This document shows positions 1-64,000 of a stretch of 64,000 bases of DNA, piece after piece. How positions within the stretch are numbered: position 1 is the first letter of the stretch; every line of letters starts with the position of its first letter. This stretch comes from Rhodobacter sp. (GTDB lineage Bacteria; Pseudomonadota; Alphaproteobacteria; Rhodobacterales; Rhodobacteraceae), in NCBI GenBank assembly GCA_027484145.1, contig JAIXUH010000026.1, forward strand, positions 372,001 to 436,000. The letters run 5' to 3'. The notes beneath the pieces were generated by a model, which was given only the letters and a program-made list of their open reading frames with translations, did not search any database and was not told where the DNA came from. The translations under genes and the position numbers were made by a program.

Positions 1-483
1 GATGCGGGCCAATGGTTGCACCACATTGTCCGGCTCTTCGGGCGTTGAACCGGCGCGGATCGCAACATGCGCTTCGCCGTAATCCAGCCGGAACACCCGC
101 ATGTCGGTCAGGAAGCGCACACGGACATCGGGATAGGTTTGCTGAAAGCTGCACAAGACCGGGATCAGCAGTTTCGACATGCCGCCGATTGCGGTCACGA
201 TCAGTTCACCCGAAACGGTTTCCCCCTGTCCCTTGATGCGGCTGGACAGTTGGGCAAACTGCTCTTCGGTCGTCTGCGCTACCAAAAGCAGATCGCGGCC
301 GGATTCGGTTGGCGTGTAACCGCGCGCATGGCGCTGAAACAGTTTGGTGCCCAACCGACGCTCGAGCGCGTCGATATGGCGGATGACTGTGGCGTGGTGC
401 ACCCCCAGCACGTCGGCCGCACCTGAAACCGTGCCCAGACGTGCAACCTGAAAGGCGGTGCGGATCTCGTCCCAATTCTCCAA
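1..483 (-). CDS. LysR-family transcriptional regulator, N-terminal part (truncated by window edge)
   Basis: The minus-strand reading frame is open from a TTG start at 483 to the left edge (161 codons). It begins with a winged helix-turn-helix of LysR type (AADVLGVHHATVIRHID, then LERRLGTKLFQRHARGYTPT), followed by the start of the substrate-binding domain. TTG 483 is preferred because GGGGGA lies four bases upstream and no ATG or GTG gives the complete helix-turn-helix; TTG at 516 is an alternative. The carboxy-terminal effector domain lies outside the window, so ligand and targets cannot be inferred. It is divergent from the membrane protein gene at 623, which it might regulate. Confidence 0.85.
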   Translation of the reverse strand, partial: MENWDEIRTAFQVARLGTVSGAADVLGVHHATVIRHIDALERRLGTKLFQRHARGYTPTESGRDLLLVAQTTEEQFAQLSSRIKGQGETVSGELIVTAIGGMSKLLIPVLCSFQQTYPDVRVRFLTDMRVFRLDYGEAHVAIRAGSTPEEPDNVVQPLARI

Positions 484-565
484 AACGTCCCCCGTTCGTG
501 CGCTTTGCCGTATCAAGGCGCGTTCAGCGGGGCGGTGCAAGGGGAATTCGGGCCAAGGCTTTGTC

Positions 566-594
566 TTGACGCAAGGGGGCGGTTCACAAAGAAT
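566..594 (+). promoter_or_regulatory. Candidate sigma70 promoter for the gene at 623
   Basis: TTGACG (566-571) and AAGAAT (589-594) are separated by 17 bases, about 30 bases upstream of the start codon at 623. The -10 match is mediocre; this is inference from consensus only. Confidence 0.35.
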
Positions 595-622
595 AAACGC
601 ATAGGGCCGGCAAAGGTGACGC

Positions 623-1102
623 ATGCGTATCGTGACAAACAGTCCTGACCGCCTGATGCTGGAAGAAAAGCCATGGCTGCTGGGGGTGATCATCGCCGCA
701 GCGATCCTGATCTTTGTCATGATGGCGTTGCTGATGCTGGGCGATAGCATCTGGATGGGCCTTGCCATGTTCCTGGGGGCCGGGCTGTTCGGGGCGGCCT
801 TCGTGGTTTTTGTGCGCCGCGTGGTGGTAATCTTTGACCGGTCGGCGGGGGCGGTGGTGATCCGGTCCGTCGGCGTTCTGGGGCAAAGTGAGCAAACACT
901 GGCATTGGCTGACATCGCCGGGGTCGAGGTGGAAACGACCATCAGCACCTCGACGCAATCGGGGCGCCGATCCTCAAGCAAGACCCACCGCGCCACGCTG
1001 CTGACCCGTCAAGGCAAGGTGCCGCTGACCGAGGTTTATTCCGGCGGCAATGGTGCAGCGGATGCGGCACAGGCTGTCAAGGGCTGGTTGGGCCTGCAAT
1101 AG
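623..1102 (+). CDS. Small inner-membrane protein of unknown function
   Basis: 159 aa. Two adjacent hydrophobic segments (about residues 19-38 and 44-65) are followed by a basic cytoplasmic stretch and a carboxy-terminal soluble part rich in beta-prone residues, an arrangement reminiscent of bacterial PH-like membrane proteins. A serine/threonine-rich stretch lies around residues 108-122. The start ATG follows AAAGGTGA. No catalytic motif is visible. It stands alone, divergent from the LysR gene. Function not recognised. Confidence 0.8.
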   Translation: MRIVTNSPDRLMLEEKPWLLGVIIAAAILIFVMMALLMLGDSIWMGLAMFLGAGLFGAAFVVFVRRVVVIFDRSAGAVVIRSVGVLGQSEQTLALADIAGVEVETTISTSTQSGRRSSSKTHRATLLTRQGKVPLTEVYSGGNGAADAAQAVKGWLGLQ

Positions 1103-1600
1103 CCAGCCCGAACCGGCGTATCTTCGGCACTTGAAGGGCCGCGCGTGGCAAGGTTGCAGCCTGCAAGATCGGCAAACCAAGAAATTCTGCGTCCGTACGG
1201 GGGTGAGCGGCTGTCCTTGCGGCCCTGATCCGGCAGCGTTGCGGTGCAGATTTCGGTCCGTTTCTGGGGTGCCACTCACCGTAGCGTGAGGGTCCGTTTC
1301 CCTGCCCCGCCGGAGGCCGTGATGCCAAGCCTGCTTGGATGAAATGGCCTGAAAAATTGTTGATGAAATGACTTTGAAAGCCTGTGGCCGGGGCAGGGCA
1401 CATCACGAGATGTCACAGGCTTTTGTTGTGCGCTGACGCACAGATGAAGGTCAAATTATTGTAATGCAAAGGAAATTTTAAGTCCCTAAATCTCACTCAT
1501 CGAACGAAACGCCGGTTGTGACGAAACTTTCTCGGGACCGGCGACGTTGATGAAGTACCCGCTGCACCGATGCAGCATGCAGATGAAAAAGGAAGATATC
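1103..1600. other. 498-base noncoding interval with hairpins and direct repeats
   Basis: No convincing gene on either strand. Visible structure: direct repeats GGTCCGTTTC at 1255-1264 and 1291-1300; a hairpin CTCAC/GTGAG at 1275-1290 between them; GCCTGTG (1380-1386) pairing with CACAGGC (1414-1420) with ACATC/GATGT nested inside (1400-1413) and followed by TTTTGTTG, which resembles an intrinsic terminator; an AT-richer stretch at 1445-1495 that could hold the promoter of the next gene; and a GCTGCA/TGCAGC hairpin (1561-1576) in its leader. A terminator-like structure with no upstream gene would fit a small RNA ending near 1425, but SRP RNA, RNase P RNA and tmRNA signatures are absent. Confidence 0.4.
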
Positions 1601-2116
1601 ATGCGTAAATTCACCCTCTCGGCCCTCGCTTTGGCAGCTGTTCTGTCGGCTGGCGCTGTCTCGGCACAATCCGTCAATCCGGGTGTCGCCCAACTGGCCG
1701 CCATCGCCGGTGTCTCGCCGGAAGGCTTTACCGCAAACCAACTGCAGCGCCTGATCCAAGCGCAGCGCGACCAGGATCGCGAAGAGGTTGCCTTCATCCT
1801 GTCGCAAGCCGGTGCTGACGTCAGCCGCGCTGAGACCATGGGCGTTGCATCGTCGGATGCACAGCTTGCAGCCTTGGCCGGTGTTGAACCGGGTGTGTAC
1901 AGCACGAACGAACTGCAGCGCCTGATCGATGCCGAGCGTAACAATGACAACGAGACCGTGAACTTCATCCTGTCGGGCGAAAACCGCAAGGAAGCTGCAC
2001 CCGCCTCGGCCGTGACGCCGGGCGAACAGCAACTGGCAGCGACGCTGGGTGTTGATCCCGCCGACTACACCTTGTCGGAACTGACCGCGATGTATGCGGA
2101 TCGTTTGGACGGCTAA
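1601..2116 (+). CDS. Exported protein made of three degenerate internal repeats
   Basis: 171 aa. ATG 1601 follows AAAAAGGAAG and opens a clear Sec signal peptide (MRKFTLSALALAAVLSAG, cleavage after VSA). The mature part has three copies of a roughly 45-residue unit: VNPGVAQLAAIAGVSPEGFT, then SSDAQLAALAGVEPGVYST, then TPGEQQLAATLGVDPADYT. The first two continue as xNELQRLIxAxRxxDxExVxFILS and the third is cut short. There are no cysteines and no catalytic motif. The repeats suggest a periplasmic binding or structural role, but none is known. ATG codons upstream (1547) would precede the ribosome-binding site and break the signal peptide. Confidence 0.85.
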   Translation: MRKFTLSALALAAVLSAGAVSAQSVNPGVAQLAAIAGVSPEGFTANQLQRLIQAQRDQDREEVAFILSQAGADVSRAETMGVASSDAQLAALAGVEPGVYSTNELQRLIDAERNNDNETVNFILSGENRKEAAPASAVTPGEQQLAATLGVDPADYTLSELTAMYADRLDG

Positions 2117-2148
2117 TCCCGTCGTCTTGCGTCACCGCGATGCAAAGG

Positions 2149-2178
2149 CCCGTGCCCCCCAAAGGGGTGCGGGTCTTG
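2149..2178 (+). terminator. Probable intrinsic terminator after the repeat protein gene
   Basis: CCCGTGCCCC (2149-2158) pairs with GGGGTGCGGG (2164-2173), with two G-T wobbles in mid-stem, followed by TCTTGT. It lies 32 bases past the stop codon at 2116. Confidence 0.6.
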
Positions 2179-2401
2179 TGCATTCCGGGGCCCGGTCGGA
2201 GCCTCGCTTGACTCGGGCGCGCCTTGGGCGTAATGCACGCCGGAATTCCCCCGGAGGCCCGTGCTTCCGGTCCCTTGGCTTTTGCCGGGATCGCCACCTG
2301 CCAGCGCGTTGCGCCCGCAGGTGCCTTACCGCATTGCGCTTGGGAAACCCGCCGCTGTGCCCCATATCGGGGCCGGTATCCGAAGTCAGGAGTGTGACGC
2401 G

Positions 2402-3898
2402 ATGTTCGAAAGCCTTTCAGAACGCCTTGGTGGCGTCTTCGACCGTCTGACGAAGCAAGGTGCCCTGTCGGAAGCCGATGTGATGACAGCGCTGCGCGAA
2501 GTGCGGACCGCCCTGCTGGAGGCCGACGTTTCGCTGCCCGTGGCGCGCGATTTCATCAAGCGGGTGCAGGACAAGGCCACCGGGGCGGCCGTGACGAAAT
2601 CCATCACCCCCGGCCAGATGGTCGTCAAGATTGTGCATGACGAGTTGATCCGCGTGCTGGCCGGTGACGGCCCTGCAGATGCGCTGAAGATTGACAACCC
2701 GCCCGCTGCCATTCTGATGGTTGGTTTGCAGGGCTCGGGCAAGACGACGACCACGGCAAAACTGGCCAAGCGGCTAAAGGATCGCAACGGCAAAAAGGTG
2801 CTGCTGGCGTCGCTGGACACCAACCGCCCGGCCGCCATGGAACAGTTGGCCATTCTGGCAGCGCAGGTTGGCGTGGACAGCCTGCCCATCGTCAAGGGCG
2901 AGACGGCGGTTCAAATCGCCAAACGCGCCAAGACGCAGGCCAATCTGGGCGGCTATGACGTGCTGTTCCTTGATACCGCTGGTCGTTTGCACATCGACGA
3001 AGTGCTGATGGACGAAGTGCAGGCGGTGCGCGACATTGCCCAGCCGCGCGAAACCCTGCTGGTTGTCGATGGTCTTACCGGGCAAGACGCGGTGAACGTG
3101 GCGACCGAGTTTGACGGAAAGGTCGGCATTTCCGGCGTCGTGCTGACGCGGATGGATGGCGACGGTCGCGGCGGTGCGGCCCTGTCGATGCGGGCGGTAA
3201 CTGGCAAGCCGATCCGCTTTGTCGGCCTTGGCGAAAAGATGGACGCGATCGAGACGTTTGAGGCCGAGCGCGTCGCGGGCCGCATCCTTGGCATGGGCGA
3301 TATCGTCGCCCTTGTCGAAAAGGCGCAGGAGACGTTTGAGGCCGAGCAGGCCGAGCGCATGGCCCGGCGGTTTTCGAAAGGGTTGTTCAACATGAACGAC
3401 CTGAAAAGCCAGCTTGAACAGATGATGAAGATGGGAGGCATGCAGGGATTGATGGGCATGTTGCCGGGCATGGGCAAGATGGCCAAAGCCGCCGAGGATG
3501 CAGGCTTTGACGACAAGATGCTGCGCCGCCAGATCGCGCTGATCAACTCGATGACCAAGAAAGAGCGCGCCAACCCCGATCTTCTGGCCGCGTCCCGCAA
3601 GAAGCGGATTGCGGCAGGTGCCGGGCTAGAGGTGTCGGAACTGAACCGTCTGCTTAAGCAGCATAAGCAGATGGCTGAGATGATGAAAAAGATGGGCAAG
3701 GGCGGCGGCATGAAGGCCGCGATAAAGCAGATGATGGGCAAAGGCGGGATGCCCGACCCAAGCAAGATGACGCCCGAGCAGTTGGAAGAAGCCGCACGCG
3801 GCATGAAGCAGGGTCTGGGCCAAGGCGGCGGCTTCCCCGGCATGCCGCGCGGGATGAGCCTGCCATCTGGCCTGTCGGGGCTGATGAAGAAGAAATGA
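2402..3898 (+). CDS. ffh: Signal recognition particle protein Ffh (SRP54)
   Basis: 498 aa GTPase subunit of SRP; binds 4.5S RNA and signal sequences of nascent membrane proteins and docks with FtsY. The N domain (1-90) begins MFESLSERLGGVFDRL; the G domain has the P-loop GLQGSGKTTT, DTAGR, and TRMDGDGRGG; the M domain (from about residue 300) is methionine-rich with a KKRIAAGAGLEVSELNRLL RNA-binding segment and ends in methionine/glycine-rich sequence. ATG 2402 matches the family amino terminus; longer in-frame extensions to 2261 are upstream noise. It is the first gene of the ffh-rpsP-rimM-trmD cluster. The SRP RNA gene is not in this window. Confidence 0.97.
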   Translation: MFESLSERLGGVFDRLTKQGALSEADVMTALREVRTALLEADVSLPVARDFIKRVQDKATGAAVTKSITPGQMVVKIVHDELIRVLAGDGPADALKIDNPPAAILMVGLQGSGKTTTTAKLAKRLKDRNGKKVLLASLDTNRPAAMEQLAILAAQVGVDSLPIVKGETAVQIAKRAKTQANLGGYDVLFLDTAGRLHIDEVLMDEVQAVRDIAQPRETLLVVDGLTGQDAVNVATEFDGKVGISGVVLTRMDGDGRGGAALSMRAVTGKPIRFVGLGEKMDAIETFEAERVAGRILGMGDIVALVEKAQETFEAEQAERMARRFSKGLFNMNDLKSQLEQMMKMGGMQGLMGMLPGMGKMAKAAEDAGFDDKMLRRQIALINSMTKKERANPDLLAASRKKRIAAGAGLEVSELNRLLKQHKQMAEMMKKMGKGGGMKAAIKQMMGKGGMPDPSKMTPEQLEEAARGMKQGLGQGGGFPGMPRGMSLPSGLSGLMKKK

Positions 3899-4010
3899 TG
3901 CAGACTGGCGCGCGCAGATCGGTGGCATGGGGCGGGGCGGCTGTGTTCCGCCTGGCCCTCTTGCCTATGCGCGGCCTGTCGGCGCGGCCTGAACCTGTTC
4001 AGGTGCGGCG

Positions 4011-4544
4011 ATGATCGCCCTGTCAAGCACCCCGGTCCTGTCGACGGCGCGGCTGACCCTTCGGGCACCGCAGGCGGCCGATTGGCCGTTCTGGCGCGAT
4101 TTCGCGATGACGGACCGCGCCGTTTTCGTGGGTGGGCCAATGACCGAAGGTTTGGCATGGCGCGCGTTTTGTCATGTGGTGGGAATGTGGGTGCTGCGCG
4201 GTTACGGGTCCTTCGTGTTCAGCGAAACCGGCAGCGCCACGCCGTTGGGCATGGCGGGCCCTTGGCACCCGATCAACTGGCCCGAAGCCGAAATCGGCTG
4301 GACCCTATGGTCTGCCGGGGCCGAAGGCAAAGGCTATGCGCATGAGGCGGCAGTTGCCGCGCTCGACTTTGCCTTCGGCACCTTGGGTTGGGCGACGGCT
4401 GTCAGCTATATCGACCCGGCGAATGCGCGTTCGATTGCCTTGGCGCAGCGTTTGGGCGCGGTGCTGGACCCTGACGCCGCACGCGTCGACCCCGAAGATG
4501 CCGATCTTGTGTTCCGGCACCCCGCGCCGGGGGCGCGCACCTGA
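4011..4544 (+). CDS. GNAT family N-acetyltransferase (RimJ/RimL-like), copy 1
   Basis: 177 aa, Acetyltransf_3 type. Opening VLSTARLTLRAPQAADWPFW is the usual beta1-alpha1 of this group; GWTLWSAGAEGKGYAHEAA is the acetyl-CoA pyrophosphate loop region, followed by SYIDPANARSIALAQRLGA, the motif in which the Asn-Ser pair normally orients CoA. Substrate unknown: relatives acetylate ribosomal protein amino termini or small amines. The stop overlaps the start of the next gene (ATGA at 4541-4544 region), so the three GNAT genes and aroQ form one translationally coupled unit. Confidence 0.88.
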   Translation: MIALSSTPVLSTARLTLRAPQAADWPFWRDFAMTDRAVFVGGPMTEGLAWRAFCHVVGMWVLRGYGSFVFSETGSATPLGMAGPWHPINWPEAEIGWTLWSAGAEGKGYAHEAAVAALDFAFGTLGWATAVSYIDPANARSIALAQRLGAVLDPDAARVDPEDADLVFRHPAPGART

Positions 4545-5095
4545 TGCTGCAAACCGCATACGTTTCTCAGCGCCCGCAGTTAGTCGGCTTGCCCGTTCTG
4601 GAAACAGAACGGCTGGTCCTGCGCGCGCCACAGGCCACGGATTGGCCCGCTTTCCGCGATTATCGCGCTTCAGCCCGCACGGCCTTTACAGGCGGCCCCA
4701 AGAACGAAGTGCAGGCCGCTGAACAATTCGCCGCGTTCTTTGGACATTGGGCTCTGCGCGGCTTTGGCCGTCTGATTGCCGAAGACCGCGTCACGGGCCA
4801 GCCCATTGGCCATTTCGGTCCGATGCAATGGGCCGATGCCGGTGATGTGGAACTGACATGGTCGCTGTGGACCGCGGCGGCCGAAGGCAATGGCCTTGCC
4901 TCCGAGGCTGCTGGCGCCTTGCTCGACTGGTGTTTTGGTCCTTTGGGCCTGACCTTTGCTGTGGCGATGGTCCACCGCGACAATGCCGCGTCGCATTCCA
5001 TTGCCCGCAAACTGGGCGGCACCGTGATCGAAGGCCGCGTTCCCGATTGGGTCGATGCAGGCTCCGTCTACGCCTTCACGGGGAGGCAGATATGA
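4544..5095 (+). CDS. GNAT family N-acetyltransferase (RimJ/RimL-like), copy 2
   Basis: 183 aa paralogue of the preceding gene, sharing ETERLVLRAPQATDWPAFRD, a GGPKNE segment where copy 1 has GGPMTE, and the CoA-binding loop LWTAAAEGNGLASEAAGAL. The residues around MVHRDNAASHSIARKLGG correspond to the Asn-x-x-Ser element of the fold. ATG 4544 shares its A with the TGA of copy 1. Likely arose by tandem duplication with later divergence; substrate unknown. Confidence 0.87.
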   Translation: MLQTAYVSQRPQLVGLPVLETERLVLRAPQATDWPAFRDYRASARTAFTGGPKNEVQAAEQFAAFFGHWALRGFGRLIAEDRVTGQPIGHFGPMQWADAGDVELTWSLWTAAAEGNGLASEAAGALLDWCFGPLGLTFAVAMVHRDNAASHSIARKLGGTVIEGRVPDWVDAGSVYAFTGRQI

Positions 5096-5682
5096 CGCCC
5101 GCATGGTTGCACGCGCCAACAGGTCCGGCGGCCAGCCTTGCACAGGCTGTGTCGGCGGCGGTTCCGGTGATCAGGACAGCCCGCCTGTGTCTGCGCGCGC
5201 CGGTCATCACCGACTATCCGGCCTATCATGATGTGTTCACCTCGGGCCGGTCGGAATACATGGGCGGGCCCTTTACGGCGGATGAGGCTTTTGGCGATTT
5301 CTGTCAGGGCATCGCCGGATGGTTGCTGCGGGGGGCAGGCATGTGGACGCTGACTCTGGCCAGCGATGATGCGCCATTGGGGTGGGTCTATCTTTGGCAG
5401 GAAATGGGTGATCCCGAACCCGAACTGGGCTGGGTTCTGACCAAGGCCGCCGAAGGGCAGGGCTTTGCCGCCGAGGCCGCGCGCGCCGTGCTGCCACATG
5501 CTGTGCGCCTGTACGGGGCGCAGGGATTTGTCAGCTATATCGACGCGGCCAATGACCGCTCGGCCAAGCTGGCTTTGGCCCTTGGGGCCACCCGTGACCA
5601 AGTGGCCGAGGCCGAAATGGCGCGCCTTGGCGAGCCCGATCTTCACGTTTACCGCCATTCCGGGACAGGGACACCCGCATGA
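5092..5682 (+). CDS. GNAT family N-acetyltransferase (RimJ/RimL-like), copy 3
   Basis: 196 aa, third tandem paralogue. Start ATG 5092 overlaps the TGA of copy 2 and follows GGGGAGGCAG. IRTARLCLRAPVITDYPAYH opens the domain after a 24-residue amino-terminal extension; GGPFTADEAF and VLTKAAEGQGFAAEAARAV are the family loop motifs; SYIDAANDRSAKLALALGA closes the CoA pocket. More diverged than copies 1 and 2. An in-frame upstream ATG (4858) lies inside copy 2 and is rejected. Confidence 0.87.
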   Translation: MTPAWLHAPTGPAASLAQAVSAAVPVIRTARLCLRAPVITDYPAYHDVFTSGRSEYMGGPFTADEAFGDFCQGIAGWLLRGAGMWTLTLASDDAPLGWVYLWQEMGDPEPELGWVLTKAAEGQGFAAEAARAVLPHAVRLYGAQGFVSYIDAANDRSAKLALALGATRDQVAEAEMARLGEPDLHVYRHSGTGTPA

Positions 5683-5975
5683 CCGATGCCGCCATCCGCG
5701 CGCAGGCGCTTTTGAAAGACCACCGCGAGTCGATCGACCGGCTGGATGCGATCCTTGTCTATACGCTGGCGGAACGGTTCAAGCACACGCAGGCCGTGGG
5801 GCGCCTGAAGGCCGAGCATGATCTGCCGCCATCTGACCCCGCACGCGAAGGCCGCCAGATCGAGCGGCTGGAATGGCTGTCGAAAGAGGCCGACCTCGAC
5901 CCCGAATTTGCCAAGAAATTCCTGAACTTCATCATATCCGAAGTGATCAGGCATCATGAGAAACTGAAGAAATAA
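5679..5975 (+). CDS. aroQ: Chorismate mutase, AroQ class
   Basis: 98 aa, the normal length of a stand-alone AroQ-alpha domain: all-helical, converts chorismate to prephenate for phenylalanine and tyrosine synthesis in the cytoplasm. Active-site residues expected in the fold are present in order: Arg in SIDRLDAIL, Arg in [12 protein letters not shown], Lys in RLKAEHD, and Asp/Arg/Glu in [13 protein letters not shown] 5679 overlaps the TGA of GNAT copy 3 (ATGA). A chorismate mutase between ffh and rpsP is a familiar arrangement in alphaproteobacteria. Confidence 0.93.
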
Positions 5976-6031
5976 CAGGCGCTTGGGTAGAAATCCCCGC
6001 CGTTACACGCCATCGTAAAAGGAGAAATAAC

Positions 6032-6385
6032 ATGGCAACCAAGATCCGTCTCGCCCGTGGTGGTTCGAAAAAGCACCCGCACTATTCCATCGTTCTGGCC
6101 GATAGCCGCATGCCGCGCGATGGCCGTTTTCTGGAAAAGCTGGGCGTCTATGACCCGATGCTGGCCAAGGACAATGAAAAGCGCGTTGTGATGAACATCG
6201 ACCGCATCAAGGAACTGCTGGCGACCGGTGCACAGCCGACCGACCGTGTGGCACGCTTCCTTGAATCGGCTGGCGTGCTGGCCAAGAAGGCCCGCTCCAA
6301 CCCGAAATCGGCTGTTCCCGGCAAGCAGATGGCAGATCGCGCCGCCAAGAAGGCCGCTCGCGCCGCCGCACCGGCCGAAGAATAA
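6032..6385 (+). CDS. rpsP: 30S ribosomal protein S16
   Basis: 117 aa. [18 protein letters not shown] and VVADS-like core [19 protein letters not shown] are the S16 signature; the carboxy-terminal tail is Ala/Lys-rich, longer than in E. coli as usual in alphaproteobacteria. ATG 6032 follows AAAAGGAGAAATAAC, a strong ribosome-binding site. S16 is an early-binding 30S protein needed for assembly. Lies upstream of rimM, as in most bacteria. Confidence 0.98.
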
Positions 6386-6392
6386 GACACGG

Positions 6393-6557
6393 ATGATTCC
6401 AGGCCTCGGCCTGCCGCGCCGGACCATAACGCTGGCCCTTTGCGGGGCGGCGTTCTGGGGCGGTGTGACTTTCGCCCGCATGCAACAGGCCGATGCCTGT
6501 CTGGATGCGGGCGGTTCATTTGACGCGCGCGGCTTTTGCAGCAAAGAGGCACCCTGA
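6393..6557 (+). CDS. Small membrane-anchored protein between rpsP and rimM
   Basis: 54 aa from ATG 6393. One hydrophobic segment (about residues 11-27, TITLALCGAAFWGGVTFA) is followed by a short outside tail with CLDAGGSFDARGFC, in which two cysteines could form a disulfide. It begins 7 bases after the rpsP stop and ends 2 bases before rimM, so it is cotranscribed. Tiny proteins with a CLxAGGxxDxxGxC tail behind one membrane helix are seen in Rhodobacteraceae, but I know no function. Conserved-looking tail and tight spacing support it being a real gene. Confidence 0.65.
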   Translation: MIPGLGLPRRTITLALCGAAFWGGVTFARMQQADACLDAGGSFDARGFCSKEAP

Positions 6558-6559
6558 CC

Positions 6560-7066
6560 ATGACAACGGACCGCATCTGTGTGGGATCTATTGCCGGGGC
6601 TTTCGGGGTTCAGGGCGAAGTGCGGGTGAAATCCTTTTGCGCCGACCCCGAGGCCATCTTTACCTATGGCCTGCTGTTTACCCAAGACGGCAGCCGCAGC
6701 TTCACGCTGAAGCCGACGCGCCCGGTGGCCGGTGGCCTTGGCGCGCGGATCAGTGGTATCAACGACAAGGATCAGGCCGATGCCCTGCGCGGCATCGACC
6801 TTTACGCCGACCGCAGCCGCCTGCCTTCGCTGCCGGATGACGAATTTTATCATACCGACCTGATCGGGCTAGAGGTGCGCGATACGGGCGGGGTTCTCTT
6901 GGGCACCTTGCGCGCGGTGCACAACCATGGGGCTGGTGATATCCTGGAAGTGTATTCACCAACGCGAAAACAACCCCTGCTTATCCCCTTCACGCGGGCT
7001 GCCGTGCCCACGGTTGACCTTACGGCAGGCCGGATTGTGGCCGATATGCCCGAGGGGCTGGACTAA
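6560..7066 (+). CDS. rimM: Ribosome maturation factor RimM
   Basis: 168 aa. Amino-terminal RimM domain (ICVGSIAGAFGVQGEVRVK) and carboxy-terminal PRC-barrel (DLIGLEVRDTGGVLLGTL and LIPFTRAAVPTVDL). Binds S19 and assists 30S head maturation. ATG 6560 is chosen over 6536 because it matches the family amino terminus. Two bases separate it from the small membrane protein upstream. Confidence 0.96.
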   Translation: MTTDRICVGSIAGAFGVQGEVRVKSFCADPEAIFTYGLLFTQDGSRSFTLKPTRPVAGGLGARISGINDKDQADALRGIDLYADRSRLPSLPDDEFYHTDLIGLEVRDTGGVLLGTLRAVHNHGAGDILEVYSPTRKQPLLIPFTRAAVPTVDLTAGRIVADMPEGLD

Positions 7067-7109
7067 ACGCTGAACTTTCGTCACTCTGAACCCCAAAAAG
7101 GGCAGGGCT

Positions 7110-8021
7110 ATGACACATCGGATCAGGCTTCTAATGGGGGCCTCGGCGCTTCTCTACCTTGGGCCGTTGCTGGCCGGATTGTCGGGCATGGGCTGGGACG
7201 CGGTCCCGGTCTTTATTGCGCTGTTTGCCTTGTGGCTGGTGGTGATGCGGCCCAAGCAATGGCCGCGCGACCTGTCGCAATGGACGCAGCAGACCGCCGT
7301 GGCGGCCGCTGCACAGGTGGCGGTGAATGCGCTGATCGTGGTGGTCCTGTTCGGCATCGGGCGCGGCATCAGCGGTGTCTCGGGCGTGGGTGCCGACATA
7401 CCGGCGGTGCTGCCAGTGGCCTTGTCGTTCCTGTCAACGCCGCTGTCGCGCCTTGTCTGGGACCCGGTCAAGGGGCAGGCGATGGACGATCTTCTGGACA
7501 GCGCCATCAGCCAGATCAACAACCCATCCACGTCCTTGCGCCCGGCGGCAAATGGCGATGACATGGTGCGCACCCTTCTTGACCTTCCCGGCGACTCGGA
7601 TGCCATGCTGACGGCAGATGCGCTTGCCGCTGCGCTGACCGGCCCTGCCACCGGCGCACGCCTGATGGCGCTGGAAGACGCGCTGGACATGCACGAGCCG
7701 AACCGCCGCGCGTTGCGCGAAGCGGTAATCCTGTGGGCGACCGATCCGGCGCGCGATGTTGATACTGATCCGCATGGGGCGCAGGACATTGCCTTTAACA
7801 TTGCAGGCAGTGACCCAGTACTGCTGCATCTGTTTGCCTATCGCGCCCTGCCACTGTTGTGGCAAAAGCCTGCACTCTGGGCGTCATACCCGACGGCCTC
7901 GAAGGTTGAGATCGCGATAGATGTGTCGCAGCCCGCGGGGTTGCAGTCGGCGTTGCATGATCTGGGCAGCGCGCTGCGAAAGATCACGCCCGACGAATTC
8001 CGCGATGATGAAACGGCCTGA
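7110..8021 (+). CDS. Conserved membrane protein of unknown function
   Basis: 303 aa. Four hydrophobic segments in the first 125 residues (about 8-27, 31-45, 67-87, 96-115), then a long soluble helical carboxy-terminal part. The segment after the last helix contains LDSAISQINNPSTSLRP and repeated LDLPGDSDAM / LEDALDMHEPNRR type helices. No catalytic motif recognised. It sits between rimM and trmD on the same strand with a 43-base gap after rimM, so probably cotranscribed with the tRNA/ribosome genes. Confidence 0.8.
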   Translation: MTHRIRLLMGASALLYLGPLLAGLSGMGWDAVPVFIALFALWLVVMRPKQWPRDLSQWTQQTAVAAAAQVAVNALIVVVLFGIGRGISGVSGVGADIPAVLPVALSFLSTPLSRLVWDPVKGQAMDDLLDSAISQINNPSTSLRPAANGDDMVRTLLDLPGDSDAMLTADALAAALTGPATGARLMALEDALDMHEPNRRALREAVILWATDPARDVDTDPHGAQDIAFNIAGSDPVLLHLFAYRALPLLWQKPALWASYPTASKVEIAIDVSQPAGLQSALHDLGSALRKITPDEFRDDETA

Positions 8022-8081
8022 CGGCGCAGGATGGCGGCAATTTCCTTTGCAGCCCTTTCCGGGCACGTCTAAAAGCGGCCC

Positions 8082-8897
8082 ATGTCAGACCCCATCGATC
8101 CACCGCATCCGCCCCTGAAGTCGCATGGCCGCCTGTCCATCCGGCCGACCTTGCAGCCACGCGATCTGATGGAGGAGCCGCGCCTTGTGAAGGGCGCGTG
8201 GCAGGCCCGCGTGATCACACTGTTTCCGCAGGCTTTTCCGGGTGTGCTGGAGCAATCGTTGACCGGCAAGGCGCTGGACCTTGGCCTTTGGCGGCTGGAG
8301 ACGTTCGATCTGCGGCTGTTCGGCGAAGGCAAGCACCGCAACGTCGATGACACGCCAGCGGGCGGGGGCGCGGGCATGGTGCTGCGCGCCGATGTGGTGG
8401 ACCACGCCCTGACGGCCGCGCAGGCCGGGGCCGCGGCGGACCGCGCGCGATGGCCTGTCGTGTATCTGTCGCCGCGCGGCCAGCGGTTTGATCAGGCCAT
8501 GGCGCGGCGCTTTGCGGGGTGTGATGGTCTGACCCTGCTGTGCGGCCGGTTCGAAGGTGTGGATCAGCGGGTGCTGGACCACCACGCCATCGAAGAGGTG
8601 AGCCTTGGCGATTTTGTCCTGACCGGAGGAGAGATCGCGGCGCAGGCGGTGCTGGATGCGACGGTGCGGCTGTTGCCGGGGGTGGTCGGCAATGCAGAAA
8701 GTTTGTTGGAGGAAAGCCATTCCAACGGCCTGCTGGAACATCCGCAATATACCCGCCCGCCTGTGTGGCAGGGGCACGAGATACCGCCCGTGCTATTGTC
8801 AGGCAACCACGCCGAGATTGCCAAATGGCGCCGGGCACAGGCCGAGGCGCTGACACAGTCGCGCCGCCCCGATCTGTGGGCCGAGCGTGGCAAATAG
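8082..8897 (+). CDS. trmD: tRNA (guanine-N1)-methyltransferase TrmD
   Basis: 271 aa SPOUT-class enzyme making m1G37 in tRNAs, preventing +1 frameshifts. Knot and SAM-binding motifs are visible: DDTPAGGGAGMVLR, YLSPRGQRFDQ, LLCGRFEGVDQRVLD, and EEVSLGDFVLTGGE. The amino terminus carries about 35 extra residues before ARVITLFPQAFP compared with E. coli; such extensions occur in Rhodobacteraceae, but ATG 8169 is an alternative start. A hairpin terminator follows the stop. Confidence 0.96.
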   Translation: MSDPIDPPHPPLKSHGRLSIRPTLQPRDLMEEPRLVKGAWQARVITLFPQAFPGVLEQSLTGKALDLGLWRLETFDLRLFGEGKHRNVDDTPAGGGAGMVLRADVVDHALTAAQAGAAADRARWPVVYLSPRGQRFDQAMARRFAGCDGLTLLCGRFEGVDQRVLDHHAIEEVSLGDFVLTGGEIAAQAVLDATVRLLPGVVGNAESLLEESHSNGLLEHPQYTRPPVWQGHEIPPVLLSGNHAEIAKWRRAQAEALTQSRRPDLWAERGK

Positions 8898-8911
8898 CCC
8901 AGACAAAAGGT

Positions 8912-8947
8912 CATGGGCCGCCGTGTGACGTCGGACGGCGGCCCATG
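8912..8947. terminator. Bidirectional terminator between trmD and the fasciclin gene
   Basis: Perfect 13-bp stem CATGGGCCGCCGT (8912-8924) with its complement at 8935-8947 and a 10-base loop. On the minus strand it is followed by ACCTTTTGTC, on the plus strand by GGTTGGTT, so it best serves the minus-strand gene and can also stop trmD transcription. Confidence 0.75.
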
Positions 8948-8953
8948 GGTTGG

Positions 8954-9469
8954 TTAGTGGCAGGCAGGACGCTGACCTGGCAACAACACTTTGTCGATCA
9001 CGTGAATGACGCCGTTGTCTGCCTTGATGTCGGCAACGATGACGGTGGCGATATCGCCCGATCCATCGGCAATTGTAACGCCTTTCGCATCGTTGGTGAT
9101 GCACAAGCGGGCCGATGTCAGAAGCGGCTTGAATGAATTGGACCCTTGCGGAATCCCGGCGGCGGGCAAGTTGCGGTCATCGACATGATAGAGCAGCACA
9201 TCGGTCAACTGCCCCTTGTTTTCCGGCTTGAGCAAAGTGTCGACCGTGCCTGCGGGCAGTGCGGCAAAGGCATCATTGACCGGCGCGTAAACGGTAAAGG
9301 GGCCGGGTCCGGCCAGTGTTTCGGCAAGACCGGCGGCAGTGACGGCTGCGACGAGCGTGGTGAAACGTTCATCCCCCGCTGCGATTTCGGTGATGCTGGC
9401 CGCTTGGGCCGCAGGGATGATCGAAAAGACGGCAAACAATGATGCTGCACAGGCACGGGCAGTTTTCAT
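8954..9469 (-). CDS. Secreted fasciclin-domain (FAS1) protein
   Basis: 171 aa. Signal peptide from ATG 9469 (MKTARACAASLFAVFSI, cleavage near AQA), preceded by GGAGGACAACCCTT. One FAS1 domain: H1 box TVYAPVNDAFAALPAG and H2 box TIADGSGDIATVIVADI / NGVIHVIDKVLLP. FAS1 domains mediate adhesion or cell-surface interaction. A cysteine pair (CITND and the final CH) could form a disulfide. It lies on the opposite strand inside the otherwise conserved trmD-rplS interval. Confidence 0.93.
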   Translation of the reverse strand: MKTARACAASLFAVFSIIPAAQAASITEIAAGDERFTTLVAAVTAAGLAETLAGPGPFTVYAPVNDAFAALPAGTVDTLLKPENKGQLTDVLLYHVDDRNLPAAGIPQGSNSFKPLLTSARLCITNDAKGVTIADGSGDIATVIVADIKADNGVIHVIDKVLLPGQRPACH

Positions 9470-9628
9470 AAGGGTTGTCCTCCATGTTGATGTGCACCCC
9501 TCTTGCTGCAACCCGGCACAGGCACAGTCTTGTGAATGCGTCCTTGTTACGCAGGTGGCAGGCGGGCCGGATCAGGGCCTCACCAATACGTCATTTTGCG
9601 TGAACCGGGGCTTTGGACCCTGTGCTTC

Positions 9629-9657
9629 TTGACCCGCCCCCGCGGTTTGCATATACG
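9629..9657 (+). promoter_or_regulatory. Sigma70-type promoter for rplS-rpmE
   Basis: TTGACC (9629-9634), 17-base spacer, TATACG (9652-9657), 218 bases upstream of the rplS start; good match to the housekeeping consensus. The predicted transcript start near 9664 leaves a leader of about 210 bases. Confidence 0.65.
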
Positions 9658-9663
9658 CCGCCT

Positions 9664-9874
9664 GTCCGGGGCTGAATCAGCCTGCCGGACCCATCTTCTA
9701 TACTTCGATCGTCCCCGCCTTCTTCGGCAGGACGCGGGGTGCGGGGGGTGGTCGGAAAGAAAGCATGCCTGACCTCTGGCGGGCTCATCGCAGGATGGGA
9801 ACCCGGTTGAAGACCAAGAGCTCTCTGGCGGCATCACCTCTGCGGAACACCGCAGGATATCGAAAGGACCAGGC
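9664..9874 (+). promoter_or_regulatory. Long structured 5' leader of rplS
   Basis: About 210 untranslated bases between the predicted start of transcription and rplS. Contains CCTGCCG near 9678 that can pair with CGGCAGG near 9725, and a perfect CTGCGG-AACA-CCGCAG hairpin at 9840-9855 eight bases before the ribosome-binding site AAAGGA. A second CGCAGGAT copy near 9789 could compete for the same CTGCGG strand. Could be an L19 autoregulatory leader; unproven. Confidence 0.4.
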
Positions 9875-10249
9875 ATGAACCTGATCGCCCAGATCGAGGC
9901 CGAACAAATTGCGGCACTCGGCAAGACCATTCCGGACTTCAAGGCCGGCGACACTATCCGTGTCGGTTACAAAGTGACCGAAGGCACCCGTTCGCGCGTG
10001 CAGAACTATGAAGGCGTGTGCATCGGCCGCAAGGGTGGCGCGACCATCTCGGCGTCGTTCACCGTGCGCAAGATTTCGTTTGGCGAGGGTGTGGAGCGCG
10101 TGTTCCCGCTGTATTCGACCAACATCGATGCGATCGAAGTTGTGCGTCGCGGCAAGGTTCGCCGCGCCAAGCTGTATTACCTGCGGACGCGCCGTGGCAA
10201 ATCGGCCCGGATCGTCGAGGATACCGCCTATAAAACGAAATCCGAATAA
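9875..10249 (+). CDS. rplS: 50S ribosomal protein L19
   Basis: 124 aa. L19 signature [35 protein letters not shown], and [20 protein letters not shown]; ends with [23 protein letters not shown] plus a short tail. L19 sits at the 30S-50S interface. Own promoter upstream; rpmE follows after 12 bases. Confidence 0.98.
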
Positions 10250-10261
10250 GGAGCGGCAGCC

Positions 10262-10483
10262 ATGAAACCCGGCATCCACCCCGAATATCACCTGATCAAC
10301 GTCAAGATGACCGACGGCACGATCTATCAGACTCAGTCCACCTGGGGCAAAGAAGGCGACACGATGGCACTGGACATCGACCCGCTGGCCCACCCGGCAT
10401 GGACGGGCGGCAACGCCAAGCTGATGGATACCGGTGGCCGTGTGTCCAAGTTCAAGAACAAGTACGCAGGTCTCGGATTCTGA
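10262..10483 (+). CDS. rpmE: 50S ribosomal protein L31, cysteine-free form
   Basis: 73 aa. [19 protein letters not shown] and [21 protein letters not shown] identify L31. The zinc-binding CxxC motifs of the C+ form are absent (no cysteine at all), so this form does not hold a zinc ion. ATG 10262 follows AAGGAGCGGCAGCC. Cotranscribed with rplS and followed by an intrinsic terminator. Confidence 0.97.
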
Positions 10484-10507
10484 TCCGCGCCGTGTTCTGG
10501 TGGAAAG

Positions 10508-10530
10508 GCCCCGCTCCGGCGGGGCTTTTT
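10508..10530 (+). terminator. Intrinsic terminator of rplS-rpmE
   Basis: GCCCCGC (10508-10514), loop TCCG, GCGGGGC (10519-10525), then five T. Textbook Rho-independent structure 24 bases after the rpmE stop. Confidence 0.92.
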
Positions 10531-10663
10531 CGTTTAGAAATGGGAAAGCGGAGGCGGGCGGCATGGTCCGTCACCCGCGCCGATGATCCGCGCCACCTTG
10601 GCACTTTCCCTTGCGCGGCATCCCGCCTAATAAGACGGCCAGACTTAGTGAAAGGTGCAGGGC

Positions 10664-11473
10664 ATGGCGCATATCATCGTCGTGGGCAATGAAAAGGGCG
10701 GTTCGGGCAAATCGACCACCTGCATGCATGTCGCCACCGCTTTGGCACGGCAGGGCTTTCGGGTTGGCGCGCTGGACCTTGACCTGCGGCAGAAGAGCTT
10801 TGGGCGCTATATCGAAAACCGCCGCGCCTATCTGCTGCGTGCAGGTCTGGACCTTCCCACGCCGGATTACCGCGATCTGCCCGAGGTTGAGGCAAGCGCC
10901 CTGCAGCCCGGCGAAAACCCCTATGACGCGCGCCTGTCAGCGGCTGTTGCTGCGCTTGATCCGGTGTCGGATTTCATCGTGATCGATTGCCCCGGATCGC
11001 ATACCCGCCTGTCACAGGTGGCACATTCTCTGGCTGATACGCTGATTACACCGCTGAACGACAGTTTCGTGGATTTTGACCTGTTGGCCCGCACCGACCC
11101 GGAAACCGGCAAGGTGAAGGGGCCGTCGATCTATTCCGAAATGGTGTGGAATGCGCGGCAGTTGCGGGCGCAGGCGGGGCTGAAGCCGATTGACTGGATC
11201 GTGCTGCGCAACCGTCTTGGGGCGCAACAGATGCACAACAAGAAAAAGGTTGGTGCCGCGCTGGAAGAATTGTCAAAGCGCATCGGCTTTCGCGTCGCGC
11301 CCGGCTTTTCCGAGCGGGTGATCTTTCGCGAGTTGTTCCCGCGCGGGATCACGCTGCTGGACCTGAAGGATACGGGTGTTGACCAGCTGAACATCTCGAA
11401 CATCGCCGCGCGGCAAGAAGTGCGCGATCTGATGCGCGAACTTCGCCTGCCGGGGGTTACGCCAGAGTTCTGA
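10664..11473 (+). CDS. mipZ: Division-plane positioning ATPase MipZ (ParA superfamily)
   Basis: 269 aa. Deviant Walker A GNEKGGSGKST with both lysines at the amino terminus, then LDLDLRQKSFGRYIENR, VIDCPGS, TPLNDSFVDFDLL, WIVLRNRLG, and FRELFPRGITLLDL; these match Caulobacter MipZ closely rather than plasmid or chromosome ParA. MipZ forms polar gradients through ParB and inhibits FtsZ, placing the septum at midcell. ATG 10664 is eight bases after AAAGG; a GTG at 10655 is the alternative. Confidence 0.92.
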   Translation: MAHIIVVGNEKGGSGKSTTCMHVATALARQGFRVGALDLDLRQKSFGRYIENRRAYLLRAGLDLPTPDYRDLPEVEASALQPGENPYDARLSAAVAALDPVSDFIVIDCPGSHTRLSQVAHSLADTLITPLNDSFVDFDLLARTDPETGKVKGPSIYSEMVWNARQLRAQAGLKPIDWIVLRNRLGAQQMHNKKKVGAALEELSKRIGFRVAPGFSERVIFRELFPRGITLLDLKDTGVDQLNISNIAARQEVRDLMRELRLPGVTPEF

Positions 11474-11609
11474 CAAACACCGCCGCGCGCACATCACGGC
11501 GGGCTTCGCGCGTGTTGATGCGGGTCAGGCGAAGGCCGAACACCTCGGTCGTGTCGGCTTTGGGGGCGAACAGCCCGAACTTTTGCAACAGGGTTTTCGC
11601 ATACGCCAT
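11457..11609 (-). CDS. Small basic protein of unknown function, convergent with mipZ
   Basis: 50 aa. ATG 11609 is preceded by GGAGGCCAGC, a strong ribosome-binding site. The sequence opens MAYAKTLLQKFGLFAPKADT, with a basic carboxy-terminal half (TRINTREARRDVRAAV). It has no membrane segment or known motif. Its last 17 bases overlap the mipZ 3' end on the other strand. The good ribosome-binding site argues for a gene; the small size and overlap argue for caution. Confidence 0.45.
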   Translation of the reverse strand: MAYAKTLLQKFGLFAPKADTTEVFGLRLTRINTREARRDVRAAVFVRTLA

Positions 11610-11786
11610 GCTGGCCTCCGTCAATGTGGGCACTGTGCCCGATAGGTTTGGTATCGCCCCGGCTTGTGGCTGAAACGGGGCAGGTCCGGGCCAAGGGTAA
11701 GGCGGGGCAGAAACGGATTGTTGCCAGACTTGAGCCTGCGGGCATGGGGTGGCACAAGGCGGTAACCCAACCGCCCGAGGCCCCCC

Positions 11787-13307
11787 ATGCCGAACCTGCT
11801 GTTCGATACGCTTTTCGCCCCGCTGTCCGGGCAGGACCGCCCTTTGCTGCATCTGGCTGATGGCGGGGTGGTCACGGCAGATGCTTTCTATCGGCTGGTC
11901 GCGCGCATCGCTGGGGCGTTGCAGGGGGCGGGCGTGGTCGCCGGGGACCGGGTGGCCGTGCAGGTGGCCAAGTCGCCCGAGGCTTTGGCGGTCTATGGCG
12001 CAGCGACGGCCCTTGGCGCGGTGTTCTTGCCGCTGAACACGGCCTATACCCAGCCCGAGGTCGCCTATTTCATCGGCAATGCCACGCCGCGCGTCTTTGT
12101 CTGTGACCCCGGTCGTGCAGCCGAGCTGGCGCCGTTGGCCAGCAGCCATGGTGCACAGGTTCTGACACTTGCTGCCGATGGCAGCGGCAGCCTGATGGCG
12201 CGGGCGGGGGATGCCCCCGATCATCTCGCGCCCGCCGACTGCGGGCCGCAGGATCTGGCGGCGATCCTTTACACCTCGGGCACAACGGGGCGGTCAAAGG
12301 GCACGATGCTGAGCCATGCCAACCTGTTGTCGAACGCCGAGGTACTGGCCAGACTGTGGCAATTCACCGACCGGGATGTCCTGCTGCACGCCCTGCCAAT
12401 CTTTCACACCCATGGGCTGTTCGTGGCCTCGAACATCAGCCTGCTGACCGGGGGGCAGATGATCTTTTTGCCCGGCTTCGATCAGGATCAGGTGGTGGCC
12501 GCGCTGCCGCGTGCGACCGCGATGATGGGTGTGCCAACGTTCTATACCCGCCTTCTGGACGATCTGCGCCTGACGCGCAATCTGGTGGGGCATATGCGGC
12601 TGTTCATCTCGGGCTCTGCCCCGCTGCTGGCCGAAACGCATCTGGCTTTTGAGGCGCAGACGGGTCAGCGCATTCTGGAACGCTATGGCATGACAGAAAC
12701 CAACATGATCACGTCGAACCCCTATGTGGGCGCGCGCCGCGCCGGGACCGTGGGGATGCCGCTGCCGGGGGTGGAGGTGCGGATCATGGCCGAAGGGGCC
12801 GAAGTGGCGACGGGCGAAGTGGGCGTGATCGAGGTGCGCGGCCCGAATGTCTTTCAGGGCTATTGGCAGATGCCCGAAAAGACCCGCGAGGAGTTGCGCG
12901 ACGATGGCTGGTTCATCACCGGCGATCTGGCGACGCGGGACGCCGAGGGGTATGTGACGATCGTCGGCCGCGCCAAGGACCTGATCATCACCGGTGGCTA
13001 CAACGTCTATCCCAAGGAAGTGGAGATGGCGTTGGACGAGGTGCCGGGGGTGTTGGAAAGCGCCGTCATCGGCCTGCCGCATCCGGATTTCGGCGAGGCG
13101 GTCTTTGCCGTGCTGGTGGCGCGCAAGGGTGTGACGCTTGACCCAGGCGCGGCGCTGGCCGCCATCGCCCCCGGTCTTGCCCGGTTCAAGCAGCCCAAGG
13201 CGGCGGTGGTGACGGACGACTTGCCGCGCAACACGATGGGCAAGGTACAGAAGGCCGCGTTGCGCGCGCAATATGCGGCATGGTTCACGCCCCCCGCGGC
13301 AGGCTGA
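11787..13307 (+). CDS. matB: Malonyl-CoA synthetase MatB (AMP-dependent ligase)
   Basis: 506 aa acyl-adenylate enzyme; MatB makes malonyl-CoA from malonate, CoA and ATP. Motifs in order: ATP-binding YTSGTTGRSKGTMLSH (about residue 163), ERYGMTETNM, GWFITGDLA, VGRAKDLIITGGYNVYPKEVE, and the carboxy-terminal catalytic lysine in PRNTMGKVQKAALR. LPIFHTHGLFVASN and FISGSAPLL are typical of MatB. No malonyl-CoA decarboxylase (matA) is adjacent, so the substrate is inferred from sequence only; methylmalonate is possible. Confidence 0.88.
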   Translation: MPNLLFDTLFAPLSGQDRPLLHLADGGVVTADAFYRLVARIAGALQGAGVVAGDRVAVQVAKSPEALAVYGAATALGAVFLPLNTAYTQPEVAYFIGNATPRVFVCDPGRAAELAPLASSHGAQVLTLAADGSGSLMARAGDAPDHLAPADCGPQDLAAILYTSGTTGRSKGTMLSHANLLSNAEVLARLWQFTDRDVLLHALPIFHTHGLFVASNISLLTGGQMIFLPGFDQDQVVAALPRATAMMGVPTFYTRLLDDLRLTRNLVGHMRLFISGSAPLLAETHLAFEAQTGQRILERYGMTETNMITSNPYVGARRAGTVGMPLPGVEVRIMAEGAEVATGEVGVIEVRGPNVFQGYWQMPEKTREELRDDGWFITGDLATRDAEGYVTIVGRAKDLIITGGYNVYPKEVEMALDEVPGVLESAVIGLPHPDFGEAVFAVLVARKGVTLDPGAALAAIAPGLARFKQPKAAVVTDDLPRNTMGKVQKAALRAQYAAWFTPPAAG

Positions 13308-13320
13308 CGGCGGCCGGGCC

Positions 13321-13387
13321 GGGGGGCTGTCTGCCCCCCTTGCGGCGCGTGCCGCGCCTACCCCCCGAGGATATTTGGGGAAGGGGA
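13321..13387. repeat. Composite hairpin plus GAGGATATTTGG repeat, copy A
   Basis: Hairpin 1: GGGGGGC (13321-13327), 5-base loop, GCCCCCC (13333-13339). Hairpin 2: GGCGCG (13344-13349), loop TGC, CGCGCC. Tail 13361-13387: CCCCCCGAGGATATTTGG followed by GGAAGGGGAA. The same three-part order recurs at 48287-48362. It lies between convergent matB and the ArsR gene and supplies the last codons of the latter. Confidence 0.8.
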
Positions 13388-13738
13388 ATGGGCAGAGGCA
13401 TCATCGTCGAGGATGTCGGTGCGCAGGTGGTCATCCAGAAACCGCTCGAAGGCATCGAGGTCGACGGGTTCGAACTGGCCAAAGCCCTGCATCCAGACCG
13501 AGGCGGATTTCAGGGCATCGGGGTCCAGTTTGCACCAGATCACCCGGCCGCGTTTTTCGCGGGTGACAAGGCCCGCGTCGGCCAAAACGCCCAGATGTTT
13601 CGAGATGGCGGCAAGGCTCATGTCAAAGGGCGCGGCGACATCGGTCACCGCCATGTCGTCTTCGAGCAGCATAGTCAGGATCGCCCGCCGCGTGGGGTCG
13701 GCAAGGGCCGCAAAGACGAGGGAGAGTTGGTCGGTCAT
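13358..13738 (-). CDS. ArsR-family transcriptional repressor
   Basis: 126 aa winged-helix regulator: LADPTRRAILTMLLED, MSLAAISKHLGVLADAGLV (recognition helix) and the wing REKRGRVIWCKLD. The metal-binding ELCVCDL-type motif is absent, so it is of the non-metal group often paired with SRPBCC proteins; no such partner is adjacent. The final residues SPSPNILGG are encoded by the composite repeat at 13361-13387 read backwards, so the carboxy terminus was replaced or extended by that repeat. Two palindromes upstream are probable operators. Confidence 0.9.
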   Translation of the reverse strand: MTDQLSLVFAALADPTRRAILTMLLEDDMAVTDVAAPFDMSLAAISKHLGVLADAGLVTREKRGRVIWCKLDPDALKSASVWMQGFGQFEPVDLDAFERFLDDHLRTDILDDDASAHSPSPNILGG

Positions 13739-13771
13739 GCGACGAGTCTAGGCCATGGCTGTCCGAAAAGG

Positions 13772-13787
13772 TCAACCATCGGGTTGA
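13772..13787. promoter_or_regulatory. Candidate ArsR operator 1
   Basis: Inverted repeat TCAACC-N4-GGTTGA, preceded by CCGAAAAGG, centred about 41 bases upstream of the ArsR start. A near-identical copy lies 61 bases further on. Confidence 0.6.
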
Positions 13788-13832
13788 GTATCCGGGGTCT
13801 GCAGCGGATGTTTTGCGGCAGGGCCCGAAAAG

Positions 13833-13848
13833 TTAACCGGATGGTTGA
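13833..13848. promoter_or_regulatory. Candidate ArsR operator 2
   Basis: Inverted repeat TTAACC-N4-GGTTGA preceded by CCGAAAAG, matching operator 1 in both arms and flank; centre-to-centre spacing is 61 bases, about six helical turns, so two dimers would bind the same face. Confidence 0.6.
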
Positions 13849-13950
13849 ATATGCCTTTTGGCGGGATGCGCTGCGCTGCAGCGTGGCGTGGGCTGAAGGA
13901 CTATCGTCAAGAATCTGATTTTGTTTAAATAAATCGGTTTCAGGCGTGCC

Positions 13951-13978
13951 TTGACTCAGGCCGGTGCAACCGTTAGCA
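13951..13978 (+). promoter_or_regulatory. Candidate promoter of the atp F0 operon
   Basis: TTGACT (13951-13956) and TTAGCA (13973-13978) with a 16-base spacer, about 34 bases upstream of the atpI start at 14012. Position is right; the -10 is weak. Confidence 0.45.
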
Positions 13979-14011
13979 CCGCCGCAAGACGTGTCATGGG
14001 GGCAAAGGTCT

Positions 14012-14350
14012 GTGTCTGACCCTGATCTGACGCCTGATGAGGCCCGGTTGCGGGCGCTGGAGGCGCGGATTGCTGCGGCGAAGGGATCGGTTGCGGCACC
14101 CCATCACATGAAGAAGGACTATTCTCAGGCACAATTGGCCTGGCGGATGGTGATAGAGCTTGTGGCCGGGCTTGGGCTTGGCTTTGGCATCGGATACGGG
14201 CTGGATCTGCTGTTTGGCACCATCCCGCTGTTTCTGGTGCTGTTCATCGGGTTCGGCTTTGCCGCGGGCATCAAGACGATGCTGCGGTCGGCCAGGGAAG
14301 TGCAGGATCGCCGGACAGCCCAAGAGGCTGCCGAAAAGAGGGAAGACTGA
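14012..14350 (+). CDS. atpI: F0F1 ATP synthase accessory protein AtpI
   Basis: 112 aa from GTG 14012, which follows GGGGGCAAAGG. Cytoplasmic amino terminus ([16 protein letters not shown]) then two membrane helices ([19 protein letters not shown] and [19 protein letters not shown]). AtpI helps c-ring assembly and may act in Mg2+ handling. An earlier in-frame GTG (13964) lies inside the likely promoter and is rejected. First gene of the F0 operon. Confidence 0.9.
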
Positions 14351-14351
14351 C

Positions 14352-15107
14352 GTGGCGGAAGAAGCGCACAGCGAAGGAACGGGTCTGGTTTTCCACCCGC
14401 TGGACCAGTTCATCGTCAAGCCCCTGTTTGGTGAGGGGCCGATCCAGTGGTATACCCCGACCAACGTGACCTTGTGGATGGCTTTGGCCGTGCTCTGTGT
14501 GGTGGCGCTGTTCGTGATCGGCACCCGTGGCCGCGCGATCGTGCCGACGCGTGTGCAGTCGGTGGCCGAGGTCATGTATGGCTTCATCTACAAGATGATC
14601 GAGGATGTGACGGGCCATGACGGGGTGAAATACTTCCCCTACATCATGACCTTGTTCGTCTTTATCCTGTTTGCCAACTATCTGGGCCTGCTGCCCATGT
14701 CGTTTACGCCCACTTCGCATATTGCGGTGACGGCGGTTCTGGGCTTTGGCGTGTTTATCATCGTGACGCTGATCGGCTTCGTCAAGAACGGCCCCAGCTT
14801 TCTGGGCCTGTTCTGGATGTCGGACGCGCCGCTGATCCTGCGGCCGGTGATCGCAATCATCGAAGTGATCTCGTACTTCGTGCGCCCGGTCAGCCATTCC
14901 ATTCGTCTTGCCGGCAACATCATGGCAGGCCACGCGGTGATCAAGGTCTTCGCCGGCTTTGCCGCGATTGCTGCGATCAGCCCGATTTCGATCCTTGCCA
15001 TCGTGGCCATCTATGGCCTCGAGGTTCTGGTGGCCTTCATTCAGGCCTATGTCTTCACCATCCTGACCTGTGTCTACCTCAAGGATGCCCTGCATCCGCA
15101 TCACTGA
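14352..15107 (+). CDS. atpB: ATP synthase F0 subunit a
   Basis: 251 aa from GTG 14352, one base after the atpI stop. Several membrane helices; the essential proton-channel arginine is in [16 protein letters not shown] and the last helices contain [19 protein letters not shown]. Forms the half-channels next to the c-ring in the inner membrane. An in-frame upstream ATG (14160) falls within atpI and is rejected. Confidence 0.97.
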
Positions 15108-15155
15108 CGCAAGGTTCGGCTCTTCATCTCAAGCATTCCATCTAAGGAGAAAATC

Positions 15156-15392
15156 ATGGAAGGCGATATCGCAAGCATGGGTCAGTTCATCGGTGCCGGC
15201 CTCGCCGCCATCGGTTCGGGCGCTGCAGCAATCGGCGTTGGTCACGTGGCTGGTAACTTCCTGGCTGGTGCCCTGCGCAACCCGTCGGCTGCCGGTTCGC
15301 AGACCGCGACGCTGTTCATCGGTCTGGCCTTTGCCGAAGCACTGGGGATCTTCTCGTTCCTCGTCGCTCTGCTGCTGATGTTCGCAGTCTGA
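15156..15392 (+). CDS. atpE: ATP synthase F0 subunit c
   Basis: 78 aa hairpin of two membrane helices. Amino-terminal glycine-rich helix ([21 protein letters not shown]), polar loop ALRNPSA, and second helix with the proton-carrying Glu in [18 protein letters not shown]. Start ATG follows AAGGAGAAAATC, one of the strongest ribosome-binding sites in the window, fitting the high c-subunit copy number. Confidence 0.98.
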
Positions 15393-15475
15393 TCCGACCT
15401 CGCATCCTTGCATGAGGGGGGTGCGCCACAGCCGTGGCGCCCCTTCGAGGTTCAAAGGGTCCGGCGGAGGACAAG

Positions 15476-16021
15476 ATGGCAACTGAAACGACGGCAGCAG
15501 ACGCTGCCCATGGCGCAGCCGAAGCGGGCAAGGCAGGAATGCCGCAGCTTGATTTCTCGACCTTCCCGAACCAGATTTTCTGGCTCGTGGTTTCTTTGGT
15601 CGTGATCTATTTTGTGCTGTCGCGCATTGCGCTCCCGCGCATCGGTGCGGTTCTGGCTGAACGTCAGGGCACGATCACCAATGATCTGGCGGCGGCAGAA
15701 GACCTGAAGCAAAAGGCGGTTGCGGCGGACAAGGCCTATAACGACGCGCTGGTGAAAGCCCGCACGGACGCTAACAAGATCGTGGCCGAGGCGAAAGCCG
15801 AAATCCAGAAGGAACTGGATGCGGCGATTGTGCAGGCGGATGCCCAGATTGCGGCAAAGGCTGCAGAATCCGAAGGCCGTATCGCGGAAATCCGCGCCGG
15901 GGCCATGGATGCTGTGTCCGAAGTCGCCAAAGACACGGCGAAGGAACTTGTCGCAGCACTGGGTGGCAAGGCCGATGCGCGCAGCATCACCGCAGCGGTT
16001 GCTGCACGGCTGAAAGGGTAA
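15476..16021 (+). CDS. atpF2: ATP synthase F0 subunit b'
   Basis: 181 aa. After an Ala/Thr-rich 35-residue amino terminus comes one membrane helix ([20 protein letters not shown]) and a long charged coiled coil. ATG 15476 follows GGCGGAGGACAAG. Photosynthetic-type alphaproteobacteria have a b/b' heterodimer as the peripheral stalk; the partner is the next gene. Also called atpX in Rhodobacter. Confidence 0.94.
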
Positions 16022-16025
16022 GGCG

Positions 16026-16583
16026 ATGACCAGACTTGCAACGCTGCTTCTGGCCTTGGCCGCAAGCCCGGCGATGGCGGCAACCGGCCCGTTCTTCAGC
16101 CTTCGGAACACCGACTTTGTAGTGCTGATCGCCTTCCTCGTGTTTGTGGGAATCTTGATCTACTTCAAGGTGCCGGCCAAGGTTACCGACCTGCTGGATG
16201 CGCGTGCAGCACAGATCAAGGCGGAACTGGCTGAGGCGCGCAGCCTGCGCGAAGAGGCAAAGACCCTGCTTGCCTCCTATGACCGCAAGCTGAAAGAGGT
16301 CAAGGATCAGTCTGACCGCATCGTTTCGGCTGCCAAGGCCGAGGCCGAGGCGGCTGCGAAAGCGGCACAGGCTGAACTGAAGGTGTCGATTGCGCGCCGT
16401 CTGGCTGCTGCGGAAGAACAGATTGCCGCCGCCGAAGCCTCGGCCATGCGCGAAGTGCGGGAAACCGCGATTTCCGTGGCCGTTGCCGCCGCAGCGGAAG
16501 TGCTGTCCAAGCAGATGACGGCCGAGGGTGCTGCCGCGTCGATTGACAGCGCCATAACGCAGGTTGAAGCCAAACTGCACTAA
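16026..16583 (+). CDS. atpF: ATP synthase F0 subunit b
   Basis: 185 aa. The amino-terminal hydrophobic stretch (residues 1-19) resembles a cleavable signal, followed by the membrane helix FVVLIAFLVFVGILIYFKVP and an Ala/Glu/Lys-rich coiled coil. Four bases after the b' stop. Last gene of the F0 operon; the F1 genes are elsewhere, as usual in Rhodobacterales. Confidence 0.95.
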   Translation: MTRLATLLLALAASPAMAATGPFFSLRNTDFVVLIAFLVFVGILIYFKVPAKVTDLLDARAAQIKAELAEARSLREEAKTLLASYDRKLKEVKDQSDRIVSAAKAEAEAAAKAAQAELKVSIARRLAAAEEQIAAAEASAMREVRETAISVAVAAAAEVLSKQMTAEGAAASIDSAITQVEAKLH

Positions 16584-16609
16584 GGCTGTCACCCAGCGAT
16601 CCAACGAAA

Positions 16610-16634
16610 AACCGGCCTTCGGGGCCGGTTTTTT
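16610..16634 (+). terminator. Intrinsic terminator of the F0 operon
   Basis: AACCGGCC (16610-16617), loop of five, GGCCGGTT (16623-16630) followed by TTTT; 27 bases after the atpF stop. Confidence 0.92.
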
Positions 16635-16667
16635 CTTATTCAAAAGCCCGGTGGGATACCGCCGCGA

Positions 16668-17435
16668 TCAGCGCGACTGTTCGTGTTCGAACCGCTGGCG
16701 GGCGATGGCTTCGTTGCGCTCGGCCTTGATCTGGTCGCCCAAGGCCTGTTCGACATAGTTCAGATGCGCCTCGACGGCGGCGCGCGCAGCCACCGGATTA
16801 CGCGATTGCAGGCCGTTATTGATGGCGCGGTGCTGGTCCAGCAGCATGTCCCGCGTGATCCGGTTCCGGAACATGACCTGACGGTTGTAGAACACCCCTT
16901 GCTTGAGCAGGTCATACATCGACCGCATCATATGAAGCATGATGACGTTATGGCTGGCCTCGATGATGGACAGGTGGAATTCGGCATCCAGCGCGGCCTC
17001 GTCCGTAGGGTCGCGCTTCAGGTGGGCGGCTTCCATCTTTTGCAGGATGGTGTCAACGACCTTGAGGTCAGTATCCGACCCCAGCCGTGCGGCGCGCTCG
17101 GCGGCGAGCCCCTCCATGTCGCGGCGAAAGGCGACATAGTCGAACACGGCTTCTTCATGGGCGGCGAACAACTGGATCAACGCGTCGGAAAACGCCGAGC
17201 CCAGAACGTCGGCCACGAAAATGCCCGCGCCCGCACGGCTGACCAAGAGGCCGCGCTTTTGCAGGTCGGCCACGGCGTCGCGCAGGCTGGGCCGCGATAC
17301 GCCAAGGCGGTCGGACAACTCGCGCTCAGAGGGCAGGCGTTCACCGGGCCGCAGGATGCCGCGCAGGATCAGAAGCTCAATCTGCCGAACCACGGAGTGT
17401 GATAGTTTTTCGGTCTGGATCTTCATGAACGGCAT
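16668..17435 (-). CDS. FadR-subfamily GntR regulator, possibly of glycolate use
   Basis: 255 aa. Winged helix at residues about 15-75 (GERLPSERELSDRLGVSRPS, LRDAVADLQKRGLL) and an all-helical FCD effector domain with metal-ligand candidates in ALDAEFHLSIIEASHN and DQHRAI. Relatives include PdhR, LldR and GlcC, which sense carboxylates. ATG 17435 follows GGGGTG; ATG 17426 is also possible. A TGGTCA-N7-TGACCA palindrome lies 18 bases upstream, and the same motif occurs before glcD at 46780, so control of glcDEF is a reasonable hypothesis. Confidence 0.9.
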   Translation of the reverse strand: MPFMKIQTEKLSHSVVRQIELLILRGILRPGERLPSERELSDRLGVSRPSLRDAVADLQKRGLLVSRAGAGIFVADVLGSAFSDALIQLFAAHEEAVFDYVAFRRDMEGLAAERAARLGSDTDLKVVDTILQKMEAAHLKRDPTDEAALDAEFHLSIIEASHNVIMLHMMRSMYDLLKQGVFYNRQVMFRNRITRDMLLDQHRAINNGLQSRNPVAARAAVEAHLNYVEQALGDQIKAERNEAIARQRFEHEQSR

Positions 17436-17452
17436 CGCACACCCCGTGGAAT

Positions 17453-17471
17453 TGGTCAAAATCTATGACCA
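17453..17471. promoter_or_regulatory. FadR-type operator (autoregulatory)
   Basis: Palindrome TGGTCA-N7-TGACCA with flanking AAT, immediately upstream of the regulator start codon at 17435. Same half-sites and spacing as the site at 46780-46798. Confidence 0.65.
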
Positions 17472-17496
17472 CCAGAGATTCCGCTCAAGCCAAAAG

Positions 17497-17525
17497 AAAA
17501 GGGTCAGCGCGGGGCTGACCCTTTT
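17497..17525. terminator. Terminator downstream of the OmpA-like lipoprotein gene
   Basis: GGGTCAGC (17501-17508), loop of five, GCTGACCC (17514-17521), flanked by AAAA on the left and TTTT on the right, so it can work on either strand; the minus-strand gene ends at 17547. Confidence 0.85.
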
Positions 17526-17546
17526 GCAGGCGTTGGAAAGGGCAGA

Positions 17547-18203
17547 TCAGGCGTTCGGGCGGATGATGATTTCCACACGACGGTTCTGTGCCCGGCCCTC
17601 GGGCGTGACGTTCGACGCAATGGGCTGATCCTCGCCACGGCCAAAGGCGGCAATCCGGCCATTGGGCACGCCGCTTTCGCGCAGGACATTGGCCACCGAG
17701 ACGGCGCGGCGCTGCGACAGGTCTTGGTTATAGGCGGCTGACCCGGTGTCATCGGTGTGGCCGATCACCTCGATGGTCGAATTGGGATAGCGCAGCAGGC
17801 TGCCGGCAACACCCTTGATATCGCGCGTCAGGTCACCGCGCAGCGAGGCGCTGTCGGTGGCAAACAGCACGTCTTGCGGCATGTTGACCACAAGGAAGCG
17901 GCCGTTGTTGGTGACGGTGATGTTCTGGTTGCCGATGGAGTTGCGCAGGTCAGCGGCCTGCTGGTCCAGCGTGGCACCAACCGCGCCACCCAAAGCCGCG
18001 CCGATGACACCGCCGACAACGGCCTTGGCCAACTGGTCATCGCCACCGGCATTTGCCCCAGCCAATGCCCCGGCAAGGCCACCGATCACGGCACCGCTGC
18101 GCGCGCGGGCATTCGGATCATCAGGATAGGTGTTCGGGTCCACACAGGCCGTCAGCGCCATCAACGACGCAATGGAAAGAAGGATCGGGGTCTTGAAGGT
18201 CAT
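17547..18203 (-). CDS. OmpA-family lipoprotein with glycine-zipper segment
   Basis: 218 aa. Lipoprotein signal peptide with lipobox LTAC (Cys20). A glycine-zipper region (residues about 37-80, VIGGLAGALAGANAGG and VVGGVIGAALGGAVG) is followed by a peptidoglycan-binding OmpA domain with NSTIEVIGHTDDTGSAAYN, LSQRRAVSVANVL, and GRAQNRRVEI. It probably links the outer membrane to peptidoglycan. Single gene with its own terminator; a nested inverted repeat is found in its upstream region. Confidence 0.93.
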   Translation of the reverse strand: MTFKTPILLSIASLMALTACVDPNTYPDDPNARARSGAVIGGLAGALAGANAGGDDQLAKAVVGGVIGAALGGAVGATLDQQAADLRNSIGNQNITVTNNGRFLVVNMPQDVLFATDSASLRGDLTRDIKGVAGSLLRYPNSTIEVIGHTDDTGSAAYNQDLSQRRAVSVANVLRESGVPNGRIAAFGRGEDQPIASNVTPEGRAQNRRVEIIIRPNA

Positions 18204-18217
18204 GTCTGTGCTGCCTC

Positions 18218-18272
18218 GTTATACTGCTTGCCCGTGACGCATGGCTCGGTCACGGCGTGCCACCAGTATAAC
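18218..18272. repeat. Nested inverted repeats upstream of the OmpA-like gene
   Basis: Outer arms GTTATACTG (18218-18226) and CAGTATAAC (18264-18272); inner arms CCGTGAC (18232-18238) and GTCACGG (18249-18255). On the minus strand both outer arms contain -10-like TATA elements, the nearer one 15 bases from the start codon. May be a regulator site or a cruciform; not recognised. Confidence 0.5.
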
Positions 18273-18340
18273 AACGCGCCCCGGTGCCAAACAGTTCCGC
18301 TGGAACATGGGCATGATTTCGCGCATCACAAACGCGTGCA

Positions 18341-19189
18341 TCACGTTGCGTCGGCGCGCGCGGCCTCCCACGCCAGCAGCGCGCGCTTGACGGGCAGGCC
18401 CCAGTGATAGCCGCCCAAGCCGCCGGATTTTCGCAGGGCGCGATGGCACGGGATCAGCCAGCTGATCGGGTTGCGGCCAACGGCGGTGCCAACCGCGCGC
18501 ACCGCTTTCGGATGGCCGACCACACGGGCAATCTCACTATAGGTGGTGACATGGCCGGACGGGATATGCAGCAAGGCCTCCCACACCTTGATCTGGAACG
18601 GCGCGCCGATCAGGAACAGGGGGGCGTCAGTATTGCGCCCCTCTTGTGCGCCAAAGGCCACCCGCACCCAAGGCCGCAGCACATCGGCATCTTCGGTATA
18701 CCGCGCTTTGGGCCAACGGGAACAAAGGTCAGCCATGGTGGCGTCCTTGCCCATTTCGGCAGCGAACCCGATGCCGCAGATCCCGCGTGGGGTGCCCATC
18801 ACAAGGGCAAGGCCAAAGGGGCTGTCAAACCAGCCCCAAAAGACCTGCAGCCCGTCGCCCGCGCGGGCGAAATCTCCCGGCGTCATTGCCTCCCACGTCA
18901 GGAACAGATCATGCAGCCGCCCGCCGCCCGACAGGCCGGTTTCATGCACCACGTCCAGCACGGTGGCCCGTTCAGCCAAAAGGCGGCGCGCGTGATCCAG
19001 CGTCAGATACTGCTGATATCGCTTCGGGCTGACGCCGACCCATGCCGAAAAGATGCGCTGGAAATGCGCCGCACTCATGCCCATGCGCTGTGCAAGGTCA
19101 TCCAGCGTCAGGGCGGGGCCTGCGGCATCAATCTCGCGCAACGCGCGGCCAATCACCTGATAGTGGTAGTCTGGGGAAAGATCGGTCAT
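18341..19189 (-). CDS. AraC-type regulator fused to O6-methylguanine-DNA methyltransferase
   Basis: 282 aa. Amino-terminal AraC helix-turn-helix pair (TLDDLAQRMGMSAAHFQRIF and residues to about 105) and carboxy-terminal methyltransferase with GHVTTYSEIARVVGHPKAVR and the acceptor cysteine in IPCHRAL. Compared with E. coli Ada it lacks the amino-terminal zinc domain that repairs methylphosphotriesters, so it resembles Ada without its usual methyl-sensing switch. ATG 19189 follows GGAGGCCGCC. Divergent from nth, making a DNA-repair pair. Confidence 0.93.
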   Translation of the reverse strand: MTDLSPDYHYQVIGRALREIDAAGPALTLDDLAQRMGMSAAHFQRIFSAWVGVSPKRYQQYLTLDHARRLLAERATVLDVVHETGLSGGGRLHDLFLTWEAMTPGDFARAGDGLQVFWGWFDSPFGLALVMGTPRGICGIGFAAEMGKDATMADLCSRWPKARYTEDADVLRPWVRVAFGAQEGRNTDAPLFLIGAPFQIKVWEALLHIPSGHVTTYSEIARVVGHPKAVRAVGTAVGRNPISWLIPCHRALRKSGGLGGYHWGLPVKRALLAWEAARADAT

Positions 19190-19348
19190 GGCGGCCTCCT
19201 GCCACCTTGTGTAGCGACCTGCCGCCGCCGCCGCGACCCGTTTCCTGCGGCAAAGCGCCGGTTGTCGGCCCCGCAGCGTGCAGTTGTGCCCCATTTCGCC
19301 GCATCTGGAATGGCTTGCCGAACCGCGCGGGCTGTGGTGCAAAGGGCC

Positions 19349-19993
19349 ATGATCCGACAGCTTGACTACCCCACCATGACGGCCATTTTCACCCGGTTCC
19401 AGCAGGCCGAGCCGGAACCCAAGGGTGAGCTGGAGCATGTGAACGCCTTTACCCTTGTGGTGGCGGTTGCCTTGTCGGCGCAGGCGACGGATATTGGTGT
19501 GAATAAAGCCACGCGAGGCCTGTTCGCCATCGCCGACACGCCGGAAAAAATGCTGGCCTTGGGCGAAGAGGGGCTGATTTCGCACATCAAGACCATCGGC
19601 CTTTACCGCAACAAGGCCAAGAATGTGATCAAGCTGAGCCAGATGCTGATCGACGATTTCGGAGGGCAGGTGCCGTCCAGCCGCGCCGCCCTTCAACGTC
19701 TGCCGGGTGTTGGGCGCAAGACAGCGAATGTGGTGCTGAACATGTGGTTCGGGCAACCTTCACAGGCGGTAGACACCCATATCTTCCGCGTCGGCAACCG
19801 CACCGGCATTGCGCCCGGCAAGGATGAGACGGCAGTGGAACGGGCGATCGAGGATAATGTGCCCGCGCAGTTTCAGATGCACGCACACCACTGGCTTATC
19901 TTGCACGGGCGGTATATCTGCGTCGCGCGCAAACCAAAATGCAGCATCTGCCCGATCCGGGACTGGTGCCTTTACGAGGACAAGACCGCATGA
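19349..19993 (+). CDS. nth: Endonuclease III (base-excision repair glycosylase/AP lyase)
   Basis: 214 aa. Helix-hairpin-helix RLPGVGRKTANVVLN with catalytic lysine, catalytic Asp in AVDTHIFRV, and a carboxy-terminal 4Fe-4S motif C-x6-C-x2-C-x5-C ending CSICPIRDWC. Removes oxidised pyrimidines. ATG 19349 follows AAAGGG; ATG 19376 would trim nine residues. Its TGA overlaps the next start (ATGA). Confidence 0.96.
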   Translation: MIRQLDYPTMTAIFTRFQQAEPEPKGELEHVNAFTLVVAVALSAQATDIGVNKATRGLFAIADTPEKMLALGEEGLISHIKTIGLYRNKAKNVIKLSQMLIDDFGGQVPSSRAALQRLPGVGRKTANVVLNMWFGQPSQAVDTHIFRVGNRTGIAPGKDETAVERAIEDNVPAQFQMHAHHWLILHGRYICVARKPKCSICPIRDWCLYEDKTA

Positions 19994-20973
19994 AGAAGTA
20001 TCAGGCTGTTGGCATCGGAAACGCCATCGTGGACGTGATCTCATCTGCGGATGACAGCTTTCTGGAGCTGATGGGCATCGAGAAGGGCATCATGCAACTG
20101 GTCGAGCGTGAGCGCGGCGAGTTGCTCTATGCCGCGATGAACGAGCGGACACAGGCACCCGGCGGGTCGGTCGGCAACACGATTGCGGGGCTTGGCAATC
20201 TTGGTCTGAAAACCGCCTTCATCGGGCGGGTGCATGATGACGCCCTTGGCCGGTTCTTTGAGCGGGCGCTGATCGAAACTGGCACGGGATTTCCCAACAA
20301 GCCGGTGCCGGGCGGTGATCTGCCCACCTCGCGCAGCATGATCTTCGTTTCGCCCGATGGCGAGCGGTCGATGAACACCTATCTGGGCATCTCGTCCGAG
20401 CTTGGCCCCGATGACGTTTCCGATGATGTGGCGGGCGACAGCGAGGTCTTGTTCATCGAAGGCTACCTGTACGACAAGGACAAGGGCAAGCAGGCGCTGG
20501 AACGTGCAGCGCGGCTGTGCCGTGCCGCCGGCGGCAAGGCCGGGGTCAGCCTGTCGGATCCGTTCTGCGTGGATCGCCACCGCAACGACTTTCGCCGGCT
20601 GGTCAAGCAACTGGACTTTGTGATCGGCAATGAACACGAATGGGCGTCGCTGTATCAGACCGACTTGTCGGCCGCGTTGGAAATTGCTGCGCAAGAGATA
20701 GGCATGATTGCCTGCACCCGGTCGGGCCATGACGTGCTGATCGTGCGCGGCGATGAGCAAGTGGCCATTCCGGTGCGCAACGTGGTGCCCGTCGATGCCA
20801 CGGGTGCGGGCGACCAGTTTGCCGCAGGCTTTATCTATGGCATGGCAACCGGCCAATCGCTTGCCACATCGGGCCGGATGGGCTGTGTGGCGGCGGCCGA
20901 GGTCATCAGCCATTTCGGTGCCCGTCCCGAGGCAGATCTGAAAGCGTTGTTCCGTAAGGAAGGCCTGATCTAG
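19990..20973 (+). CDS. Adenosine kinase (PfkB family)
   Basis: 327 aa ribokinase-fold kinase. GIGNAIVDVIS at the amino terminus, the substrate-lid GGSVGNTIAGLGNLG, and the PfkB signature with catalytic Asp VDATGAGDQFAAGF. LSDPFCVDRHRNDF and GNEHEW are typical of bacterial adenosine kinases in purine salvage. Coupled to nth by a four-base overlap, perhaps without functional link. Confidence 0.92.
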   Translation: MKKYQAVGIGNAIVDVISSADDSFLELMGIEKGIMQLVERERGELLYAAMNERTQAPGGSVGNTIAGLGNLGLKTAFIGRVHDDALGRFFERALIETGTGFPNKPVPGGDLPTSRSMIFVSPDGERSMNTYLGISSELGPDDVSDDVAGDSEVLFIEGYLYDKDKGKQALERAARLCRAAGGKAGVSLSDPFCVDRHRNDFRRLVKQLDFVIGNEHEWASLYQTDLSAALEIAAQEIGMIACTRSGHDVLIVRGDEQVAIPVRNVVPVDATGAGDQFAAGFIYGMATGQSLATSGRMGCVAAAEVISHFGARPEADLKALFRKEGLI

Positions 20974-21039
20974 GAAAGTTTTCCTTTCTGCAGACCCTCT
21001 CTCTTGAAAGGTCGGGTCGGGGTTCCTGTATCCTTTCGG

Positions 21040-22257
21040 ATGCAATTCAGAATCGATTTGATCTGTCCCTATTCGCGCGCGCCTCTGCGGTTTGAACCAG
21101 CAGGCGATGATTTTGGTATCTGGCGGGGCGGACGTGTCGAATATCCGCATCTGGCCGATGTGCCGCGCCTGTTGAATGACGGGTTGCGGCCTGTTTTGGT
21201 GGATATGATCCGGCGGAAAAGGGCACAGACGGCGCTGCATCTGGCGCTGCGGCCCTTTGGCTGGCGCCTCGTTGACCGGGTGCAGCGGCGGCTGTCGGGG
21301 GTGCTGGCCAACAGCCCGGCCCGCGGGCTGCTGCCCGCGCTTGGCCGCCTGTGCACGGGCCGCAGGATCGCCCGACACCGCGGCACTTTTGCTGCCCTGC
21401 TGGAAGAGACGACCGATGACCTGATCGGTGCATGGCACCTGCATCGGTTTTCGGCGCTGACCTATCTGCCGATCCTGTCGCTTGCGCCGCTTTTGGCCAA
21501 AGGCGCGCGGGTGTTGGAGATCGGGGCCGGGATGGGGCATTCGGCCCATGCGCTGGTGCGCTATGTCGGGGCACGGGATTTTGTCGCGCTGGATACCGAT
21601 TTCACAGCGCTCTATCTGGCGCGGCGGTTTTTCGTACCAGAGGCCACGGTGGTCTGTGCCGATGCCGGGGCCGATCTGCCGTTTGAGGATCACGGCTTTG
21701 ACGCCGTCGTCATGTGCGACACCTTCCATTTTGTGCCCGATCAGGCGCGGTTGGCGGCGCAGGTGCAGCAGACCCTGCGCCCCGGCGGGCAGGTGATCCT
21801 GTCGCATATCCACAACGGTCGGTTTTCCAACAGCCTGTCAGGCCACGCCCGCACGCCACAGGATTATGCCGCGCTGTTTGCCGGGCAGAACCCGATCCTG
21901 TTTGATAACCGCACCTTGCTGGCCGACCTGATGGCACAGGGTATGGTGAGTCTCGCACCACCGCCGGATGTGGCAACGCTGGACAGCGCGCCGCACCTGT
22001 CTTTGGTTACAAACCCGCACGGTGCCCTGCCACGACAGATTGACGGCATCTGGCAGAACAACCGACAGGCAGGCCGCCGCATCGTGCTGAATCCCCTGCT
22101 GGACGAACGCCGCAAGGGCCGGCCGATCCACCCGCGCATCGCTGATCTGATTCACCGGCCTGCAGCCCTACACCTGCAGGGCGGGGTGCAGACAGGGGAT
22201 GAACTTGCCATGATGCGCCAACTGGTCCTCCTGGACGTGCCAGAGCGTTTCATCTGA
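21040..22257 (+). CDS. Class I SAM-dependent methyltransferase
   Basis: 405 aa. The amino-terminal third (from CPYSRAPLRFEPAGDD) is a zinc-ribbon-less cousin of domains seen before methyltransferases. Then the Rossmann fold: VLEIGAGMGHSAHALV (motif I), ALDTDFTALYLARRF, DAGADLPFEDHGFDAVVM (motif II) and LRPGGQVILSHIHNG (motif III). ATG 21040 is preferred over a TTG at 21004. It precedes genes for glycan synthesis, so a sugar or lipid acceptor is plausible but not shown. Confidence 0.85.
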   Translation: MQFRIDLICPYSRAPLRFEPAGDDFGIWRGGRVEYPHLADVPRLLNDGLRPVLVDMIRRKRAQTALHLALRPFGWRLVDRVQRRLSGVLANSPARGLLPALGRLCTGRRIARHRGTFAALLEETTDDLIGAWHLHRFSALTYLPILSLAPLLAKGARVLEIGAGMGHSAHALVRYVGARDFVALDTDFTALYLARRFFVPEATVVCADAGADLPFEDHGFDAVVMCDTFHFVPDQARLAAQVQQTLRPGGQVILSHIHNGRFSNSLSGHARTPQDYAALFAGQNPILFDNRTLLADLMAQGMVSLAPPPDVATLDSAPHLSLVTNPHGALPRQIDGIWQNNRQAGRRIVLNPLLDERRKGRPIHPRIADLIHRPAALHLQGGVQTGDELAMMRQLVLLDVPERFI

Positions 22258-22322
22258 CCCGCTTGAATTGGCCCACGTGATCTGGACCGTTGTACCGCAC
22301 CCGTTTCATCCAACCTGGCAGA

Positions 22323-23069
22323 TCAGGTGCCATAAGCCTTGGCGTCACCCGCCTGCAGGTCAATATCGCCCGCCGCATCAAGCCACATGGCATCAATGCG
22401 GTCGATTTCCGCAGGATCAAATCGCGCCTCTTCCTTCCAGTATTTGCCCGAAGGCACGAAATAGCCAAGGTCGGCCTCGGCCCGCAAGGCCCGCTCGACC
22501 GCGCGAGCGTCAAAAGACAGCGGCACCAGATGGTCAAGCCCGATCATGCCATGGCGCGGAAACACCAGTCGGCTTTCGCGGGCGTCGGACAGGTTGACCA
22601 CCGCCGTGCCCGCCCGCGCAGCCAGCAGCATGAACCGGGCTGACTTTGCCTCAAGCGAGCGCAGTGTCACATCCTTGCGCAGGGGGTCGGCGGTGCCGGT
22701 GCCGTAAAAATGCGTCGGCCCCGTAGCGGGATAGACCATGTCGCAGCCCACCACTGCAATGACGCGGGGCCGCAAGACCCGCAGCGCCCAATAGGCCGAG
22801 GTGAATGCCATGGTGCCACCAGCATAGACAAAACCGCCAAAGGCGTTTTGTTCGGCCACATAGTCGGCCGCCGTCACAATCCGCTGGTGAGGCTGCAGAT
22901 CCTGCGGCTTGCGGTCATCGGGAAAGTCGGACGGATGCACCAGATAATCCCAGTCCGGGCGCACACGCCAAGCATTGTTGATGGCGACAAGCGACCAGTT
23001 CCGCCCCTTTGTCCAGGCGGTGGCCTGCATGACCCCGGGCCCGGAGCCCATGATAATCGCAATTGACAT
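22323..23069 (-). CDS. Putative GT42-like (sialyltransferase-fold) glycosyltransferase
   Basis: 248 aa. Amino-terminal MSIAIIMGSGPGVMQA is a nucleotide-binding loop; then SLVAINNAWRVRPDWDYLVH, GGFVYAGGTMAFTSAYWALR, and VIAVVGCDMVY. This order (GxGPS/G loop, NN-x5-W region, SG-x4-A helix, GxDxxY strand) resembles Campylobacter GT42 sialyltransferases and DUF115 proteins. Family assignment is by pattern only. GGGGGC precedes ATG 23069. It lies among glycan genes on the opposite strand. Confidence 0.5.
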   Translation of the reverse strand: MSIAIIMGSGPGVMQATAWTKGRNWSLVAINNAWRVRPDWDYLVHPSDFPDDRKPQDLQPHQRIVTAADYVAEQNAFGGFVYAGGTMAFTSAYWALRVLRPRVIAVVGCDMVYPATGPTHFYGTGTADPLRKDVTLRSLEAKSARFMLLAARAGTAVVNLSDARESRLVFPRHGMIGLDHLVPLSFDARAVERALRAEADLGYFVPSGKYWKEEARFDPAEIDRIDAMWLDAAGDIDLQAGDAKAYGT

Positions 23070-23241
23070 GACGCCCCCAAGCCACTGAACCTGCGGCGAA
23101 GCTAGGCCGCAGGCGGTGCAAGTCCAGCCATGGGCGCGGTTAAGATTGACCATAGGCCAATGCCACCTTAGCCTTTGCCTGTTTCTTCTACATAACAGAT
23201 GGGCGTCCTTGGCCGCTTGCTGACAAAAGGCAATTTGCACG

Positions 23242-24267
23242 GTGATACGGACGGATGATTTGACACGTGCACAGGCAAGGGCCCTGCAAGGAGCGGCGAT
23301 CGTCATGATGCTGACGCATCATCTGTTCGGATTGCCCACGCTGATCCGCCCCCCAGCCGAATATCTGCCACTGATCCCGGGGGTGCCGGTCGAATTCTGG
23401 CTGGGGCGCCTTGGCAAGGCCTGTGTCGGGGTGTTCCTGTTTTTGTCCGGCTATGGGCTGGCCTGCGGTGTGCCCCCGACATGGCGCCGCGCGGGGTCAA
23501 AGGCGCTGCGGTTCTGGGGGATGTATCTGCCCTATGCGCTGGGGGTATGGGTCATCGGGCAAATCTGGTTTGGCGAAATGCGCGCAGGCCAGAACCTGCG
23601 GTTTTCCGATGACTGGCTTACGGGTCTGGCCAATCTGCTGACCATCCGGTTTGATTTCGCCTATGAATGGTGGTTCGCGCAGACCTATATCCTGCTGATC
23701 CTGCTGTCGCCGCTGATCCTTCCGCTGACAGCGCGCCCGCGCCTTTTGGCCGTGCTGTCGGTGGCGGGGTTTCTGCTCGGGGCCGCGCTGGACGTGAAGG
23801 GCGTGCGTTTTGGACCTGTTTCCCTGTCAAACCTGCTGATCTGGCAATTGCCTTTTGTGCAGGGCGCATTGATTGCCCGATTGCCGGGCCGCGCATTGCC
23901 GCAGCTCGCTGCACCCGCCGCCTTGGCGGTTCTGTTGGTGCTTTTTGGTCTGGTCGAGTCGGTGGCGCCTGCCGCCCTGACGCCGGTGCTGATTGTCACC
24001 GCGCCGCTGTGGGTGTTGGTGCTGCGGGCTGGCATTGCCAGATTGCCAGATGTCGGGACGCGGGCACTGGTGTTTCTGGGCAGCTACAGCCTTGCGCTTT
24101 GGCTGGTGCACCCGTTCCTGTGCTATTACTTTGCCCAAGGGCTGATCTATGCGCCGCGCCTGTCGGTGCTTGTGCTGGCCCTGCTGCTGATCACCAGCCT
24201 GATGGTCGTCATTCCGGTTGAGGCGGCACGGCGCACCGTGCTGGCCCGGTTCGGCCGCGCGCCTTAG
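23242..24267 (+). CDS. Acyltransferase 3 family membrane protein
   Basis: 341 aa from GTG 23242. About ten hydrophobic segments. The first helix carries LQGAAIVMMLTHHLFGLP, with the catalytic-type histidine in the HH pair, and the following helix has GVFLFLSGYGLA, both usual for integral-membrane O-acyltransferases that acetylate surface polysaccharides. Its stop overlaps the stop of the convergent sulfotransferase gene (TTAG at 24264-24267). Confidence 0.85.
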   Translation: MIRTDDLTRAQARALQGAAIVMMLTHHLFGLPTLIRPPAEYLPLIPGVPVEFWLGRLGKACVGVFLFLSGYGLACGVPPTWRRAGSKALRFWGMYLPYALGVWVIGQIWFGEMRAGQNLRFSDDWLTGLANLLTIRFDFAYEWWFAQTYILLILLSPLILPLTARPRLLAVLSVAGFLLGAALDVKGVRFGPVSLSNLLIWQLPFVQGALIARLPGRALPQLAAPAALAVLLVLFGLVESVAPAALTPVLIVTAPLWVLVLRAGIARLPDVGTRALVFLGSYSLALWLVHPFLCYYFAQGLIYAPRLSVLVLALLLITSLMVVIPVEAARRTVLARFGRAP

Positions 24268-25082
24268 ACGCCCAGTTTGGCGTGCACCTCATCCAGATCG
24301 ATCTCGCCCAGTGGCATCTTGTTGGCCGGATTGTCGAAATCATAACGGAACAACTGGAAATCGCGTTTGTAGATTTCCCAGACCAGATGGCGTGACAGAT
24401 CGTCGAAATACGCCTCAACCGGGTGGGCCCGCGCGGGGCCATGCCCTTCGCTTTCGTTGAAGCGCGGAATTTTTTTCAGGTCGATCTTGTGCTTTTGGAT
24501 GGTGCTATCCAGCACCGTCTGCATGCCGTCGTTGAAGTTTTCGGTAAAGAAAATCTGGTCATACCGCCCGCCGTTCACGATGAAGGTCGAGATATGCCCC
24601 GCCATGGCCGACCAGTGGATGTCCGGCTCCATCGGCTTTTTCCAGCGGATGGTGTCGCGCGCGAACAGCAAGAAGCGGCGGAAACTGGCGATCTGGTCAA
24701 ACTCTTGCTTGCCATCGTCGCCGCCCACCTCGACCCCATACTTTTGCACCAGCATGGGCACCAGATTACCTCGATAGCGTTTGCCATTGCGCTGGATGCC
24801 ACAAATCTTGTCGAAAAAGCTGGACAGGATGCGCGTGTAGGGGTTTCGCACGCAGGTGAAGGCATAGGACTTGTGGGCCTTCACGTTGCGTTCGATCAGC
24901 GGTTGGCTGTTTTCCTGCGCCCACTTGTGCAGGCCCTTGGTGGAATCGTGGATGTCACCATCGAAAAAGCGGCCATGATCAGCATAGAACATGACCTGCC
25001 CTATGGTCGAACAGGCGCATTTTGGCACCACCCGATAGACCATGCTTTCGCTTTCCGTCATCCATGTGCCGGGGAAACCCAT
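24264..25082 (-). CDS. Sulfotransferase family 2 protein (PAPS-dependent carbohydrate type)
   Basis: 272 aa. The 5'-phosphosulfate loop VPKCACSTIGQ and the 3'-phosphate-binding CVRNPYTRILSSFF are both present, so PAPS is the likely donor. The sequence resembles animal Golgi carbohydrate sulfotransferases and their bacterial relatives. ATG 25082 is chosen because GGAGG lies eight bases upstream; a GTG at 25136 without a ribosome-binding site would add 18 residues. Divergent from the GT14 gene with a 143-base shared promoter region. Confidence 0.88.
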   Translation of the reverse strand: MGFPGTWMTESESMVYRVVPKCACSTIGQVMFYADHGRFFDGDIHDSTKGLHKWAQENSQPLIERNVKAHKSYAFTCVRNPYTRILSSFFDKICGIQRNGKRYRGNLVPMLVQKYGVEVGGDDGKQEFDQIASFRRFLLFARDTIRWKKPMEPDIHWSAMAGHISTFIVNGGRYDQIFFTENFNDGMQTVLDSTIQKHKIDLKKIPRFNESEGHGPARAHPVEAYFDDLSRHLVWEIYKRDFQLFRYDFDNPANKMPLGEIDLDEVHAKLGV

Positions 25083-25225
25083 GATCTCTGCCTCCAATTT
25101 TGCCGCGCGTTCACCGCCCGGTCTGCAGTTCGACACAAATTTGCAAATAAACTCTGTCGTTTCAATGTCCGTTAAAGCTAATTAGGGAAACAGTGACTCG
25201 TCTGCTTGGGTGAACCGTCGCGTAA

Positions 25226-26803
25226 ATGGCAAAGATCGCCTACATTCTGCTAACGCACAAAGACCCGGATGGAATCATCGCGCAGGCTGAACGCCTGTCG
25301 GCGGGTGGGGACTATGTAGCGATTCACTTTGATGCCCGCGCCTCGCAGGCTGATTTTGACCGTATTCATACGACGCTGAAATCCAACACGAATGTCGTGT
25401 TCACCAAGACGAGAGTGAAGTGCGGCTGGGGCGAATGGAGCCTTGTCGAAGCCTCGCTTCTGGCGGTGCAGGCGGCGGTCGATACCTTTCCGCGCGCCAC
25501 GCATTTCTACATGCTGTCGGGCGACTGCATGCCCATCAAGTCGGCCGAATACGCCCATGCCTTTCTGGACCGCGATGATGTGGACTACATCGAGTCGGTC
25601 GATTTCTTCAACTCGGACTGGATCAAGACGGGCATCAAGGAAGAACGGCTGATCTATCGGCATATCTTCAACGAACGCACGAACAAGGAATGGTTCTATC
25701 GGTCCATGACCCTGCAGCGCAAGCTGGGGCTGACGCGCAAGGTGCCGGCGGACATCCAGATGCAGATCGGAAGCCAATGGTGGTGCCTGCGGCGGCGCAC
25801 GATCGAATGGATCCTCGACTTTACCCGCGACCGGCGCGATGTGATGCGGTTTTTCCGCACGACGTGGATCCCGGACGAGACGTTCTTTCAGACGCTGGTT
25901 CGGCATCTGGTGCCCGAGCATGAGATTCGCACCCGGACGCTGACCTTTCTTATGTTCACCGATTACGGCATGCCGGTGACCTTCTACAACGATCACTACG
26001 ACCTGTTGTTGTCCCAGGACTATCTGTTTGCTCGCAAGATCAGCCCCGACGCGCGAGAGTTGAAGGAGCGTCTGGGCAAGCTTTACACCACCCGTGGGGT
26101 GCGCTTTCAAATCTCCAACGAAGGCCGCAGCCTGTTCAAGTTCCTGACAGGGCGGGGTCGGATCGGCCGCCGTTTTGCCCCGCGCTTTTGGGAACGTGAA
26201 TCCACGGTGGGCCGCGAACGCCAACTGATGATGGTCACCTGCAAGAAGTGGCACGTGGCCAAGCGCATGGTGGACCGGGTGCGTCAGGTCACGAACATGC
26301 CCGCCATCGACTATCTGTTCAACGAAGCAGCCACCGACCTGCCCGATCTGGGTGGGATTCAGTCTACGCTGGAAAAGCGCACCCGGCATCGGCGGGCGCT
26401 GGTGCGGATGCTGTTTGACTATTGGCAGACCGACAAGCTGATCTTCTGCATTGATCCGGCGAATGTGGACCTGATGCAGGATTTTTACACCGACAAGGCT
26501 GCCGTGCGTTTGCTGGAAATCGAGTGTGACTTCACCGATGACTATCTGATCGGCCATGCCCGCCGCGTGGGTCTGGCAGGGGACCGGACGCCGCAGGAAA
26601 CCATTGACCGTTTGCTGCCGACCATCCGCTATGACGTGAAGTTTGAAAGCGACCGTATCCGCGACGCGGGCTTTCGCGGGTTCTACCGCATCCGCGAGGC
26701 GGCGAGTGCGGATGAAAACACCACTCCGCTGGCCGAGTTTCTGGATGTGCCGGTCGAAAAGGCGCGTGAGATCGCGGCCACCCCCTACCTGTTTACCGAT
26801 TAA
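25226..26803 (+). CDS. GT14 family beta-1,6-N-acetylglucosaminyltransferase-like protein with DUF5928-type C-terminus
   Basis: 525 aa. The amino-terminal half is a core-2/I-branching (GT14) domain: AYILLTHKDPDGI, YVAIHFDARAS, CGWGEWSLVEASLLAV, HFYMLSGDCMPIKS, IGSQWWCLRRRTIEWI and a WIPDETFFQTLV acidic motif. The carboxy-terminal half (from about 320) is an alpha/beta domain found in Rhodobacteraceae homologues (DUF5928 as I recall it). It probably builds a branched surface glycan with the divergent sulfotransferase. Confidence 0.86.
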   Translation: MAKIAYILLTHKDPDGIIAQAERLSAGGDYVAIHFDARASQADFDRIHTTLKSNTNVVFTKTRVKCGWGEWSLVEASLLAVQAAVDTFPRATHFYMLSGDCMPIKSAEYAHAFLDRDDVDYIESVDFFNSDWIKTGIKEERLIYRHIFNERTNKEWFYRSMTLQRKLGLTRKVPADIQMQIGSQWWCLRRRTIEWILDFTRDRRDVMRFFRTTWIPDETFFQTLVRHLVPEHEIRTRTLTFLMFTDYGMPVTFYNDHYDLLLSQDYLFARKISPDARELKERLGKLYTTRGVRFQISNEGRSLFKFLTGRGRIGRRFAPRFWERESTVGRERQLMMVTCKKWHVAKRMVDRVRQVTNMPAIDYLFNEAATDLPDLGGIQSTLEKRTRHRRALVRMLFDYWQTDKLIFCIDPANVDLMQDFYTDKAAVRLLEIECDFTDDYLIGHARRVGLAGDRTPQETIDRLLPTIRYDVKFESDRIRDAGFRGFYRIREAASADENTTPLAEFLDVPVEKAREIAATPYLFTD

Positions 26804-26814
26804 GGGCAAACCCC

Positions 26815-27180
26815 ATGCGCTATGACCCCACCAACATTTTCGCCCGTATCCTGCGCGGTGAAATCCCCAACAAGACCATTCTGGAAACCGCCCATACGCT
26901 GGCCTTTCACGACATTCACCCGCAGGCCCCGGTGCATGCGCTGGTGATCCCCAAGGGAGCTTACGTCGATTTTGCAGATTTCGCGGCGAATGCGACGGCG
27001 GAAGAACTGGTCGATTTCCACCGCACATCCGCCAAGGTCTGCGAGATGCTGGGCCTTGCCCCCGGTGACGGTTTTCGCGGCATCACCAATGCCGGGGTGA
27101 ACGGCATGCAAGAGGTGCCGCATTATCACCTGCACCTGCTGGGCGGCCGTGTGCTGGGGCGGTTGGTCGAAAAGGCCTGA
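26815..27180 (+). CDS. HIT family hydrolase
   Basis: 121 aa. Histidine-triad motif VPHYHLHLLGG near the carboxy terminus and an amino-terminal IFARILRGEIPNKT, as in HINT-type nucleoside phosphoramidases. Acts on adenosine phosphoramidates. Begins 11 bases after the GT14 gene. Normal length for the family. Confidence 0.95.
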   Translation: MRYDPTNIFARILRGEIPNKTILETAHTLAFHDIHPQAPVHALVIPKGAYVDFADFAANATAEELVDFHRTSAKVCEMLGLAPGDGFRGITNAGVNGMQEVPHYHLHLLGGRVLGRLVEKA

Positions 27181-27245
27181 ACCCGCAGCTTTCGGGTCGC
27201 GCGGGCGGGCCGGGCGGGCGAATGTCCTGTAAAAGGAGATTTGCC

Positions 27246-27710
27246 ATGCCCATTCGCTTTACCCCCATCGAAACCGATCTTGTGCGCCGCTATCGATCTG
27301 GCGGGGCAGATGCCAACGGCCAAGCGCCAGAGCACGCAGTATCAGACGGTGACGGCAACCCGTGTCGCCATTGCCTGTCCATGATCCCTGAAGGCGCGGG
27401 GATGCTGGTTCTGGCGCACCGCCCCTTTGCCACCGTGCAGCCATATGCCGAAGTGGGGCCGATCTTCCTGTGTGCCGATGCTTGTCAGGCCGGGGGCGGG
27501 GCAGATTTGCCCGCGATGCTGACCAGCCCCGACTATATTGTACGGGGCTATGGCGCGGATGAGCGGATCATCTATGGCACAGGCGGCGTTGTGGCGCGCG
27601 ATGCCATCATCGACCGGGCCGCGACGCTGTTGGCCGACCCAAAGGTGGCTGCAGTGCATGTGCGCTCGGCGCGGAACAATTGTTTTCAGGTGCGGATCGA
27701 CCGCAGCTAG
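27246..27710 (+). CDS. DUF1203 family protein
   Basis: 154 aa. PCRHCLSMIPEGAGMLVLAHRPF and the ending HVRSARNNCFQVRIDR are the conserved parts of DUF1203; several cysteines suggest metal binding. ATG 27246 follows AAAAGGAGATTTGCC; an earlier in-frame ATG (27222) is upstream of this site. Function of the family unknown. Confidence 0.88.
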   Translation: MPIRFTPIETDLVRRYRSGGADANGQAPEHAVSDGDGNPCRHCLSMIPEGAGMLVLAHRPFATVQPYAEVGPIFLCADACQAGGGADLPAMLTSPDYIVRGYGADERIIYGTGGVVARDAIIDRAATLLADPKVAAVHVRSARNNCFQVRIDRS

Positions 27711-27722
27711 AATGCTGCCACT

Positions 27723-28313
27723 TCAGCGTCGGAACGGGCTGGGCCGCCGCCCCGCCTGTGCCGAGGACACAACATCCTGAATGCGTTTGTCGCGGGTCTG
27801 GTCGGTCTTTCCCGTCTTGATCCATTCCAGCGTGCCGCGCCGCACGCTGCGGGGCAGGGCCTCCCAAAAGCTGCGTTGCCCTGCAGCGTCAAGGGCGGCC
27901 AACAAATCGGGCGGCGCAATCAGGGCGTCGACGTCGTTCAGAAAGTCCCACTGGCCATTTGCCTGTGCGATGGCAATTTTGGCTTCACCCGCCGGGGTCA
28001 TCTGCCCCGACGCGCGGGCGCGTTCGACATGCGCCTTGTTGATCGCTGACCACGCTGATTTCGGATTGCGCGGCGCAATCAAGATCATGCTGCGGTCAGC
28101 GTCCAATGCGCGGGTCACGCTGTCGATCCAGCCCCAGCACAGCAGTTCTTCGACACAAGGCTCATAGGCCAGATAATCGGGGTGATGGCGCTTGAAGGTT
28201 GCCAGCCAGACGGATTTGGCGGTGGCATGGTTTTGGGCCAGCCAGTCGCGCAGGTCGGCGCGGGCGCGGATGGTCATGATCGGGGCATCATCAGCGGCTG
28301 CCATTCTGATCAT
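27723..28313 (-). CDS. YdeI/OmdA-associated family protein, copy 1
   Basis: 196 aa. RADLRDWLAQNHATAKSVWL, CVEELLCWGWIDSVTRALD, and SAWSAINKAHVERARASGQM are the YdeI/OmpD-associated signature; the tail is basic (QAGRRPSPFRR). Homologues confer peptide or bacteriocin resistance in some bacteria, mechanism unclear. The start at 28313 overlaps the end of the mmcQ-like gene by 23 bases, so the pair is translationally linked. ATG 28277 is the alternative. Confidence 0.85.
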   Translation of the reverse strand: MIRMAAADDAPIMTIRARADLRDWLAQNHATAKSVWLATFKRHHPDYLAYEPCVEELLCWGWIDSVTRALDADRSMILIAPRNPKSAWSAINKAHVERARASGQMTPAGEAKIAIAQANGQWDFLNDVDALIAPPDLLAALDAAGQRSFWEALPRSVRRGTLEWIKTGKTDQTRDKRIQDVVSSAQAGRRPSPFRR

Positions 28314-28650
28314 CCCACGCCTTCAGCCAGCGTTTGGGGGCCGCATCGCGCCATTGCCGGATCAGGCGCGCGCGAGCCCAGTCGGGCTCAATCCGCCCGG
28401 CCCGCACAAGGACCAACGGATACGCGGCATAGTGCGGGTGCAGGAAAAACGTGTCCGGGTCGGCCTGCATCAGCATGTCGCGCTCGTCCCGGTCGGCCTT
28501 GAACACGGCGGCGTCCTCATAGGCGGACCAATAGCACCACATCTTGCCATGGGCCTTCAATGCCTCATGCCCCCACGGGGTCGCCAGCGTGATCTGCGGC
28601 AGGTTCAAGGACAAGGCAAAGTCGCGCAACTGCGGCCAATCCCGGATCAT
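28291..28650 (-). CDS. MmcQ/YjbR family DNA-binding-like protein
   Basis: 119 aa. WPQLRDFALSLNLPQITLA, PWGHEALKAHGKMWCYW, and FKADRDERDMLMQADPDTFF are typical of the CyaY-like YjbR fold. Start ATG 28650 is nine bases after AGAGGA; a GTG at 28659 would add three residues. Lies between two YdeI paralogues on the same strand. Confidence 0.9.
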   Translation of the reverse strand: MIRDWPQLRDFALSLNLPQITLATPWGHEALKAHGKMWCYWSAYEDAAVFKADRDERDMLMQADPDTFFLHPHYAAYPLVLVRAGRIEPDWARARLIRQWRDAAPKRWLKAWDDQNGSR

Positions 28651-28684
28651 CTTGTGCACTCCTCTGCCTGTGTTGCCCTTCGGT

Positions 28685-29251
28685 TCAGGAATGGAAGCGT
28701 TCGCCCCGCGTCAGCATCGCGATAAAGTCGGCAATGCGTTTGGCGCGGGTTTCAGGACGCTTAGCCGTGGTCAGACGGTAATAGATCGCATAGCGGTTCT
28801 TGGCATCATATCCGGCCAAGGTTGTGCGGGCCGTTTGCGGGGCGGCGGCAAGGGCGGCCAGAAAATCCTCTGGCAGGTCTGCGGATTTCTGCCCCTTGTA
28901 AGCGGCGTCCCAGCGGCCATCGGCCTGTGCGGCGGCCACCTGCTGCAAACCGGGGGCCTGCATCCAGCCGCCTGCGATCAGCCGTTCCGCCGTGGCGCGG
29001 TTCTTGTCAGACCACAGGCTGCGCGGCGCACGCGGAGTGAACCGTTGCAGCCAGTGGGTTTCGCTTTCGGCCTTTTTGACGCCGTCGATCCAGCCCCAGA
29101 CCAAAGCCTCTTCCACTGCCTGATCCCAGTCGATCGAGGGGATGCCCGTTTTCTTTTTGGCCAGACGCAACCATGCCTCGGGTGCGGTGGCGTGGCGCAT
29201 TTCCAGCCAATCCCCCCATTCCTGCGGCGTGGCAAACGACAGGGGGCGCAT
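28685..29251 (-). CDS. YdeI/OmdA-associated family protein, copy 2
   Basis: 188 aa paralogue of the gene at 27723: QEWGDWLEMRHATAPEAWLR, VEEALVWGWIDGVKKAES, PRSLWSDKNRATAERLIAGG, and a carboxy-terminal EDFLAALAAAPQTARTTL helix pair. Its ATG overlaps the TGA of polA (ATGA), so it is translated from the polA transcript. Diverged from copy 1 by well over half of its residues. Confidence 0.87.
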   Translation of the reverse strand: MRPLSFATPQEWGDWLEMRHATAPEAWLRLAKKKTGIPSIDWDQAVEEALVWGWIDGVKKAESETHWLQRFTPRAPRSLWSDKNRATAERLIAGGWMQAPGLQQVAAAQADGRWDAAYKGQKSADLPEDFLAALAAAPQTARTTLAGYDAKNRYAIYYRLTTAKRPETRAKRIADFIAMLTRGERFHS

Positions 29252-32037
29252 CAGTGCGCCTCGGCCCAGTTGCGGCCCTGACCGGCCTCGACCGTCAGCT
29301 TGACCGAAAGATCGACGGCAGGGCTTGCTGCCCCTTCCATCACATCGCGGGCAATCGGGATCAGGCTATCCACCGCATCCTCGGCCACTTCGAACAAAAG
29401 CTCGTCATGCACCTGTAGCAGCATCTTTGCGTCCAGCCCGGCAATGGCAGCGGGCATGCGGATCATGGCGCGGCGGATCACATCGGCGGCGGTGCCCTGA
29501 ATCGGGGCGTTGATCGCGGCGCGTTTGGCAAAGCCAGCGGCAGGGCCTTTGGCGTTGATTTCTGGCGTATGAATTTTGCGACCAAACAGGGTCTGCACAA
29601 AGCCATTTGCCTGCGCAAACTTTACCGTTTCCGACATATACTCCTTGATCCCCGGGAACCGCTCGAAATAGCGGTCGATGAATCCCTGCGCTTCGGCCCG
29701 GGGAATCCGCAGGTTGCGCGCAAGGCCAAAACCGGAAATGCCATAGATCACGCCAAAGTTGATGGCCTTGGCCTGACGGCGCACCATCGGGTCCATCCCC
29801 TGCACGGGCACACCGAACATCTCGGACGCGGTCATGGCGTGAATGTCGATGCCATCCTTGAACGCCTGCCGCAGCGCCGGAATGTCAGCGATATGCGCCA
29901 GAATGCGCAACTCGATCTGGCTATAGTCGAGCGACACCAGAACCCGCCCTTTGGGGGCTACAAAGGCCTCGCGGATACGGCGGCCTTCCTCGGTGCGGAC
30001 CGGAATGTTCTGCAAGTTCGGGTCGGTTGAGGACAAACGCCCTGTGACCGCGCCCACCAGCGAGTAAGACGTGTGCACCCGTCCGGTTTCGGGGTTGATG
30101 TGGTCTTGCAGTGCGTCGGTATAGGTGGATTTGAGCTTGGACAATTGCCGCCAATCCAGCACGCGGCCGGGCAATTCATGTTCAGTCGCCAGATCTTCAA
30201 GGATGTCGGCCCCCGTGGCATAGGCCCCTGTCTTGCCCTTTTCACCGCCCGGCAGGCCCATCTTGTCAAACAGGATCTCGCCCAGTTGCTTGGGGCTGCC
30301 CACGTTGAACTTTTCGCCTGCCAGCGACTGAATCTCATCCTCCAACTGCGCCATTTTTTGCGAGAATGCGTTGGACATCCTGCTGAGGACATCTCGGTCC
30401 ACCTGAATCCCCGCCATTTCCATCCGGGCCAGCACCGGCACCAGCGGGCGTTCCAGCGTTTCATAAACCGTGGTCACGCGCGATTTGTGCAGGTTGGGCT
30501 TCAGAATTTGCCATAGGCGGAGCGTCACATCGGCATCTTCGGCGGCGTATTTCACCGCATCATCCACCGCCACCCGGTCGAAGGTCACCATCGCCTTGCC
30601 CGACCCAAGAAGCGATTTGATCGGGATCGGCACATGCCCCAAATGCTGTTCGGACAGGGCATCCATCCCGTGGCCGTTCAGACCTGCCGAGGTGGCATAG
30701 GACATCAGCATGGTGTCATCGACCGGGGCCACGGTCACCCCGTGGCGCGCGAAAATCTTCCAGTCATATTTCATGTTTTGGCCGATTTTCAGAATGGCCG
30801 GGTCTTCCAGAACGGGCTTCAACGCTGTCAGCACCTGTTCCAGCGGCAATTGCCCCGCCACAAGGTCGCTTGAGCCGAACAGATCGCCACCACCCTGACG
30901 GTGGCCAAGGGGAATATAGGCGGCCCTGCCTGCATCGACGCAAAGCGAAATGCCCACCAGTTCAGCACGCATCTCATCAAGGCTGGTGGTTTCGGTGTCT
31001 ACCGCCACATGGCCCACATCGCGGATGCGCGCGATCCATCGGTCGAGCGCGGCAAGATCGGTGATCTTTTCATAGGCGGCATGGTCAAAGGGCAGTTGCG
31101 CAGGGGCGCTGACGGGCGCGGCCTCGACCACCTCAGCAACGGGTATGGCGACCTTCAGCCGTTCCGACACCCGCCGCGTCAGAGTGTTGAACTCCATCTC
31201 CTTCAGAAAGCCCAACAACTTTTCCGCCTCGGGCTTCACCACCTCCAACGCGTCCAGCGTCACGTCCAGAGGAGTGTCTTCCTTCAGCGTCACCAACTGG
31301 CGCGAGATTCGGATCAGATCGGCATTCGCCATCAAGGCTTCGCGCCGCTTGGGCTGCTTGATCTCTTCCGCGCGGGCCAGCAGGGTATCCAGATCGCCAT
31401 ATTCCTGAATCAACAGCGCCGCCGTTTTCAGGCCGATGCCCGGCGCGCCCGGCACGTTGTCAACGCTGTCACCTGCCAGCGACTGCACATCCACAACGCG
31501 GTCGGGGGCGACGCCGAATTTCTCGAACACCTCATCCGGGCCGATCATGCGGTCTTTCATCGGATCGCGCATGTCGATGCCGGGGCCGACCAGTTGCATC
31601 AGGTCCTTGTCGGAAGAGATGATCGTGGCCGTTCCCCCCGCCGCCACCGCGAGGCGGGCCAAGGTCGCGATGATGTCGTCGGCCTCATAGCCTTCGGTTT
31701 CAAGGCAGGCCACGTTGAAGGCCCGCGTCGCCGCACGGGTCAGCGGGAACTGCGGGCGCAAATCCTCGGGCGGTTCGGGGCGGTTGGCCTTGTACAGCGG
31801 GTAGATGTCGTTGCGAAAGGTCTTGGATGAATGGTCGAACACCACCGCAATATGTGTGGCAGCGTCCTTGCCCCGGTCCTTTGAGATTTCGTTCCACAAG
31901 ATGTTGCAAAAACCCGCAACAGCACCCACGGGCAGGCCATCCGATTTGCGCGTCAGGGGCGGCAGGGCGTGATAGGCACGGAAGATATAGGCCGACCCGT
32001 CGATCAGATGCAGGTGGTGCCCCTTGCCGAATGCCAT
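29251..32037 (-). CDS. polA: DNA polymerase I
   Basis: 928 aa, the same length as the E. coli enzyme. The 5'-nuclease domain begins HHLHLIDGSAYIFRAYHAL with later DMRDPMKD; the 3'-5' exonuclease retains the DxE site in VAVDTETTSLDEMRAELVG, so proofreading is likely intact; polymerase motifs A (VSLDYSQIELRILAHIAD), B (RRQAKAINFGVIYG) and C (LLQVHDELLFEV) are all present. Repairs DNA and removes RNA primers. First gene of a unit with the YdeI-MmcQ-YdeI genes downstream. Confidence 0.98.
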   Translation of the reverse strand: MAFGKGHHLHLIDGSAYIFRAYHALPPLTRKSDGLPVGAVAGFCNILWNEISKDRGKDAATHIAVVFDHSSKTFRNDIYPLYKANRPEPPEDLRPQFPLTRAATRAFNVACLETEGYEADDIIATLARLAVAAGGTATIISSDKDLMQLVGPGIDMRDPMKDRMIGPDEVFEKFGVAPDRVVDVQSLAGDSVDNVPGAPGIGLKTAALLIQEYGDLDTLLARAEEIKQPKRREALMANADLIRISRQLVTLKEDTPLDVTLDALEVVKPEAEKLLGFLKEMEFNTLTRRVSERLKVAIPVAEVVEAAPVSAPAQLPFDHAAYEKITDLAALDRWIARIRDVGHVAVDTETTSLDEMRAELVGISLCVDAGRAAYIPLGHRQGGGDLFGSSDLVAGQLPLEQVLTALKPVLEDPAILKIGQNMKYDWKIFARHGVTVAPVDDTMLMSYATSAGLNGHGMDALSEQHLGHVPIPIKSLLGSGKAMVTFDRVAVDDAVKYAAEDADVTLRLWQILKPNLHKSRVTTVYETLERPLVPVLARMEMAGIQVDRDVLSRMSNAFSQKMAQLEDEIQSLAGEKFNVGSPKQLGEILFDKMGLPGGEKGKTGAYATGADILEDLATEHELPGRVLDWRQLSKLKSTYTDALQDHINPETGRVHTSYSLVGAVTGRLSSTDPNLQNIPVRTEEGRRIREAFVAPKGRVLVSLDYSQIELRILAHIADIPALRQAFKDGIDIHAMTASEMFGVPVQGMDPMVRRQAKAINFGVIYGISGFGLARNLRIPRAEAQGFIDRYFERFPGIKEYMSETVKFAQANGFVQTLFGRKIHTPEINAKGPAAGFAKRAAINAPIQGTAADVIRRAMIRMPAAIAGLDAKMLLQVHDELLFEVAEDAVDSLIPIARDVMEGAASPAVDLSVKLTVEAGQGRNWAEAH

Positions 32038-32145
32038 GACGTCCCTCTCTTTCGCTGGTGGCGAAGTATTGCCACGATCCGGGCGTCGCTTCCACCCATG
32101 ATGATCCGGGTGTTAGGCTGCCGCAAAGCGGGCAGGGGGCGGGCG

Positions 32146-32340
32146 ATGCGGGTGGCAATCTGGGCGTTTGGCGGGTTCGTACTGGGGGCAGGGCTGACCT
32201 TTGTGATCGGCATGGCGCTGCCGGAGGTCGCACCTATTTCGCAGGCCGAAGGGGCCTATGCCATGGGCGTGGCCTTTTTCTGGACACCCCTTGGCGCCGT
32301 GATCGGTGCCATTGCCGGTGCCATTTTGGCACGGCACTAG
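32146..32340 (+). CDS. Small two-helix membrane protein
   Basis: 64 aa from ATG 32146, which follows AGGGGGCGGGCG. Two hydrophobic helices (VAIWAFGGFVLGAGLTFVIGM and the carboxy-terminal FWTPLGAVIGAIAGAIL) around a short EVAPISQAEGAY loop. Alanine/glycine-rich; no known function. Divergent from polA. Confidence 0.6.
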   Translation: MRVAIWAFGGFVLGAGLTFVIGMALPEVAPISQAEGAYAMGVAFFWTPLGAVIGAIAGAILARH

Positions 32341-32447
32341 GGTCCCGGTCCGGCGCCGGGGATGGTGGCGATGGCGCAAGGCCATGGGGGCAACGGAGAA
32401 ACGGCACGGGCCCCCGCGCCATCACAGTGCCGGCCTAACGCCGGGAC

Positions 32448-34766
32448 GTGCTAGCATCACGGGGCGAATCATCTTTGGTTGTCCCGTTGCGCCTGTTTCA
32501 TCTGATCCTTTTCCTCTTTCTTGCGTCGCCGCTGGCGGCCCAGACCCGCCATGCGCTGGTCATCGGCATTGACAGCTATCTTGAGGTGACGCCGCTGGAA
32601 AAGGCGGTGAACGACGCCCGCGCGGTCGAGGCGGCGCTGCGCGAAACCGGGGTCAAGACGACCCTTGTCACCGATCCGGGGCAGCGCGCCTTTAACACGG
32701 CGGTCGAGGATTTTGCGACCAGCCTGTCGCCGGGCGATGAGGCGATCTTCTTCTTTGCCGGCCACGGGATCGAGGATGGCGGCCAGAATTTTCTGTTGCC
32801 CGCCGATGTGCCCATGGGCGAGGGGCGGCTGACGGTGCGCGGCCAATCGGTTGCGCTGGATACGATCATTTCGGCGGTGCAGGATAGTGGCGCACGCGTT
32901 TCGGTGTTCATCATCGATGCCTGCCGCGACAACCCCTTTCCGCAAGGCACACGCAGCATCGGCGGCACGCGCGGCCTTGCCCCGGTTCGTGAAGTGGCCG
33001 GAACCTTTGTGATGTTTTCGGCGGGCCAAGGCGAGGCGGCGCTGGACCGCCTGCCGGGTGGCGCGGACAATGACCAGAACTCGGTCTTTACCCGCGTGCT
33101 GTTGCCGCGTCTGGGTGAGCCGGGACTGGACCTGCGCCGCATGGCAACCGAAGTGCGGCGCGAGGTGCGTCAACTGGCCGGACAGGCGGGGCACAGCCAG
33201 TTTCCCGCTGTCTATGATCAGTTGGCGGGTGATTTCATGCTGGTCCCCGCCGCCGCCGATGCCACGGCTTTGACAAAAAGCGCCCCGATTGCAACGGCAG
33301 ACCCCTGCAGCGTGGCGCGCGGTGACTGGCCTTTGGTTGCGTCCAGCCAAAGCGCAATGGCCCTGCGGGCCTTTGCCGACCTGCACAAGGCCTGTCCCAT
33401 GATGGCGGCCTTGGCCGAAGAACGGATCAGCCAGATTGCAGGCCCGTCAGCGGCCACAGCGCCCCCCGCGTCCGTCACGCCGCCCCCTTTGGCGCCGGTG
33501 CTGGACCCAGCGGTGATGGAGGCGTTTGTGCGCTGCAAGGATGAGGTGTCGACGTCTGATTTCAATGACTTGGCCGCGAAACCCAATCTGGCGCAGATCA
33601 TTGACGATTGCTCTGCTGCCGTGACGCACCCTTCGGAAAGCGTCACGGCCCAGTTCTATCTTGGCCTTGCGCTGGATGTCTCGGGCCGCGATCTGGAAGC
33701 GGCTGACTGGTATCGCAAGGCGGCAGACCTTGGCAATTCGATCGCCGCCTATAACCTTGCCACAATGCTGCGCAACGGTGAAGGCGTGGCCGAAGATGCA
33801 GGCCAAGCGGTGCAGTGGTACCGCAAGGCGGCCGAAGCGGGTCATCCCAACGCCATGAACCGCCTTGGCCTGATGCTGGACTTGGGGGAGGGGATCACCC
33901 AGAACGACGTCGAGGCCGTGCAATGGTATCGCAAGGCGGCCGAGGCGGGCATCGCCAGTGCCATGTTCAACCTTGGCACCATGCTGCGAACGGGCGAAGG
34001 CGTGGTCGAGGATGATGCCGAGGCGCTGGTATGGTATCGCAAGTCGGCTGAACTGGGCGACGTCGATGCTATGAATCGGCTTGGCCTGATGCTGGACGCG
34101 GGCGAAGGCACTGCCGAAAACAACGAAGAGGCCGTCGTGTGGTATCGCAAGGCTGCCGATCTGGGCCTTGCCACCGCGATGTTCAACCTTGGGGCCATGC
34201 TGCGCAACGGTGACGGCGTGGCCGAGGACGATGTTCAGTCGGTGGCGTGGTATCGCAAAGCTGCCGATCTGGGCGACGCCGGCGCGATGAACCGGCTGGG
34301 CCTGATGATGGACCTTGGCGAAGGCACCACCGAAAACAACACGGAGGCCGTCGCGTGGTATCGCAAGGCCGCAGACCTTGGCAACCCGAACGCCATGTCC
34401 AATCTGGGCCTGATGCTGGCGAATGGCGAAGGCGTGGGCGAAGATGATGCCGAGGCGGCCCAGTGGTATCGCGCGGCCGCCGATCTGGGCCATCCCAATG
34501 CCATGACCAATCTGGGCGTGGCCCTTGCTCTTGGAACGGGCGTGACACGCGATCCGGTGCAGGCCGCTGCCTTTATTCTGGGCGGGCTAAAGGGCGGGCA
34601 CCGCTGGTTTGCCGACAGCTATCAGACCATGAGCCTTGACCCGGATGTGCGGGTCGAGATCCAGAAGGCGCTGATGGTTGAAGGGGTGTATTCGGGGTCA
34701 CTGGATGGCAACCTTGGCCCCGGCAGCAAGGCCGCGATGGAGGCGCTGATCGGTCGGGGCAACTGA
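32448..34766 (+). CDS. Secreted caspase-like peptidase with nine Sel1-like repeats and C-terminal peptidoglycan-binding-like domain
   Basis: 772 aa from GTG 32448. Signal peptide ending SPLAAQ; caspase (C14) domain TRHALVIGID to about residue 270 with catalytic His106 in FFAGHGIED and Cys159 in FIIDACRDNPF; then a linker and about nine 36-residue Sel1-like repeats (AMNRLGLMLDxGEG / AMFNLGxMLRxGEG); the end, VRVEIQKALMVEGVYSG, looks like a PG-binding-1 fold. The repeats of the middle alternate in a 216-base period. Predicted to act in the periplasm, cleaving after Arg/Lys as orthocaspases do. Tandem with the next paralogue. Confidence 0.86.
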   Translation: MLASRGESSLVVPLRLFHLILFLFLASPLAAQTRHALVIGIDSYLEVTPLEKAVNDARAVEAALRETGVKTTLVTDPGQRAFNTAVEDFATSLSPGDEAIFFFAGHGIEDGGQNFLLPADVPMGEGRLTVRGQSVALDTIISAVQDSGARVSVFIIDACRDNPFPQGTRSIGGTRGLAPVREVAGTFVMFSAGQGEAALDRLPGGADNDQNSVFTRVLLPRLGEPGLDLRRMATEVRREVRQLAGQAGHSQFPAVYDQLAGDFMLVPAAADATALTKSAPIATADPCSVARGDWPLVASSQSAMALRAFADLHKACPMMAALAEERISQIAGPSAATAPPASVTPPPLAPVLDPAVMEAFVRCKDEVSTSDFNDLAAKPNLAQIIDDCSAAVTHPSESVTAQFYLGLALDVSGRDLEAADWYRKAADLGNSIAAYNLATMLRNGEGVAEDAGQAVQWYRKAAEAGHPNAMNRLGLMLDLGEGITQNDVEAVQWYRKAAEAGIASAMFNLGTMLRTGEGVVEDDAEALVWYRKSAELGDVDAMNRLGLMLDAGEGTAENNEEAVVWYRKAADLGLATAMFNLGAMLRNGDGVAEDDVQSVAWYRKAADLGDAGAMNRLGLMMDLGEGTTENNTEAVAWYRKAADLGNPNAMSNLGLMLANGEGVGEDDAEAAQWYRAAADLGHPNAMTNLGVALALGTGVTRDPVQAAAFILGGLKGGHRWFADSYQTMSLDPDVRVEIQKALMVEGVYSGSLDGNLGPGSKAAMEALIGRGN

Positions 34767-34806
34767 CGCCGCGCCCGCCAGAACTATAAGGGCCAAGGGC
34801 CCGAAC

Positions 34807-36498
34807 ATGCTAACCTTTCCCAGCGAATCAATCAGGGTTGTCCCATTGCGCCTGCTTGCCTTTTTCCTTTGCATCCTTTTCGCCCTGCCGGTTGCCGCGC
34901 AGACCCGCCATGCCCTTGTCATCGGCATCGACAAATACGTCGAGGTGACGCCGCTGGAAAAGGCGGTGAACGATGCCCGCGCGGTTGAGGCGGCGCTGAC
35001 GCAGGCGGGCGTCAAGACCACGCTGGTGACCGATCCGGGCCAACGCGCCTTTAACACGGCAATCGAGGATTTCTCGGCCAGCCTTTCACCGGGGGATGAG
35101 GCGATCTTCTTTTATGCCGGACATGGGATCGAGGATGACGGCCAGAATTTTCTGCTGCCTGCCGATGTGCCGAAAGACAAGGGGCGGCTGACGGTACGGG
35201 GGGAATCCGTGGCGCTGGATACGATCATGGCCGCATTTCAGGACCGGGGCGCCCGCGTGTCGGTGTTCATCATTGACGCCTGCCGCGACAACCCTTTTGC
35301 AAGCGGCACCCGCAGCATCGGCGGCACCCGTGGCCTTGCCGCCGTGCGCGAGGTTGCAGGCACGTTCGTGATGTTCTCGGCAGGCCAAGGTGAATCCGCG
35401 CTGGACCGCTTGCCCGGAGAGGACACTGCACCCAACTCGGTGTTTACGCGCGTCTTGCTTCCCCGACTGTCGGAACCGGGCCTTGATCTGCGCCAGATGG
35501 CCACCGAAGTGCGCCGCGAAGTGCGCGATCTGGCCGGAACAGCCGGGCACAGCCAGTTTCCTGCTGTTTATGACCAGCTTGCCGGGGATTTTACGTTGAT
35601 CCCTGCTGCCGCAACCAGTGCCAGCACCGCCGCCGCGCCGCAGGTGGCAGACCCCTGCATTGCCGCGCGGGCCGACTGGACGCTGGTCGCCGGCAGCAAC
35701 AGTGAATCCACGCTGGCCACCTTCATGACCATGCACAAGGATTGCCCCTTGACGATGGCGCTGGCCAAGGAACGCATCAGCGCGATTGCACCACAGCAAA
35801 CCGCCGCTGCAGAACTGCCGCCCGCCGCCGACACTGCGCCCGTTGTCCGCGCGGCCCCCGCCGCACAGCCAGACCCTGCCGCAACAGACCCAGCCCTTGC
35901 GGCGTTTGATCGCTGCAAGGCGGCTGTGGATGAGGTGGATGTCGATGATCTGGCGAAAAATCCGGCCCTGTCGCAGATGATCGACGATTGCCGTACGGCC
36001 ATTGCCCATCCGACACAATCAGGCGACGCCAAAGCCTTTCTTGGACGGGCGCTCTATTCCGACAAGAACTATGACGAGGCGATCACTTGGTTCCGCCAAG
36101 CGGCCGAGGCCGGGAATACCCAAGCCATGAACAGCATCGGCGTCATGTTCACCTATGGTCGCGGCGTGCCCAAGAACGATGCCGAAGCGGTGCAGTGGTA
36201 CCGCAAGGCGGCAGACGCAGGGAACGCCGCTGGCATGACCAACGTCGGCCTGATGCTGGAGCAGGGCAAAGGTCTCAAGCGTGATCCGGCCGAGGCCGCG
36301 CGATACTTTGTTCTGGGCCTGAGGAATGGCAGTCGCGGGTTTCTTGACGGTTACGCCCGCTGGAACGTCTCACGCGAGACGCGGGTCGAACTCCAGCGCG
36401 CCCTCACCGCCGAGGGCGTCTATTCCGGCACCATTGACGGCAGCCTCGGCCCCGCCAGCCGGGCCGCGATGGAAAGCTTGATCGCGCGGGGGAACTAA
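34807..36498 (+). CDS. Secreted caspase-like peptidase with short Sel1 array, paralogue
   Basis: 563 aa. Amino terminus and caspase domain closely match the preceding gene (ALVIGID, FYAGHGIED, FIIDACRDNPFASGTR), including the signal peptide ending LPVAAQ. After a proline/alanine-rich linker it has only about three Sel1-like units (DEAITWFRQAAEAGN, AEAVQWYRKAADAGN, AEAARYFVLGL) and the same carboxy-terminal domain (TRVELQRALTAEGVYSG). It starts 40 bases after the first paralogue, so the two are a tandem duplication with different repeat numbers. Confidence 0.86.
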   Translation: MLTFPSESIRVVPLRLLAFFLCILFALPVAAQTRHALVIGIDKYVEVTPLEKAVNDARAVEAALTQAGVKTTLVTDPGQRAFNTAIEDFSASLSPGDEAIFFYAGHGIEDDGQNFLLPADVPKDKGRLTVRGESVALDTIMAAFQDRGARVSVFIIDACRDNPFASGTRSIGGTRGLAAVREVAGTFVMFSAGQGESALDRLPGEDTAPNSVFTRVLLPRLSEPGLDLRQMATEVRREVRDLAGTAGHSQFPAVYDQLAGDFTLIPAAATSASTAAAPQVADPCIAARADWTLVAGSNSESTLATFMTMHKDCPLTMALAKERISAIAPQQTAAAELPPAADTAPVVRAAPAAQPDPAATDPALAAFDRCKAAVDEVDVDDLAKNPALSQMIDDCRTAIAHPTQSGDAKAFLGRALYSDKNYDEAITWFRQAAEAGNTQAMNSIGVMFTYGRGVPKNDAEAVQWYRKAADAGNAAGMTNVGLMLEQGKGLKRDPAEAARYFVLGLRNGSRGFLDGYARWNVSRETRVELQRALTAEGVYSGTIDGSLGPASRAAMESLIARGN

Positions 36499-36504
36499 CG
36501 CGCC

Positions 36505-36690
36505 TTAGTGGTCGTCGTGGGCGTGGTCGCGGTCGATGACATAGCGTTTGTCGCAGTAGCCGCATTCGACAAAGCCGGTGTCTTCAGGGATCGTCAGCCA
36601 GACGCGCGGATGGCCCAAGGCACCTTCGCCGCCATCGCAGGCGACTTTCCATGTGGTCACAACTTGGGTCTCGGGGGCGTCAATCGACAT
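36505..36690 (-). CDS. CHCC zinc-finger protein (NDUFS6/zf-CHCC type)
   Basis: 61 aa. Zinc ligands in order: Cys in KVACDGGEG, His in LGHPRVWL, and two Cys in [11 protein letters not shown], the CHCC pattern of mitochondrial complex I subunit NDUFS6 and its alphaproteobacterial homologues. Probably linked to respiratory complex I assembly. The tail is histidine/aspartate-rich (RDHAHDDH), possibly also metal binding. Ends six bases from the convergent caspase gene. Confidence 0.88.
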
Positions 36691-36774
36691 GGGGGAATCC
36701 TTGAGGGCGCAGGTTGGCGCATATTACGAAAAAGCGGTGTCGGGGCAAGGGCAGCCGGTGCCGCATGCTCGCGG

Positions 36775-37551
36775 TCAGCCGCCGATGGGCCGGTTGCGCC
36801 CTTTCAGCGCGCCCAGCCAGCCAAGGCCGTGCACCGTGGCGCGAGTCGGGCGATATTCGGCGGAAATCCAGACCGCGCCGCCGGTTGCGTCGATTTCCGT
36901 GCACAGGCCCGGCAGGTCAAACCCGCCGCCGCCGGGTTCGTTGCGGCCCGGAAAACCTGCGATCTGCACATGGCTGATCCGGCTACGATGCGCGGCCCAG
37001 ACGGCGGTGGCATTGCCGTGAATGCGCGCCGCATGCCAGACATCGAACTGCAGCCCGATCTGCGGGCAGCCCAGATCATCCAGAATACGGGCGGCCTGAT
37101 CGAAATCGTTCAGGAAATAGCCCGGCATGTCATCGGGGTTGATCGGCTCGATCGTCAGGGGCAGGTCGGGCGCCTGTTTGCAGGCCCACGCCAGATTCTC
37201 GCGATAGACCTGTTCGGCCAAAGGCCCGCGCGCCACACCCGCCATCACATGCACCCGCTGCGCGCCAAGGCGGGTGGCAAGGTCGGACGCGCGCAGAAAG
37301 CCATCGCGAAAGCGTCGCTCTTCGCCCGGCACGGCGGCAAAGCCACGGTCGCCCGCCACCCAATCCCCCGGAGGGGTATTGATCAGCGCCAAGGGCAGAC
37401 CGCCAAGCGCCTTTTGCCAGTCGGACACGGCATGGTCATAGGGAAACAGGATCTCGGCCCCGTCAAATCCTGCCTGTTGCGCCAGTTCGGGCCGTTGCAG
37501 GCCCGGCACTTCGGTGAACAGCATGGTCAGGTTGGCAGCAAAACGGGGCAT
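36775..37551 (-). CDS. Hydroxypyruvate isomerase-like TIM-barrel sugar isomerase
   Basis: 258 aa xylose-isomerase-like barrel. FAANLTMLFTEVPG, QAGFDGAEILFPYD, PLTIEPINPDDMPGYF and AVWISAEYRPT hold the two metal-binding glutamates expected for Hyi, which interconverts hydroxypyruvate and tartronate semialdehyde in glyoxylate metabolism. ATG 37551 overlaps the TGA of the DUF1285 gene. Relation to the glcDEF operon 10 kb away is suggestive only. Confidence 0.85.
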   Translation of the reverse strand: MPRFAANLTMLFTEVPGLQRPELAQQAGFDGAEILFPYDHAVSDWQKALGGLPLALINTPPGDWVAGDRGFAAVPGEERRFRDGFLRASDLATRLGAQRVHVMAGVARGPLAEQVYRENLAWACKQAPDLPLTIEPINPDDMPGYFLNDFDQAARILDDLGCPQIGLQFDVWHAARIHGNATAVWAAHRSRISHVQIAGFPGRNEPGGGGFDLPGLCTEIDATGGAVWISAEYRPTRATVHGLGWLGALKGRNRPIGG

Positions 37552-38150
37552 CAGGGCAATTCGGACGAAGGGATGATCGGAAAGAAGTGGTGCTGCGACC
37601 AGACTCCGAACCACCCCTTGTCGTCAACCGTTTCATGCACCCCCAAGGCCACGAGCCGATAGAAAGACTTGCGGTCGATCAGCGCCTCAAGCCCGGCGCG
37701 AATATGGATATAGGGCGAAGGCTCGCCCGTGGTGGGGTCGCGCGCCACGCGGATGCGGTGGTCGGGCCCCGCGATCACCTCATCTTCGGTCTTGGTGCGA
37801 AAGGTCAGCACCTGATCCGTACCCTCGCCGGTTGCGTCGAAATCCACCGCCACCATCGGTGCGTCTTCAACGATGATCCCCACCTTTTCCACCGGGGTGA
37901 CAAGGTAATAGCGACCGTCCTCAAGTTTCAGGATCGACGAGAACAGCTTGACCAACCCGGCCCGTCCGATGGGCGAGCCTTCGTGAAACCATGTGCCGTC
38001 GCGGGCGATCCGCATGTCCATCTCGCCGCAATAGGGCGGGTTCCACAGGTGCACGGGGGGCGGGCCTTTCTTGGGCAGCCCAGACAGTGCCTGCGTCAGC
38101 CCATCTGTCGGGCGTTTCACGATCATTTGTGCATCTTCCGTTTTTGCCAT
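37551..38150 (-). CDS. DUF1285 family protein
   Basis: 199 aa. HLWNPPYCGEMDMRIARDG, TWFHEGSPIGRAGLVKLFSSIL, YYLVTPVEKVGIIVEDAP and FYRLVALG are the DUF1285 signature; the fold is a small beta-rich domain of unknown role. Overlaps the downstream isomerase gene by four bases (ATGA). Divergent from moxR with a 60-base gap. Confidence 0.9.
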   Translation of the reverse strand: MAKTEDAQMIVKRPTDGLTQALSGLPKKGPPPVHLWNPPYCGEMDMRIARDGTWFHEGSPIGRAGLVKLFSSILKLEDGRYYLVTPVEKVGIIVEDAPMVAVDFDATGEGTDQVLTFRTKTEDEVIAGPDHRIRVARDPTTGEPSPYIHIRAGLEALIDRKSFYRLVALGVHETVDDKGWFGVWSQHHFFPIIPSSELP

Positions 38151-38210
38151 TTGTGCCCGGAGGCATACTTGGGTCTAATGGAGACATATATACCCGACAG
38201 GAGCATTGTC

Positions 38211-39223
<1,013 letters not shown>

Positions 39224-39227
<4 letters not shown>

Positions 39228-40093
39228 GCCTGTCCCTTCAGTCCCGCGCCGAAGCGCTTGGCCAATCCCTGCCGCCCTTGATGGCCGAGGCCGAGCTTTT
39301 GGCCGCGAACGTCATGCTGGGTGAGCATGGCCGCAGGCGGGCAGGGCAGGGGGATGAGTTCTGGCAGTATCGCCCGGCCCATGCAGGCGATTCCGCGCGG
39401 ATGATCGATTGGCGCCGTTCAGCACGCAGCGATACGCATTTCGTGCGCGAACGCGAATGGCAGGCGGCGCAATCGGTGACGCTTTGGGTGGACCCGGCAA
39501 AGTCGATGACCTTTTCGGGCGACAAGTCGCGCCCGGCCAAGGCGGATCGCGCCCGGCTGCTGGCCTTGGCCTTGGCGGTACTGTTGCTGCGGGCAGGAGA
39601 GCGCGTCGGTTTGGCGGGCGACGCCGCCCCACCTCGGCCCGGACGGGCGCAGATCATGAAACTGGCTGCGCTCTTGTCTGGTGCTGAAGATGCGCAGGAG
39701 TATGGTGTGCCAACCGCCTCTGGCATGGTCAGCCATGGCCGTGCCGTGTTCCTGTCGGATTTTCTGGGCGATATCGCCGGGGTCGAGGCGACCTTGACGG
39801 CGGCGGCTGACCGGGGTGTGCGCGGGGCGCTAATTCAAGTGCTTGATCCGGCGGAAGAAGATTTCCCCTTTGCCGGGCGCACCATCTTTGAATCGATGGG
39901 CGGCGGCATGCGCCACGAAACCCAGCAGGCCGGCGATCTGCGTGACCGCTATCTGGCGCGTCTGGCCGAACGCAAGGACCGGTTGGTGCAACTGGGCCGC
40001 GCAGTTGGCTGGCATGTCAGCACGCATCACACCGGGCAACCGGCTCAGTCTGCGCTGCTCTGGGCTTACCGCGCGCTGCAAGGGGGGCGATAG
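39224..40093 (+). CDS. DUF58 domain protein (MoxR partner)
   Basis: 289 aa from GTG 39224, overlapping the TGA of moxR. The DUF58 core is DEFWQYRPAHAGDSARMIDWRRSARSD and later VFLSDFLGDIAGVEATL. The middle has a weak vWA-like fold (VTLWVDPAKSMTFSG). Probably the adaptor for MoxR substrates. Translationally coupled. Confidence 0.92.
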
Positions 40094-40096
40094 GCC

Positions 40097-42853
40097 ATGT
40101 TCATACTGGGGCCCATCGGGTTTGCCACGCCCGCGCTGTTGCTGGGGCTGATCGCGCTGCCGGTGCTGTGGCTGCTGTTGCGCGCCGTGCCGCCCGCGCC
40201 GATCCGCCGCCGCTTTCCCGGTGTGGCCTTGATGCTGGGCTTGCAGGATGATGAGGCCGAAACCGACAAGACGCCGTGGTGGCTGCTTTTGCTGCGGATG
40301 GCAGCGATCGCGGCGGCGATTGTTGCCTTTGCCGGGCCGGTGCTGAACCCGCAGGAACGCCAGCCCGGAACTGGCCCCTTGCTGATTGCTTTGGATGCCA
40401 CATGGGCCGATGCCCGCGACTGGCCCCGCCGGATTGACCGTGCCGCAGCGCTGGTCGAAGAAGCCGGGCGCGAAGGCCGGCCCGTCGCAGTGGTGCGCCT
40501 GACCGATGCGCCGTCCGAAGTCGCGTTTCAGGCGGCGGATGCCGTGGCTGGGCGGCTCGCGGCCCTTGCGCCGCAGGCATGGTCGCCGGGGGATCTGTTG
40601 GCTTGGGCCGCTGTCCTTCCCGCAGATGCGTTTGATACTTTCTGGCTGTCGGATGGCCTTGCCCATCCGGGCCGTGAAGCGCTGATGGCCGCGCTGTCGG
40701 CTAAGGGCGATGTGACTGTCTTTGAAAGCCCTCGCCCTGTGTTTGCGCTGCATCCGCCCACCTTTGCGGATGGTGCGGTGCAGGTGAAGGTCAGCCGCTT
40801 GCCCGCCGCTGACCCTGTGTCGGTCGAAGTGTCGGCGCGCGGCCCTGATCCGGCGGGGATCGAGCGGGAACTGGCGCGCGTGCCGGTGGAATTCGGCCTT
40901 GGCGCCGCGCAAGGCAATGCCACGCTAGAGTTGCCCCCCGAATTGCGCAACCGGATCACGAGGTTTGAGATTGCGGGCCTGCGCTCGGCCGGGGCGGTTA
41001 GTCTGACCGATGACAGCCTGAAGCGGCGCAAGGTGGCACTGATCGGTGGTCAGGCTGACCGTGAGGGGCTGCAACTGCTGTCGCCCACCCATTACCTGCG
41101 GCAAGCGCTGGAGCCTGTGGCCGACCTGATGGAAGGGTCGTTGACCGACCTTCTGCTCGCCTCGCCCGATGTGGTGATTCTGGCTGATGTGGCGCGACTG
41201 TCGCAGACGGATACCGATGCCATGCTGGACTGGTTGGATGGTGGCGGCCTGCTGTTGCGCTTTGCCGGGCCGACGCTGGCCGCCAGCGACGTCAGCCGCA
41301 TTGACGAAGACCCGCTGATGCCGGTGCGCCTGCGCGAAGGGGGCCGCACGGTGGGTGGCGCGATGAGTTGGGGCGAGCCAAAAGCGCTGGCCCCTTTCCC
41401 GGAAGGATCGCCCTTTCACGGCCTGCCTTTGCCCGAAGAGGTGACGGTGACCGCGCAGGTGTTGGCCCAGCCCGACCCTGATTTGGCGACCCGCACCATT
41501 GCCGCGCTGGCCGATGGCACGCCGCTGGTGACGCGCAAGGCGGTGGGGCAGGGGCAGGTGGTGCTGGTGCATGTGACCGCCAATGCCGAATGGTCCAACC
41601 TGCCGCTGTCGGTTCTGTTCGTGCAGATGCTGGAACGGCTGGCCATTTCGACCCGCCCTGCCGCACCCGAGGCGGGTGATCTGGCGGGCCAGACATGGGT
41701 CGCGCAAACGCTGCTGGATGCCTATGGCCAGCCGCAGGACGCGGGCGAGATGTCGGGTGTGCCGGGCGAATCCCTTGCTACGGCGATGACATCAGGGCCG
41801 GGGCCCGACCTGCCGCCCGGTCTTTATGCCGGCGCGGACCGGCGCGTGGCGCTGAATGTGGTGGGGGCCGATACGGTGCTTGCCCCCGCCGTCTGGCCGC
41901 AAGGCACACTGATCGAGGGGTTGGAAGCCCCGCCTGAACAGGCGCTGAAAGGCGCGTTCCTGACCGGGGGGCTGATATTGCTGATGCTGGATATTCTGGC
42001 GGCACTTTGGGTGTCGGGTCGGCTGGCCGGTCTAGCGCGAGGGGCGGCGGTTGTGGCGGCCCTTGCCCTGATCGCGCCGGACGCCCAAGCGCAAGAGGGC
42101 GATGATTTCGCCCTTCAGGCCACAACCGGACTTGTGCTGGCGCATGTGCTGACCGGGAATGCACAGGTGGATGATGTCGCGCAGCGCGGGCTGACGGGCC
42201 TTGGCGATGTGCTGTGGGCGCGCACCTCTGTAGAACCGGCCGCGCCCATTGGCGTGGATATTGAACGCGATGCTCTGGTGTTTTTTCCGTTCCTTTATTG
42301 GCCGGTCACCGAAAGCCAGCCCCTGCCGTCGGCTGCGGCCTATGCCAAGCTGAACGATTACTTGCGCACGGGCGGGATGATCCTGTTCGACACGCGCGAT
42401 GGCGACATGGCGGCCATGGGGGCCACGCCCGAAGGGCGGCATCTGCAGCGGTTGGCGGCGGGTCTGAATATCCCTCCCTTGGAACCCATTCCGCAAGATC
42501 ATGTGCTGACGCGCACCTTTTACCTGTTGCAGGAGTTTCCGGGCCGTCATGGCCGCGGCAGCCTGTGGGTCGAGGCTGCCCCCCCGGACGCCGAACAAGT
42601 TGAAGGGATGCCATTTCGCAACCTGAATGATGGTGTGACGCCCGTCGTGATCGGCGGCAACGACTGGGCCTCGGCCTGGGCAGTCAATGATTCCGGCGCG
42701 CCGTTGTTGCCGGTGGGCCGTGGCTTTGCCGGGGAACGGCAGCGCGAGATGGCCTATCGCTTTGGCGTGAACATCATCATGCATGTGCTGACGGGCAACT
42801 ACAAATCCGATCAGGTGCATGTGCCTGCCCTTCTGGAAAGGCTGGGCCAATGA
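40097..42853 (+). CDS. Large membrane protein with BatA-like N-terminus and DUF4159 C-terminus
   Basis: 918 aa. Two amino-terminal membrane helices (ATPALLLGLIALPVLWLL and LLLLRMAAIAAAIVAF), a long periplasmic part with a vWA-like first section (GTGPLLIALDATWADARDW), a helix near 620-640, and the carboxy-terminal DUF4159 segment (LVFFPFLYWPVTES, GGMILFDTRDGDMAAMG, LTRTFYLLQEFPGRH). Gap of 3 bases after the DUF58 gene. Part of the MoxR system of many alphaproteobacteria; exact function unknown. Confidence 0.88.
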   Translation: MFILGPIGFATPALLLGLIALPVLWLLLRAVPPAPIRRRFPGVALMLGLQDDEAETDKTPWWLLLLRMAAIAAAIVAFAGPVLNPQERQPGTGPLLIALDATWADARDWPRRIDRAAALVEEAGREGRPVAVVRLTDAPSEVAFQAADAVAGRLAALAPQAWSPGDLLAWAAVLPADAFDTFWLSDGLAHPGREALMAALSAKGDVTVFESPRPVFALHPPTFADGAVQVKVSRLPAADPVSVEVSARGPDPAGIERELARVPVEFGLGAAQGNATLELPPELRNRITRFEIAGLRSAGAVSLTDDSLKRRKVALIGGQADREGLQLLSPTHYLRQALEPVADLMEGSLTDLLLASPDVVILADVARLSQTDTDAMLDWLDGGGLLLRFAGPTLAASDVSRIDEDPLMPVRLREGGRTVGGAMSWGEPKALAPFPEGSPFHGLPLPEEVTVTAQVLAQPDPDLATRTIAALADGTPLVTRKAVGQGQVVLVHVTANAEWSNLPLSVLFVQMLERLAISTRPAAPEAGDLAGQTWVAQTLLDAYGQPQDAGEMSGVPGESLATAMTSGPGPDLPPGLYAGADRRVALNVVGADTVLAPAVWPQGTLIEGLEAPPEQALKGAFLTGGLILLMLDILAALWVSGRLAGLARGAAVVAALALIAPDAQAQEGDDFALQATTGLVLAHVLTGNAQVDDVAQRGLTGLGDVLWARTSVEPAAPIGVDIERDALVFFPFLYWPVTESQPLPSAAAYAKLNDYLRTGGMILFDTRDGDMAAMGATPEGRHLQRLAAGLNIPPLEPIPQDHVLTRTFYLLQEFPGRHGRGSLWVEAAPPDAEQVEGMPFRNLNDGVTPVVIGGNDWASAWAVNDSGAPLLPVGRGFAGERQREMAYRFGVNIIMHVLTGNYKSDQVHVPALLERLGQ

Positions 42854-44922
42854 CACAATCGCTGATCTTTGACCCCCTGATTGCTTGGCCGGTGCTGTGG
42901 GGGCTGATCGCTTTTGCGGTGGTGCTTCTGGGGCTGGCGGTGTGGCGGGGTCTGAGTGGCTGGTGGCTGCGTGGCCTGGCGGCGGCGGTGGTGCTTTTGG
43001 CACTGGCCAACCCAGCGTTGCAGGAAGAGGACCGCGCCCCGCAGACCGATATCGTGATTGCGGTGGTGGATGACTCTGCCTCGCAAACCCTGTCAGACCG
43101 TGCGGACCAGACCGCCGCAGCGCTTGCCGCCGTGCAGGCCGAAGTGGCGGCGTTGGACAATACCGAACTGCGCGTGGTGCGTTTTGGCGACGGGGCCGAA
43201 GATGCCGGATCGCTGGCGCTGACCGCCCTGTCGGCTGCCTTGGCCGAAGAACCGCGTGCCCGTGTGGCGGGGGCCATCATCATCACCGATGGCCGGGTGC
43301 ACGACCTTGAACTTGCGCCAAGCCTGCCCGCGCCGTTGCATGTGCTGCTGACTGGTCGCGAGGAAGACTGGGACCGCCGCCTGATCATCAAGAACGCGCC
43401 CGCCTTTGCGATCTTGGGCGAAGAGGTCAACCTGACCCTGCGGATCGAGGATGAAGGTGCCGTGCCCGCCGATGCGGGCGGAATGGTCGATCTGACCATC
43501 GCAATCGATGCCGACCCGCCGCAAACCTATACCGTCCCGGTGGGCGAGGATCTGGACCTGCCGGTGATGCTGCCGCATGGCGGGATCAACGTCTTGCAGT
43601 TCAGCCTTGCCACCGCCGAGGGCGAGTTGACCGACCGCAACAATGCCGCCGTCGTGCAGATCAACGGTGTGCGTGACCGCCTGCGCGTGCTGCTGGTCTC
43701 GGGCGAGCCGCATGCCGGCGAACGGGTCTGGCGCAACCTGCTGAAGTCTGACGCCAGTGTGGACCTTGTGCATTTCACCATTCTGCGCCCGCCGGAAAAG
43801 CAAGATGGCATCCCGGTGTCAGAACTGTCGCTGATCGCCTTTCCGACGCGCGAGTTGTTCGTTGAAAAGATTGATGAATTCGATCTGATTGTGTTCGATC
43901 GCTATTCTATGCGGGGCATCTTGCCGATGTCATACATGGAAAACATCGTGCAATACGTCCGCAATGGCGGCACCGTTCTGGTGGCAGCTGGGCCGGAGTA
44001 TGGCGCGGTTGACAGCCTGTGGCGCTCTCCTCTTGCCGAAATCCTGCCCGCCGATCCGACCGCGCGGGTGATCGAAGAAGGCTTCCGTCCCGCGCTGACC
44101 GATTTGGGCCGCCGCCACCCGGTGACCGAAGGGCTGGAGGATCTAGCGCCGGAGGGGGGCTGGGGCCGCTGGTTCCGTATGGTGGATGTGACCCCGCGCG
44201 AAGGTCAGGTGGTAATGGAAGGGCCGGGCAACCGCCCGCTGCTGATCCTGAACCGTGTGGATGAGGGGCGGGTGGCCATTCTGGCGTCAGACCACGCATG
44301 GCTTTGGGGGCGCGGGTATGAAGGCGGTGGGCCGCAACTGGAACTGCTGCGCCGCCTTGCCCACTGGATGCTGAAAGAGCCGGAGCTGGAAGAGGAAACC
44401 CTGACAGCCACCGCGCAAGGCCAGACCCTGACCATCACGCGGCGCACCATCAAGGAAGAACCGCCGGGTGATCTGGTCGTCACCGGGCCTGATGGCGCGC
44501 AGGTGACCCTGACCACGCCCGAAATCGGCCCCGGCAAGTATGAGGTGGAATGGCAGGCGCCGACTCTGGGGCTGTTCCGGCTGGAACAGGGCGATCTGAC
44601 GCGGGTGGTGGCGGTCGGCCCTTCGGCGCCGCGCGAATTCGTGCAGACCATAGCGACGGCCGAACTCCTTGCGCCGGTCGTCACCCCAACCAACGGCGGC
44701 GTGCTGCGCGTCGCGGACGGCACCCCGGATTTGCGTGCCGTGCGTGACGGACGGCCTGCCTTTGGTCGCGGCTGGATCGGGATCACCCCGCGCGGCGCCT
44801 ATGTCACCGAGGATGTGCGGGTGGCGCAGCTATTGCCGGGCTGGGCATGGCTGATGCTGGCGGCGTCACTGGCCGTCGCAGCATGGTTGATCGAAGGGCG
44901 CAAAGGGGCAAAGGCGGTCTGA
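42850..44922 (+). CDS. Membrane protein with vWA-like and glutamine-amidotransferase-like domains (MoxR operon)
   Basis: 690 aa. Amino-terminal helices (WPVLWGLIAFAVVLLGLAV, GLAAAVVLLALANP), a vWA-like domain with a degenerate metal site (VIAVVDDSASQT), then a class I amidotransferase-like fold (RVLLVSGEPHAGERVWRNLL, IVQYVRNGGTVLVAAGPEYG) without the nucleophilic cysteine, and a final helix near the carboxy terminus. Start overlaps the previous gene's stop (ATGA). Last gene of the operon. Confidence 0.87.
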   Translation: MTQSLIFDPLIAWPVLWGLIAFAVVLLGLAVWRGLSGWWLRGLAAAVVLLALANPALQEEDRAPQTDIVIAVVDDSASQTLSDRADQTAAALAAVQAEVAALDNTELRVVRFGDGAEDAGSLALTALSAALAEEPRARVAGAIIITDGRVHDLELAPSLPAPLHVLLTGREEDWDRRLIIKNAPAFAILGEEVNLTLRIEDEGAVPADAGGMVDLTIAIDADPPQTYTVPVGEDLDLPVMLPHGGINVLQFSLATAEGELTDRNNAAVVQINGVRDRLRVLLVSGEPHAGERVWRNLLKSDASVDLVHFTILRPPEKQDGIPVSELSLIAFPTRELFVEKIDEFDLIVFDRYSMRGILPMSYMENIVQYVRNGGTVLVAAGPEYGAVDSLWRSPLAEILPADPTARVIEEGFRPALTDLGRRHPVTEGLEDLAPEGGWGRWFRMVDVTPREGQVVMEGPGNRPLLILNRVDEGRVAILASDHAWLWGRGYEGGGPQLELLRRLAHWMLKEPELEEETLTATAQGQTLTITRRTIKEEPPGDLVVTGPDGAQVTLTTPEIGPGKYEVEWQAPTLGLFRLEQGDLTRVVAVGPSAPREFVQTIATAELLAPVVTPTNGGVLRVADGTPDLRAVRDGRPAFGRGWIGITPRGAYVTEDVRVAQLLPGWAWLMLAASLAVAAWLIEGRKGAKAV

Positions 44923-44961
44923 CCCGCCCTTGCCCCCTTTCTTCATGTTGCCGCACCTTGG

Positions 44962-45810
44962 TCAGTCGACAAAGGCGGAATGGACCCAACCGGTGCGCCG
45001 CGCAACGCCTGCGTTGTTCAGCACGTTCACCAGAATCCAACTGCCGTTCCGTTCAACCGGGCGAAGGGCGGTTCCGGCTGGCAAAAGCTCCAGCACGTCG
45101 AAGCTGGTGCCGGGGCCTTTGCGCAGGTTCAACCCTTCGGCAACCGTGACGCGCAAGGTATTGTCGCCGTCATCGGCCATGTCCTCCAGCACACGCGCGC
45201 GGAAGGAACCCATGTCAAACGCCGGACCCGGATCCCATTTGCGCCCGCGTGAGATGTCATCATGGCCGATGATCTCATCACAGCCGTATTTCGCGATGAT
45301 GGCCTTTGCCACGCCTTCTGCGGCCTCGATCTGGGCTTCGCGGTAGCGTTCCCAGCCGATGGGTGTGACTGACCCGTCTGGATTGCCGTTCTTGTGAACG
45401 GCCATTTCCGGGTCGGCAATCTGCACCCCCGTCCATGACACCCAGCCGTTCGAGCCGCGCTTCAGGTTGCCCCAGTTTGCAAGCTCGATCCCGAAGGAAT
45501 GGCTGTTCATCCCCACGGTGCCCTTCCATTCCGACCGTCCGGCGTGATGCGCGATCACCTCGAACGACACGCATTGCAGGACAGTCCCGTCCCGGTCGAT
45601 CACGACATGGGCCGAGGATTTTCCTTGGTTGTTGGGGTCGCGGAACCAGTCGGCGCTAGACCGTCCTGACCCGCCAAAGGTAAAGTGCATCACGATCACC
45701 TTGGGCGTGCGCGCAAAGTTGCCGCCCGTATGCGAGGGCCGTGCTGCAATCAGTTCGACTTGCCGTCCATCCCGCAGAAGCCTGCCGGAGTCGTTGATGG
45801 TGAATCCCAT
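44962..45810 (-). CDS. N-acetylmuramoyl-L-alanine amidase with SH3 domain
   Basis: 282 aa amidase_2 (PGRP/T7 lysozyme-like) domain: zinc His in KVIVMHFTFGGSGRSSADWF, FGIELANWGNL, and GHDDISRGRKWDPGPAFDM; then a bacterial SH3 domain (VAEGLNLRKGPGTSFDVLELL, TGWVHSAFVD). No signal peptide is evident, so export is unexplained. ATG 45810 follows AGGAGACGC. Not accompanied by other phage genes, so read as a chromosomal cell-wall enzyme. Confidence 0.9.
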   Translation of the reverse strand: MGFTINDSGRLLRDGRQVELIAARPSHTGGNFARTPKVIVMHFTFGGSGRSSADWFRDPNNQGKSSAHVVIDRDGTVLQCVSFEVIAHHAGRSEWKGTVGMNSHSFGIELANWGNLKRGSNGWVSWTGVQIADPEMAVHKNGNPDGSVTPIGWERYREAQIEAAEGVAKAIIAKYGCDEIIGHDDISRGRKWDPGPAFDMGSFRARVLEDMADDGDNTLRVTVAEGLNLRKGPGTSFDVLELLPAGTALRPVERNGSWILVNVLNNAGVARRTGWVHSAFVD

Positions 45811-46041
45811 GCTTGCGTCTCCTAATATGGTTTTTATCAATCAATGGTTGAATCATGCCTGAGGCCGACGATTCGGGCAGGTAAGGGATACCCGCCTTTC
45901 GCTTTTGAAATTGTGCATGATCCGAATCAGCCGGGCGCAAGCGGCCTTCGGCCATGCGACCAGTATGGGGTTGGTCCCGCAAACGGCGGCGGCTTTGCCT
46001 TGCGGACAGGGGCAAGCGGGTGTTCGTCGGTTCCGGCGCCC
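45811..46041. other. Intergenic stretch, nothing recognised
   Basis: 231 bases between two minus-strand genes. It holds short GC-rich repeats (GCGGCCTTCGGCC at about 45940) but no gene, promoter or terminator that I can support; an AT-richer part near 45820-45850 may carry the amidase promoter. Confidence 0.4.
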
Positions 46042-46734
46042 CTAGGGCTGGCGCAACAGCATCACCTGACGGGATTGCGAGGCAAACTCTCGGCGGATCA
46101 CCACGGCAGCGGCTATGGCCCCACCTAGCATCAGCGCCCATGGGCCCAAAAGCCAGCCAAGGGCCGCAAGGGCAAAGTAAATCGCGTTCAGCCCCCGGTT
46201 GAACCCCTTTGCGGCGGTGATGTTGATCTCGGCCGCCTGCCCGGCACGGTAGAGGGCCAAGGGATCATCAGGGTCATTCGGCACGGCGGCCATCATGATG
46301 GCGCAATAGCCAAACAGCCGATGTGCCCAGACGAACTTCAACAAGGCATTGGCCAGAAACGCGATGACAAGGATGATCTTCACCTCGATCACCACCCCGT
46401 CCAGATCAAGGGTCAGATCCTGCGCCAGACCTTCCAGCCGCTGCGAATTGCCGATCAGCGCCACGCCGCCGCCAATCGCGATCATGCAGGTCGAGGCGAA
46501 AAAGGCCGTGCCCTGCCGCAGCGAATCGATCACGTTGGCATCGAAGATGCGGGGTTGCCGGGTCACGAACTGGCGCATCCATTCGCGCCGATACTCGACC
46601 ATCAAAAGCGATACCGACGGGCGTCTGGCAGGCGGATGTTCCACAAGCCAGCCGGTCAGCAGCCACGCGAACAGCAACAGGCCAACGGAAAGGAGGTCAA
46701 GCGGTGAAAACGGGCCTGTGGGAAAGGTCATCAT
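46042..46734 (-). CDS. DUF599 family inner-membrane protein
   Basis: 230 aa from ATG 46734. Helices at the start (LDLLSVGLLLFAWLLTGWLVEH), middle (ASTCMIAIGGGVALIG; IVIAFLANALLKFVWAH-like IILVIAFLANALLKFVW) and end (YFALAALGWLLGPWALMLGGA); conserved EYRREWMRQFVTRQPRIFDANVI. ATG 46770 is an alternative, but it abuts the FadR-type palindrome. Divergent from glcD, with which it shares this region. Function unknown. Confidence 0.82.
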   Translation of the reverse strand: MMTFPTGPFSPLDLLSVGLLLFAWLLTGWLVEHPPARRPSVSLLMVEYRREWMRQFVTRQPRIFDANVIDSLRQGTAFFASTCMIAIGGGVALIGNSQRLEGLAQDLTLDLDGVVIEVKIILVIAFLANALLKFVWAHRLFGYCAIMMAAVPNDPDDPLALYRAGQAAEINITAAKGFNRGLNAIYFALAALGWLLGPWALMLGGAIAAAVVIRREFASQSRQVMLLRQP

Positions 46735-46779
46735 GGCCCAAAGATACGTCTCGAACGAGAGTCTGGCCATGGTCAAAAT

Positions 46780-46798
46780 TGGTTACTTGATTTGACCA
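46780..46798. promoter_or_regulatory. FadR-type operator upstream of glcD
   Basis: TGGTTA-N7-TGACCA, extending to outer arms AATTGGT and ACCAATT (46777-46801), 43 bases upstream of glcD. A further half-site ATGGTCA lies at 46769. Same architecture as 17453-17471. Confidence 0.65.
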
Positions 46799-46840
46799 AT
46801 TCATCAGGTATCCTGCAACCGCACAGCGAGAGGTCCCGCG

Positions 46841-48274
46841 ATGGAGATGCCGAAACCCAATGCCATGATCCTGTCGGGCAAGGCCCGGATCGTGGCGCTT
46901 TTGCGCGCTGTCCTGCCTGAGGATGCGGTGATTGCGGATGAGGCGGAAACGCGCGCCTATGAATGCGATGCGCTGACCGCCTATCGCTGCCCGCCGCTGG
47001 CCGTGGTGCTGCCCCGGACGACAGAAGAGGTGTCGGCGGTGCTGCGAATCTGCCATGGCGAAGGCGTGCCGGTGGTGCCGCGCGGATCGGGCACATCACT
47101 GGCCGGGGGGGCGCTGCCAACGGCGGATTCGGTCATCCTTGGCGTCAGCCGGATGAATGCGGTGCTGGAAACCGACTATCCGAACCGGTTCATGCGGGTG
47201 CAGACCGGGCGCACCAACCTGTCGGTCACCGGCGCGGTCGAGGCGGAGGGGTTCTTCTATGCACCCGATCCATCAAGCCAGCTTGCCTGTGCGATTGCGG
47301 GCAACATCGCGATGAATTCGGGCGGGGCGCATTGTCTGAAGTACGGGGTCACGACCAACAACCTGCTGGGCGTGACCTTGGTGCAAATGGATGGCACCGT
47401 GGTCAGCGTTGGCGGCCCCTATATGGATGCGGGCGGGTTGGACCTGCTGGGGGTGATCTGCGGGTCCGAAGGGCAGTTGGGCGTGGTGACCGAGGCCACC
47501 TTGCGCATTCTGCCCAAGCCCGAGGGCGCGCGCCCGATCCTGATGGGGTTTGATGCCAACGAGGTGGCGGGCGAATGCGTGTCGGACATCATCAAGGCCG
47601 GCATCCTGCCGGTGGCGATCGAGTTCATGGACCGCCCCTGCATCGAGGCCTGCGAGGCCTTTGCCCATGCCGGATACCCGATGTGCGAGGCGTTGTTGAT
47701 TGTCGAGGTCGAGGGCAGCCCGGCCGAGATTGATGAACAGCTTGCTCTGATCAAGGCTATTGCCTTGCGCCACAACCCGGTTGAGTTGCGCGAGGCCGCG
47801 GATGAAGCGCAGGCCAAGCGCATTTGGTTGGGCCGCAAATCGGCCTTTGGCGCGATGGGGCAGATCAACGATTACATGTGTCTGGACGGGACGATCCCGG
47901 TGTCGAGCCTGCCTTATGTTCTGCGCAGGATCGGCGAGATGAGCCGTGATTGCGGGCTGGACGTGGCCAATGTCTTTCATGCGGGCGACGGCAACATGCA
48001 CCCGCTGATCCTGTTTGATGCCAACAAGCCGGGTGATCTGGAGCGTTGCGAAGCCTTTGGCGCCGAGATCCTGAAGCTGTGCGTCGAAGTGGGCGGCTGC
48101 CTGACCGGCGAGCATGGGGTGGGCGTGGAAAAGCGCGACCTGATGTCGGTGCAGTTTACGCCCGAGGACATGGAGGCGCAATTATGGGTCAAGGATGTGT
48201 TCGATCCGAGGTGGCTTTTGAACCCGGCCAAGGTGTTTCCCCTGAGCGTAACGGCCGCGCGGCGCGCGGGATGA
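46841..48274 (+). CDS. glcD: Glycolate oxidase subunit GlcD (FAD-binding)
   Basis: 477 aa. FAD-binding VAO fold: VPVVPRGSGTSLAGGALPTADSV, PDPSSQLACAIAGNIAMNSGG, HCLKYGVTTNNLLG, and carboxy-terminal NVFHAGDGNMHPLILF and TGEHGVGVEKRDLM, the GlcD/lactate-type signature. Oxidises glycolate to glyoxylate at the membrane with GlcE and GlcF. First gene of the glc unit; regulated probably by a FadR-family protein through the palindrome upstream. Confidence 0.95.
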   Translation: MEMPKPNAMILSGKARIVALLRAVLPEDAVIADEAETRAYECDALTAYRCPPLAVVLPRTTEEVSAVLRICHGEGVPVVPRGSGTSLAGGALPTADSVILGVSRMNAVLETDYPNRFMRVQTGRTNLSVTGAVEAEGFFYAPDPSSQLACAIAGNIAMNSGGAHCLKYGVTTNNLLGVTLVQMDGTVVSVGGPYMDAGGLDLLGVICGSEGQLGVVTEATLRILPKPEGARPILMGFDANEVAGECVSDIIKAGILPVAIEFMDRPCIEACEAFAHAGYPMCEALLIVEVEGSPAEIDEQLALIKAIALRHNPVELREAADEAQAKRIWLGRKSAFGAMGQINDYMCLDGTIPVSSLPYVLRRIGEMSRDCGLDVANVFHAGDGNMHPLILFDANKPGDLERCEAFGAEILKLCVEVGGCLTGEHGVGVEKRDLMSVQFTPEDMEAQLWVKDVFDPRWLLNPAKVFPLSVTAARRAG

Positions 48275-48286
48275 CGGATGCGGCGC

Positions 48287-48365
48287 GGGGGGCTTTGCGC
48301 CCCCCAAGCCCCCGGTTCGCAGAACCGGGGGCACCCCCCGCAGGATATTTGGAGAAGGGGAAGCG
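48287..48365. repeat. Composite hairpin plus GAGGATATTTGG repeat, copy B
   Basis: Hairpin 1: GGGGGGC (48287-48293), 5-base loop, GCCCCCC (48299-48305). Hairpin 2: CCCCCGGTTC (48309-48318), loop GCA, GAACCGGGGG. Tail 48333-48362: CCCCCCGCAGGATATTTGG then AGAAGGGGAA. Same order as copy A. Here the tail's GGAGAAGGGG serves as the ribosome-binding site of glcE. Confidence 0.8.
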
Positions 48366-48366
48366 G

Positions 48367-49449
48367 ATGCGGCCCGAGACAGAAGAAGACCTAGCCGAGA
48401 TGATCCGCAGGGCGAAAGGTCCGCTGCGGATTGTCGGCGGCGGAACGCGGGCGATCGGCCCATCGGGCGGCGTGGTGCTGCAGACCTCGGCGCTGGCGGG
48501 GGTGAGCCTTTACGAGCCGGGATCGCTGACACTGGTGGCGCGGGCCGGAACGCCGGTGGCCGCGGTGGAGCAGGTTCTGGCAGCGCAGGGGCAGCGATTG
48601 CCCTTTGAGGTGCCGGATATGCGGGGCCTGTTGGGACGGGCGGGGGAGAGCACCATCGGTGGCGTGGTGGCGGCCAATGCCAGCGGGCCGCGCCGGGTGC
48701 AGGCGGGGGCCTGTCGCGACAGCCTGATCGGGGTGCGCTTCGTGGCCGGGGATGGCAGCATCATCAAGAATGGGGGGCGGGTGATGAAGAACGTCACCGG
48801 CTATGACCTTGTGAAGTTGATGGCGGGCTCATGGGGCAGGCTGGGGGTGCTGACCGAGGTCAGCTTCAAGGTGCTGCCGGTGCCCGCGGCCAAGGCGACG
48901 TTGGTGCTGCGGGGGTTGTCCGATGCGCAGGCGGTGGCGGCGATGTCGGCGGCGCTTGGATCGCCCTTTGAGGTGACGGGGGTGGCGCATTGGCCGGGGC
49001 AGGGCACCTTTTTCCGGGTGGAGGGGTTTGCCGCACAGGTGGGCTACCGCCGTGCGCGGCTGGCGCGGCATCTGGCAGACTTCGGTTCGGTGGAAGAGGC
49101 TGCGGACCCGGACGTCTGGTCTGCGATCCGTGATGTGGCGCCGTTCCATGACAGGGCGGGGGATGTGTGGCGGCTGTCGGTCAAGCCATCGGATGCGCCG
49201 GGGATTGTGGCGCGGATGGGCGCGGAGGCGGTGCTTTATGACTGGGGGGGCGGGCTGATCTGGGCGCTGGTGGCGGCGGGCACCGATCTGCGCGGGCGGC
49301 TGGGGAAGATCATGGGCCACGCCACACGGGTGCGGGGCGAGGGGCCGGGCGCCTTTGCGCCAGAGGTGCCAGCAGTGGCGGCGCTGACACGGGGGTTGCG
49401 CACGAGGTTTGACCCGCGCGGTCTTTTCGCCGCGATGGTGGTGCCGTGA
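48367..49449 (+). CDS. glcE: Glycolate oxidase subunit GlcE (FAD-binding)
   Basis: 360 aa, shorter than GlcD, with one FAD-binding domain: LRIVGGGTRAIGPSGG, LPFEVPDMRGLLGRAGESTIGG, VAANASGPRRVQAGACRDSLIG, and GRVMKNVTGYDLVKLMAGSWG. ATG 48367 is five to eight bases after the GGAGAAGGGG of the repeat. The gap to glcD is filled by that repeat. Confidence 0.93.
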   Translation: MRPETEEDLAEMIRRAKGPLRIVGGGTRAIGPSGGVVLQTSALAGVSLYEPGSLTLVARAGTPVAAVEQVLAAQGQRLPFEVPDMRGLLGRAGESTIGGVVAANASGPRRVQAGACRDSLIGVRFVAGDGSIIKNGGRVMKNVTGYDLVKLMAGSWGRLGVLTEVSFKVLPVPAAKATLVLRGLSDAQAVAAMSAALGSPFEVTGVAHWPGQGTFFRVEGFAAQVGYRRARLARHLADFGSVEEAADPDVWSAIRDVAPFHDRAGDVWRLSVKPSDAPGIVARMGAEAVLYDWGGGLIWALVAAGTDLRGRLGKIMGHATRVRGEGPGAFAPEVPAVAALTRGLRTRFDPRGLFAAMVVP

Positions 49450-50600
49450 CCCTGGCCGACCCCTATGATCTGGTGGCGACCGAGTGTTGTGCCGGGCATG
49501 CCGCTGCCATTGCACGGTTCTGGCAGCAGTTCACGGCTGCGGCCGATGCGTTGGATCGCGGGTTTTCGGCGGGCGAGGTGGCCGGATCGCTGGATGTGAT
49601 GGCTGAGTTGCAGGCCGTGCATCCCGATCTGATGTGGGAATTCGGCCCGTCAGACCGTGGGCATGCACTGTGTATCACGGCTGAATGGCGGGACGCGCTG
49701 CGCCCGCTGGCCCGAGCGGTTCTGGCGGCGGCCCCCGATCTGCCACGCTGGCGGTTCAGCGATGCCCGTGGTGCGGCGGGCGCGGCCGGGGTTGCCGAAT
49801 TGTTTGAGGCGCGGGCGCAAGAGCCGTTGCAGATCAATGCGATGCAGGCCGTTGCGGGGCGCGATGGCCGGATCGGGCTGGACGTGATGGGGCAGGGCGC
49901 AGAGGACAGGCTTTCCGTGCAAGCGCAGGTGCTGGCCGAGATTGTGCTGGGCGAGGCTGCCTGCCGCGATTGGGTCGGGCAAGTGACGCTGCGGTCAGGT
50001 CCGGGGTTGCTGGCGCGACTGTCGGGACGCAGACCCGTCTTTGATGCTGCGACGTTCGTGGCGGGTTTTGCCGCGGTGCGCGCGCAGATGCGCGACGCAT
50101 TGCCGGGGCCATTGGCGCAGCACGACCCTGATGCCAGTCCAATTGGCCTGATGCGAATCAAGGCGATGCGCGAAGGGTCGGCGCGGCCTGATTTGGTGAC
50201 CTTTTCCACTGCCTCGGACACCTATGCCACGGCGGCGCTGGACGGTCGGGGTTTCGCCTCGTGCAATCACAGCCGTCATGGCGAGTTTTTCGCCTTTCTG
50301 CGCGTTCCGCATGATGGCACGCCGCCGCTGGCGACGGACGTTGGGGCACGGGCCGAAATCGAGGCCGCGCTGCACCGGGTGCTGTCGCAGGCGGGCATCG
50401 GCGGGCTTGTTGCGGCGGGGCATGGCACGGCGGCGGTCTATCTGGATTTCGGCATGACCGATCTTCGGCGCGGGCTGGAGTTGTTGGCCCGCAGCTTTGC
50501 CCCGCGGCCTTGGGCGCAGCGGGCGACCATTCATTTTCTGGAGGCTGGGCTTTCGGCGCAGCCGATTTCCCTGATCGCGCCGCAGCGCGTTATGCAGTAG
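49446..50600 (+). CDS. Unknown protein encoded between glcE and glcF
   Basis: 384 aa from GTG 49446, overlapping the TGA of glcE. No signal peptide or helix. Visible parts: ECCAGHAAAIARFWQQFTAA, a HPDLMWEFGPSDRGHALCIT strand-turn-strand, PDLPRWRFSDARGAAG, and SCNHSRHGEFFAFLRVPHDG. The first half faintly resembles DUF695-type proteins. It breaks the usual glcD-glcE-glcF order while keeping coupled translation, so it may work with the oxidase. Function unknown. Confidence 0.8.
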   Translation: MTLADPYDLVATECCAGHAAAIARFWQQFTAAADALDRGFSAGEVAGSLDVMAELQAVHPDLMWEFGPSDRGHALCITAEWRDALRPLARAVLAAAPDLPRWRFSDARGAAGAAGVAELFEARAQEPLQINAMQAVAGRDGRIGLDVMGQGAEDRLSVQAQVLAEIVLGEAACRDWVGQVTLRSGPGLLARLSGRRPVFDAATFVAGFAAVRAQMRDALPGPLAQHDPDASPIGLMRIKAMREGSARPDLVTFSTASDTYATAALDGRGFASCNHSRHGEFFAFLRVPHDGTPPLATDVGARAEIEAALHRVLSQAGIGGLVAAGHGTAAVYLDFGMTDLRRGLELLARSFAPRPWAQRATIHFLEAGLSAQPISLIAPQRVMQ

Positions 50601-50607
50601 GACAGGT

Positions 50608-51894
50608 ATGCAGACCACCTTTACCCCCGAACAGTTGCGCGACCCCGGCATTGCCCGGGCGAACCAAATCCTGCGATCCTGTGTGCATTGCGGGTTCTGC
50701 ACCGCCACCTGCCCGACATATCAGGTGCTGGGTGATGAGTTGGATAGCCCGCGCGGGCGGATTTACCTGATCAAGGACATGCTGGAAAAGGGTCGCCCGG
50801 CCGATGCCAAGACGGTCAAGCATATTGACCGCTGTCTTTCGTGTCTGGCCTGCATGACGACCTGCCCCAGCGGTGTGCACTACATGCATCTGGTCGATCA
50901 TGCCCGCGACCATATCGAGCGGACCTATCGCCGCCCGTTTGGCGAGCGGATGTTGCGCGCGGTGCTGGCATGGGTGTTACCGCACCCGACACGGTTCCGG
51001 CTGGCGCTGTTGGGGGCAAAGATTGCACGGCCTTTTGCCGGGCTGATCCCGGATGCACGGCTGCGGGCCATGCTTGCGATGGCACCACGGCAGGTGCCGC
51101 CGGTCAGCCGCAATGATGACCCGCAGGTGTTTGCGCCTATGGGGCCGCGCCGGATGCGGGTGGCGCTGATGACCGGTTGCGCGCAAAAGGCGCTGAACAC
51201 GGATATCAACGATGCCACCATCCGCCTGTTGCGCCGTCTGGGGGCCGAGGTGGTGGTGGCCAAAGGCGCGGGGTGCTGCGGCGCGCTGACCCACCACATG
51301 GGCAAGACCGACCTGTCGCATCAGGCGGCGGCGGCCAACATCAGGGCATGGATGGCCGAACAGCAGGCGCATGGGCTGGATGCAATTGTCATCAACACCA
51401 GCGGCTGCGGCACGACGGTCAAGGATTATGGCCATATGTTCCGCAATGACCCATTGGCCAAAGACGCGGCCACCGTGGCCGGGCTGGCCATGGATGTGTC
51501 GGAAGTGTTAACCAAGCTGGGGCTGCCCGAAGGCGCGCCCAAGGGCATCAGGGTGGCCTATCACGCGGCTTGCAGCCTGCAGCACGGCCAACAGATCAAG
51601 ACCTTGCCGAAAGACCTGTTAAAGCAGGCGGGCTTTGCGGTGGTCGAACCTGCCGACAGCCATCTGTGCTGTGGGTCAGCGGGCACCTATAACCTGATGC
51701 AGCCCGAAATCTCGGGCGAGTTGAAGCGGCGCAAGGTGGCGACGCTTGAGGCAAAGGCCCCCGATGTGATTGCCGCTGGCAACATTGGCTGCATGATGCA
51801 GATCGGGTCAGGCACCGGCATTCCGGTTGTTCACACGGTCGAATTGCTGGATTGGGCGACGGGCGGGCCAAAACCAAGGGCCTTGGCCGACTAG
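50608..51894 (+). CDS. glcF: Glycolate oxidase iron-sulfur subunit GlcF
   Basis: 428 aa. Two 4Fe-4S motifs at the amino terminus (CVHCGFCTATCPTYQ and CLSCLACMTTCPSGVHY), then two CCG (cysteine-rich) domains: CCGALTHHMGKTDLSHQ and CCGSAGTYNLMQPEI, the heterodisulfide-reductase-like pattern. Carries electrons from GlcD/GlcE to quinones. Follows the unknown gene by 7 bases. Confidence 0.96.
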   Translation: MQTTFTPEQLRDPGIARANQILRSCVHCGFCTATCPTYQVLGDELDSPRGRIYLIKDMLEKGRPADAKTVKHIDRCLSCLACMTTCPSGVHYMHLVDHARDHIERTYRRPFGERMLRAVLAWVLPHPTRFRLALLGAKIARPFAGLIPDARLRAMLAMAPRQVPPVSRNDDPQVFAPMGPRRMRVALMTGCAQKALNTDINDATIRLLRRLGAEVVVAKGAGCCGALTHHMGKTDLSHQAAAANIRAWMAEQQAHGLDAIVINTSGCGTTVKDYGHMFRNDPLAKDAATVAGLAMDVSEVLTKLGLPEGAPKGIRVAYHAACSLQHGQQIKTLPKDLLKQAGFAVVEPADSHLCCGSAGTYNLMQPEISGELKRRKVATLEAKAPDVIAAGNIGCMMQIGSGTGIPVVHTVELLDWATGGPKPRALAD

Positions 51895-51933
51895 CTTGGC
51901 TGACCGAAGGACCGAGAAGGAGCCCGTTTGGTC

Positions 51934-52329
51934 TTACGACCCTGCACCAGTTCCGCCGCCACCGGTTGTGGGAGCCGGTGCTGCCGCAGCAGGCTTGCGG
52001 GTTTTCACGCCGCCGACGCCCAAGCCCACATCAAAGCCACGGGTCCCGAAATCATATCCCAAATCAACGCCCAGATAGGCGTTGCTGCCAAGATAGGCCA
52101 AACCCACGCTGGGGCGCAGGCGCTGTGATTGGAACATATAGTCAAGGCCAAGCGTGCCGACCGTTTTCTTGCGCGCATTGTCCGAAAAGACCCGCAGACC
52201 GATGCCGGTTTCCACCTTGGACGCGCCGCCAAAGGTAAAGGTCAGGCCAAGTCCGATGGTCGGGTCAGCCGAGGCAGGCGTTGACAGTGCCAAGGCCACT
52301 GAAAAGACAGCCAAAAAACGGTGTTTCAT
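51934..52329 (-). CDS. Small outer-membrane-like protein
   Basis: 131 aa. Signal peptide from ATG 52329 (MKHRFLAVFSVALALSTPASA), preceded by GGAGCTTGTG. The mature part alternates glycine-rich strands (TIGLGLTFTFGG, GVDLGYDFGTRGFDVGLGVGG), the look of a small beta-barrel, and ends in an Ala/Pro/Gly tail (AAAAPAPTTGGGGTGAGS). It lacks a long enough set of strands for a porin; role unknown. Confidence 0.75.
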   Translation of the reverse strand: MKHRFLAVFSVALALSTPASADPTIGLGLTFTFGGASKVETGIGLRVFSDNARKKTVGTLGLDYMFQSQRLRPSVGLAYLGSNAYLGVDLGYDFGTRGFDVGLGVGGVKTRKPAAAAPAPTTGGGGTGAGS

Positions 52330-52501
52330 CACAAGCTCCAGTCCAAAATACATCCGGACTTTAACCATCGGCCGTCCTTCCGGCAACGGTTGTGATGTTT
52401 CGCGTGTGCGCATGGCGCTGCACATCCAAACTGGGTTAGGTGGTGGCCACAAATCTGCCCAACTCGGCTGGCATCCCATCCGAAAGGTGATCGGAGGTCC
52501 T

Positions 52502-53290
52502 ATGCGTTTGTTGCGTGCACTTGCTTTGTGTCTGCTGGCAGGTCCGGTGATGGCACAGGATGCCGGGTTGCGGTCGCTTCAGACCGGCGATGACAGCCGG
52601 GGGTGGGAGGCCGTGGGCCGCCTGAACCTGGGTGAACGGGGCTTTTGCACGGGTGCGCTGATTGCGGATGATCTGGTGCTGACGGCCGCGCATTGCTTGT
52701 TCGACAAACAGACGGGCGCACGGGTGGACCCAGCGACGATCGAGTTTCTGGCGGGTTGGCGCAATGGTCGCGCGGCAGCCTATCGTGGCGTGAAAAAGGC
52801 GCTGGCGCACCCGGAATATGTGTATGGCGGGCACGAAAACGTGGATCGCGTGGCCTTTGACGTGGCGCTGTTGCAGCTTGACCAGCCCATTCGTCTGCCC
52901 TCGATCCAGCCCTATGCCACCGATGACCGGCCCATCAAGGGTGATGAGGTGGGCGTGGTCTCCTATGCGCAGGACCGGTCGGAAGCGCCGTCGCTGCAAC
53001 AGGTCTGCCATGTGCTGGGTCAGCAATCGGATATGCTGATCCTGTCGTGCGACGTGGATTTCGGGTCTTCCGGCGCGCCGATCTTTTCGGTGAAGGATGG
53101 GGTGGCGCGCGTGGTGTCCGTGGTGTCGGCCAAGGCGGAAATGGGTGGGCAAAAGGTGGCACTGGGCACTCCCCTTGCCGAACCCGTGGCGCTGTTGCGT
53201 GCGCAAATGGCCGAAGGCGGGTCAAGCTTTCGGCCCGGAAATGTTCGGGTGTTGTCTGGCGGATCAGGCGGCACGTTCATCAAACCTTGA
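52502..53290 (+). CDS. Secreted trypsin-like serine protease, copy 1
   Basis: 262 aa. Signal peptide (MRLLRALALCLLAGPVMAQ). Catalytic triad: His in VLTAAHCLFD, Asp in FDVALLQLDQ, Ser in DFGSSGAPIF; the active-site loop reads GSSGAP instead of GDSGGP, common in bacterial relatives. Cysteines in FCTGALI and AAHC form the usual disulfide. ATG 52502. Tandem paralogue follows. Confidence 0.9.
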   Translation: MRLLRALALCLLAGPVMAQDAGLRSLQTGDDSRGWEAVGRLNLGERGFCTGALIADDLVLTAAHCLFDKQTGARVDPATIEFLAGWRNGRAAAYRGVKKALAHPEYVYGGHENVDRVAFDVALLQLDQPIRLPSIQPYATDDRPIKGDEVGVVSYAQDRSEAPSLQQVCHVLGQQSDMLILSCDVDFGSSGAPIFSVKDGVARVVSVVSAKAEMGGQKVALGTPLAEPVALLRAQMAEGGSSFRPGNVRVLSGGSGGTFIKP

Positions 53291-53301
53291 TGGGGGCACC
53301 C

Positions 53302-54129
53302 ATGAAATCAGCAGTTCTGATGGCCTTTCTTGCCCTTTTGTCCACCCCAGCCGCGATGGCGCAGAATTCCGGGTTAGAGCGGTTGGACCGCGCGGAACAG
53401 ATCTTGAGCTGGAAGGCCGTGGGCCGGGTCGAAATTGGGACAACGGGCTTTTGCACCGGCACGCTGATTGCGCCCGACCTTGTGCTGACGGCGGCGCATT
53501 GCCTGTATGACGAGGCGGGAAATGCCCATCCGCTGGAGAAGTTCCTGTTCCGGGCCGGTTTGGCGGATGGTGAGTCGATTGCCGACGCCAAGGTGACGCG
53601 GGCCGCCGCCCATGAAGATTACAGGCCGGGCAACAAGCTGTCGGCCGACAAGGTGCGCCATGATGTGGCCTTGTTGCAGCTGGCGACCGCCATTCCTTCT
53701 GCTTTGGCGCCGCCCTTTGCGGTCGACCGTCCCGGCAACGGCGATACCGTCAGCGTAGTGTCTTATGCCCAAGGGCGGGCCGAAGCCTTGTCATGGCAGC
53801 GCGCCTGCACCGTGCTGGGCAAGCAGGACGGGCTGATCGCGGTCGATTGCGATGTCACCTTTGGCGCGTCAGGGGCGCCGGTCTTTGACCGCAGCCAAGG
53901 GCGGGCGCGGATTGTCTCGATCATCTCGGCAGGCGGGGAATCTGCCGATGGAACCGTGGCTTACGGAATGGAACTGCCGCGCCTTGTGTCCGACCTGAAG
54001 GCGCAGTTCCGCGCCGGACGCGGCGTGATGGGGGCCGAGGCAAAGCCGGGCGCCAAGATCCGCCGCATCACCGTGGGGTCGGGCGAACGGGCCGGTGGCG
54101 CGCGGTTTGTCAAAGCGCCGGGCAACTGA
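53302..54129 (+). CDS. Secreted trypsin-like serine protease, copy 2
   Basis: 275 aa. Signal peptide from ATG 53302 (MKSAVLMAFLALLSTPAAMAQ). Triad: VLTAAHCLYD, HDVALLQLAT, and TFGASGAPVF. It shares with copy 1 the framework SWKAVGRVEIG and YAQGRAEALSWQRACTVLG, so it is a tandem duplication. A GGGGG site six bases upstream decides the start; ATG 53290 is the alternative. Confidence 0.9.
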   Translation: MKSAVLMAFLALLSTPAAMAQNSGLERLDRAEQILSWKAVGRVEIGTTGFCTGTLIAPDLVLTAAHCLYDEAGNAHPLEKFLFRAGLADGESIADAKVTRAAAHEDYRPGNKLSADKVRHDVALLQLATAIPSALAPPFAVDRPGNGDTVSVVSYAQGRAEALSWQRACTVLGKQDGLIAVDCDVTFGASGAPVFDRSQGRARIVSIISAGGESADGTVAYGMELPRLVSDLKAQFRAGRGVMGAEAKPGAKIRRITVGSGERAGGARFVKAPGN

Positions 54130-54181
54130 AACGCGCGGGCCTGTGCCCGCCAATCTGTGACCGCGGCGCAGTTCTGCCCCC

Positions 54182-54210
54182 CTTGAAGATTGCGCATGGC
54201 CTTCCCAAAT
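54182..54210 (+). promoter_or_regulatory. Candidate RpoH (sigma32) promoter of hsp20
   Basis: CTTGAA (54182-54187), 16-base spacer, CCCAAAT (54204-54210). The -35 matches the alphaproteobacterial RpoH box exactly; the -10 partly. Located 96 bases before the hsp20 start, ahead of the thermometer-like leader. Confidence 0.5.
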
Positions 54211-54218
54211 CTGGCTTA

Positions 54219-54305
54219 TCCGGGTGCCACAACGGGCCCGGACAACCCAAAGCCGCCCCGCAAGGGGGGCTAATGACAGCATCGCTTCCCAAGGAGGATG
54301 ACCCT
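54219..54305 (+). promoter_or_regulatory. ROSE-type RNA thermometer candidate in the hsp20 leader
   Basis: Two upstream hairpins: TCCGGG/CCCGGA (54219-54242) and GCC-CCCC/GGGG-GGC (54252-54270). The third carries TCGCT (54282-54286), the UYGCU motif of ROSE elements, opposite the AGGA (54295-54298) of the ribosome-binding site AAGGAGGA, with one unpaired G and a CCAA loop. This pairing hides the site; heating would open it. Known for alphaproteobacterial small heat-shock genes. Inferred by eye. Confidence 0.65.
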
Positions 54306-54770
54306 ATGCGTACCTTTGATCTTGCACCGCTGTATCGTGCAACCGTGGGCTTTGACCGTATCGCCGATCTGATGGACCGGGCCTTGGCCTCGGACATCAC
54401 CCAGCCGACCTATCCGCCCTATAACATTGAAAAGACGGCTGATGATGCCTATCGCATCTCGATCGCCGTGGCCGGTTTCAGTCCCGAAGAACTGGCTGTC
54501 GAAGTCAAGGATGGTGCGTTGCATGTGGCCGCGCGCAAAGCGCCTGAGGCTGCCGAGCGGACCTATCTGCACCGTGGCATTGCCACCCGCGCCTTTGACC
54601 GCCGCTTTGCACTGGCCGATCATGTCCGCGTGACCGGTGCCGTGCACGAGCATGGCATGCTGCACATCGACCTTGTCCGCGAAACCCCCGAGGCGCTGAA
54701 GCCCCGCCGGATCGAGATTGGCCGCCCGTCTGACGTGCAGGCCCGCGTGCTGGAAACCGTCGAAGTCTGA
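54306..54770 (+). CDS. Hsp20 family small heat-shock protein (IbpA-like)
   Basis: 154 aa alpha-crystallin domain chaperone: YPPYNIEKTADDAYRISIAV, AGFSPEELAVEVKDGALHV, AFDRRFALADHVRVTGAVHEHG and GMLHIDLVRETPE. The usual I-x-I tail motif is RIEI. ATG 54306 is seven bases after AAGGAGGA. Prevents protein aggregation. Its 3' end plus terminator is duplicated 774 bases downstream. Confidence 0.94.
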   Translation: MRTFDLAPLYRATVGFDRIADLMDRALASDITQPTYPPYNIEKTADDAYRISIAVAGFSPEELAVEVKDGALHVAARKAPEAAERTYLHRGIATRAFDRRFALADHVRVTGAVHEHGMLHIDLVRETPEALKPRRIEIGRPSDVQARVLETVEV

Positions 54771-54868
54771 TCCCCATCCTATGACGTCAAAGGCCGCGGC
54801 ACTGCCCGCGGCCTTTGCTCTTGCGGTCGTCTGCGGCTAGCGACAGAAACCTACGAGTTTGGGACGGT
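54719..54868 (+). repeat. Direct repeat copy 1: hsp20 3' end and terminator
   Basis: About 150 bases (54719-54868) recur at 55493-55640 with scattered changes: the last 17 codons of hsp20, its terminator, and a further 50 bases. The two copies flank a VOC gene. Confidence 0.8.
54789..54816 (+). terminator. Terminator of hsp20
   Basis: AAAGGCCGCGG (54789-54799), 6-base loop, CCGCGGCCTTT (54806-54816). The same hairpin at 55563-55590 has a paired substitution. Confidence 0.85.
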
Positions 54869-55036
54869 CGAAAAGTTGCGCCAACGGCGGCTTGGAACGC
54901 GACGCCAAGGTCAGGCTCGACCGAGGAAAGCAGTGCAACTTAGCCAAAGCGGAACCGAACTGGTCCCTCAGCGTTAATGGTTAGAGCGATACGACCGGCA
55001 AATTTTTCGCCGACTTGCTTTGCAGGAGCCGCCGAC

Positions 55037-55465
55037 ATGAGTCCGTTTGAAGATACGGTCATCGATCATCTCAACATCGGTGTCTCAGACGCCGAGCGTT
55101 CCAAGTCATTTTATCAGGCGGCGCTCGCGCCCCTTGGCCTTAAGTTGCTTCACTCGATTCCGCCCGAGAAGGCGGAGGCAGGTGGCGAACAGCAAAAGAC
55201 GAAGGGGATGATGCACGGCTTCGGTCGCCAGTATAAGCCGCTCTTCTGGATCGTCGGGAATGCAGCGGTCGGCGAGGCGACGCACTTTGCTTTCATCGCA
55301 AAGACCCGCGCGCAGGTCGACGCGTTCTACGAAGCCGCGCTTGCCGCTGGTGGGACCGACAACGGTGCGCCCGGCATTCGGCGCTATCACGAAAACTACT
55401 ACGGAGCCTTCGTCCATGATCCCGACGACATCAACATTGAAGCTGTATGCAACGCGCCCGAGTAA
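55037..55465 (+). CDS. VOC (glyoxalase/bleomycin-resistance) superfamily protein
   Basis: 142 aa. Two beta-alpha-beta-beta-beta halves: VIDHLNIGVSDAERSKSFYQ with the first His metal-ligand candidate and HFAFIAKTRAQVDAFYEAAL / YYGAFVHDPDDINIEAVCN with later ligands. Substrate unknown. It lies between the two copies of a hsp20 3'-end repeat, suggesting insertion. ATG 55037 follows CAGGAGCC. Confidence 0.9.
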   Translation: MSPFEDTVIDHLNIGVSDAERSKSFYQAALAPLGLKLLHSIPPEKAEAGGEQQKTKGMMHGFGRQYKPLFWIVGNAAVGEATHFAFIAKTRAQVDAFYEAALAAGGTDNGAPGIRRYHENYYGAFVHDPDDINIEAVCNAPE

Positions 55466-55488
55466 GCAGGTGGCAACGGCGTAAACGG

Positions 55489-55543
55489 TGGGTGGCCGCC
55501 TGTCTGACCTGCAGGCCCGCGTGCTGGGAACCGTCGACGTCTG
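55489..55543 (+). pseudogene. Duplicated hsp20 3'-end remnant
   Basis: Reads SDLQARVLGTVDV-stop, matching SDVQARVLETVEV-stop of hsp20. No upstream hsp20 sequence remains in frame, so this is a remnant of a second hsp20 copy whose body was lost or replaced. Confidence 0.7.
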
Positions 55544-55640
55544 ATCCCCGTCCCATGACGGCAAAGGCCGCAGCACCGCCTGCGGCCTTTGCTATTTTGG
55601 TCGTCTGCGGCTGTGACAGGAACGGTAAGTATGGGGCGGT
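55493..55640 (+). repeat. Direct repeat copy 2
   Basis: Second copy of the 54719-54868 sequence; see there. Contains a hairpin terminator (55563-55590). Confidence 0.8.
55563..55590 (+). terminator. Terminator in repeat copy 2
   Basis: AAAGGCCGCAG (55563-55573), 6-base loop, CTGCGGCCTTT (55580-55590). The G-C to A-T change in the stem is compensated on both arms relative to copy 1. Confidence 0.75.
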
Positions 55641-55758
55641 TGCGCGGGGGATACAGGAGTGTCCTGCGCCGAAAAGTGACTGATGCCGCGCAGCGTCCGA
55701 TTGTCAGCCATTGAGTTCGAGGCCCGATTTTGGACCAGGGGCCGCGCGATGTGCGAAG

Positions 55759-56184
55759 TCAAAGTGGCAGTGCTTCTGCTGCATAATGTTCGACGAACGC
55801 ACCTTCTGGCGGAATCGGCTTGATGACGTCGATCAGGACGCCGTTTAGGTCACACGTGATGAAGTGCCTTTGTCCAAAGGCCTCGTCCGTCAGGGTTTTC
55901 AGAATGGTCAGGCCTGCCCTTTGGGCGCGTTCGAATTCCGCATCCACATCTTCAACCTCGAAGTTCAGGATCAGATTTCGTGTGCAACCGCGCCCCTCGA
56001 CTGGGATCGTTTCGTGATCCCCCTTGAGGATCGCAAGATTGACGTTCGGGTCTTCACTGGACTGAAGGTGACAGTACCAGTCCGCGTCGAAGATGGCCCT
56101 GAAACGAAAGTGATCGACGTAAAATGCCTTCGTTGCCTGCACATCTTCCGTTTGGATCACCGGGTAATACTGCGTGCTTTTCAC
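55759..56184 (-). CDS. VOC superfamily protein, divergent from TetR
   Basis: 141 aa. [21 protein letters not shown] is the first half, [23 protein letters not shown] and [20 protein letters not shown] the second. Single glyoxalase-like module. Divergent from a TetR gene across two palindromes, so its expression is likely repressed by that TetR and induced by the substrate. Codon use here appears less GC-rich than in the core regions. Confidence 0.9.
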
Positions 56185-56202
56185 ATTGCGTCTCCTCTAC
56201 AA

Positions 56203-56225
56203 GATACATACAGTCTGTATGTATC
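56203..56225. promoter_or_regulatory. TetR operator, perfect 23-bp palindrome
   Basis: Arms GATACATACAG and CTGTATGTATC around a single T, 19 bases upstream of the VOC start and 28 bases upstream of the TetR start. Confidence 0.75.
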
Positions 56226-56236
56226 CCATCCATAAA

Positions 56237-56257
56237 CATACAGGCTGCATGTATGCA
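56237..56257. promoter_or_regulatory. Second TetR operator-like site
   Basis: Imperfect palindrome ACATACAG-CTG-CATGTATG around 56238-56256, covering the TetR start codon. Shares the CATACA/TGTATG arms of the first site. Confidence 0.5.
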
Positions 56258-56843
56258 ACGAAAAACTGAGGCTCGTTCGAACAAGGACCGCACGGAATCC
56301 ACGTTGTCTGCGCTCTTAACGGCTGCCAGAGGGCTTTTCGCCGAGAAGGGCTATGCCGAAACCTCGACGCCCGAGATCGTCACGGCCGCAGGGGTGACGC
56401 GGGGGGCACTTTATCATCATTTTGAGGACAAGCTGGCGCTGTTCAGAGCCGTTGTCACCGAAGAGTATCTGGCGGTCGCAGCTGAGATTACGACGTCGGC
56501 TGAGACGATGTCTGGCTCGGCCTTGGATGCGTTGATGCACGGCAGCCGAGGCTATCTTGCCGCAATGGCGGACAAGGGGCGCGTTCGGATTATGCTTCGT
56601 GACGGCCCTGCCGTGCTTGGACAAATGGCACTCGACAAGATTGATCAAGAAACGTCAGCCGATACCTTGCGCAGAGGACTCGCGGAAGCGATGGAGGCAG
56701 CAGAGATCAAGAAACTGCCGATCAATGCCCTGACCGTCCAACTGTCCGCCCTTTTTGACAGGGCTGCTCTGGCCATTTCGGAAGGTGACGATCCTAAGGA
56801 CCACCTAGAGGTGCTTGACGCAATCTTCGTCGCGCTGAAGTAG
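56253..56843 (+). CDS. TetR family transcriptional regulator
   Basis: 196 aa. Helix-turn-helix: ALLTAARGLFAEKGYAETST, VTAAGVTRGALYHHFEDKL, and LFRAVVTEEYLAV. The rest is a ligand-binding helical domain. ATG 56253 is the only start that keeps the amino terminus basic (MQRKTEARSNKDR). It probably represses itself and the divergent VOC gene. Confidence 0.93.
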   Translation: MQRKTEARSNKDRTESTLSALLTAARGLFAEKGYAETSTPEIVTAAGVTRGALYHHFEDKLALFRAVVTEEYLAVAAEITTSAETMSGSALDALMHGSRGYLAAMADKGRVRIMLRDGPAVLGQMALDKIDQETSADTLRRGLAEAMEAAEIKKLPINALTVQLSALFDRAALAISEGDDPKDHLEVLDAIFVALK

Positions 56844-56878
56844 CCGAGCATTGGAAGTAGCCGTTTCCATTCAAGAAA

Positions 56879-56912
56879 GGAACGACCGCTTCGAGCCCTG
56901 AGCGGTCATTCC
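56879..56912 (+). terminator. Possible terminator after TetR
   Basis: GGAACGACCGCT (56879-56890), 10-base loop, AGCGGTCATTCC (56901-56912), one wobble in the 12-bp stem; no T-run follows. Confidence 0.4.
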
Positions 56913-56991
56913 ATCAGCAGGCAAGGCGGCGCTATCCTACTTGGCCAGTCAATGCTACCTTACAGCCGGGGACGCTAGGGAAGAACAAATC

Positions 56992-57435
56992 ATGCCCCTC
57001 GAGCCTGCCGATCAATCCGAAGCCGCCTTGGATCGGTTTGCTAGGACGTATCGACTATCGCTTGCAATCACGCTGACAATTGCGGCTGCCCTCGCTTTGT
57101 GGAGTCCGCAGGCTGCGATCAACTTCATGATCTTCATTCTGTTTTTCTGGGTCTTGGCGTTCGTAACCCGGTTGATCCACCCACTAACGCAAGCCATTCT
57201 GCCCAAACGCCTTTTGCCTGAGACTAAACGGGAGATTCAAGGCTGCATTACCATAACCCTGTTCTTGGGTGGCTGCGCCTTGGCCGGGATGGTTCTACGC
57301 GGCGAGAACGCAGTTTCGGACTTTGTCACGCATTCCGTGCCCGGAGGGTTCCCAGCCGGCTTTATTGAACCAAGGTTTGCTCTGGTCTGTATCGTCGGCG
57401 TTTGGCTTTACACAGCCGTTCGTATTCGCAGGTAA
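56992..57435 (+). CDS. Small integral membrane protein of unknown function
   Basis: 147 aa. Two closely spaced helices (TYRLSLAITLTIAAALALW, AINFMIFILFFWVLAFVTR) and two later ones (GCITITLFLGGCALAGMVL, FALVCIVGVWLYTAVRI). Start ATG 56992 follows AGGGAAG. No family recognised; it lies in the accessory segment. Confidence 0.7.
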   Translation: MPLEPADQSEAALDRFARTYRLSLAITLTIAAALALWSPQAAINFMIFILFFWVLAFVTRLIHPLTQAILPKRLLPETKREIQGCITITLFLGGCALAGMVLRGENAVSDFVTHSVPGGFPAGFIEPRFALVCIVGVWLYTAVRIRR

Positions 57436-57472
57436 TCGATACTCGAACGGCAGCAATGTCCGCATAGCCGAC

Positions 57473-57499
57473 CCTCGGGGTTGTTTCACAGCCCCGAGG
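57473..57499. terminator. Convergent terminator
   Basis: CCTCGGGG (57473-57480) and CCCCGAGG (57492-57499), with TGT/ACA pairing inside the loop. It lies between the 3' ends of the membrane protein and the vWA gene. Confidence 0.55.
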
Positions 57500-57525
57500 C
57501 AGAACGCCGGCGGCACAGTCAGTCT

Positions 57526-59541
57526 TTATTGCGCCGACAGGGCCTTGGCCAGACGCATCAGGTTGACCGCTTCGATCCGGTAGCCAAAGGCATCTTGCCC
57601 GCGGTTGGCTTCGGCCAGGGCAATCGCCTGATCCCAGCCCCAGTCGTTCAGATAGACCGACCCGCGCAGCAATTGCCCGAAGCCAGCGATGGCGGCGGCG
57701 AACTGTGCCTCCTCATTCGCGGGGGCATCGGCGGAAATCGGGGTTTCCAGCAGCGTGCTGACCTCTTCTCCCGGGGCTTTCCAGCGCAGGCGCAGGAAGC
57801 CCAACTCGCCCGTGGCCCCCTGTGCGGCCCCCGCCTGACCATATCGCAGCGGGTCATTCTGCAGCGCATCGCTGCCCGGCGCAGTAACTTCGTAAATGGC
57901 CGTCACCGCATGGCCCGCGCCGATCTCGCCCGCATCCACCGCATCGTTGTTGAAATCCTCGCGGTTCAGGGCGCGGGTTTCATAGCCGATCAGGCGGTAT
58001 TCGGCCACGGCGGCAGGGTTCCATTCGACCTGTATCTTCACATCATCCGCAATCGGGAACAGCGCGCCGGTCAATTGGTCTACCAACACCTTGCGCGCCT
58101 CTTGCAGGGTGTCGATGTAGGACGCGGTGCCATTGCCACTTTGTGCCAGCGACTGCATCACGGCATCATCCAGATTGCCCCGCCCGAAGCCGAGGATCGA
58201 CAGGTAGATGCCGCTGTCACGTTTGCGCGCGATATAGCCTTCCAGCCCCTCGGGGTCATAGATGCCCACGTTGAAATCGCCATCCGTGGCCAAAAGGATC
58301 CGGCTGACCTCGCCATCACCCGCCATGCGCGCAGCGGTCTGGTAGGCCAGTTCCAGCCCCTCGGCCCCGGCGGTGGACCCGCCTGCCGCCAGACGATCCA
58401 GCGCGCCCATGATCGCCGCACGATCCGCAGCAGCGGTGGGGGGCAACACCTCGCCCGCCGATCCGGCATAGGCAACGATGGCCACCTGATCTTCGGGGCG
58501 CAGTTCAGACAGCATCAGGCCCAGCGATTGCTTAAGGAGGGGCAATTTGTTCGGCTCATCCATCGACCCCGATGTGTCGATCAGGAACACAAGGTTCAGA
58601 GGCGGGCGGTCATTGATCACGGGCAGGCGGCCCTGCAGGGCGATCTGCACCAGCCGGGTGCCGGGGTTCCACGGCGTCGGCATCACGCTGATCGTTGGGC
58701 GAAACGGCCCTTCATCGGCCGCAGGTGGCGGCAGGGTAAAGGGGAAGTAGTTCACCATCTCTTCAACCCGTACCGCCTCAGGGTCTGGCAGAAAGCCCCC
58801 CGTCAGCGCGCTGCGGACAATGGCGTAAGAGGCCGTATCCAGATCGATCGAAAAGGTGGAAACCGGGGCCTCGGCCGTGATCTTGACCGGGTTTGCCGGC
58901 GCATTGGCAAAGGTTTCGGTGTTTTCCTGTTGCCGCAGCATCGGCTCCGGGGCGGGGGTTCCCACGATGACCGGGGCGGCCATATCGGCGGCAAAGCTTT
59001 CGGCCATGGGTGCATCGGCGGGCGCCGCCAAAGCGGCTCTGCTGCCGGCTGCGGCTTCTTCGCCGGGGGTCGCTTGCGCCATTGGGGAAGGCTCCGCCAC
59101 CAGCTTGCGCGAGGTGGGCGCGACCGTGGCGCCCGGTGGTTCGGTCGCCACCACCTCGGCCTCAACCGTTTCATCTGCGGCTGCGGGATTGACCGGGGCA
59201 GAGTCTGTCTGCGGGGCGATAGCGGTTGGCAAGCCAACCTGCGCCTGCGGCAGCAGGATGAACACCCCCACCGCCAAAGCCGCCGCAGATGTCGTGGCCG
59301 CCAGCACGGGCCGCAGTTTCAACGCATCAAACATGGATCGCACTCCATCCCAAAAGCCCGCCCCCTCTGGGCGGTCGGGATTGGAACGCGCGGCCGATGC
59401 GGTTCCTTGGGTGGCCGGTGCGGAATTTTCAAAGGCCTCCATCGCGCGGGTCAGCGCAGCGGCCCGCGCCGCAGGATCAGCGGCAGGCCCCGCCTTTAAG
59501 GCAGCTTTCAGGGCGGCCAGATCATCATCGTCGCGGGTCAT
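57526..59541 (-). CDS. Membrane protein with vWA domain, encoded after an ECF sigma factor
   Basis: 671 aa. Cytoplasmic amino terminus (about 75 residues, with [18 protein letters not shown]) and one membrane helix ([20 protein letters not shown]). A long Ala/Pro linker is followed by a vWA domain with the MIDAS motif [18 protein letters not shown], then [20 protein letters not shown], a pattern seen in YfbK-type proteins. Overlaps the ECF gene by four bases (TCAT). The amino-terminal part could act as an anti-sigma domain. Confidence 0.87.
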
Positions 59542-60083
59542 GCCTTTGCCTCCTCGGCGGCCATGGCGCGCAGCCGTTTTTTCACTTCGGACATGCGCCA
59601 GGCGATCGTTCCTTCCGACAGGCCAAGAATGGCTCCGGCTTCGGCCTGTGTCAGATCTTCGCCCAGAACCAAGGCTACGGTATCGCGCAACTCGGGCGAC
59701 AGGCGCTGCATGGCCTGCGCCAGCCAGTCTTGGGCGGCGCGTTCTTCGGCCATGGCGTCATGGCGGGCCAGTTCCCAATCGCCCCAGCCTGCCGCGGCGC
59801 GGGTGCGTGTGGCGGCCCTGCGGCGGGCGTCGTGGGCGGCGTTCACCACCACGCGATACAGCCACGTGGTGAACCGCGCCTCGGGTCGCCAACCTTGCAA
59901 CCGCCCCGGCAGCGACGCACAGATATCCTGCGCCAGATCTTCCGCCTCGGCGCGGCTACCAGTCAGGCGCCAGCACAGGCCAAACACCCGGTCATAGTGC
60001 CGGGTGACCAAAGCGGCAAAGGCGGCCCTGTCGCCGCCCGCTGCCCCCAATGCAAGTGTTTCGTCCGGCGTTTCCATCAGCAT
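59538..60083 (-). CDS. ECF sigma factor (RNA polymerase sigma-70 family)
   Basis: 181 aa. Sigma2 ([49 protein letters not shown]) and sigma4 ([39 protein letters not shown]). No anti-sigma gene of the usual type is next to it; the overlapping vWA gene may supply one. GTG 60086 and ATG 60077 are alternative starts. Confidence 0.92.
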
Positions 60084-60125
60084 CACGGTTAATGAAACGC
60101 AGCCAAAGCGGCAATCCTTGGTGCG

Positions 60126-60314
60126 TCAAGGTGAGAAAATGATCTTTTCCAGACGGTCAAGCACCGCCTCCAATTCGATCCGGGTGCGCAGGCGCGACTC
60201 GTCGTCAAGGAACCGGTCCGTGGTCAAAATCTGGATCAGACTGAAAATCTCGCTGGTCAGAACTTCCGCCTCGGTCGGGTCTTGATGCGGATCTTCGGGC
60301 AATTCACTGGCCAT
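60126..60314 (-). CDS. Small acidic protein of unknown function
   Basis: 62 aa. MASELPEDPHQDPTEAEVLT, then a helix with a basic face (RFLDDESRLRTRIELEAVLDRLEKIIF). No signal or membrane segment. Divergent from the TetR gene at 60417; lies upstream of the ECF gene on the same strand. Confidence 0.6.
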   Translation of the reverse strand: MASELPEDPHQDPTEAEVLTSEIFSLIQILTTDRFLDDESRLRTRIELEAVLDRLEKIIFSP

Positions 60315-60345
60315 GGCACACCTATAAATTTTCACTTGCAATGTA

Positions 60346-60383
60346 AATGAGATTGGTGGGTCAAAAGATCAAGAAATCTCATT
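60346..60383. promoter_or_regulatory. Candidate TetR operator/promoter
   Basis: Arms AATGAGATT (60346-60354) and AATCTCATT (60375-60383), separated by 20 bases; the right arm overlaps a TTGACA -35 element (60382-60387). Could repress the TetR gene and its divergent neighbour. Confidence 0.45.
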
Positions 60384-60416
60384 GACAATTTCATCGCAAT
60401 TACGTCACGTCACAGC

Positions 60417-61067
60417 ATGCCGCGCTCTTATGCCTTGTCTGATGATGCCCGCGCCGGGCGGGTGGCCAAGAAACAGGCCACCCGCGAGGCGCTATTGGAC
60501 GCTGCGCGGACGTTGTTTGCGGAAAAGGGCTATAATGGCGTGTCGGTCACCGAAATCGGCAAAAAGGCCGGGGTGTCGCACACTCTGATCAACAGCTATT
60601 TCGGGGGCAAGGCTGGTCTGATTGCAGCCGTGATCCAGGGCACCAATGCCCCGCAGGCCGATGCGATGCGGGCCATTCTGGGTGGCGGCGGCACGCCGGT
60701 CGAACGGCTGTTCGCGCTGCTGAACGTCTGGGCGCAGTATGATCTGGCCGACCGCAAACTACTGGCGGTGCTACAGTCAAACACATGGGTCTGGGATGCC
60801 TCGTCCGAGGCGGCCAATCGCGCCGACCTGAAGCCATTCTACGCAGCCTTGGCCGATCTTGTCCGCGAAGCGCGCGATGCGGGCCTTGCCCAAGGGCACA
60901 TCGCCCCGGCCGATGTGGCCGAGGCGCTGTTTGCGATCTATACCTATGGCACGCGGCGGGCGCTGTTTGATCCGTTGTCGCCCGATGCGGCGGTGGTGGC
61001 AATGTGGCCGCAGATCGAGGCTGCGGCGGGACTTTTGCCCCGCCGCGCGCCAGAGCCGGATCAGTAG
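60417..61067 (+). CDS. TetR family transcriptional regulator
   Basis: 216 aa. Helix-turn-helix: LLDAARTLFAEKGYNGVSVT, KKAGVSHTLINSYFGGKAGL, then a helical effector domain (FYAALADLVREARDAGLAQG). ATG 60417 has no ribosome-binding site upstream and lies just after TTGACA (60382-60387), so leaderless translation is possible. An inverted repeat AATGAGATT/AATCTCATT (60346-60383) precedes it. Confidence 0.92.
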   Translation: MPRSYALSDDARAGRVAKKQATREALLDAARTLFAEKGYNGVSVTEIGKKAGVSHTLINSYFGGKAGLIAAVIQGTNAPQADAMRAILGGGGTPVERLFALLNVWAQYDLADRKLLAVLQSNTWVWDASSEAANRADLKPFYAALADLVREARDAGLAQGHIAPADVAEALFAIYTYGTRRALFDPLSPDAAVVAMWPQIEAAAGLLPRRAPEPDQ

Positions 61068-61579
61068 ATCAGGCTGTCGTAAATCCCGAAGGCCCCGGCG
61101 CGGTTGCGCAACTGCCCTTCGCCGCCTGCGTCACGCGCATAGGCCACGATGGCGCGATAGGTGCCCGGACCAAAGGCGCCGTCGATGCCGCCGGTGTAAT
61201 AGCCATAAGAGCGCAGACGGCTTTGGATGGCGCGGCGTTCCTGATGGCCATAGGCGTTAAAGGCCTGCGCCGCCGTGGTGCGGTAGACGGAGCCGTTCGT
61301 GCCGACCACACGCCCTGTCGTGCGGTGTTCCTCTTCATAGCGCGGCTGGTGGCGTGGCTGGTAATGCTCTTCATAGCGCGGTTGCGGTGCGGGCTGGTTG
61401 CGGCGCTGTGCGTCTTTCAGCAGCGCGCCGACGATCACGGTCGCGGCCACGCCTTTCAGAAAGTTCTGCTCATTCTTGCCCCAGGCATGGGCAGGGGCGG
61501 CGGTACTGAGCGCAACGGAAAGTGCCGTCACAGCGGCGACAAAGGTGGTTTTCAAAGACGGCAGCATGGTGGGCAGCAT
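61061..61579 (-). CDS. Secreted protein with peptidoglycan-binding domain
   Basis: 172 aa. Signal peptide (MLPTMLPSLKTTFVAAVTAL, cleavage after AHA). A Gln/Arg/Tyr-rich linker (YEEHYQPRHQPRYEEEH) precedes a PG-binding-1 domain (QSRLRSYGYYTGGIDGAFGP, GTYRAIVAYARDAG). Overlaps the convergent TetR gene by seven bases. ATG 61579 follows AAAGGAATTCATC. Confidence 0.85.
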   Translation of the reverse strand: MLPTMLPSLKTTFVAAVTALSVALSTAAPAHAWGKNEQNFLKGVAATVIVGALLKDAQRRNQPAPQPRYEEHYQPRHQPRYEEEHRTTGRVVGTNGSVYRTTAAQAFNAYGHQERRAIQSRLRSYGYYTGGIDGAFGPGTYRAIVAYARDAGGEGQLRNRAGAFGIYDSLIY

Positions 61580-61719
61580 GATGAATTCCTTTCCAAAGGA
61601 GGCCCCGCGGACCGAGCAGATCTGACGGGGGCGTTTCGATGGATCAGGGAATAGGCTTGCGGTGCATGCTAAGCAAAATCGTGGCGATGCTATGTGATAG
61701 CGGGCGCTATTTCAAAGGT

Positions 61720-63291
61720 TTAGCCAGCACGAACTTCAATCATCCGGGGGCCTTGCGCTGGGCGGGCCAAGGCATCGCGAAGGGCCGTGGGGTTGGCAGG
61801 AACCGACTGGAAGGGCAGATCGCAGGCGGCGGCAAAGGGATCCATCCGCAACGGGGTCGGCGTGCAGCCGATCACCTGCGCACCCGCCCCGGCCATGGCT
61901 TCGGCGATCTCGCGAAAGCCCGCGTTGTTCCAGACCACAAAGGTGATGGGCAGACCTTCGTCGACGGCGGTGCGCAACTCGCCGGGGCTGAACTGCAGAC
62001 CCCCATCGCCAATCAGGCAGACGACCGGCGTGCCCGCCGCGCCAAGGGCGGCCCCGACTGCCGCGCCCGGTGCAAAGCCAAGCGCGCCATAGCCGGTTGC
62101 GGCATTGAACCAGCCGCCGGGGCGGTCGTGGTCGTGATAGAGGTTGGCGGCATAGACCGGCTGTGTGCTGTCGCCGACGATGATGGCGCCGGGGATGGCG
62201 TCGCAGATCGCCTCGACCATCGCCAGTTGGGCCGGCATGTCGGGGTGCAGCCCGGCCAGTTCGGCCCGCGCCGCCTGTCGTGCAGCACCGGCCCGCGCTA
62301 CGCCATCACCACGGCGTGGCGTGAGGCCGTCACCCAATGCGGTCAATGCCGCCCCGGCATCGGCCTGCAGGTACAGGGCGGCGGGATGGCGGGCCAACTG
62401 GTCGGCACAGACATCAATGCGCACCATCCCCGACAGGTCGGGAAAACCGCCGCGCACATACATGTCGTAATCGGTCGGTCCCAGTTCTGTGCCCACGGCG
62501 AGGATCAGGTCGGCCGCGCCGATCAGGGCGCGTGTGGCGTCAAGACTGGGCGAGGCGGGCACCCCCAAGGGATGCCTGTGCATGAGCCCGCGCGCGTTTG
62601 CGGTCTGCACAACCGGCGAATCCCATGCTGCGGCCACTGTGGTCAGGGCAGCGCCTGCCCGACGCACCCCACCCCCCGCCAGAATGACGGGACGTTTGGC
62701 CGCCGCCATCCGCTGCAGCGCCGACTCGATCATCTGTGGGTCGATGTCCGGTTGCGGCACGACCTGCGGCGCCGGCAAAGGCGGGCAGGGCAGGGGCATC
62801 ACATCTGTCGGCACATCAAGGTGAACGGGGCCGGGGCGACCCAAGGCCAGCCGCGCAAAGGCACGGTCCAGTGCCGGGCCAAGGTCATCGGCGGCCATCA
62901 CGGTTTCGGTCGGGCAAAGCGCCCGCACCATCGCCGCCTGATCGGGCAATTCGTGCAACAGCCCAAGACCGCGCCCCAAGGATTCCCGCCGGTTTACCCC
63001 CGAAATCACCAACACCGGCACCGAATCCGCACGTGACTGGGCCATGGCGGTCAAGGCATTGGTCAGCCCCGGCCCGGTTATGACAAAAGCCACCCCGGGT
63101 TTGCCCGTCACACGGGCATAGCCATCGGCCATGAAGGCGGCCCCTTGTTCGTGCCGTGCGGTCACATGGCGCACCGACGACCCCGCAAGGCCGCGATAAA
63201 GCTCCACCGTGTGCACGCCGGGAATGCCGAACACCACCTCAACCCCGCGCGCCGCCAGCCCCTCGACCAGCCGTTGACCGACAGTTGCCAT
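61720..63291 (-). CDS. aruI: 2-ketoarginine decarboxylase AruI (ThDP-dependent)
   Basis: 523 aa ThDP enzyme of the acetolactate-synthase group. ThDP glutamate in VTARHEQGAAFMADGYAR, the ThDP-binding GDGGLQFSPGELRTAVDEG followed by VVWNN, and a central FAD-like domain. Makes 4-guanidinobutyraldehyde from 2-ketoarginine (5-guanidino-2-oxopentanoate). Assignment rests on the adjacent aminotransferase and on general likeness; a plain acetolactate synthase is the alternative. Follows aruH by three bases. Confidence 0.75.
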   Translation of the reverse strand: MATVGQRLVEGLAARGVEVVFGIPGVHTVELYRGLAGSSVRHVTARHEQGAAFMADGYARVTGKPGVAFVITGPGLTNALTAMAQSRADSVPVLVISGVNRRESLGRGLGLLHELPDQAAMVRALCPTETVMAADDLGPALDRAFARLALGRPGPVHLDVPTDVMPLPCPPLPAPQVVPQPDIDPQMIESALQRMAAAKRPVILAGGGVRRAGAALTTVAAAWDSPVVQTANARGLMHRHPLGVPASPSLDATRALIGAADLILAVGTELGPTDYDMYVRGGFPDLSGMVRIDVCADQLARHPAALYLQADAGAALTALGDGLTPRRGDGVARAGAARQAARAELAGLHPDMPAQLAMVEAICDAIPGAIIVGDSTQPVYAANLYHDHDRPGGWFNAATGYGALGFAPGAAVGAALGAAGTPVVCLIGDGGLQFSPGELRTAVDEGLPITFVVWNNAGFREIAEAMAGAGAQVIGCTPTPLRMDPFAAACDLPFQSVPANPTALRDALARPAQGPRMIEVRAG

Positions 63292-63294
63292 GCC

Positions 63295-64000
63295 CTAAGC
63301 CCCCTTTGTGACATACCGTGCAATGCGGGTCGCGGCCTCGACCATCGCGCAATCGGGTTGCGTCAGGCTGATGCGCAACCAGCCCGCCAGACCCTGCCCA
63401 AAACTTTCGCCCGGCATGGTGGCGACGCTTTCCGCCTCGAGCAGGCCAAGCGCGAAGACTTCGCCCGACAGGCCCGTGCTGCGGATATCCAGCAGGGCAA
63501 ACATCCCGGCGTCAGGCTGGTGCACCTTGAGCCCCGCCACACCGTCCAGCCGTTCGGCCAAGATGGCGGCACGGGCGCGGAACCGCATCGCCATGTCTGC
63601 CGCAACTTCGGACGGTTGCGCGACGGCCAGTGCGGTGGCGTCGGCGATGAAGGGCTGGTTACCGAACAGCATGGTTTCCGCCAGCGGCAGCGCCCGGTCG
63701 ATAAAGGCGGAAGGCCCCACGCACCAGCCAGAGCGAAACCCCGGCGCGGCATGGGATTTTGAAATGGACGCGGCCACCACGACCCGGTCGGCGAGGGCCG
63801 CGTCATCCATGGGTGAGGCGAAGGAGACACCCGGAAACACCAGTTCCTCATATACCTCGTCCGAGATCACCCACAGATCATGCGCGCGCGCAACTTCGCC
63901 AAGGGCGGCAAGGTCAGCCGGGGTCAGAACCGCCCCCGTGGGGTTATGTGGGCTGTTCAGGAACAGCACCCGCGACCGGGGTGTGATGCGTGCCGTCACA
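63295..64000 (-). CDS. aruH: Arginine-pyruvate transaminase AruH-like aminotransferase (truncated by window edge)
   Basis: Carboxy-terminal 234 codons of a class I/II PLP aminotransferase; the amino terminus lies beyond the window. NSPHNPTGAVLTPADLAALG and WVISDEVYEELVFPG precede the PLP lysine in SISKSHAAPGFRSGW. It ends three bases before aruI, as in the AruHI pathway of Pseudomonas; substrate specificity is inferred from this pairing. Confidence 0.75.
   Translation of the reverse strand, partial: VTARITPRSRVLFLNSPHNPTGAVLTPADLAALGEVARAHDLWVISDEVYEELVFPGVSFASPMDDAALADRVVVAASISKSHAAPGFRSGWCVGPSAFIDRALPLAETMLFGNQPFIADATALAVAQPSEVAADMAMRFRARAAILAERLDGVAGLKVHQPDAGMFALLDIRSTGLSGEVFALGLLEAESVATMPGESFGQGLAGWLRISLTQPDCAMVEAATRIARYVTKGA

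Follow-up and report, generated by a model that had tools for sequence, protein, structure and literature searches.

In the excerpts of the published accounts on which we draw here, ROSE elements are a classical kind of thermometer that precedes small heat-shock genes and is built of two to four hairpins; more than 40 are known from alpha- and gammaproteobacteria (PMC4166951). Their mark is given as a U-Y-GCU motif with a bulged G opposite the Shine-Dalgarno (SD) sequence (PMC3669281, PMC9450479). A further excerpt, which concerns the family to which our locus belongs, reports that ROSE-like motifs have been predicted ahead of ibpA and hspD in the roseobacter Nautella sp. R11 (Rhodobacteraceae; PMC3230580).

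We followed up a first-pass annotation of a 64,000-nucleotide stretch of Rhodobacter sp. DNA (hereafter the window), which had placed a ROSE-type thermometer in front of an hsp20 gene. We conclude that the leader at positions 54219-54305 is very probably a ROSE-type RNA thermometer controlling hsp20, and as such it is a new example of an already known thermometer type, an ordinary element with an interesting structural detail. This reading draws on sequence and comparison, namely on promoter-like elements, three hairpins, a predicted closed SD, covariation and association with hsp20, and from it we infer a transcript start, melting of the leader by heat and translational induction. In the mechanism that we propose, heat would drive transcription of hsp20 from a sigma-32-type promoter. 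As long as the temperature is normal, hairpin III would pair the U-Y-GCU motif with the SD, leaving one G bulged, and would keep the 30S ribosomal subunit off. Warming would open this weak bulged helix, leading to the production of Hsp20, and the GC-rich hairpins I and II would stay closed during warming.

Gene, promoter and predicted hairpins

The 87-nt leader precedes an ATG at 54306, which opens a gene for a small heat-shock protein of 154 aa (hsp20, 54306-54770, forward strand; Pfam PF00011 (HSP20), 65.9 bits against a cut-off of 20.8). By sequence, an SD, GGAGGA, lies at 54293-54298 on the forward strand, with 7 nt to the ATG. Upstream of the leader, also on the forward strand, we recognized an RpoH (sigma-32)-like promoter at 54182-54210 from the sequence and from homologous leaders; it consists of CTTGAA (54182-54187) and CCCAAAT (54204-54210), judged against the sigma-32 consensus. 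The transcript probably starts near 54217-54219. A trypsin-like protease gene (PF13365, 62 bits) sits directly upstream of hsp20 at 53302-54129 of the window, and a protease homologue was present in the flanking sequence that we examined, of up to 1.5 kb, at 93 of the 106 nonredundant hsp20 loci described below, the pair often being syntenic. Judging from their translations, the open reading frames at 52154-53290 and 53047-54129 resemble tandem copies of a secreted trypsin-like protease.

The candidate RpoH promoter had been part of the first-pass annotation, and it recurs among homologues: by permissive patterns applied without a shuffle control, the upstream CTTG was present in 102 of 104 homologous leaders and was accompanied by a -10-like element in 94 of the 104 (two of the 106 leaders, L036 and L066, were left out because their upstream sequence was too short). 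Given these promoter-like elements in most leaders, the idea that heat may act at both transcription and translation is a reasonable one. The same elements also suit an explanation that we consider improbable, in which the leader is conserved for reasons other than heat sensing: the 5' hairpins would protect the mRNA, the SD hairpin would tune translation without sensing heat, and sigma-32 alone would regulate the gene. In keeping with this alternative, hairpin I may prevent degradation of the Pseudomonas ibpA mRNA, according to the excerpted account of that thermometer (PMC3669281).

To return to the thermometer reading, the minimum-energy fold of 54200-54330 (RNAfold, 37°C) contains a ROSE-like hairpin III and two GC-rich hairpins, all on the forward strand. 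Hairpin I (54219-54242) pairs CCGGGU-G226-CC with GG-GCCCGG around a loop at 54229-54233, with G226 bulged; it is defined by the fold, in which one inner pair is open, and by comparison of the 106 leaders. Hairpin II (54251-54271), likewise defined by the fold and by leader comparison, pairs AGCC-G255-CCCC with GGGG-GGCU around a GCAA loop (54260-54263), with G255 bulged. Hairpin III (54280-54300) is the ROSE core, supported by the fold, by the Rfam ROSE alignment and by 104 of the 106 leaders; it pairs CAUC-G284-CUUC with GGAGGAUG around a CCAA loop (54289-54292) and closes the SD. Within it, AUC-G-CUUC (54281-54288, G284 bulged) is paired with the SD-holding GGAGGAU (54293-54299). The pairing first proposed here, of UCGCU (54282-54286) with AGGA (54295-54298) around a bulged G and a CCAA loop, was exact in its coordinates and reappeared in the minimum-energy fold, and so did the two strong hairpins that had been placed ahead of it.

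The three predicted hairpins fall within the two to four of described ROSE elements. Hairpin III ends at 54300, before the ATG at 54306, so that the rhizobial ROSE1-type arrangement, with the start codon inside the last helix, was not found in this leader. One competing fold of the window leader pairs GCA with the UGC of the start; these bases are not conserved among the 42 leaders that we aligned. The folding energy of 54200-54330 is ordinary (z -0.26), and single-sequence stability is thus no proof of a functional structure. It also accords with the rival idea of an artefact of chance or composition, whereby a GC-rich leader contains a purine SD that could pair with any pyrimidine stretch, and comparison across homologues is what decides against this idea.

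Conservation and predicted closure of the SD

Our set of homologous leaders was assembled from the 30 best matches, the window leader included, together with the best 80 of 533 relatives, and removal of four duplicates (L033, L035, L040 and L071) left 106. The motif T[CT]GCT[TC] occurred within the 45 nt ending with the start codon in all 106 leaders (own included), and in local folds a bulged G together with a fully paired GGA of the SD was found in 104 of them. The first-pass annotation had called the UYGCU motif and its SD pairing typical of ROSE elements, and the two recur in all or nearly all of the set. A leader that merely tunes translation does not account well for this pattern, since the motif with its bulged G opposite the SD is the mark by which ROSE elements are known in the excerpts cited (PMC3669281, PMC9450479).

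We aligned 42 of the 106 leaders for covariation and model building. Unprompted, RNAalifold returned three hairpins from this alignment, in which hairpins II and III each had their G left unpaired with paired positions on either side, and the structure that we then scored (three hairpins, 22 pairs) was fixed partly after this result. Paired cells made up 92.4% of the alignment at these pairs, compared to 88.3% when shuffled, and fell to at most 63.7% when the 3' partners were slid. Both-sided change occurred at 10 pairs versus 5.0 in shuffles and in 51 cells versus 17.9 (0 of 500 shuffles as high in either case), and there were 23 further pair types versus 18.8 (3 of 500 as high), although, the leaders being related, the shuffle counts are not probabilities. 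The signal was spread unevenly, in that both-sided change was seen at 5 of the 7 pairs of hairpin II, and hairpin III was nearly invariant, with its both-sided change coming from a single pair (C-G in 18 leaders, U-G in 16 and U-A in 8).

We also predicted how far the SD is closed at different temperatures. For the window leader with its untranslated region (UTR) alone, the SD was unpaired with a probability of 0.03 at 25°C and 0.07 at 42°C, and the ROSE pairs had a probability of 0.83 at 25°C. With eight lengths of coding sequence added, competing pairings of the SD lowered the ROSE-pair probability to 0.00-0.45, and it is largely through these that the SD stayed closed (unpaired 0.03-0.16 at 25°C). 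Folding at 25 and 42°C had been suggested as a check, with an SD left unpaired in the cool as the outcome that would speak against a thermometer; by prediction, this outcome was not seen and the SD is closed at low temperature. Closure of this kind is not exceptional for a single sequence, so that the single-leader shuffles are uninformative, and this lends the composition artefact some support: over 54219-54336, 13% of 300 shuffles closed the SD at least as well as the window leader, and 21% showed as great a rise from 25 to 42°C.

Across the 106 leaders, the picture was more distinctive. With the UTR only, the median unpaired probability of the SD was 0.02 at 25°C and 0.07 at 42°C, and shuffled leaders (20 shuffles each) had a median of 0.38 at 25°C; SD exposure at that temperature was under the mean of the 20 shuffles in 105 of 106 leaders. 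The ROSE pairs exceeded a probability of 0.5 at 25°C in 100 of the 106 leaders with the UTR only and in 70 when 30 nt of coding sequence were included. The longer sequences had median unpaired values of 0.08 (25°C) and 0.17 (42°C), and in 11 of 106 the SD was more open than closed at 25°C.

Heat-dependent opening of the SD in the window leader is thus only weakly predicted, and the small opening between 25 and 42°C in the energy models is a point in favor of a conserved leader that does not sense heat. Standard energy tables omit the non-canonical pairs of ROSE elements. Therefore, we would take the small predicted rise as a limit of the energy model that neither supports nor refutes sensing.

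Covariance models and the reach of the family

The window leader can be aligned to all 94 positions (1-94) of the curated Rfam ROSE model (RF00435), but it scores 17.8 bits (E 3.2), where the cut-off is 45, and a scan of the whole window with Rfam at cut-off did not list the leader. As a positive control, we searched seven plasmid hsp20 leaders of Hyphomicrobiales (rhizobia), of which five passed (59.4-78.9 bits) and the others scored 43.5 and 28.8. Given that the window leader falls below the cut-off and positive controls pass, it lies outside the curated Rfam family. The low Rfam score is a further point for a composition artefact. Elsewhere in the window, the sole Rfam match above its cut-off was the ffh sRNA (RF01793) at 2280-2331, with 58.8 bits.

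The first-pass annotation had also proposed a covariance search with the Rfam ROSE families, naming the lack of a match in close homologues as counterevidence, and the outcome was divided. Matches at E≤1 were found in 29 of 100 family genomes (30 matches, all spanning model positions 1-94), and each of the seven that we checked, five by coordinates and two by tblastn, lay directly before hsp20. Against this, none of the 100 genomes had a match above the cut-off, and our own genome was among the 71 without one at E≤1; in the scan that included the plasmid controls, neither the 3.5-kb locus of the window leader (L003) nor that of Paracoccus denitrificans (L190) was listed even at E≤10. A search of 240 genomes of the class with stricter filters gave 14 matches at E≤0.01 (L151-L164), none above the cut-off; 12 of them were upstream of hsp20, and the two others (L159 and L164) had no hsp20 beside them. 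Where checked, RF00435 matches in the Rhodobacteraceae thus indicate the same place, the hsp20 leader, and the curated model may be narrowly rhizobial.

We built our own covariance model, R1, from the 42 aligned leaders. The window leader was among the training sequences, and its score of 70.9 bits (E 3e-10) in its own genome is therefore not independent. The next match in that genome, with an E of 0.159, was the best of six weaker ones (E 0.16 to 8.5); lacking an adjoining hsp20, these were taken as chance rather than as thermometers. We judged three further R1 matches in other parts of the window, all with an E of 0.3 or more, in the same way. Over the 240 class genomes, R1 gave 40 matches at E≤0.01, which came from 38 genomes, while 202 genomes had no such match, and four places (G174, G276, G309 and G337) were common to R1 and RF00435. 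Our own match aside, all 39 class matches adjoin the start of an hsp20 homologue (29 and 5 fetched loci, 2 through their overlap with Rfam loci L153 and L154, and 3 by coordinates), which places these leaders, with transcript starts by prediction, in the untranslated sequence ahead of small heat-shock genes. The conservation across 106 leaders, the covariation in 42 and this 39 of 39 association refute the composition artefact by comparison, and we attach next to no probability to it.

Among eight named plasmid leaders, R1 found three. It scored 40.3 bits on the Paracoccus denitrificans leader, 21.5 bits (E 0.016) on the Hsp20 leader of Agrobacterium fabrum pAt, where the Rfam ROSE score is 69.2 bits, and 19.6 bits (E 0.038) on the Nitrobacter hamburgensis leader. 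Of the seven rhizobial plasmid leaders, two were matched at E<0.05 and two at an E near 1, below a 14.9-bit chance match in the window, and three (L192, L193 and L197) were missed. Recovery of the pAt and Nitrobacter leaders, which Rfam calls ROSE, argues against a conserved leader without a sensing role. Taken together, the conservation among homologues, the covariation and the R1 matches at hsp20 indicate that the ROSE-type reading is the best one, although the leader is outside the Rfam cut-off.

A weak match to the fluoride riboswitch family (RF01734; 15.5 bits) covers 54371-54458 and could suggest that the stretch holds this or another Rfam RNA, but it is internal to the coding sequence of hsp20, its score is well short of the required 34 bits, and its E is 3.5 in a larger search. 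We rejected this candidate and hold such an RNA to be extremely improbable. The ROSE-type leaders described here provide comparative support for such thermometers in a large bacterial group in which RF00435 passes its cut-off in 0 of 100 genomes, and the 106 leaders are material for a better ROSE covariance model.

Bulged guanines and comparison with known thermometers

A bulged G occurs once in the 5' arm of all three hairpins, and in hairpins I and II this is a feature beyond the first-pass annotation. In hairpin I, the register with the bulged G gave at least 7 of 8 pairs in 102 of 106 leaders, and the register without it did so in 4; exchanging the 3' arms among leaders lowered the mean from 7.82 pairs to 6.84 (200 trials, maximum 7.04). 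Hairpin II formed an unbroken stem with a bulged G in 99 of the 106 leaders, while shuffled middles did so in a mean of 5.5 and a maximum of 14 (20 rounds), and a different base could be bulged there in some leaders (C in 7, U in 2 and A in 2). Plain minimum-energy folds contained the bulged G in 88 (hairpin I) and 95 (hairpin II) of the 106. We also weighed whether hairpin II might serve as a decoy for the SD and set this idea aside, because in the window leader the 3' arm of that hairpin consists of successive Gs.

The hairpin II bulge can also be formed in more distant leaders. Among 26 leaders from other alphaproteobacterial families (27 found by R1, minus L133, which has no U-Y-GCU by the pattern used), it was formable in 21, where R1 had been trained on leaders having it and where an uninterrupted stem of 7 bp was an alternative for 9 of the 26. 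Among leaders that RF00435 alone had detected, 5 of 8 could form it, as could 1 of the 7 rhizobial plasmid leaders. We found no description of a bulged G in the middle ROSE hairpin in the abstracts and excerpts searched, and novelty is not claimed.

It is conceivable, though on balance we lean the other way, that the leader is more than a sensor held up by two inert hairpins, and that all three hairpins are versions of the same module, in which a helix carries one bulged G in its 5' arm. Should the bulged Gs of hairpins I and II matter, the upstream hairpins could join the heat response, by packing cooperatively or by sharing a binding partner; the well-studied rhizobial ROSE would then be derived, having lost one bulged G. 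What the 5' hairpins of ROSE elements do is, according to the excerpt available, not fully understood (PMC3669281), and the conserved bulged G of hairpins I and II offers one nucleotide per hairpin with which to probe it.

The genome also contains a second hsp20 paralogue (L002, contig C32, about 1310-1385) with a short ROSE-like leader, AUGUC-G-CUUU UGC AAAGGACAU, which also has a hairpin I-like element and is preceded by a CCATATT -10-like element. When 20 stretches of 351 nt around the starts of this paralogue group were inspected, GTCGCTT was seen in 18, and a bulge was flagged in 10 of 18 isolated local folds, two of them with other partners.

Among described systems, the ROSE-like motifs of Nautella sp. 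R11 share with the window leader the family Rhodobacteraceae and an association with small heat-shock genes; the excerpt gives them a one-sentence report, and the comparison is one of description, without sequence or structure (PMC3230580). The short ROSE-like ibpA thermometers of Pseudomonas resemble the window leader in having a short SD hairpin with U(U/C)GCU, a start codon predicted to be unpaired and a GC-rich hairpin I, although, as far as the excerpt describes them, they are gammaproteobacterial and have two hairpins where the window leader has three (PMC3669281). The leader of paralogue L002 is closer than the window leader to this two-hairpin layout. In the Pseudomonas aeruginosa ibpA element, deletions of one nucleotide that stabilize the structure are reported to lock the switch closed (PMC3669281), and loss of G284 would be expected to act likewise. 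From the founding ROSE1, excerpted as having four hairpins (PMC9450479), the window leader differs in having three. The last helix of the RF00435 consensus continues past the AUG, whereas the short hairpin III of the window leader leaves the start codon outside, and the bulged G of the middle hairpin sets the window leader apart from all but one of the seven rhizobial plasmid leaders. Nevertheless, the window leader is like the rhizobial hspA-type ROSE (RF00435; for example, that of Agrobacterium pAt) in being an hsp20 leader with U-Y-GCU opposite the SD, a bulged G and an end-to-end alignment to the model, and the unpaired G before CC in hairpin I is alike in the window leader and the Rfam RF00435 consensus.
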